DNA from: a virus | Reading direction: 5' to 3' (one strand) | Length of the DNA stretch: 21,210 bases | IMG/VR virus record: IMGVR_UViG_3300021351_000043 | Coordinates: 1 to 21,210 of that record | Part shown: positions 1 through 21,210 of the stretch, in pieces | Layout of the letters: each line of letters starts with the position of its first letter | Numbering within the stretch: the first letter of the stretch is position 1 | Made by a program: the position numbers and the translations under genes | Notes under the pieces: generated by a model | What the model saw: only the letters and a program-made list of their open reading frames with translations | Database searches by the model: none | What the model was told of the DNA's origin: nothing

Positions 1-1190
1 CCAAACCCCAGCATCACTTTCTCTTCATCGTATTGGCCTGTATTTCGATTCTGCTGGTGAATCACGAAAACATGGGTTGCCCTTGGGTCGGGCCCCACAA
101 AACAATCAATCTCGTCCTCGTCTGTCCCCTTGGTGCGTTTGACATAGCCATAGGCATACGTGAGCAGGGTTTCACCTCGATTGCCTTCAGCGTCCTTCCA
201 ATAGCGTTTGGAGCCCTTTCGATTCTCGATGACAATCGGGATGCCCTGGAAAGTGATTTGATCTTGCAGCACGATGGCTTTTCGCAGATCTTCTTCTTCC
301 AACATGGCAAGCTCGAGGTCGGCTTCATTCTCGTATACTTTGCCAAACTCCCCGCCGGGCACTAGATCGTCATTCTCATCAAACCCCCAACCCTCCGGGA
401 TATAAACAAGAACGCATTGACAATTTGGATGAACAGTTCCTACCACCGCTTTCCAGTCTTTGGCCTTCCTTCCCACGTTCGTACCGTTGGCCTCGAGCGT
501 GGAGAGTTTGAAAATCCGCGGGTGGCCTTCCTTATCAAGGTGAAGCCTTTTGCAGTGCTGGCAAGCGTCGGGCATTATCCTCTTTGCCACAAGCGCATCC
601 CCGCCGTATCGCTTTCGATACTGATCGGCCAACCCGTTTTGCATGGCAGTGTGCTTCTCGGTAACCGAAATACGTTCCCAATCGCGTTCCCAATCTTTGG
701 TCGCCCAGCCAAGATCGGACTTCAACTCCTTGACCGTCTTGCGGCGTTCAATGGCTTCCTGAACTTTGTCCTTAATGGTTTGCCGCATTTTGGCTTGTAA
801 TGCCCGATCAGCATTGATCATAACCTCACCCGTCTGGGTGTTGATTCGATTGCCCAACCCACGGCAATACTGTGCGGCATGAAGTTGGGCAAACTTCACG
901 GCTTGTTTTTCCACGTCGGTCAAAGGGATCGGATTCTTTTTGACGTACTGTTTGAATTCCTTAATCCCCATCTTGGCCACGGTTGGATTTTGCAAGATGC
1001 CAATCAGCTGACCGTAGAGATACGCATCTTTGATTGACTCAGCTTTGGGTTCAACCAACCCTAGCTTTTTCAGTTCGGCCAAGATCTCCGGTGGAACCGC
1101 ATCCGGTGAGATCGCGTTGACAATGAAAGCATGGTGATGTTTTTCAATGATCTTCGTGATTGCTTGGATCTGTTCTGGAGTCAAAAGCAT
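1..1190 (-). CDS. Phage head morphogenesis protein (Mu gpF / SPP1 gp7-like) fused to an InPase domain, C-terminus cut off by window edge
   Basis: 396 residues are visible and the frame stays open to the left edge. Residues about 100-260 look like the MuF family of minor head proteins. They include the paired cysteines C210-x2-C213 (ACQHCKRL) and the closing H-P-N-C-Q-C at 254-259, a metal-binding signature typical of the family. From about residue 300 a second module begins (TFQGIPIVIENRKGS), then YGYVKRTKGTDEDEIDCFVGP and an IHQ..N...YDE.KVMLGF stretch. I recognise this as the phage InPase-type (inorganic pyrophosphatase-like) domain often attached to MuF proteins. The ATG at 1190 has GGGAGG seven bases upstream. 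MuF proteins usually follow the portal gene and act inside the procapsid or are ejected with DNA; here about 10 kb of accessory genes separates the two. Confidence 0.85.
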   Translation of the reverse strand, partial: MLLTPEQIQAITKIIEKHHHAFIVNAISPDAVPPEILAELKKLGLVEPKAESIKDAYLYGQLIGILQNPTVAKMGIKEFKQYVKKNPIPLTDVEKQAVKFAQLHAAQYCRGLGNRINTQTGEVMINADRALQAKMRQTIKDKVQEAIERRKTVKELKSDLGWATKDWERDWERISVTEKHTAMQNGLADQYRKRYGGDALVAKRIMPDACQHCKRLHLDKEGHPRIFKLSTLEANGTNVGRKAKDWKAVVGTVHPNCQCVLVYIPEGWGFDENDDLVPGGEFGKVYENEADLELAMLEEEDLRKAIVLQDQITFQGIPIVIENRKGSKRYWKDAEGNRGETLLTYAYGYVKRTKGTDEDEIDCFVGPDPRATHVFVIHQQNRNTGQYDEEKVMLGF

Positions 1191-1252
1191 TGAGCATCCT
1201 CCCTATCCCGATCCGACTGGAAGGCACCATTTTTGTCAATGGCTTGGCGAAA

Positions 1253-1281
1253 TTGTCAAACGAAAAAAGCTTTGCTACACT
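1253..1281 (+). promoter_or_regulatory. Plus-strand sigma70-like promoter P1
   Basis: The -35 is TTGTCA (1253-1258), followed by a 17-base spacer and the -10 TACACT (1276-1281). TGC stands directly upstream of the -10, an extended -10 element. It points away from the minus-strand head gene and toward the hairpin at 1304-1342. Inferred from sequence only. Confidence 0.6.
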
Positions 1282-1287
1282 CAAGAC

Positions 1288-1342
1288 TGATTCGCGCTTT
1301 GGGCCGTCCCTTCCAATTGTGGAAGGGGCGGACTTTTTATTT
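1288..1342 (+). ncRNA. Candidate short RNA, unit 1 of tandem plus-strand array
   Basis: The expected transcript runs from about seven bases after the P1 -10 box to the U-tract of the terminator at 1304-1342, roughly 50 nt. It has no ATG-initiated reading frame. It lies antisense to the prevailing gene direction in a gap with no supported protein gene. No known RNA family was recognised, and existence depends on P1 being active. Confidence 0.45.
1304..1342 (+). terminator. Intrinsic terminator Ta, plus strand
   Basis: An 11-bp stem (CCGTCCCTTCC with GGAAGGGGCGG, one G-U pair) closes a 6-base loop and is followed by ACTTTTTATTT. The opposite strand has no T-tract after the stem, so the polarity is plus. 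Confidence 0.75.
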
Positions 1343-1369
1343 GCAATCCACTTCACTCTTTGTTACGTT
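1341..1369 (+). promoter_or_regulatory. Plus-strand promoter P2
   Basis: The -35 is TTGCAA (1341-1346), then a 17-base spacer and the -10 TACGTT (1364-1369) with an upstream TGT (extended -10). The -35 begins inside the U-tract of terminator Ta. Taken alone it is weaker than P1, but it repeats the same layout. Confidence 0.45.
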
Positions 1370-1375
1370 GGGCTC

Positions 1376-1438
1376 TACCAAAGGTGACGAAGGCTTAATC
1401 ATGGTGTGAGGCTCCCAATCCCCCGGGAGCCTTTTTAT
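1376..1438 (+). ncRNA. Candidate short RNA, unit 2 of tandem plus-strand array
   Basis: The expected transcript from P2 to terminator Tb is about 62 nt. It contains a minimal two-codon frame, ATG GTG TGA at 1401-1409, preceded by GAAGG and ending where the terminator stem begins. Whether that frame is meaningful is unknown. No known RNA family was recognised. Confidence 0.4.
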
Positions 1439-1440
1439 TT
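1409..1440 (+). terminator. Intrinsic terminator Tb, plus strand
   Basis: A perfect 8-bp stem, AGGCTCCC with GGGAGCCT, encloses an 8-base loop and is followed by TTTTATTT. The minus strand shows no T-tract after the stem. Confidence 0.75.
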
Positions 1441-1467
1441 GGCAGATTTTTGCGCTTGTGCTACTGT
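1439..1467 (+). promoter_or_regulatory. Plus-strand promoter P3
   Basis: The -35 is TTGGCA (1439-1444), a five-of-six match. A 17-base spacer and the -10 TACTGT (1462-1467) follow, with TGC directly upstream. As with P2, the -35 begins inside the U-tract of the preceding terminator. Confidence 0.5.
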
Positions 1468-1473
1468 GGATAT

Positions 1474-1538
1474 GGTTCGATTGACATTTGATCTCTTGTT
1501 TCGATAAGCCCGCTTCCCCCTCAAGCGGGCTTATTTAT
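1474..1538 (+). ncRNA. Candidate short RNA, unit 3 of tandem plus-strand array
   Basis: The expected transcript from P3 to terminator Tc is about 60 nt. It carries an 11-codon frame starting ATG GTT CGA at about 1473 and ending TAA inside the first arm of the terminator stem, with no clear ribosome site. A second TTGACA (1480-1485) lies within the unit, but its -10 would fall in the hairpin. No known family was recognised. Confidence 0.4.
1504..1538 (+). terminator. Intrinsic terminator Tc, plus strand
   Basis: A perfect 12-bp stem (ATAAGCCCGCTT with AAGCGGGCTTAT, 1504-1515 and 1523-1534) has a 7-base C-rich loop and is followed by TTATA. Its second arm contains the stop codon of the convergent minus-strand gene (1531-1533). 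It could stop plus-strand transcripts before they run antisense into that gene. Confidence 0.65.
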
Positions 1539-1977
1539 ACCCTGTGACCCAAATTGCAAGTGAATGAAGATCACTGCCCTCAAGGGTCGGCCCTTGCCTA
1601 TCCACCCCCCAAGCCAATGCCCAGCCGATCCAATCCCGTTGGTCTTGCAGATTGCCGATCATAGAATGAGCATGCGCATCCCGTGAAGCCAACCCTAAAG
1701 CTCGAACCAACTTCAATTGATTAATAGGGATTGGAACGTCCAACGGGTTGCGCAGATACCAACCGCCATAGTATCGACGATAACAAGCCATATGAACCTT
1801 TCCCCGCATATGGGAGATCAACACATAGAGCAACGATCGAAACGTTGGGGTTGAATTGCCTGGGATAGCCTCTTTGATTAGTTGACGCAATTGCCCATGG
1901 TATTTACGCCATTGGTGCTTTTCACAACAACCGTCCGATTGACATAGACCTCCATCGCTTGGTTCCACGCAAAGCAT
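1531..1977 (-). CDS. Hypothetical protein, 148 aa
   Basis: I do not recognise this protein. The ATG at 1977 follows GGGGAGG with four bases of spacing, which fixes the start well. The N-terminus is Cys-rich (C3, C12, C17, C18, with H21), and the centre is rich in Tyr, Trp and Arg (YRRYYGGWYLRNP). No signal peptide or membrane segment is evident. The gene is set apart from its upstream neighbour by a promoter and a strong minus-strand terminator hairpin (1997-2052), so its expression may depend on read-through or attenuation. It is the last gene before the 340-base non-coding gap. Confidence 0.7.
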   Translation of the reverse strand: MLCVEPSDGGLCQSDGCCEKHQWRKYHGQLRQLIKEAIPGNSTPTFRSLLYVLISHMRGKVHMACYRRYYGGWYLRNPLDVPIPINQLKLVRALGLASRDAHAHSMIGNLQDQRDWIGWALAWGVDRQGPTLEGSDLHSLAIWVTGYK

Positions 1978-1989
1978 ATTGCCTCCCCT

Positions 1990-2052
1990 ATCAAATCAAA
2001 AAGGGGCTGGGTGCGGAAGGAGTTACACTCCCCGGCAAGCCCGCACCCAGCC
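1990..2052 (-). terminator. Intrinsic terminator / attenuator Te upstream of the 148-aa gene
   Basis: A perfect 12-bp inverted repeat (GGCTGGGTGCGG at 2005-2016 pairing with 2041-2052) encloses 24 bases that themselves form GGAGT/ACTCC. Read on the minus strand the stem is followed by CCTTTTTGATTT. The hairpin ends about 27 bases before the start codon of the 148-aa gene, so it sits in a possible leader. Confidence 0.75.
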
Positions 2053-2063
2053 TGAGGTGAGAA
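1997..2063 (-). ncRNA. Candidate short RNA or attenuated leader, minus strand
   Basis: A transcript from promoter P5 would run about 65 nt to the U-tract of the terminator at 1990-2052. It could be a stand-alone short RNA, or the attenuated leader of the 148-aa gene that follows. Confidence 0.35.
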
Positions 2064-2069
2064 TAGAGT

Positions 2070-2098
2070 ACTATTGCAACAAAGCAAGCCGAGGTCAA
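2070..2098 (-). promoter_or_regulatory. Minus-strand promoter P5
   Basis: Read on the minus strand: -35 TTGACC (2098-2093), a 17-base spacer, and -10 AATAGT (2075-2070) with TGC directly upstream. It starts just past the stop codon of the 71-aa gene. Confidence 0.5.
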
Positions 2099-2102
2099 CC
2101 AT

Positions 2103-2318
2103 TTACCAACTGGCTTTGTCTTCCTCAGCCAAGCATTCTTGTAATCCTCGTTCCATGATAAACCAACGCGGTAAAACCAGACCCCCCGGAACTTGATCCA
2201 CAATCACACTTTCCGGTATCCATTCCATGCTTTTGTTTGGGAAGCGCACACGTCGTGCGCGTACAGTCTTTCGAAGGTACTTTTCAACTTTCACCGTGAA
2301 CAAATCTCGAAAATCCAT
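2103..2318 (-). CDS. Hypothetical protein, 71 aa
   Basis: I do not recognise this protein. The frame is open further upstream, but that part overlaps the preceding gene. The ATG at 2318 has AAAGG six bases upstream and lies ten bases after the preceding stop, so I place the start there. The protein is basic in its first half (VEKYLRKTVRARRVRFP) and hydrophobic/aromatic in its second (LVLPRWFIMERGLQEC). No catalytic motif is visible. It closes the run of short overlapping genes that begins near 5900. Confidence 0.7.
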   Translation of the reverse strand: MDFRDLFTVKVEKYLRKTVRARRVRFPNKSMEWIPESVIVDQVPGGLVLPRWFIMERGLQECLAEEDKASW

Positions 2319-2328
2319 CGAATGCCTT

Positions 2329-2757
2329 TCAATGTTTGGTGTGGTCTTTTTGCTTCTGGCCAAAGATTGAATCCAAAAGTTGATAGATCTGTTCTTTGGT
2401 TGGCGAAGAATGTTGACCATCGCATTCCTCACAATCTCCCTCGCATTCTTGTGCATCTGGCACGATTGTGATTTTTTGCGTATCGAAATTGAATTTCATG
2501 TTGGGTGCTTTTTCGAAACCTAGATCGCGCATCAAAACAGCATCCACCGGCCCCCAAATCACCCGATGATTTTTCCGTCGATGGAAATCCAACTCTTGCA
2601 GCTTAAGCTGAAAAGCCGCTTTGGCCAACTCCATTTCATCGCCCAACTTGTGCGCCGCATCCACAAGCTCTTTTTGCTGCGCCATCAACCGCAAAAACTC
2701 TTGTTTGATTTCCTCGTCCTTCTCCTCAAAAATAACCACGTCGTTTTCGATTTTCAT
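2329..2757 (-). CDS. Hypothetical coiled-coil protein with C-terminal Cys cluster, 142 aa
   Basis: Function is unknown. Residues about 12-58 are Glu/Lys/Leu/Gln-rich with heptad-like spacing, suggesting a coiled coil. A middle region (HRVIWGPVDAVLMRDLGFEK) precedes an acidic cysteine cluster near residues 103-110 (CEGDCEEC), which may bind metal. I chose the ATG at 2757, which shares ATGA with the upstream stop and has GGAG eight bases before it. A GTG three codons earlier is possible but less well placed. Confidence 0.75.
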   Translation of the reverse strand: MKIENDVVIFEEKDEEIKQEFLRLMAQQKELVDAAHKLGDEMELAKAAFQLKLQELDFHRRKNHRVIWGPVDAVLMRDLGFEKAPNMKFNFDTQKITIVPDAQECEGDCEECDGQHSSPTKEQIYQLLDSIFGQKQKDHTKH

Positions 2758-3104
2758 TTTGACCACTCCACTAAATTTTCAAACTTGAAAAACTTTGGAA
2801 TCATCAACGCGTGTGCAATTTTCAAAAGCGCAAGCGTTGACGGATCGTTTTGCCACCCAGGCAAAACCATGATAGCGTCACAACGACGCATTACATGCAA
2901 AACCGCTGAATCCACTTTGTCTATTGGTAATTGATCATCAATGTTTTGGTGTTGTGCCTGGGGGCACATCGGGATGAAATTATGAGCGTACAACTGCAGC
3001 ATCATCTTTTCTGCAATTCGAATCCAGGGCAATCGCTCCCAATATGAAGGCATATGGAAAGGGCCAGCAATCAACACAATCAGCTGTTCGTTGTAGCCGA
3101 TCAT
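2754..3104 (-). CDS. DUF4406 / nucleoside 2-deoxyribosyltransferase-like protein, catalytic Glu apparently lost
   Basis: The 116-aa protein has the layout of small NDT-fold proteins. An N-terminal strand VLIAGPF (residues 10-16) is followed by a helix with an Ala-Glu-Lys pattern, then RRCDAIMVLPGW (73-84) matching the family's CD.I..L.GW strand. The usual next segment is G-W-x2-S-x-G-A-x2-E. Here it reads GWQNDPSTLAL, so the position of the catalytic glutamate is L93. That suggests a binding rather than enzymatic role, or a diverged site. The start at 3104 shares ATGA with the upstream stop, and GAGGG lies ten bases upstream. Family-level call only. Confidence 0.65.
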   Translation of the reverse strand: MIGYNEQLIVLIAGPFHMPSYWERLPWIRIAEKMMLQLYAHNFIPMCPQAQHQNIDDQLPIDKVDSAVLHVMRRCDAIMVLPGWQNDPSTLALLKIAHALMIPKFFKFENLVEWSK

Positions 3105-3400
3105 TTTTCTTTGCCCTCATGGGCAACAAAGTCCTCATACGATTCACAACCTCGCCAGAACTTGAAGCACCCTCGATATTGCCCATTAGATTCGAACTTG
3201 TTTTCTTCTAGCTCTTTGATCCCCATGTCTTCGGTCAATTGAAAACCATCGATCTCAAATTCCATCGGCCAATGTTTTTCCCCCGTGCTTTCAATGATTG
3301 TAACGATCACTTTTCGCCGTTTGTTTCTTGGCGATCGGCGCACTGTGCTTTGCAAACGATTTGGTTTCGGTAGTTCTTCAGTGATCCGTTTTGTCGTCAT
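3101..3400 (-). CDS. Hypothetical protein, 99 aa
   Basis: I do not recognise this protein. The ATG at 3400 has an excellent GGGAGG site six bases upstream and overlaps the end of the preceding gene by 23 bases in another frame. The N-terminal third is strongly basic (RRSPRNKRRKVIV) and leads into a beta-strand-like segment and an acidic half. Two cysteines and aromatic residues sit near the end (GCFKFWRGCESYEDF). Nucleic acid contact through the basic stretch is possible but unproven. Confidence 0.7.
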   Translation of the reverse strand: MTTKRITEELPKPNRLQSTVRRSPRNKRRKVIVTIIESTGEKHWPMEFEIDGFQLTEDMGIKELEENKFESNGQYRGCFKFWRGCESYEDFVAHEGKEK

Positions 3401-3740
3401 TGATCGCCTCCCGCAATTGCACAAGCAATTCCCAAGGATTCACACCTCGAAGAAATCCACACAATTCACTTGCAGTCACTTCCCGCCAAATGCCTTCTGA
3501 GAAATCGTAATAATCAATATACGATCCATCCTCCAACGTTCCGCCATAGACTGGGGTGGGCATTCCTTCCCAAACGTGAAGCCCGTATTCTGGATCATCT
3601 TTGGTCAATCCTCCTTGCACTTGCTCAAAGAAGACTGTTGCATCGGAATGAACTAAACCCTCTACCGTTTGCCCGTAAACACAGATGGGGAAAGGACCAA
3701 ACTCACTGAAAGCAACCATCACTTTTTCGTATTGCACCAT
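3378..3740 (-). CDS. Hypothetical protein, 120 aa
   Basis: Function is unknown. The protein is acidic and rich in aromatic residues (YGLHVWEGMPTPVYGG, IDYYDFSEGIW) and seems to be a compact soluble domain. No signal peptide, membrane segment or known motif is visible. The ATG at 3740 follows GAGGGGG with four bases of spacing. Its leader carries a long inverted repeat (3757-3811), and it is the first gene after a 170-base gap, so it may be independently regulated. Confidence 0.7.
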   Translation of the reverse strand: MVQYEKVMVAFSEFGPFPICVYGQTVEGLVHSDATVFFEQVQGGLTKDDPEYGLHVWEGMPTPVYGGTLEDGSYIDYYDFSEGIWREVTASELCGFLRGVNPWELLVQLREAINDDKTDH

Positions 3741-3756
3741 AAGACCCCCTCAAAGA

Positions 3757-3811
3757 CCTGTTGCAGGTGACCATCAACCCTGTCTGTTAGATTTAGGTTG
3801 CCCGCAACAGG
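3757..3811 (-). promoter_or_regulatory. Structured leader upstream of the 120-aa gene
   Basis: CCTGTTGC (3757-3764) pairs with GCAACAGG (3804-3811). Inside, CAACC (3775-3779) pairs with GGTTG (3796-3800), giving a two-part stem. On the minus strand it ends 16 bases before the start codon and beside the GAGGGGG ribosome site, with no T-tract. A leader regulatory structure is an inference. Confidence 0.4.
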
Positions 3812-3819
3812 CCACAAAA

Positions 3820-3854
3820 TTTTGTTGACAAAAATGTGCTTTCCACGATACAAA
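3820..3854 (+). promoter_or_regulatory. Plus-strand promoter P4 with dyad over the -35
   Basis: A consensus TTGACA (3825-3830) is followed 18 bases later by TACAAA (3849-3854). The -35 lies inside a 14-base dyad, TTTTGT-TG-ACAAAA (3820-3833), which looks like an operator. The -10 is weaker than in P1-P3 and lacks the TGn extension. Confidence 0.45.
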
Positions 3855-3860
3855 AACCAT

Positions 3861-3920
3861 TGTCATTCCCTTAGCCGACTTTCCAGCCCACTGTCACCCG
3901 CGAAAGTCGGCTATTTTATT
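3861..3920 (+). ncRNA. Candidate short RNA, unit 4, plus strand
   Basis: The expected transcript from P4 to the terminator at 3872-3920 is about 60 nt and is dominated by one hairpin. There is no protein frame in it. It is convergent with the minus-strand 71-aa gene, whose stop codon falls in the terminator stem, just as in unit 3. Confidence 0.4.
3872..3920 (+). terminator. Intrinsic terminator Td, plus strand
   Basis: A perfect 12-bp stem pairs TAGCCGACTTTC (3872-3883) with 3902-3913 across an 18-base loop, followed by TTTTATT. The minus strand lacks a T-tract after the stem. Confidence 0.65.
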
Positions 3921-4126
3921 CCCTGTGGATCCACTATCAATATGCAACGCCACACACCGCTTGACTCCTCAAACAATGGCTTGATCACTGCTTTAATTTT
4001 GAAGCCCAATCCAAATTCATTCAACAAAAACGAATTGAGCTGAAACACGGCAAACGCTTTCGTGTCTGCAAACACTCGGAGGTCAAGCCGTTCAGGTTTT
4101 TTGTCACTGTTCATCGGCAAGTGCAT
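3911..4126 (-). CDS. Hypothetical protein, 71 aa
   Basis: I do not recognise this protein. It overlaps the end of the sigma4/XRE/alpha-CTD gene by 23 bases in a different frame. GAGGA five bases before the ATG at 4126 supports that start; an in-frame ATG at 4114 is a weaker alternative. The sequence alternates hydrophobic and charged stretches (FAVFQLNSFLLNEFGLGFKIKAVIKPLF) and ends in a strand-like CILIVDPQG. Translational coupling to the upstream regulator is likely. Confidence 0.65.
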   Translation of the reverse strand: MHLPMNSDKKPERLDLRVFADTKAFAVFQLNSFLLNEFGLGFKIKAVIKPLFEESSGVWRCILIVDPQGIK

Positions 4127-5039
4127 AACCTTCCTCAGCCAATATTGATTGTATTTCCTTCAATGTTCGCTCACCTAAATGACGAACGGTTGTCAACAAT
4201 TCGTTTGGAGTCCATTTCAAAAGATCGCCCAAATAATATATACTCATACGATCCAAAGAATTCAAAGCCCGCGTTGAAAATTCAAGTTCATACAAAGGAC
4301 GGTCCCTTTCCTCCTCAGTCAAAACTTGTGATTTTATCGTCTTCACTTCTTTAGGCTCAATGCTCAAAGTGTCTTTATTGCGAACTACCCAACCCGTCTT
4401 ACTTTCGAAATCCTGCAACAAAGCTCGTAATTCTTTCCATTGACTGGGCAAATCCAGATAGCGCATATCCACAGTAGGTTTTGGCTTTTCGTTGCTCATC
4501 GCTTCAATTTGCTTTTTTGTAGGCTTATACAGCAATTCGGCAGGGTCAACCTGTAACAAATAGCTTAGCTGATAGATACTTTGCTTCTTGACTGATTGAT
4601 TCCCGCTCAACCATTTATTTACCGCACTAACACTACTTCCTAAAGCCTCAGCCGCCATACGAATTGTCAAACCTTTTTGCTCAAATAATTGCTTCAATTT
4701 GTTGGCGTCCAACGTCAACAAACGATAATCAGCCAAAACACCTTCAGCATAAGGATCACATTTGACTTCCAACTTTTTGCCTTTTTCTGCCAAATAAAAT
4801 TGGCGTCGAACATCTGTGCATGCTTGATAAAATCGCTTATGTATTTGGCCTGGCGTTGTATCAAACAGCTTAGCAAGTTCAGCCAATGTATGTTTTTCTT
4901 CTTTACCCAATCCTAAGCGCAAAACAATCAAACGCGATTTTGGATAAGACACTGCAGTCAACGCTTTTTCTACCAATGCAAAATCTGCATCGTATCCCAT
5001 TATTTTTTTCACTTTGCCGCTTTCAACTACTCGACCCAT
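4104..5039 (-). CDS. Putative transcription regulator: sigma region 4-like HTH + XRE-type HTH + RNA polymerase alpha-CTD-like domain
   Basis: This 311-aa protein has three recognisable DNA-binding modules. Residues about 20-82 resemble sigma70 region 4 (LIVLRLGLGKEEKHTLAELAKLFD, then TTPGQI and a final VRRQF). The recognition-helix residues that contact the -35 in sigma70 differ: T-P-G-Q-I-H-K replaces T-R-E-R-I-R-Q. Residues about 111-172 form an XRE/Cro-type HTH (LFEQKGLTIRMAAEALG, VSAVNKWLSGNQ). Residues about 246-309 match alpha-CTD (RPLYELEFSTRALNSL, YLGDLL, HLGERTLKEI). They keep the equivalents of the DNA-contacting R265, N268, G296 and E302, and of the sigma-contacting E261. No sigma region 2 is present, so it is not a complete sigma factor. 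The start at 5039 has GGAG seven bases upstream and overlaps the preceding gene by 17 bases. I infer control of promoter choice by host RNA polymerase. Confidence 0.8.
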   Translation of the reverse strand: MGRVVESGKVKKIMGYDADFALVEKALTAVSYPKSRLIVLRLGLGKEEKHTLAELAKLFDTTPGQIHKRFYQACTDVRRQFYLAEKGKKLEVKCDPYAEGVLADYRLLTLDANKLKQLFEQKGLTIRMAAEALGSSVSAVNKWLSGNQSVKKQSIYQLSYLLQVDPAELLYKPTKKQIEAMSNEKPKPTVDMRYLDLPSQWKELRALLQDFESKTGWVVRNKDTLSIEPKEVKTIKSQVLTEEERDRPLYELEFSTRALNSLDRMSIYYLGDLLKWTPNELLTTVRHLGERTLKEIQSILAEEGYALADEQ

Positions 5040-5238
5040 TTTTCTTCTCCAAAAATGATCGCTTCACAATAACCGTTTGCCCACCATGCAAAGGGCACCA
5101 ATCTGGACTGGGAAGCCGCGACCCTTCAGGTTGCAATTCTCTAGCTTCCTCAGGATGCATGCAAAACAGCGTAGCCAGATTGCACAATGGGCAATTCTTG
5201 CAATCCTCGTCCTCCAACACTACCCGATAACTAGTCAT
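5023..5238 (-). CDS. Small Cys-rich putative zinc-binding protein, 71 aa
   Basis: The N-terminal half has C13-x2-C16-x2-C19 and C26-x-H28, followed by W-C48-P-L-H51. That is enough ligands for one or two metal sites. Compact phage proteins of this kind are common and mostly uncharacterised; I cannot assign a function. The ATG at 5238 shares ATGA with the preceding stop, and GAGGG lies eight bases upstream. The C-terminus is basic and Ser-rich (VKRSFLEKKNGSSS). It directly precedes the sigma4/XRE/alpha-CTD gene and may be co-translated with it. Confidence 0.7.
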   Translation of the reverse strand: MTSYRVVLEDEDCKNCPLCNLATLFCMHPEEARELQPEGSRLPSPDWCPLHGGQTVIVKRSFLEKKNGSSS

Positions 5239-5552
5239 ACAATCGGCCCTCGAAGTTTCCGTTCAATAACCTCCCCACGTTCATTTTTGATCTCATCAAT
5301 CGTCATATCATCCACCCATTGGAGCGCTTCAGCCACCGCATAAGAACCGTCTGGATTGCACTGTTGCGTAGATACTTGCACTAAACACCCAGCTTCAGTA
5401 GCCAATGCTTTGGTTGATTTCATCCAACCTTCACTCTGGGAAGATGCTTTGCAAATCAGCTTCCAAGCATCCCCATCACCAAACACTTCAATATCAGAAG
5501 TTACTTTTTTTGCTTGTGCAATCGATGTGTTGTTCCAGGTTTTATCAATCAT
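5235..5552 (-). CDS. Conserved phage protein of unknown function, 105 aa, second copy of a tandem paralog pair
   Basis: The protein shares a clear core with its upstream neighbour: FGDGDA-x-KLI-x-K, then S-x-SEGW, TKAL, QV-x-TQQ-x-N, LQW and a terminal RKL. The pair therefore arose by tandem duplication and diverged. No enzymatic motif is evident, though the shape of the core is familiar to me from small phage proteins of unknown function. I place the start at the ATG at 5552, which has GAGGG five bases upstream, rather than the longer frame that overlaps the neighbour. Confidence 0.75.
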   Translation of the reverse strand: MIDKTWNNTSIAQAKKVTSDIEVFGDGDAWKLICKASSQSEGWMKSTKALATEAGCLVQVSTQQCNPDGSYAVAEALQWVDDMTIDEIKNERGEVIERKLRGPIV

Positions 5553-5563
5553 TTTTCCCTCTA

Positions 5564-5893
5564 TCACTGACCTATTGCTACCAATTTACGATTGACAATT
5601 CGACTATTTTCGTCTTTAAATTCTTTGATACGCACTCCCGGTATCCATTGTAGCGAATCGCTGATCACATAGTTATCATTGGGCGGACTTTGGTTTCGTT
5701 GTTGCGTTTGAACTTGAAGCACACAACCAAGACCATCAACCTGCAACGCTTTGGTTATCTCCACCCAACCTTCAGAGACCGAATAAATTTTCGAAATGAG
5801 TTTAAATGCATCCCCGTCCCCAAAAATCGTTGCATCGGGAATGTCTTTCAGGGTTTGTTTGACTGAATTGTTTTTCCAATTTTGATCCTTCAT
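5564..5893 (-). CDS. Conserved phage protein of unknown function, 109 aa, first copy of a tandem paralog pair
   Basis: This is the upstream member of the duplicated pair, with FGDGDAFKLISK, SVSEGW, TKAL, CVLQVQTQQRN, LQW and NRKLV in the same order and spacing as the next gene. It contains a short Asn/Pro insertion (NQSPPNDN) that the other copy lacks. The ATG at 5893 shares ATGA with the preceding stop, indicating coupling, while its own ribosome site (GTGAGAAG) is weak. Function is unknown. Confidence 0.75.
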   Translation of the reverse strand: MKDQNWKNNSVKQTLKDIPDATIFGDGDAFKLISKIYSVSEGWVEITKALQVDGLGCVLQVQTQQRNQSPPNDNYVISDSLQWIPGVRIKEFKDENSRIVNRKLVAIGQ

Positions 5894-6084
5894 TTCTTCT
5901 CACTTTCAAAAATCAATTTCGTTTTACGGTTTTGAATATGCAGCCAATCGGGGATTTTCAATCCAACGTAAAAATTACCTGTATGCGGAACAAACCAAAC
6001 ATTGTGTTTGCGCTCTTTGGCTCGCTTCAATGCTTTGTCCTTATCAGTGAGCCAACGCCCGCGTTCTTTAATCACACGTCCCAT
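5890..6084 (-). CDS. Hypothetical basic protein, 64 aa
   Basis: I do not recognise this protein. It is strongly basic (ERGRWLTDKDKALKRAKERKH), then has an aromatic, strand-rich half (VWFVPHTGNFYVGLKIPDW). I start it at the ATG at 6084, which overlaps the preceding HTH gene by 13 bases and has GGGG upstream. A longer frame would overlap that gene extensively. Its place directly behind two HTH genes suggests the same transcription unit. Confidence 0.6.
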   Translation of the reverse strand: MGRVIKERGRWLTDKDKALKRAKERKHNVWFVPHTGNFYVGLKIPDWLHIQNRKTKLIFESEKK

Positions 6085-6302
6085 TGTGGCCCCAAATCTT
6101 CCTGTTCTTCTACTTGAACAATCCTTGATTCCAACCAATCCAAAAGCATCTTTTTCGGAAAGCGAACCATTCGACTGCTCAAACGCACATGAGGAACACG
6201 TTTATGGCAAACCATCGAATACAAGGTTGTCTTTTTTACACCCAACAATTTCGCAGCCTGTTCATAATTCAAATGCTCGTCCAAATATCGTTCATCTGTC
6301 AT
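6072..6302 (-). CDS. Excisionase/MerR-like helix-turn-helix DNA-binding protein, 76 aa
   Basis: Residues about 10-58 follow the winged-HTH pattern of the excisionase (Xis/AlpA-like) family. LNYEQAAKLLGVKKTTLYSM gives the first two helices, and VPHVRLSSRMVRFPKKMLLDWL gives the wing and following helix. Such proteins act as small DNA-bending or regulatory factors. The start at 6302 has AAGGGG upstream and shares ATGA with the preceding HTH gene; the longer frame lacks such a site. No integrase gene is in the window, so a role in excision cannot be inferred. Confidence 0.75.
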   Translation of the reverse strand: MTDERYLDEHLNYEQAAKLLGVKKTTLYSMVCHKRVPHVRLSSRMVRFPKKMLLDWLESRIVQVEEQEDLGPQWDV

Positions 6303-6469
6303 TGGTCTTCCCCTTCCAATCGTCTTTTTCTCAACCAAGAATATAAAGTCCATTGAGACACCTTGATTGCACGCAAAATTTCAAGCATCGAAGATCCAGC
6401 CCTTTTCATCCTGTCATGCCGTTTGAGCGCTTTTTCCTTTTCCTCTTTTGTGTACCGTTTCTTTTTCAC
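6299..6469 (-). CDS. Small helix-turn-helix protein, 56 aa, GTG start
   Basis: The basic N-terminus (KKKRYTKEEKEKALKR) and the sequence SMLEILRAIKVSQWTLYSWL form a homeodomain-like HTH of the kind found in transposase and resolvase DNA-binding domains, here without a catalytic part. The best start is the GTG at 6469, because GGAGG lies six bases upstream. An in-frame ATG six codons earlier would have the ribosome site inside the coding sequence. It overlaps the preceding gene by 56 bases and is coupled by ATGA to the next HTH gene. Confidence 0.7.
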   Translation of the reverse strand: MKKKRYTKEEKEKALKRHDRMKRAGSSMLEILRAIKVSQWTLYSWLRKRRLEGEDQ

Positions 6470-7007
6470 GATCCCCCTCCATCTCAAATTTGGAAAATGA
6501 TGAAGTTGTGTTCACCACTACGCTTGCCGGGAATTCCTCTTGTACTCGATACCCACTACTATTCACCCGTGTTACATGTAGCAACGTTCCTACTTCGTTC
6601 CAATGCAATCGGATTACCTTCTTGCAAAGATTCGTTGCTACGCCTGGAAGAAATGGATTGAGTTCAGCCAACGTCAAATCTTCGTGGTAGAAAGCATAAG
6701 CGACACCCACCCGATAAGGATTGCAAAGTACTGCAAACAAAAGTTCCCCAGGCTTTGCCCGTCGAATGTGATTTCGTCGCAATTCCAAAGATTCAATCCC
6801 AAGTTGCGGGTGTTGAACAACCTCGTTGATCAAACTTTTCGAAGTCCATGTTTTACCGTGATCCACGCATTTGATTTGGATCCAAAGATCTGAATCAATC
6901 TTTGAGAAATACCAGCGTTGAGCTTTTGCACTTATTTCAAACCGCGAACCGACTGGGGAAGCTTTTAGCTGTCCCTCGTGGGCGCTTGCCTGTTCCCATG
7001 GGATCAT
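6414..7007 (-). CDS. Hypothetical protein, 197 aa
   Basis: I do not recognise this protein. The frame is open 47 codons further upstream, but that part is a shifted reading of the lipoprotein gene. The ATG at 7007, just past the lipoprotein stop with GGAG eleven bases upstream, is the likely start (MIPWEQ). The protein mixes strands and helices (YRVGVAYAFYHEDLTLAELNP, VIRLHWNEVGTLLHVTRV) and ends in a basic tail (KRGKGKS). No known domain is evident. Confidence 0.6.
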   Translation of the reverse strand: MIPWEQASAHEGQLKASPVGSRFEISAKAQRWYFSKIDSDLWIQIKCVDHGKTWTSKSLINEVVQHPQLGIESLELRRNHIRRAKPGELLFAVLCNPYRVGVAYAFYHEDLTLAELNPFLPGVATNLCKKVIRLHWNEVGTLLHVTRVNSSGYRVQEEFPASVVVNTTSSFSKFEMEGDREKETVHKRGKGKSAQTA

Positions 7008-7015
7008 GTGTGGAT

Positions 7016-7321
7016 TTACTCCGCTTTGGGTTTTTCTTCTTCTACCTCGAGCTTGCCTTTTGGTTCTTCTTTGGCCTTTTGTATCGGCCCATCGTCCACT
7101 GGGCATTTGGAAGGCTTGCCCTCCGAATTGAATTTGGGCGCCAACCAAGAAAGACCGATTCCGCGTGAATAGTAGTACTCAAATCCATCCAGACAAACGA
7201 TCTTCGGGTTTGTGGAGATTTGCTTCATTTCAATTTGTTTGACCTCGGGCCTCATATCACTTTTGGATGCAACACAACCGATCAACACGAATGACAGCAA
7301 CACCATACCTAGCAGTTTCAT
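7016..7321 (-). CDS. Small predicted lipoprotein, 101 aa
   Basis: The N-terminus MKLLGMVLLSFVLIGC is a type II signal peptide with a lipobox ending in C16. The mature protein would therefore be anchored to a membrane of the infected cell, which suggests a Gram-negative host. The rest is hydrophilic and ends in a Lys/Glu repeat-like tail. Two cysteines (in VCLDGFEYYYSRG and SKCPVDDG) may form a disulfide. The ATG at 7321 has AAGGGG upstream. Small phage lipoproteins serve as outer spanins, exclusion factors or receptor blockers. No inner spanin partner or other lysis gene is beside it, so I leave the role open. Confidence 0.75.
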   Translation of the reverse strand: MKLLGMVLLSFVLIGCVASKSDMRPEVKQIEMKQISTNPKIVCLDGFEYYYSRGIGLSWLAPKFNSEGKPSKCPVDDGPIQKAKEEPKGKLEVEEEKPKAE

Positions 7322-7366
7322 ACCCTACCCCTTTCGTTTGCATTTAATAGGTTTCCCTTCAGAATC

Positions 7367-7510
7367 TCAAAACCCCACGTTCGAATAAGTTGAATTGGCG
7401 GTTTTGGGCGTCCCCAGGTACCGCCGAACCTTGGTTGCTGTTTTATCCGCATTGAACGCAACCGAGCACAATGCAGGTGGCATATTCGTCTGGGCCGATC
7501 TTTTATTCAT
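7367..7510 (-). CDS. Possible small protein, 47 aa
   Basis: A short ATG frame (MNKRSAQTNMPPALCSVAFN..., ending in TYSNVGF) fills most of an otherwise empty 232-base gap and is followed after 45 bases by the lipoprotein gene. The ribosome site for the ATG is weak. A TTG four codons earlier (7522) has GGGGAG eight bases upstream and would give 51 residues. The protein is basic (TATKVRRYLG). I have no family match, so this rests on gap position and plausible composition only. Confidence 0.4.
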   Translation of the reverse strand: MNKRSAQTNMPPALCSVAFNADKTATKVRRYLGTPKTANSTYSNVGF

Positions 7511-7553
7511 GCCACGAACCAACTCTTATTCTCCCCAGACCGTTGGTTGAATG

Positions 7554-7754
7554 CTATTCCATCCAGAGTAAACAACCATCTGTTGAGCATCTCGCCCAAA
7601 TGTGCTTGTTGCTGTGCTGTTCGTAAATCAACTCTTCTTGGCAGATTGGGCAGGAAATCTTGCCTCGATTGTTCCCGGTTTTCTCGATTTCTTGCACGAT
7701 CAAAGATCGGGCTTCCCCTATCGCTTGCGCTTGTTTCTCTATGGCAACCCACAT
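7554..7754 (-). CDS. Small zinc-ribbon protein, 66 aa
   Basis: After a helical N-terminus (GEARSLIVQEIEKTG) come C35-P-I-C38 and, 18 residues on, C56-x4-C61 followed by LLWME at the end. This is a minimal zinc ribbon. Similar small proteins are common in phages of Proteobacteria and remain uncharacterised. The start is uncertain: the ATG at 7754 has no strong ribosome site, while a TTG at 7760 overlaps the stop of the Acb2-like gene (TTGA) and would be coupled to it. Confidence 0.7.
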   Translation of the reverse strand: MWVAIEKQAQAIGEARSLIVQEIEKTGNNRGKISCPICQEELIYEQHSNKHIWARCSTDGCLLWME

Positions 7755-7756
7755 GA

Positions 7757-7972
7757 TCAATTAGTCCGTCGCGCAACCGCTGCGTTTGCCCACATGATTG
7801 CAGTTTCCAAGGAAGTGATTGCAAGCGATTGCTCCCGGCTTTCCGGGCAAAGATCAACAATCAGCTGGGCAAACTCTTTTGCTTTGTCCTTCAGCTTGAT
7901 GTAGCGTTCTTGTTGGTCCCCCTTTGGTGGGTGGTACGTGAATCGGTTTTCCAATTCTTGATCGTCAATCAT
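7757..7972 (-). CDS. acb2: Acb2-like anti-CBASS cyclic nucleotide sponge, 71 aa
   Basis: The protein carries the pattern I associate with the Acb2 (T4 Vs.4-related) family. ENRFTYHPPK (residues 8-17) is followed by an Arg/Lys-rich helix ending in A-K-E-F-A, then CPESREQSLAITSLE and IMWANAAVARR. Known members form hexamers and bind cyclic di- and trinucleotides made by CBASS cyclases, which blocks effector activation; some also bind Thoeris-type signals. The length fits the family. The start at 7972 has GAGGGG eight bases upstream; an earlier in-frame ATG overlaps the helicase stop. It lies directly behind the SNF2 gene, so early joint expression is plausible. The exact ligand range cannot be read from sequence. 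Confidence 0.8.
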   Translation of the reverse strand: MIDDQELENRFTYHPPKGDQQERYIKLKDKAKEFAQLIVDLCPESREQSLAITSLETAIMWANAAVARRTN

Positions 7973-7983
7973 TTTCAGTCCCC

Positions 7984-10900
7984 TCATTCCTTCCCGCGAA
8001 TCAACTTCAACAGCTGATTCGTCGAATACCCATACAGCGGGCCTCCTTCTTCAAAATCTGCATCCACATAACCACGACGCTTCAAAATCTGCTTTACCCG
8101 CGCATAAGCGATCCTATCTTGCTCAGCTGGCACAGCGGTGTGATCATGGTATTCTTTAGCTGTTTTTGCAGCTTTGCCCCAATTACCGCTTTTTCCCACG
8201 ATAAGCAAGCTTTTTTCTTCTGAGCTTGCAGAAAGCGATTTTTCTGCCTCTTCCTCGATTTGAGATGATTCATGCGCTTCTGGGCCAGCTTGCAGCCCCC
8301 GAATTTGATCCAGCAATTCTTTCGGAGTGAGCCGCTTGTTCATCCATTCAACTTCCTCAGGGGTCAATTGCTTGCCTTGATTCACCTTCTTAGCAAGCTC
8401 ATACTTCCGCAACAAGATCGCGTTAATGTTCGCATCGAAAAGATTGCCCTCAGCAGTAACCCAATACACATTGACTGCGTTCTTCTGCCCAGGCCTATGA
8501 ACCCTATCCTCAGCTTGCCGAAGGTCTGCCGCAGTCCAAGGAAGGTCATTGAACACAACCTTGTCAGCCGCGGTCAAAGTAGCTCCTACCGCCATTGACT
8601 GGCGGGTGGTAACGAAAACTCGTTTTTCAGAGACAAACTCACCTTTGTCATCTTGCTTTTGAAATTCAGCCTTCACATTCTCCCGCGCATTGTCACCCAT
8701 TTGACCATGGTGCAACACCGCTTGATCTCCAAATTGCGCTGCAATATCTTTGGCCGCCTGGACAGAATCAGAGAACACCAAAACTCGAGAATCCGAACTA
8801 TTCAAAATTTCCTTGACTACCTCTTTAGTCGCTGATACCTTCCCCCTCGCAATCTCGTCTTTCAATCGAGAAAACTGTCCAATCATTTCTTCTGCAGGTA
8901 AATCCAAATCTAAATCAGGCAAACCAGCAACGGGTTGTTCCATGATCTGCGTTGTTTTATCCGGCAAGTCCTTCAACACAATCGATTTCAAACGCGCAAG
9001 ATAGATATCTCTCAAATCCATCCAAAGACCACCAATGGTTGAACCTTTGATCTTCTCCTTGGTGTACTCTCCTGGTGCAACCAAATTCAATTGGGTGGTC
9101 AATTCTTCTCGCTTGTTTTTAATTGCTGTTCCCGAAAGCAAAATTTTGTGCTTCATATCTTTAGCAACGGCTTGTACTGTCTTTGTGACTTTTGCTTTTG
9201 GATTCTTGATGCGGTGTGATTCATCAACTACAATGGTGTCAAAACCTGCCTCAGAAATTTGATCCTTGAACTTGGCCAACGATTCGAAATTGACCGTGAC
9301 AATGTTTGAATCACCCAGATCAATCTTTCCCTTCTTTCTCAGCATGGCTGGGGTAAGTTCAGTTCCTTGGAAATGTTCCGGGAAAAACTTTGCAGCTTCC
9401 TGCAACCATGTACGACGAACTACCTTCGGACAAACCACCAAAATTTTCTTGTTGTTCTTGGCTGCCCATGCTAGGGTTTGCAGCGTCTTGCCCAAACCCA
9501 TCTCATCGCCTATCAATGCGTTCCCACCGGTTTCGTCCAAGAAACGCACGCACTCATTTTGATAAGGGAATAGATTGAAACCTGGGGCCAACTTTTCTTG
9601 TACTTCAGGGATTGGCTTTTGTAATTCAGCCAAATATTGATCACGCTCAATTCTTGCTTCTTTCACCCCTTCGGTCACAATTTGAAAATCAGGCAATCGG
9701 GCTTTGATTTTTTCAATCGCCTCTTCCACCAAATCAAGATCATAAGTTTCGCGCCCGTGGTTTTCAGGATTATACTTGGTGATCCCTGAAAGCTGCCCTG
9801 TCTTATTTGAAAACAGCTGATTGAATTCTGGACTGTAAGGGGAATAGAACGCGAACTTCCCATCATCATACCGGATAACGGCAATCGTATTTTTAATTTG
9901 ACGCCTAAGGATACCCTCTTTCACTTCTGTGGCAGTAAGGTCTTTGACCGTTCCATCACCTTCTTTTTCTTGCTTCGGTGGTATCTCTGCAGGCTCCGCA
10001 ACATCAATCCCCAATTCAATCATTCGTGCTCGATACTCATCAAAATCAAAATCGGCTAAATCTCCCTTAGGGATATACCAAGTCCGTTCACGACCATCAA
10101 AACGTGCCCCAAACTCTTTTTGCAAAGCTACATATTTTCGAAATGCTTCGCGATCAATTCGACCATTGACTGGAAGGAGCAAACTTCCAAACGTTTTGTG
10201 ATATTGAGGTTTCACCCCCGTTGCTTTGGGTGGATCACTCAATCCACAATGGTAGTAATCTAGCCCAAAAGAGTGACAAAGTTGCCTTCGGTATTTGCGC
10301 AACACCCAGCGCATTTTTTCCAAATCACCACGCACACCATACCAAATTTGAAAATCAGAACTATTGAATCCCGTGTCATCTTGAACATCATGCATGCGAT
10401 CTTGCGCGTCATAGAGCGCATCGCCCATCTGTTGCAGCTTTTCGATCGCTTCATCGTCTCCAAAGCGTTTTTCTGGAATCTCTTCAGGCTTCAATCTTGC
10501 CAAATCTTTGATCGGCTCTTTCACCGGTTCAGGATTGGGATCTTCCAAATCAAGAGGCGGGGCCGGCTCTATCAGCTTTTCAACCGCTGCCTGGAAGGGC
10601 GCAAGGGCCGTGGGTTCGTCCGGTTTGAATGTCTCTTCAAACTGCTCTTGGCGTTGCTCCAAAATGGCTTGCTGCTTTTCGGTCCCGTGCTCTTTGGCTG
10701 CCTCCACCATGCGATCAATCTTCTTGCGCCGTTGCTCAATCTCTTTGGCGTGCTGGCGATGGAGGAACTTTTGCAAAGCCTTTTTGTTGAAAACGTGAAT
10801 CTCCCCCGTCTCATCATGCTCCACGGTCACCTGCTCACCTTGGATCTTGAGCACGGTCAAATGACCTTCCGCATCCTCGGTTACCACTTTGAACTTAGCT

Positions 10901-11373
10901 TGGAGTTTGATCTCCTCAACAGCCCCAAGCCCCTTCCCTCCAGTCACTTTGTAATAGTATCGATACTTGCGTTTGCCCCCTGACATATACGGCACACGTC
11001 GAATGTATTTATGGGTTCGAGCCTTTTCCAGATCATCAAACGCCGATCGAAAAAAGGTTGAAACGAAGCTTGCTGGAAGCTCGATTTCTTCTTCCAAGCT
11101 TTTCTGCAAAAACGTTGTCTCGGTAGACTCGTCTAGGACTTCTGAAATCTCTGCAACCATGCGATCCAAATGCTCTTGATACAAATCCCGTGTTTGCTTT
11201 TGCAAAGCACGAAGCACGGGATACTTTAGCGCTTGTTCCTTCCGAGGTAAAGCCTTTTCTAGGATTTCTGAAAGTTCCGGTGCTACCGGTGCAAACATGT
11301 GGCTCAATTGACGAACCAAATTCATGGACTTCTGCTTAAGCTCCGTCGGCGTAGCCTCTATCTGGAACCGCAT
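7984..11373 (-). CDS. Polyvalent-type SNF2-family DNA helicase/translocase, 1129 aa
   Basis: The C-terminal half is a complete SNF2 ATPase. It has the Walker A GDEMGLGKT (622-630), DESH box (717-720), LSGTAIKN (746-753), VLVFSDS (864-870) and motif VI QAEDRVHRPGQ (953-963). Before it, GARFDGRERTWYIP (422-435) and the region 490-565 resemble HARP-like modules of annealing helicases. The N-terminus has a basic-aromatic tag (KYIRRVPYMSGGKRKYRYYY, 122-141), then GKGLG and a HDETGE segment known to me from large phage polyvalent proteins, followed by a coiled coil. Such proteins may be packaged and injected with DNA. The ATG at 11373 follows GGAGG by six bases. It lies between virion genes and an Acb2-like gene, which suggests protection or remodelling of incoming DNA (inference). 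Confidence 0.9.
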   Translation of the reverse strand: MRFQIEATPTELKQKSMNLVRQLSHMFAPVAPELSEILEKALPRKEQALKYPVLRALQKQTRDLYQEHLDRMVAEISEVLDESTETTFLQKSLEEEIELPASFVSTFFRSAFDDLEKARTHKYIRRVPYMSGGKRKYRYYYKVTGGKGLGAVEEIKLQAKFKVVTEDAEGHLTVLKIQGEQVTVEHDETGEIHVFNKKALQKFLHRQHAKEIEQRRKKIDRMVEAAKEHGTEKQQAILEQRQEQFEETFKPDEPTALAPFQAAVEKLIEPAPPLDLEDPNPEPVKEPIKDLARLKPEEIPEKRFGDDEAIEKLQQMGDALYDAQDRMHDVQDDTGFNSSDFQIWYGVRGDLEKMRWVLRKYRRQLCHSFGLDYYHCGLSDPPKATGVKPQYHKTFGSLLLPVNGRIDREAFRKYVALQKEFGARFDGRERTWYIPKGDLADFDFDEYRARMIELGIDVAEPAEIPPKQEKEGDGTVKDLTATEVKEGILRRQIKNTIAVIRYDDGKFAFYSPYSPEFNQLFSNKTGQLSGITKYNPENHGRETYDLDLVEEAIEKIKARLPDFQIVTEGVKEARIERDQYLAELQKPIPEVQEKLAPGFNLFPYQNECVRFLDETGGNALIGDEMGLGKTLQTLAWAAKNNKKILVVCPKVVRRTWLQEAAKFFPEHFQGTELTPAMLRKKGKIDLGDSNIVTVNFESLAKFKDQISEAGFDTIVVDESHRIKNPKAKVTKTVQAVAKDMKHKILLSGTAIKNKREELTTQLNLVAPGEYTKEKIKGSTIGGLWMDLRDIYLARLKSIVLKDLPDKTTQIMEQPVAGLPDLDLDLPAEEMIGQFSRLKDEIARGKVSATKEVVKEILNSSDSRVLVFSDSVQAAKDIAAQFGDQAVLHHGQMGDNARENVKAEFQKQDDKGEFVSEKRVFVTTRQSMAVGATLTAADKVVFNDLPWTAADLRQAEDRVHRPGQKNAVNVYWVTAEGNLFDANINAILLRKYELAKKVNQGKQLTPEEVEWMNKRLTPKELLDQIRGLQAGPEAHESSQIEEEAEKSLSASSEEKSLLIVGKSGNWGKAAKTAKEYHDHTAVPAEQDRIAYARVKQILKRRGYVDADFEEGGPLYGYSTNQLLKLIRGKE

Positions 11374-11403
11374 GGTTAACCTCCGATTTTTACGAAATAG
11401 AAT

Positions 11404-11802
11404 TTAGGGAGTAGGATCTCCCCAAACGATGTACTCTCCGAGGATATCTGAGCCGACTGGGGCGATAACTTCTACCTTGGTGATCTCCCCCTCAAAGAAA
11501 AACTTTGCCTTTGAGCCCGACAATGCGTTACCTTTGCGCAATTGCAAAGCATCGGCACTTGAATTGAGTTTGATCGTGGGTTCACCGTCAACCTCGAGGT
11601 AGATTCCCCGAACTATGTCAACGTCCCCAAAACTCAACTCCTCGGTCACCCCCGCTGCAACCTTCAAATTCGCGTTGCACTGCTTGTCAAACGTGTCCAA
11701 CGTGATTTCTGCTGCAGTATCGTCCGGCATGTAATACGCGTTGTCTTCGCTGGTCGTTCGAAATGCGTGCACCCTAACTTTGTGTTTCACTCGGATCGCC
11801 AT
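11404..11802 (-). CDS. Putative virion structural protein, 132 aa
   Basis: The protein is rich in predicted strands (RVKHKVRVHAF, KAKFFFEGEITKVEVIAP, GEYIVWGDPTP) with no helical segments of note, like small head or tail-surface proteins. It begins just after the portal stop, with GAGGT five bases before the ATG at 11802. I recognise no specific family. Position between portal and a possibly injected helicase favours a virion role; a head-tail connector or decoration protein would be typical guesses. Confidence 0.6.
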   Translation of the reverse strand: MAIRVKHKVRVHAFRTTSEDNAYYMPDDTAAEITLDTFDKQCNANLKVAAGVTEELSFGDVDIVRGIYLEVDGEPTIKLNSSADALQLRKGNALSGSKAKFFFEGEITKVEVIAPVGSDILGEYIVWGDPTP

Positions 11803-11810
11803 TGGCTACC

Positions 11811-13418
11811 TCACAGGTTAATGACCCATTTCATGCTTTTTTCGGCTTCCTCTTCTTCCTCTTCCTCTTCGTCTTCCATCTCGGCCATCAATTGCGCAAA
11901 ATCGATTTGCTTCTTGTTGCCCTGGCCTTCCTCTTCTTCCGGTTCCCCTTCCCCCATCTCGCCCTGTGGTTCCCCGCCCATCATGGCCCCTTCTTTCATC
12001 TGTGCATACTGCAACCATGTCGGATCAAGAATCACTTCGCCTTTTCCGTCTGGAAGGGGTGGTAAATCATCCTCAGCCCTTAGCTCGTCCACGGTCAAAA
12101 ATGTTTTGACCCGCTTTTGGTTGAGGTTTGCGATTTCATCGCGGGTGAGCGCATCCAGGCCAACAAAATCGAATTCGAAGTTTTCGTTGATTGGCCAAAT
12201 AATGGACTGATTGATATTTCGCTCAAGGAACCGCAACAAGGGACGGAGTCCCCGTTCTTTGGACTCTGTGATCTTTTCCTTGTTCGATGCTTCCTGTAAA
12301 CCTGATTTTTGACCTGCATTTCCATATTTAAAATTAACTTCCAACGGATCCATCTGATACATGGAGCATGCGACCTTAATCAAGAAATCCATCCAAGCGT
12401 TGAACTCCATATCACGGCTTGTTTGTTGTAGGTTGATCCATTGAAGTTCGTCTGCTGCAGTGATCGGCGTTTTCCATGCATTTTCAACGCCTGAAATCAG
12501 CTGGTACCAATGCCGACGAAAAGCCTGCAATTGTTTTTCGGGAACCGTTCCTTTAAAGTTGATAATGCCCTTTGCGGCAGACCCTTGACTGAAGGCCTTT
12601 TGATTGTACTCAAACGCCCAAAGCAACGAGGTTACAACGTTGATCAACATTTCAAGCTCGGAAACCCCATAACCAAACAATCGAATGTCAGTCCTTGGGT
12701 TTCTCACTCCAAAACATAATTCATCCTGGTTATATTCGGCAATCACCATTCCATCATAAATCTGAGTGTACCGAGTTAGCTTTGTTGCATCCTCGTCCAC
12801 AAACGTACTTGCCGCATCGGCAATTCGAATGGTCGCCGCGTCTACCGCATACCATTCGGCTGGCGTGCCTCGACGATTCGGCACAACCTCAAAACACATC
12901 TGATCATAGACCAAAGAATCCCATGTCACCTTGCGCAAGAAGGTTTCGAAGTCGTTGCGACCTCGAGGGTTATCAGTCACCCCCGTACGCAACATCAGCA
13001 TTTCCATTTGAGTCATCCAGTCGCGTTCAGCTTTCGTCGGCTCTTTGTTCTGTTCTCTCAACTTGAGCCTGAACCCCAACTGATAGCGATCATGCTGTGG
13101 CTGGGCGAAGGATGCGACCTGCTGAACGCGAGTGTTGATCACGGCTTGGATCACCGGTTGGCGATAAACCATGGCTTTCAACGTCCCGTAGGTCAAAACC
13201 GAAGGGCGGTCTTTGTACCCCAGCTGTTCGATGATCGCAAACGGATCCCAAAACAGTGCCTTAGGATCCGTTTGCGCTTTCTCCGTTGGAACCGGATTGG
13301 ACGCAGCCGAATCGGCCTGACTTCCCTTCGGGGTGGCCTCCGGGCCTTCGGTTTCCGCCTTGATCAGCCTTCCAGTCCAATCGTGGACCAACCCCAGCAT
13401 ATCTTCAAAAAAAGCCAT
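11811..13418 (-). CDS. Phage portal protein (HK97-type), 535 aa
   Basis: Residues about 55-460 follow the portal fold. There is an early helix with AMVYRQPVIQAVINTRVQQVA, a WDSLVYDQMCFEVV strand-helix, YGVSELEMLINVVTSLLWAFEYN, GIINFKG, and a late FLIKVACSMYQMDPLEV..KYG motif followed by the long C-terminal helix. The portal forms the dodecameric DNA channel at one capsid vertex and docks the terminase. The C-terminus is unusual: about 60 residues dominated by Glu/Gly, including a run of eight Glu, ending AEKSMKWVINL. The start is the ATG at 13418 with AGGGG five bases upstream; a GTG immediately before it is an alternative. Confidence 0.92.
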   Translation of the reverse strand: MAFFEDMLGLVHDWTGRLIKAETEGPEATPKGSQADSAASNPVPTEKAQTDPKALFWDPFAIIEQLGYKDRPSVLTYGTLKAMVYRQPVIQAVINTRVQQVASFAQPQHDRYQLGFRLKLREQNKEPTKAERDWMTQMEMLMLRTGVTDNPRGRNDFETFLRKVTWDSLVYDQMCFEVVPNRRGTPAEWYAVDAATIRIADAASTFVDEDATKLTRYTQIYDGMVIAEYNQDELCFGVRNPRTDIRLFGYGVSELEMLINVVTSLLWAFEYNQKAFSQGSAAKGIINFKGTVPEKQLQAFRRHWYQLISGVENAWKTPITAADELQWINLQQTSRDMEFNAWMDFLIKVACSMYQMDPLEVNFKYGNAGQKSGLQEASNKEKITESKERGLRPLLRFLERNINQSIIWPINENFEFDFVGLDALTRDEIANLNQKRVKTFLTVDELRAEDDLPPLPDGKGEVILDPTWLQYAQMKEGAMMGGEPQGEMGEGEPEEEEGQGNKKQIDFAQLMAEMEDEEEEEEEEAEKSMKWVINL

Positions 13419-13430
13419 CACGGCCCCTTT

Positions 13431-15182
13431 TTAGTCTTCGTTGGCAATCCCGTTCGGCAAAATCAGATCTGGAATGATTGTCGGGCGCAATCCTTGCCCA
13501 CGGTAATTGTCCTGAAATTGAACCCTCTGATCTTGAACTTCCATATCTTGATCAGTCCCACAAGTTGGGCATTGTGCCAAGCTTTTGGCGAGCGCAGCCC
13601 GACAAGCCTGACAATGCTTGCTGTCCTTGTCTAGCACCGAATTTCGGGTTATGTTCGGCGTGTGGATGACCAGCCCGTTATCGTGCGCTTTTTCCAGTAG
13701 ATTCGTTGTAGCTTGATCGCTCGCATTGGTGAAGTGAATCACGTTCGCATGCCCCACCCAATGCTTTGGCTCTGTGAGAGCCTCAGGCTCGTTCTGCGGG
13801 CCTCGGAGTCCAACCCCTACCCGGACATCATCCTCACCCTTTTGAAGCTGCGAGACATGGGCCGCATGCTGGTGAGCAACCATCTCTCGTTGGCCGGTTG
13901 GGGTCGTGCCCCCGGGAACCGATTTGCGAATCTTCTCGATCGGCTTCTTGTGGGTCTTCATGTTGGCCTCGTCCTCTTCCTCGTCCTCACTGAGAACTTG
14001 GCCCTTGGGCTTTGAAGCCCCCGGGCTTCCACCTTTGGCGTCGTTGGGCCCCGACTGTTTGCCAACCGCTGCGAGCTTCCCGCCCTGCTCTGCACCCTGG
14101 CCAAGACCTTGCTTGGGATTGCCTGAGGGCATGGTTTGGGCTTTTTCCAGGGATTTTTCTGTCACTTCTTTGGCTTTATCCCATTGGGTTTTAGCTTCTT
14201 TGGCTCTAGCAAAAGCCGTTTCAGCTTTTTTTGTATTCCCGGCTTCTTGGAATTTGTCTCTTGCCCGCAAAGCTGCCCTACTTGCCAATTCATACAATTT
14301 CATCTGATCTTTAGGGCTAGCCCTTTTTGCTTCATCAAAATACGTATCAACTTTTGTACGCATTATCTCATCGCCCACACGTTCAAGACGTTCGTTTTCT
14401 GTAAATTGCTTCTTGTCTTTTTGTTCGCTTGGTTCGTCATACTCATACTGCCATTTGCCATCTTTGCCTTTCCAACGTCTTTTGTACTTCGCCTTGGTCA
14501 GCTCTTGGAGCATTTCAATTCCGTCCATGGATTCCTCCGAAAATGATTTTGAAACCTGTTCTTTCCCTTTTCCCGTCAACCGATACGCACCGTCCGGCCC
14601 CTTCCAGGCTAAACCTGCTTTGACCGCGCTATTAATTTGCGTTTTGGTTATCCCCGCAGCTTTCAGCTTGGACATTTTCAGCCCACCTTGCTTCAAAGCA
14701 TCAATTGCCTTTTGTTGGCTGGCGGGTACCTTCTTTGTTGTAGCCTTTGGTTTTGGCTCTGCTGGCTTTACCTTCGGTTTGCCACTTAGCTTCGTTTGCA
14801 TCTTTTCAATCGCATACTCAAGATTACCCACCCGATCACCAAATAATTTGATCATTCGTGGATTGCCTTGCTGTTTGGCTCGATTCAGTGCTGCCTTTGT
14901 TTGTTTCAAATCAGCTTGCGCTGTGGCCAGCTGTTTTTTGATTCCACCTTCGGAACGTCCTTCCACCCAAGGAATCGTATGGGCAGGATCAGCCCATTTA
15001 CCACCACGAGGACCAATGAACGGACCTTGCGCTTTGATTAGCTGTTCTCTTTTTCGTTGCTCATTTTCTGCCGCTTGCGCTTTGGCCAATTCTTGCTGAT
15101 TTTTTCTTTCTTCTTCCGCCTGGGTGAGAAGTTGATCCACGTTTTGTTCGTCCAACTGACCAAGGTTCGTCAAGAGTTTCAT
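13431..15182 (-). CDS. Charged coiled-coil phage protein with GPRGGKW tag and C-terminal zinc ribbon, 583 aa
   Basis: A long N-terminal coiled coil (Glu/Gln/Lys/Ala, residues 10-50) leads to GPFIGPRGGKWADPAHTIPW (53-72), a short module I know from large phage polyvalent and head proteins. Further parts are Lys/Pro-rich linkers, a possible winged-helix segment (SKLKAAGITKTQINSAVKAG, 172-191), a basic-aromatic tag YKRRWKGKDGKWQYEYDE (233-250), a second coiled coil and an acidic linker (SEDEEEDE). It ends in a zinc ribbon with C524-x2-C527 and C538-x2-C541. Its place directly before the portal suggests a structural, scaffold-like or injected protein. The ATG at 15182 has AGGGG five bases upstream. 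I cannot assign an activity. Confidence 0.75.
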   Translation of the reverse strand: MKLLTNLGQLDEQNVDQLLTQAEEERKNQQELAKAQAAENEQRKREQLIKAQGPFIGPRGGKWADPAHTIPWVEGRSEGGIKKQLATAQADLKQTKAALNRAKQQGNPRMIKLFGDRVGNLEYAIEKMQTKLSGKPKVKPAEPKPKATTKKVPASQQKAIDALKQGGLKMSKLKAAGITKTQINSAVKAGLAWKGPDGAYRLTGKGKEQVSKSFSEESMDGIEMLQELTKAKYKRRWKGKDGKWQYEYDEPSEQKDKKQFTENERLERVGDEIMRTKVDTYFDEAKRASPKDQMKLYELASRAALRARDKFQEAGNTKKAETAFARAKEAKTQWDKAKEVTEKSLEKAQTMPSGNPKQGLGQGAEQGGKLAAVGKQSGPNDAKGGSPGASKPKGQVLSEDEEEDEANMKTHKKPIEKIRKSVPGGTTPTGQREMVAHQHAAHVSQLQKGEDDVRVGVGLRGPQNEPEALTEPKHWVGHANVIHFTNASDQATTNLLEKAHDNGLVIHTPNITRNSVLDKDSKHCQACRAALAKSLAQCPTCGTDQDMEVQDQRVQFQDNYRGQGLRPTIIPDLILPNGIANED

Positions 15183-15190
15183 TTCAGCCC

Positions 15191-17530
15191 CTATTCCAAT
15201 CCTATATTGTCAAAAAGTATTGGTTCCCAATCTGAAATTTGTTCAACCGAGGAACCCGGCAAAACATTCATATCCACGGGCGCATTAACAAATTTTGGAT
15301 CACCCGTAACGTTTTCTGCAATAGCACGAAAACAATCAGTCACCGAAAATTGAGCATCTAACTGAATCCAATTCTGCCGATAATGCGTATCGCTTGCACA
15401 AGCATGCAAAACGTTTTTCACCAATTCAGAATTTTCAGGATACGCCCATTTTTTTGAAAGGTCGATTGTAGTTGGACATGAATTCGGGATTCTTGCAACC
15501 TCAGGGTAAGCTGAGGCCCATGGTTCCTCTTGGTACAAAACCCCATCATCACCCAAACGCTCCAAATAGTTATCCAAACTTCCAGGAGTGCAATTGATGC
15601 GCTGCACACCTGCACTTGCCGAATACACCCCCCAACGACCAACATTTGAAATAATGTTGTTGCGCATGATCACATCACGTCCGCCATTATGCTGGATTGC
15701 ATTGTAATCCAAATCGTAAAAAATGCATTTCTCTACCAGCACCCCAGACATACAATTATCAAGGTACACCCCAAACGTACCCCACGAACGAATCTTAGGA
15801 TGTACATCGTAGAAATAACAATCGCGAATCACATTTCCTCGAAAGCCCCAACCAGGGCCAGCATAAATAACCCCCGTATCGGAAGCCCATTCCGAAATTC
15901 GGGTGAATTTGCATTCCTTGATCAAATGCTCATTTCCTGTAAAGCGAATTGCCGTATGATACCCATCAGCAAATTCACAATTACGCACAGTATGCCCGCA
16001 ATCAAAAAGCTCCACAGCATACCCTGTAATATGTCGCCACCGACCAAACCGATCAAACGTGCAATTGTGAATTTCATTTTCTGACTGGGTGAGAGATGCT
16101 CGATCCCCACCATTCATTTGGATCGCAGTATCGCCAATATCTACAAACGTGCATCGCCCAATTTCCAAATCAATCCCGTTGCAATCGATACCATGGTTCC
16201 CTGTATTACGAAATCTACAATCCAAAACTTTGTTATGATCCCCGTTGACCGCAAGTGAATCAGTTCGCCCCATCTCAATGGTCAACCCCTGCAAATAAAC
16301 ATAATCCGCACCATTGAGTAAAACCACATCAGCCTCGAGCATCGAGACTACCAATTCCTTGCGCGTGAAATTGGCCTCAGGCCAATGGTACAAAATCCCT
16401 GTACTGCGTTGCAAATACCATTCACCTTCAAGGGTCAGTTCTTCGATCAAGTTTGAAGCGTAGAAATATTGAAAATCCCGAAACCCATAAGTTGGAGATT
16501 GAACCATTGTGAAGGTTTTGCCCACCGTATCGAGCACATCAACTTTCGTATGCCAACCAACCCAGTCTTTACCCCACCAACCATGCAACCAAATTTCCTC
16601 AGCCAATGCCCAACGACTAGGGCGATTGTTGACGTAAGAAAATTGATTTGCAGCAAGACCACGTTCAACGGCCATCAACCCCACATTGATTTTGTCTGGA
16701 TCACGAACGGAGGCAATCCCTATCCCCAAAGAAGTTTGGCCAGGCTCAAGCGAAATGACCCCAAAATCTTCATAATTGAACGACACCCAAAAATAAGTAC
16801 CAAGAACCGGGCTCCCACTTTCTTGATTGACAAGGTATTGCGCGACAACCTCTTCACCCCAAAGTTCAAAACGATGCCTGTAGTAATAATATTGCTCACC
16901 TTCAACCAGACCATCACGCTTAAACCGAGTCACCCCATCACTAGTCCCATCGGGCAAATATGTACCGGTTACGTCTGGAGTAAGGTTGCCGAAAACAGTA
17001 ATTGAAGCACTATTCCAATCTGAAAACGTGTTCTGATCAGTTTGCTTTGGCCATCGAGCCAATTGTTTTGGTTCTTGATCCACAAAAAATTCAAGAGCCG
17101 CGTTGCCCTTCACAAAATAGCCGCGATACTTCAACGTACCTAAATCAGTAACCCCCATTGTAGCAAGATCAAGTTCGACAATGTGGCCTTGCGCGGTTGG
17201 ATCAATTTGGCCCCACAAAGGAGACGCCCCCGTGGTAGTGGCAAACGCTAACGGATCAATTCGTTTCCCACCAACAATGCGCACGTCCTCATTATTGTAT
17301 GCCCGCCAAACAATCGGTTTACCTTCTTCCCCGCTATCCGCAGAAGTCAACTGAAAGGTAGTTGTTCGTTCATAAAATCCACCGCGTATCCAAACCGTAA
17401 CCCCACCATCCGGAAGACTGGGCAACGCTCTAATCGTAGCTCGTGCTTGTTCTAACGTTTGAAACGGCGCATCCAAAGAAGTCCCTGCATTGGAATCATC
17501 GCCGCCTAGGGATACGTACAAGTCAAGCAT
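15191..17530 (-). CDS. Right-handed parallel beta-helix protein, likely tailspike / glycan depolymerase, 779 aa
   Basis: The N-terminus reads LYVSLGGDDSNAGTSLDAPF followed by TLEQARATIR, the opening of many parallel beta-helix carbohydrate enzymes (DUF1565-like). It is followed by IVWRAYNNEDVRIVGG. The segment LEGEWYLQRSTGILYHWPEA (367-386) matches the EWYLDR.TG.LYYWP signature of beta-helix glycosidases. From about 390 to 640 there are repeated coils with N-x-C/I-F patterns (NCTFDRFG, NCEFADG, DCYFYDV, KCIFYDL, RNNIISNVG). The end, TGDPKFVNAP, is also typical. The predicted role is binding and cutting a host surface polysaccharide. GGAG lies five bases before the ATG at 17530. No N-terminal virion-anchoring domain was recognised; the neighbouring LamG proteins may serve for attachment. 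Confidence 0.85.
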   Translation of the reverse strand: MLDLYVSLGGDDSNAGTSLDAPFQTLEQARATIRALPSLPDGGVTVWIRGGFYERTTTFQLTSADSGEEGKPIVWRAYNNEDVRIVGGKRIDPLAFATTTGASPLWGQIDPTAQGHIVELDLATMGVTDLGTLKYRGYFVKGNAALEFFVDQEPKQLARWPKQTDQNTFSDWNSASITVFGNLTPDVTGTYLPDGTSDGVTRFKRDGLVEGEQYYYYRHRFELWGEEVVAQYLVNQESGSPVLGTYFWVSFNYEDFGVISLEPGQTSLGIGIASVRDPDKINVGLMAVERGLAANQFSYVNNRPSRWALAEEIWLHGWWGKDWVGWHTKVDVLDTVGKTFTMVQSPTYGFRDFQYFYASNLIEELTLEGEWYLQRSTGILYHWPEANFTRKELVVSMLEADVVLLNGADYVYLQGLTIEMGRTDSLAVNGDHNKVLDCRFRNTGNHGIDCNGIDLEIGRCTFVDIGDTAIQMNGGDRASLTQSENEIHNCTFDRFGRWRHITGYAVELFDCGHTVRNCEFADGYHTAIRFTGNEHLIKECKFTRISEWASDTGVIYAGPGWGFRGNVIRDCYFYDVHPKIRSWGTFGVYLDNCMSGVLVEKCIFYDLDYNAIQHNGGRDVIMRNNIISNVGRWGVYSASAGVQRINCTPGSLDNYLERLGDDGVLYQEEPWASAYPEVARIPNSCPTTIDLSKKWAYPENSELVKNVLHACASDTHYRQNWIQLDAQFSVTDCFRAIAENVTGDPKFVNAPVDMNVLPGSSVEQISDWEPILFDNIGLE

Positions 17531-17532
17531 GC

Positions 17533-19413
17533 CTACTCCAAAACCGCCCCAAACCGTTTGGTGAATTCATAAAGCCGATCATTAGTTGCAATTTGCCAGT
17601 TGACGTATTGAGTAGCTTGAAAACTAGTATCAACCGTAGGTGTGATCCGATCCACTGTGTTTACAAACAGCCGAAATTTACCCAAAGATGTGCGTGTCAC
17701 CCTCAAGTGCGTCCATCGATTAGGAACAATCACATTATCAGCAGTAGATGCAATCAACGAATCCACCCCAGCCGTGATTTTACGCAAGTCAATTCTGAAC
17801 GTGCCATCATCAGTACGAAATTCGAGCATGTAACCATTTTGGCCCGCATCATTGTATGCAGCCGTTGACGACGCGCAGAATAAGATCCGCGTTCTTGTTC
17901 CATCCGCCGATCCTTTGTAGTATTCGAATTCCCACGTGCCATAAGCCGCGTCACTTGCCGCTTCAAACGGCTGAGTGTTGAAAGCCAAGCGACCTGAAGC
18001 AACGCACTTCAAATAAGAGCGCAAAGGCTCGTCAGCAAAATTCCAAGTACCCGAAATGATCTCAAAGAGATTTAGCTTCCCCGCTGTCAAATCACTTTGC
18101 ACTCTACGATCAATAGGGTTCGCCCGGTAGACCAAAGCATTTGCTACTCGGTTGAATTCATCCTTTACACCCTTAGCTGAAAGAGCCGCAGCCCAAGCAC
18201 GATGACCCAAAATCAAACCATTAATTTTTTGATTATCTGTACCGGTACCGGCCCTATAATTAGCGCCCACAGCTGCCCAAAACGCGCTATAACTGTCTTG
18301 AGCCGCTACATCTTCTTCCCCATCTCGATACAAGCGGATTGTTTGATCAGCTTCCAACACAGCAAAATAATGAGACCAAACATTATGAACCGAAGCATTC
18401 GAAAAAGTCACAATCTTACTGTTGCTGTCCAACCGCAAATCAACCATGTTGGCTGTATCTCCATAGTACATTCGAAAAGACGCAAATCCTTGCCCACACA
18501 ACTGTTGAGTGTCAACCCCAAACGGACGAAACCAACAACCAAAAGACATAGGCCTCCCAGTCAACTTTTGAGTAGCAGTAGGGGTTGCATAGCCACCGCT
18601 AATTGCTCGCCCAGCAGGGGTCATTGTGTAAGCACGTCCACTTGCCTGGGTAAGTGACATGTGTGCTTCTTGGGTTGAATTGTCTTGAAGCAATCCTTCA
18701 TTTGTGACATCACCATCCCAAGCAGCTACCGCTTTTCCAGCAAGATTGGCGCTTTCAATATTGCGCCGAAAACTAAACAACTTTGGATCACATTCACGCA
18801 ATTCCTCATGCACCGCTTCAATTTGATCGGCTGTCAATTTAGTGTTGAACAGTAATGCAGCCCCAAGGGTCATTTTTGCTTGAGCCCCGTTGGAATCCAC
18901 CCCACCGATATAAAAATCACTAGTCTGTCCAGTCAAAGGAGTGACCGCTAAAGACCCTTGGTCTTCGAATACACCATCCACATACAGATCGGGTTCTACA
19001 CCCGCTTGCCAAGTTACCGCCAATGAAGTTGGGGCCGTTGCCAAAGAAAAACCAGAAACCGTTGCTCCCGCGCGCATAAAAAGAAGTGTGTCCGTCGTCA
19101 GGTAAATTTGATATTCTCGGGTACCTCCTGCAACTTTACCAATAAGCCCACTAGCTGCAGGAATGTCCCCTTGACGTTTGAACAATTGACTGAACAAAAA
19201 CATGGTACCGTCAGTCAAAAGCAAAGAAGCTGCATGAGGAACTACTATTCGAGCAGTGTTCGCGTAAAAACATGCACCAAATTTATTCCACGTTACGGTG
19301 GAAGAAGGAACCCCATGATTATTTTGCCCAGATAAATCTTGTGCATGTTGTTGCCGATAATCATGGTACAGAACTAATTCACCTGCACGGATCACATTTC
19401 TGATAACGCTCAT
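17533..19413 (-). CDS. Triple-domain LamG/concanavalin A-like protein, probable receptor-binding or tail-fibre protein, 626 aa
   Basis: Three jelly-roll domains can be seen. Residues about 10-205 have the LamG sequence pattern (TSLAVTWQAGVEPDLYVDG, DFYIGGVDSNG, GAALLFNTKLTADQIEAVH). Residues 270-425 form a second one (LTGRPMSFGCWFRPF, VWSHYFAV, IRLYRDGEE, LGHRAWAAALS). Residues 445-620 form a third (YGTWEFEYYKG, RWTHLRVTRT, FRLFVN). The last two are paralogous, in order, to the two domains of the 415-aa protein upstream. Such domains bind glycans. It overlaps the 415-aa gene by ATGA and lies directly before the beta-helix gene, so the three probably build one host-recognition apparatus. Confidence 0.8.
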   Translation of the reverse strand: MSVIRNVIRAGELVLYHDYRQQHAQDLSGQNNHGVPSSTVTWNKFGACFYANTARIVVPHAASLLLTDGTMFLFSQLFKRQGDIPAASGLIGKVAGGTREYQIYLTTDTLLFMRAGATVSGFSLATAPTSLAVTWQAGVEPDLYVDGVFEDQGSLAVTPLTGQTSDFYIGGVDSNGAQAKMTLGAALLFNTKLTADQIEAVHEELRECDPKLFSFRRNIESANLAGKAVAAWDGDVTNEGLLQDNSTQEAHMSLTQASGRAYTMTPAGRAISGGYATPTATQKLTGRPMSFGCWFRPFGVDTQQLCGQGFASFRMYYGDTANMVDLRLDSNSKIVTFSNASVHNVWSHYFAVLEADQTIRLYRDGEEDVAAQDSYSAFWAAVGANYRAGTGTDNQKINGLILGHRAWAAALSAKGVKDEFNRVANALVYRANPIDRRVQSDLTAGKLNLFEIISGTWNFADEPLRSYLKCVASGRLAFNTQPFEAASDAAYGTWEFEYYKGSADGTRTRILFCASSTAAYNDAGQNGYMLEFRTDDGTFRIDLRKITAGVDSLIASTADNVIVPNRWTHLRVTRTSLGKFRLFVNTVDRITPTVDTSFQATQYVNWQIATNDRLYEFTKRFGAVLE

Positions 19414-20657
19414 CGAATTGCCCCTAGATACTTAGTCAAATGCCCGTCTAAAGCGATTCGTTCACCCGCAACACCATTAAACACAATATGCTTAGCCGTC
19501 CGAAACGTAGAATCCGTTACAGTCCCTATTGACGTGCCATTCAAATCAAACGTAAAGTAATCTCGATTATCCCGCGTTATTTCATACCGCAACCATGCCG
19601 GTGCCGTGTACGCATTATTCCCAGAATCAATGAGATTAGTTGTCGACCCACCACCATTGTTACGTCGCAATTGAATTTTCAACGTTGGCAAATGCCAAAT
19701 AAAATAACCTGTATTGTCCGTTGCATTAGGTGCAACATTATTAGACATCGCAAAACCGATCAAACTATTGCCAGCAGCTACTTTGTAATAATGGATATCC
19801 CAAGATCCAAGTGCGCACTCTTGTGGATCCGCCCATTTTTCTATTTGCAGCCCAATAACCCCTGTAGCTGAAATGATCTCAATCGCTTTGATCGGTTTAC
19901 CATTGATCGTAGTGTTGACCACCTGAGCAGTGCCACCCAAAATCTCAAAAGGACCAATTCTTGAACCAACGGATAACACCCCAGTCAACGGATAACCATC
20001 CTCCACCCTAAATTGAATTGCTTGTGCCCCTGTGTTGTACTCCTCAATCAATTGTTGATCTGTCAAAGCCGCGTTGTAAATACGCCCCCGCGTTGCTATT
20101 GAATTGAGAATGTTCACACTTTGATTCATGTGAAAATTGTATGCTGCAGGTGAAGCAAAATCAGTTGTGTACGAATCCGTTTTATCCAAACGCCCGTCGC
20201 GAAATAAACGAATAGATCCATCAGCCGCCCATGTCGCAGCATAATGCGTCCACACGCCTGGAAGGGCATCATCTGAAAAAGCCACAACCTTATTATTGCT
20301 GTTCAACCGAAGATCACACAAAGCATTGACTTGGCTGAATCGATACGTTTGGAAGCCTTGGCCCCAAATTTGTTCAGTTAGATTTCCAAAAAATTTATAC
20401 CAAACCGACAAAGACAATGGTCGCCCCGTAAGCACTTGCCCTGTTACAGGAGTCACCCCCGCAGAATTTGGGGCAAGCCCCAACAAAGTATTGCTCAACA
20501 AACCGCGTTGAGGACCATTGGTAGAAAGAACCATATCTGTTTTGTAAGGACCCCTGTCCCTCATTTTTCCATGTCTCAAAGCATCCCCATCAATGGCCAT
20601 AAGACACGAATCAGGGAGAAGCTGTAATCCTGCTGCCCTGCGGCTAAACCACTTCAT
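19410..20657 (-). CDS. Two-domain LamG/concanavalin A-like protein, paralog of the 626-aa protein, 415 aa
   Basis: Residues about 75-215 form a LamG domain (LTGRPLSLSVWYKFFG, DLRLNSNNKVVAFSD, GVWTHYAATWAADGSIRLFR, GRIYNAALTDQQLIEEYN). Residues about 235-410 form a second beta-sandwich (LGSWDIHYYKVA, WLRYEITRDNRDYFTFDLNG). The match to residues 270-620 of the next gene is obvious by eye. The N-terminal 60 residues are unrelated and may attach to the virion. GAGGT lies five bases before the ATG at 20657. Confidence 0.78.
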   Translation of the reverse strand: MKWFSRRAAGLQLLPDSCLMAIDGDALRHGKMRDRGPYKTDMVLSTNGPQRGLLSNTLLGLAPNSAGVTPVTGQVLTGRPLSLSVWYKFFGNLTEQIWGQGFQTYRFSQVNALCDLRLNSNNKVVAFSDDALPGVWTHYAATWAADGSIRLFRDGRLDKTDSYTTDFASPAAYNFHMNQSVNILNSIATRGRIYNAALTDQQLIEEYNTGAQAIQFRVEDGYPLTGVLSVGSRIGPFEILGGTAQVVNTTINGKPIKAIEIISATGVIGLQIEKWADPQECALGSWDIHYYKVAAGNSLIGFAMSNNVAPNATDNTGYFIWHLPTLKIQLRRNNGGGSTTNLIDSGNNAYTAPAWLRYEITRDNRDYFTFDLNGTSIGTVTDSTFRTAKHIVFNGVAGERIALDGHLTKYLGAIR

Positions 20658-20666
20658 AAGCCACCT

Positions 20667-21107
20667 CTAGTACAACTGCTTAGCAAAAGCCTTAACAGTG
20701 TTTGTGGCACTTGTACCCGTGACAAGCACAGATAGACGAATCCATTTCACAACAGACAACTTTTCAGCACTATCCGACAAAATTTTTGTGACAGTCGTAG
20801 CCGATGCTGTCACATTAGCTACACCAAAAACATCACTGGTTATGTCTTCCCAATAAGCTGCAGCAATAGAAGCTGGAGGAGTCCCATCATTTACCCCCGT
20901 TGCTTGCATAGTCGCAACGAGTGACCCTGCTGTGCAAACCAGATGAAGATGCAATCCCATTTTTCTGAACGTATCCATATCTAAATACCAATAATAAGGA
21001 GTCACATCATCAGCCAAATTCGATTCATTGGCCAATGGCCAACCATTGAAATAGTCAGGCAATCGAGCGGCAACATCACCACCTAAAATCAAATTTGTAG
21101 CAACCAT
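20667..21107 (-). CDS. Putative virion/tail structural protein, 146 aa
   Basis: The protein is dominated by small and beta-branched residues in alternating strands (LHLHLVCTAGSLVATMQATG, ASATTVTKILSD, KWIRLSVLVTGTSATNTV), typical of a beta-sandwich virion protein. I recognise no specific family. Two ATGs are adjacent; AGGAGG is two bases before the first and five before the second (21107), so the second is the better start. It precedes the LamG and beta-helix genes, which suggests a part in the tail or adsorption apparatus. Confidence 0.65.
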   Translation of the reverse strand: MVATNLILGGDVAARLPDYFNGWPLANESNLADDVTPYYWYLDMDTFRKMGLHLHLVCTAGSLVATMQATGVNDGTPPASIAAAYWEDITSDVFGVANVTASATTVTKILSDSAEKLSVVKWIRLSVLVTGTSATNTVKAFAKQLY

Positions 21108-21116
21108 CATTTCCTC

Positions 21117-21210
21117 CTAATTGAAATGAATCAAACAACGAGCTAACACATCCGTCCCGCTGCCCTTAGATTCTAAACAATGCCCTATTTCTCGCAAGTG
21201 CTCTTCTAAC
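21117..21210 (-). CDS. C-terminal end of a gene running off the right edge
   Basis: Thirty codons end with ...VLARCLIHFN and a TAG that overlaps the AGGAGG site of the next gene. The frame is open to the window edge. The fragment is short and gives no function. Confidence 0.5.
   Translation of the reverse strand, partial: LEEHLREIGHCLESKGSGTDVLARCLIHFN

Follow-up and report, generated by a model that had tools for sequence, protein, structure and literature searches.

A tandem array of three predicted small-RNA genes with fused terminators and promoters at the edge of a phage accessory block

Why should a phage whose genes run leftward carry three short rightward units in a row, each opening with a promoter and closing with a hairpin? 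The units lie in a 21,210-base IMG/VR virus record, the whole of which is the window analysed here and whose genes are on the minus strand. Over 123 bases, the left end of the window overlaps exactly with another record, L003, in which the same gene continues, so the two come from the same phage or from nearly identical ones. The portal protein of this phage is up to 78% identical to those of relatives in uncultured phage contigs, and its 39-42% identity to the portals of SPO1-type phages indicates a distant relation. No integrase was found on the window or on the overlapping contig. The promoters and hairpins of the array, and their clustering, can be read directly in the DNA; the RNAs are predicted:

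1253 to 1281, plus strand: promoter 1, TTGTCA-17-TACACT with a TG extension
1288 to 1340, plus strand: predicted small RNA S1, about 53 nt, with a 4-nt loop in its terminator and then CTTTTTATTTG at the end
1341 to 1369, plus strand: promoter 2, TTGCAA-17-TACGTT with a TG extension, its -35 overlapping the U-tract of terminator 1
1376 to 1438, plus strand: predicted small RNA S2, about 63 nt, with terminator stem 1408-1433 and loop AATCCCCC at 1417-1424
1439 to 1467, plus strand: promoter 3, TTGGCA-17-TACTGT with a TG extension, its -35 overlapping the U-tract of terminator 2
1474 to 1536, plus strand: predicted small RNA S3, about 63 nt, with a 12-bp hairpin at 1504-1534, loop CCCCCTC at 1516-1522 and a weak T-tract

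Each unit is predicted to have a dedicated promoter immediately 5' of it, an extended -10 promoter sequence in all three cases, and the start of S1 was placed at an inferred position 7 nt past the -10. The sequence-only reading had described the -35 hexamers, the 17-base spacers and the TGnTAC extended -10 elements exactly as they are, together with repeat periods of 88 and 98 bases and the CTTTTTATTTG found at both joints (1333-1343 and 1431-1441). It had also judged this shared format unlikely to arise by chance, and rightly so, as three such promoters inside 190 bases are far from chance even with a loose motif. The strict motif TTGNNA-N14-TGNTACNNT is present at three plus-strand positions of the window, 1253, 1341 and 1439, and is absent from the minus strand. 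For both strands together, Markov shuffles give an expectation of 0.025, a flattering figure because the motif was derived from the three cases themselves. The looser TTG-N17-TGnTAnnnT has six plus-strand matches in the window, the three of the array included, for an expectation of 0.8 on both strands. Just upstream, TTGTCAA is directly repeated with 21-base spacing (1232-1259, plus strand), its second copy providing the promoter 1 -35; the repeat is a possible operator.

These counts bear on the simplest alternative, that promoter-like and hairpin sequences have come together by chance in a non-coding spacer that is never transcribed. Across the window, the totals of promoter-like and terminator-like sites show no excess over shuffles, as this view would have it, and promoters 2 and 3 appear weak in their hexamers: over the 12 hexamer positions, promoter 1 matches the sigma-70 consensus at nine, promoter 2 at seven and promoter 3 at eight, so that the last two would rely on their extended -10. 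However, what is unusual about the array is the clustering and the common format of its sites, not their number. Together with strong hairpins that are followed by T-tracts and with the rarity of the arrangement elsewhere, this makes a chance origin very improbable, and we consider it likely that the three units are transcribed.

Do the units also end as they should? A strong hairpin with a T-tract had been claimed for every one of them. The claim is borne out for units 1 and 2; in unit 3 the hairpin is there, but the T-tract is poor. A terminator scan accordingly picks up the first two and misses the third, where the T-run is absent and TTATTTATA comes after the hairpin, and termination of S3 at this point is presumed. 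Folding of the whole predicted transcripts gives -24.0 kcal/mol for unit 1 and -21.3 kcal/mol for unit 3 (z -4.4 and -4.0 versus shuffles), and -19.9 kcal/mol for unit 2, with a moderate z of -1.6.

No protein gene is supported at the locus, as had been noted before, since the array has neither a credible open reading frame nor a plus-strand gene behind it. Among the listed frames of at least 60 aa, only a 75-aa plus-strand frame with a TTG start and a 70-aa minus-strand frame with a GTG start run across it. For unit 3, an 11-aa peptide translated without a leader was weighed and dropped, its start being just 4 nt past the -10. No Rfam family reaches its gathering score for the units, and a likeness of unit 2 to the PyrG leader and to plasmid ctRNA was set aside, as the matches are far under the gathering scores. 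With no plus-strand gene downstream, no credible frame, no Rfam family and an array that is nearly unique in the DNA scanned, three short non-coding units are the best reading of the locus. This much of the small-RNA cassette proposed from the letters alone has held; the antisense or sponge action proposed with it is still inferred.

The three RNAs do not look like copies of one gene. Whole-unit alignments were equalled by 30, 51 and 224 of 500 shuffles for the pairs 1-2, 1-3 and 2-3, and alignments of the unit bodies by 46, 201 and 456 of 500, respectively. The units thus align little better than shuffles, which suggests a common format and not a recent duplication; and, since S1, S2 and S3 are unrelated in sequence, the array is not there for dosage.

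How rare is such an arrangement? One fixed rule for terminator-promoter-terminator arrays, applied to 2.52 Mb of viral and other DNA that is redundant and partly selected for promoter patterns, finds only the window (twice, L001 being the window itself) and L043, where one promoter-terminator unit lies 3' of another terminator. The rule is strict and overlooks looser arrays, for example in L168. There, after a lysin-like gene (500-1150, minus strand), terminators run into promoters and apparently form two short promoter-terminator units with no gene. The tandem-promoter pattern occurs in 98 stretches of viral contigs; a hairpin with a T-tract stands between the promoters in three of them (L024, L073 and L076, the latter two having one hairpin in common), and hairpins follow both promoters in none. 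Two of these three cases were inspected, and each has a short promoter-terminator piece closely 5' of a gene. The fused T-tract/promoter pattern was found in 56 stretches of viral contigs, 18 of which are flanked by a hairpin on at least one side, so the terminator-into-promoter joint as such is common in phages. No terminator array was seen, by eye or by script, in the nine genome-contig stretches with the strict tandem pattern, and the cassette DNA has no match among phage and plasmid records. Nor did the literature searched, at the level of titles and abstract openings, yield a phage array of this form. The array is a real, rare arrangement of ordinary parts.

Gene 3-1190 is separated from a helicase gene by some 6.8 kb of small genes, an accessory block (1191-7983) that has the array at one of its edges. 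Three genes serve as landmarks:

3 to 1190, minus strand: conserved gene with an inorganic-pyrophosphatase-like domain (PF18823) and phage head-type matches, its start adjoining the array
1531 to 1977, minus strand: orphan gene of 148 aa that converges on the array and overlaps the S3 hairpin at its 3' end
7757 to 7987, minus strand: Acb2/Tad1 hairpin-domain protein of 76 aa (PF24729, E 8e-22), at the far edge of the accessory block

In the 450 bases read 5' of the homologue of gene 3-1190, the cassette is present in none of 22 relatives' loci, among which L140 to L142 give like results and probably represent a single virus. An antisense terminator-like hairpin is found in three of the 22 and an antisense extended -10 promoter in none, and in 21 the preceding open frame overlaps the homologue or ends at most 66 bases from it (the gene start being approximate by a few bases in L103, L107, L139, L140, L141, L142 and L146). 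The 22 loci without the cassette are also without the entire accessory block. Except for one match of 3101-3424 in L003, the genes of the block have no match in the 49 loci compared, and the protein of 1531-1977 has no relatives in viral contigs or phage records. We infer that the block is an accessory region for dealings with the host.

The block also encodes an excisionase-like HTH protein and, on the minus strand at 4104-5039, a 311-aa protein with an HTH_3 domain and an RNA polymerase alpha C-terminal domain, for which searches of viral contigs and phage records, at the sensitivity applied, gave no relatives. Neighbouring genes at 5235-5893 (minus strand) encode a pair of small paralogues with 45% identity and an FGDGDA motif; their relatives occur at six loci in other viral contigs, where no array was seen.

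The protein of 7757-7987, judging by its domain, is probably an anti-CBASS/anti-Thoeris sponge, and an Acb2/Tad1-type gene in the same block raises the idea that the RNAs are themselves anti-defence decoys, either CRISPR-repeat mimics of the Racr kind or RNAs that soak up an RNA or protein of a defence system. Racr genes, according to PMC10651486, likewise give short RNAs from a promoter and are found in clusters with anti-CRISPR genes. However, 6 kb separate the Acb2 gene from the array, and no repeat is common to S1, S2 and S3. Nor is there any CRISPR-repeat family among the eight weak Rfam matches (E up to 5), in a database that includes only some CRISPR repeats. Decoy action therefore seems decidedly improbable to us, and three small-RNA genes of another kind a better account.

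The position of the array invites a different objection: the RNAs could be inert, and the three rightward promoters and terminators a device in cis that works against the leftward operon and hampers or insulates its transcription between 1531-1977 and 3-1190. Indeed, the array lies exactly between these two leftward genes, and S3 enters the 3' end of the first, overlapping its stop codon. The hairpins have no T-tracts on the minus strand, so that leftward polymerases would not be stopped there by termination. Yet interference would not call for as many as three promoter-terminator pairs, and a device of this sort leaves the C-rich loops described below unexplained; we regard it as a tentative possibility.

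Small-RNA genes must also be weighed against the phage's own use of similar parts, for which the gene next to the array offers an example:

1990 to 2098, minus strand: module before gene 1531-1977, with promoter TTGACC-17-AATAGT (TG extension), leader hairpin and T-tract

The order 5' of gene 1531-1977 is promoter, short leader, strong hairpin with a T-tract, and ribosome-binding site. On the overlapping contig, the head maturation protease gene is preceded by the same arrangement (L151, 1033-1160, plus strand), and the promoter-short leader-hairpin architecture is also found in L107, L108, L110 and L140, L111 being a scan match only. A promoter with a short hairpin leader is thus recurrent in this phage group, and the array is this format minus the genes. 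Before the head protease and in the four other loci, the layout may serve as a switch for attenuation or antitermination.

If the array were made of antitermination modules, short terminated RNAs would be its default product and a phage factor would permit read-through, as at lambda pR'-tR'. The modules before 1531-1977 and the head protease, their counterparts in the other four loci and the HTH/alpha-CTD protein of 4104-5039 all speak for this. But a late gene on the same strand behind the terminator, as in pR'-tR', is absent; what lies downstream is the antisense of leftward genes, and read-through from the array would yield only their antisense RNA. Three serial modules with no gene behind them are a poor fit, and a known antiterminator was not found. 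We consider antitermination improbable.

This brings us back to three small-RNA genes, and to the loops of their terminators. The loop of hairpin 2 is AAUCCCCC and that of hairpin 3 is CCCCCUC, both C-rich and of the UCCC type, and S1 has no exposed C-rich loop. The reading from the letters alone had mentioned neither these loops nor the accessory anti-defence setting and the modules of promoter, leader and hairpin in other parts of the phage. Both array hairpins with loops of 6-9 bases (hairpin 1, with its four, is not in this count) have CCCCC in the loop, versus 7 of the 1,289 hairpins used for comparison; these come from other loci, some of which overlap, so that both of these numbers contain repeats. 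Finding two out of two has a probability of about 3 in 100,000, taken as the rate squared and calculated after the loops had been noticed. One of the loops also has a counterpart in the phage itself:

3378 to 3740, minus strand: candidate target gene of 120 aa, behind a structured leader
3745 to 3753, minus strand: TTGAGGGGG, complementary over 9 bases to the S3 terminator loop and part of the ribosome-binding site of gene 3378-3740

Together with the bases on its flanks, the S3 loop is perfectly complementary to this ribosome-binding site over nine bases, and the site is the only one of 25 with more than six. Nine-base matches occur in 54 of the 21,190 20-base windows of the strand, the array included, from which about 0.06 would be expected in 25 sites; both the loop composition and the match were noticed post hoc, and the target was chosen from 25 sites and two loops. 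In the predicted leader, the ribosome-binding site is partly paired. This leader, of about 170 bases with two long hairpins (3741-3940, minus strand), lies between a promoter-like TTGATA-16-TAAAAT and gene 3378-3740.

A search of the phage's own transcripts for targets, which had been put forward as a check, came out negative: the contiguous complementarity of the 5' parts of the RNAs is no better than that of shuffled RNAs. In whole-RNA duplex energy with 44 start regions of the phage, none of the three RNAs beats shuffles. Two pairings of S3 were discarded, one near 2010 (minus strand) that beat 8 of 8 shuffles in the whole-transcript scan and was then matched by 15 of 40, and the best contiguous helix, with 1933-1945, which 20 of 60 shuffles equalled or bettered.

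We can now propose how the array would work. Transcription by host RNA polymerase would begin at each extended -10 promoter, run for 50-65 nt and end with release at the hairpin, the U-tract of which would double as the -35 of the next unit, and these fused joints would allow three RNAs to fit in 290 bases. Once released, S2 and S3 would pair through their C-rich terminator loops with G-rich Shine-Dalgarno sequences and block translation as LhrC does, with gene 3378-3740 as the candidate target of S3 in the phage and further targets possible in the host. That the RNAs act by base pairing is, to us, about an even bet, and gene 3378-3740 is a doubtful target, to be taken as a lead only. For the locus as a whole, read as three independent small-RNA genes in tandem with S2 and S3 acting by anti-Shine-Dalgarno pairing, we would put the chances at roughly one half. 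A fuller picture, in which a compact cassette in an anti-defence block makes three unrelated fused RNAs, two of them with C-rich seeds that silence G-rich ribosome-binding sites of the phage and possibly of the host, is speculative and rather unlikely. The fused terminator-promoter joints are recognisable from sequence alone, and similar cassettes could be searched for in uncultured phages; the C-rich loops make a concrete and cheap prediction of the mode of action of the RNAs.

Among known systems, lambda oop, which is encoded opposite coding genes, and the pR'-tR' 6S RNA are short phage RNAs that run from a promoter to an intrinsic terminator. The units of the array are built in the same way, but the lambda RNAs are single units and not a fused trio, and an antiterminator was not found here. 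Phage small RNAs are known mostly from enterobacterial prophages. PMC12197685 and PMC13192938 agree with these as the main source, and the Pas RNAs of E. coli prophages are described as multiple copies that are not tandem duplications (PMC13192938). Closer by portal, though still a distant relation, is the group of the Listeria phage CKA15 (Herelleviridae), which has highly transcribed non-coding loci that are promoter-driven, as the units of our array are predicted to be; according to PMC12282133, these RNAs are without canonical intrinsic terminators and without UCCC motifs, whereas the array has hairpin terminators and C-rich loops. Racr RNAs are short phage RNAs with their own promoter near anti-defence genes (PMC10651486). 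The array differs from them in having no CRISPR-repeat match in Rfam and in hairpins that resemble terminators. The lhrC genes of Listeria, several in tandem and each with its own promoter, are near-identical copies. According to PMC4132741, the UCCC or CUCCC of the LhrC terminator loop touches the G-rich Shine-Dalgarno region and blocks translation, and C-rich loop motifs of this kind are characteristic of small RNAs in low-GC bacteria. The units of the array are not clearly alike among themselves or to LhrC, and have no Rfam match at gathering score. LhrC is one family, whereas S1, S2 and S3 are unrelated, phage-borne and known from their sequence alone; what they have in common with it is the grouping of several small RNA genes and, in S2 and S3, the C-rich terminator loop.

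Follow-up and report, generated by a model that had tools for sequence, protein, structure and literature searches.

The window analyzed here, a 21 kb virus record taken as the whole stretch of 21,210 nucleotides, carries on its minus strand an open reading frame at positions 4104 to 5039 that begins with an ATG at 5039, ends with a stop at 4104, and encodes a protein of 311 amino acid residues in which a sigma region 4-like domain, an XRE domain, a small alpha/beta linker, and an RNA polymerase alpha-CTD follow one another. The original prediction had placed the gene at these coordinates, which are right; many stops interrupt the interval when the plus strand is read. A Shine-Dalgarno-like GGAGAAG (5044 to 5050, minus strand), read from the sequence, lies 4 bases 5′ of the ATG. 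The frame overlaps both an upstream ORF (5023 to 5238) and a downstream ORF (3911 to 4126) and thus sits in a tight row of minus-strand genes; GC content is uniform across four segments of the gene (0.39 to 0.41), and this evenness makes misassembly, or a fusion made very recently, less likely. A promoter scan around the gene showed no excess, with 5 promoter-like sites where 6.8 were expected. The window also encodes a portal protein (PF04860, E 6.1e-26) with about 42% identity to SPO1-group phages, a SNF2-type helicase, and tail-fibre-like proteins.

Just upstream of the gene, two adjacent small proteins (5235 to 5567 and 5564 to 5893, both minus strand) look like mutual paralogs and share the motif FGDGDA.KLI.K..S.SEGW; family searches with them gave no convincing match. 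A short protein at 2754 to 3104 (minus strand) weakly matches nucleoside 2-deoxyribosyltransferase/DUF4406 (PHROG 355, E 6e-6) and, to judge from that match, possibly serves nucleotide metabolism or counter-defence. The 76 residue protein at 7757 to 7987 (minus strand; FTYHPPKGDQQERY...ITSLETAIMWANAAVARR) resembles the anti-CBASS sponge Acb2: it matches PHROG 1454 at E 1.3e-26, a family annotated as of unknown function, and its best PDB sequence match, a weak one at E 0.013, is "Acb2 homolog 43".

Residues 241 to 308 of the 311 residue protein (4116 to 4319, minus strand) form an RNA polymerase alpha-CTD according to Pfam, alignment, and model. PF03118 matches residues 241 to 302 at E 1.1e-14 and 54.3 bits, against a gathering cut-off of 23.8, so that the C-terminus falls in the family to which it had been assigned; pLDDT in the model is about 91 to 98. 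Both the 265 determinant, through which the domain binds the DNA minor groove, and the acidic 261 determinant are kept. Specifically, the window protein has R, N, G, R, T, and E at the DNA-contact positions R265, N268, G296, K298, S299, and E302, K298R and S299T being conservative; the sigma-contact acids at 259 and 261 are E and E; and one residue is inserted directly before the 294 to 299 DNA-contact loop. The equivalents of R265, N268, G296, E302, and E261 that the original prediction had listed are all found in the alignment. Betaproteobacterial RpoA is the closest among the alpha-CTDs compared, with 44% identity over the domain for Comamonas RpoA. No RpoA model reaches its cut-off with the window protein, only the C-terminal part of which matches; Pfam gives no other RpoA domain, and no alpha-NTD, the domain of dimerization and polymerase assembly, was found in the protein. 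The DNA-contact and 259/261 residues that are kept suggest that this alpha-CTD should bind DNA and could meet host sigma4.

Residues 113 to 170 (4530 to 4703, minus strand) are an XRE domain of the Cro/C1 (HTH_3) type: PF01381 matches residues 115 to 169 at E 6.7e-10 and 39.3 bits against a cut-off of 23, the model has pLDDT of about 83 to 92, and PDB 3bs3 superposes at 1.1 Å. The named top matches in a viral structure library are likewise mostly XRE-type HTH proteins. Between the XRE domain and the alpha-CTD, residues 199 to 229 (4353 to 4445, minus strand) are modeled as a small helix-hairpin segment (helix 199 to 215, strands 217 to 221 and 226 to 229, pLDDT about 65 to 76), for which no family match was found.

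The sigma region 4-like domain (residues 20 to 82; 4794 to 4982, minus strand) is defined by a Pfam match below cut-off, an RpoD profile, and a model. PF04545 matches residues 37 to 78 at E 0.01 and 15.8 bits, short of the gathering cut-off of 24.1, but a profile built from ten RpoD-type region 4 sequences matches residues 23 to 68 at 18.5 bits (single-comparison E 1e-7), far above 10,000 shuffled sequences, the highest of which scored 8.8; with this profile the XRE segment, serving as a control HTH, gave no reported match. The alignment is ungapped and includes the long primary-sigma-type loop GLGKEEKHTL. The expectation that profiles would place the N-terminus in a sigma4 fold was thus borne out with RpoD and not with Pfam. 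A sigma4 profile made from the phage fusions described below matches the N-terminus weakly (5.9 bits, with 24 of 50,000 shuffles as good), and a sequence comparison of the N-terminus with the PDB gave 11 weak matches, 7 of them sigma4 chains. NCBIfam TIGR02937 matches the whole protein at E 2.1e-4; residues 1 to 112 alone have no NCBIfam match at E 1e-3, and because they do not reproduce it we set this match aside as evidence for the N-terminus.

A first model, computed from an alignment of alpha-CTD relatives only, has helices at residues 20 to 29, 34 to 43, 52 to 58, and 63 to 85. With sigma4 relatives added, pLDDT is about 78 to 94 at residues 21 to 80, and region 4 chains head the PDB structure matches of the N-terminal model, the alignment behind it having held sigma4 sequences; region 4 of Thermus aquaticus SigA on DNA (PDB 1rio_H) lies 1.2 to 1.3 Å from it. 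The sigma4-informed model depends on the hypothesis, and the RpoD profile test is independent. From these matches and models the N-terminus of the window protein appears to be a degenerate region 4 fold that needs a primary-sigma profile for significance. The three-domain architecture originally proposed is therefore upheld, with PF03118 and PF01381 above their cut-offs and the N-terminus placed by the RpoD region 4 profile and the model. No Pfam match to sigma region 2 was found in the protein or elsewhere in the window.

All four of the sigma70 residues that read the −35 element are lost, R584, E585, R588, and Q589 being replaced by P, G, H, and K, in agreement with the earlier reading that the recognition helix lacks the residues for TTGACA. 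When the ungapped reading is carried beyond the profile alignment (590 to 603), R599 is kept and both R596 and R603 are lost, the latter to Y. With those four residues gone the domain lacks the usual means of recognizing TTGACA, and since an R603-type residue, which meets the alpha-CTD in cis, is absent as well, a faithful mimic of the natural sigma4/alpha-CTD pair is unlikely here. The original prediction that such a fusion could mimic that assembly gains strength from a wider class, in which the two domains are paired in 54 non-redundant phage ORFs and all four −35-reading residues are kept in 15 of 35 fusions examined.

Evidence for this wider class comes from viral contigs. A first scan with an alpha-CTD alignment gave 23 loci, most of them short non-RpoA alpha-CTD proteins, some of which add sigma4; in one (L016) both domains are above Pfam cut-offs. 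Three further viral-contig scans and a six-frame census brought the fusion ORFs to 80, or 54 once those 90% alike were removed. Sigma4 precedes the alpha-CTD in 53 of the 54 non-redundant fusions, and an XRE domain stands N-terminal to sigma4 in 14, among which L127, L131, L133, L139, and L140 have XRE, sigma4, and alpha-CTD all above Pfam cut-offs. A possible fifteenth XRE fusion (L116) was discounted, its short match covering an apparent HTH_17-type domain. Other fusions do start with a MerR/excisionase-like HTH_17, above cut-off in L038 and L067 and just below it in L037; in L038, HTH_17, sigma4, and alpha-CTD all exceed their Pfam cut-offs. The motif YP[YFVM]N precedes sigma4 in 15 fusions and is invariant in four that were aligned, which suggests that this subgroup shares an ancestor and did not arise through chance fusions. 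The presence of several DNA-binding types on one sigma4-alphaCTD core suggests that the HTH sets the target and that the core does something common.

The four −35-reading residues are all kept in 15 of the 35 fusions examined, R588 in 29 and Q589 in 32. Among 84 to 85 non-redundant non-RpoA alpha-CTDs, R265 is found in 83/84, N268 in 74/84, G296 in 84/85, K or R at 298 in 81/85, S or T at 299 in 79/85, and E302 in 77/84, conservation that the search patterns partly imposed for G296, K298, S299, and E302 and that some patterns partly imposed for R265 and N268 too; acids occupy position 259 in 64/81 and position 261 in 60/81.

The contigs are mostly fragments. A terminase or portal gene (two families searched) is present in 17 of 26 records, that is, 25 with fusions plus the window, so that most of these records are clearly phage; the portal family of the L127 contig is identical to that of the window. 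The neighbors of two XRE-type fusions are mostly unknown proteins; those with a match include an HNH endonuclease and a Thy1-like protein. Only two GenBank phage records, both from human faeces and both unannotated, contain full-length relatives, which belong to one subgroup, and in a search of the open-access literature no paper turned up that describes a sigma4-alphaCTD fusion in a phage, a result we regard as provisional. Dozens of uncultivated phages thus carry similar, apparently undescribed fusions, and these may steer host polymerase.

Related modules also occur in other arrangements. One contig encodes a 409 residue phage protein in which three copies of the alpha-CTD accompany a sigma4 match (L141:8420-9646), adjoined by a 167 residue sigma4-alphaCTD gene (L141:7851-8351), so that these modules form an expanded array here. 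Alpha-CTD proteins other than RpoA that are about 100 to 180 residues long and have no sigma4 are found in many viral contigs (IMG/VR loci L009-L105), and 193 alpha-CTD loci passed in one viral-contig scan; the alpha-CTD-only phage proteins are apparently a widespread and unnamed set of families.

We were unable to find close kin of the window protein itself. Single-sequence scans of viral contigs and species genomes gave no whole-protein relatives; phage and plasmid records held nothing like it beyond single domains; a pattern derived from the loop of its own alpha-CTD retrieved no close relative; and contigs sharing the window's portal gene yielded no ortholog, the closest ones ending before the corresponding place. 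By profile comparison, its region 4 resembles that of RpoD more than that of the phage fusions. What had been presented as a single protein is an outlying member of a broader class, and its sigma4-XRE-alphaCTD order is unique in the fusion set; its three parts may have been brought together independently, or it may be related to the other fusions and have diverged strongly from them.

Comparison with known systems shows how the parts have been rearranged. The alpha-CTD of the window protein has the fold, 265 determinant, and 261 acids of RpoA (PF03118), but the protein is without the alpha-NTD and so cannot enter polymerase as an alpha subunit, and its alpha-CTD is fused to two HTH domains and has the extra residue before the DNA-contact loop. 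The N-terminal domain has the fold, core, and long loop before the HTH of RpoD/SigA region 4, but regions 1 to 3 are missing and P, G, H, and K stand for the −35-reading residues. The standard HTH_3 domain is that of XRE (Cro/C1) phage repressors and activators, although XRE regulators normally have it alone or with a dimerization or peptidase domain, not with sigma4 and alpha-CTD. BREX PglW weakly matches the alpha-CTD part by profile and MzaA weakly matches the sigma4 part, but both are large multi-domain defence-associated proteins and neither, per these matches, joins the two parts. In T4 sigma appropriation, AsiA and MotA make polymerase read a box chosen by the phage in place of the −35 element (PMC7403470). 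The likeness lies in the outcome proposed here, in which a change of what is read at −35 would send host polymerase to phage promoters, and the window protein would be a single-chain counterpart; in T4, however, the work is divided between two proteins and the sigma4 they remodel is the host's, whereas the window protein itself carries a sigma4-like fold and an alpha-CTD.

Two phage proteins, Goe8_c00050 and CcrColossus gp133, resemble the window protein in having an alpha-CTD without an alpha-NTD, but no sigma4 or XRE was found in them and they are already annotated; in gp133 the alpha-CTD is at the N-terminus of a 284 residue protein of other content. Goe8_c00050 (L115:1959-2591 of Bacillus phage Goe8, MN043729.1) is a 210 residue alpha-CTD protein annotated as "RNA polymerase subunit alpha". 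Goe8, a cultured member of the Herelleviridae with a second alpha-CTD place in the same record, is the best laboratory entry point found.

In the RNA polymerase holoenzyme the alpha-CTD sits on UP DNA beside sigma4 and touches it. Sigma4 itself makes contact with both the −35 element and the beta-flap (PMC7403470). Our preferred reading, to which we give roughly even credence, is that the window protein is a phage regulator built from this −35/UP-recognition module of polymerase and recruits or stabilizes host polymerase at phage promoters. The XRE domain would pick phage operators; the alpha-CTD would add AT-rich (UP-like) DNA binding beside them and, through E261 and E259, might contact the host holoenzyme at sigma region 4; and the degenerate sigma4 fold could offer a docking surface, for the beta-flap or for alpha/sigma partners, or could recognize another sequence. 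Host polymerase would thereby be brought to, or held at, phage promoters with a poor −35 element. We infer both the polymerase contact and the sign of the effect, and favor activation over repression on the ground that the two borrowed parts both serve to recruit polymerase; XRE domains are as common among repressors as among activators.

The competing explanations differ mainly in what the borrowed parts would touch. A protein of this kind could shut off the host by competition, occupying −35/UP regions or titrating beta-flap, sigma4, or alpha-CTD contacts until host promoters lose polymerase, and the fusions that keep all four −35-reading residues could indeed bind host −35 elements without initiating, since they have no sigma2; the alpha-CTD protein of cultured Goe8, moreover, is encoded near the start of its record, presumably an SPO1-type terminal host-takeover region. 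For the window protein we consider shut-off unlikely, as its −35-reading residues are lost and a separate XRE domain suggests that it binds particular sites, not promoters at large; in those 15 relatives the residues retained make competition, or −35 binding in trans, more plausible. We also doubt that the protein is a plain DNA-binding regulator or repressor whose three folds only hold DNA and make no contact with RNA polymerase. XRE and alpha-CTD are both DNA binders, the 265 determinant is the best-kept feature of the alpha-CTD, and phage proteins such as CcrColossus gp133 have an alpha-CTD without sigma4, but such a role is at odds with the pairing of two holoenzyme neighbors in 54 non-redundant ORFs.

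Two further readings seem to us highly improbable. Split sigma factors exist (SigO/RsoA of Bacillus subtilis, gp33/gp55 of T4), and one half of such a factor, with sigma4 and alpha-CTD in one protein and sigma2 in another, would be expected to show region 4 without regions 2 and 3, as here; sigma2 matches at E 0.01 do occur in 3 of 16 contigs, two of them above the Pfam cut-off, but none occurs in the window or in 12 other fusion contigs, which is weak evidence in that none of these is known to be complete. The N-terminal domain might instead be an unrelated HTH, the gene merely joining two HTHs to an alpha-CTD, which would fit the sub-threshold Pfam match, the poor match to the phage-fusion sigma4 profile, and the use of a sigma4 alignment for the supportive model; this hardly accords with an RpoD region 4 score that no shuffle reached, with nearly identical helix boundaries in the model made without sigma4 relatives, or with the sigma4 chains among the weak PDB sequence matches.

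A more tentative reading takes in the class as a whole. On this reading, which we hold to be possible though less than probable, phages of several lineages would possess one-chain "portable −35/UP readers", a previously undescribed class in which sigma4 and alpha-CTD are combined with an exchangeable HTH, and these, working in trans with host polymerase, would give the upstream half of promoters a new specificity while sigma is kept; operator reading by XRE would have replaced −35 reading in the window protein, as a derived member of the class.

Phages seize host RNA polymerase through small binding proteins or alternative sigma factors. Sigma4 and alpha-CTD in one chain, with varied DNA-binding domains, would be a modular way of changing promoter choice; the class would open to experiment the question of whether these two domains can direct transcription without being part of polymerase, and would supply ready-made parts to reprogram bacterial transcription.
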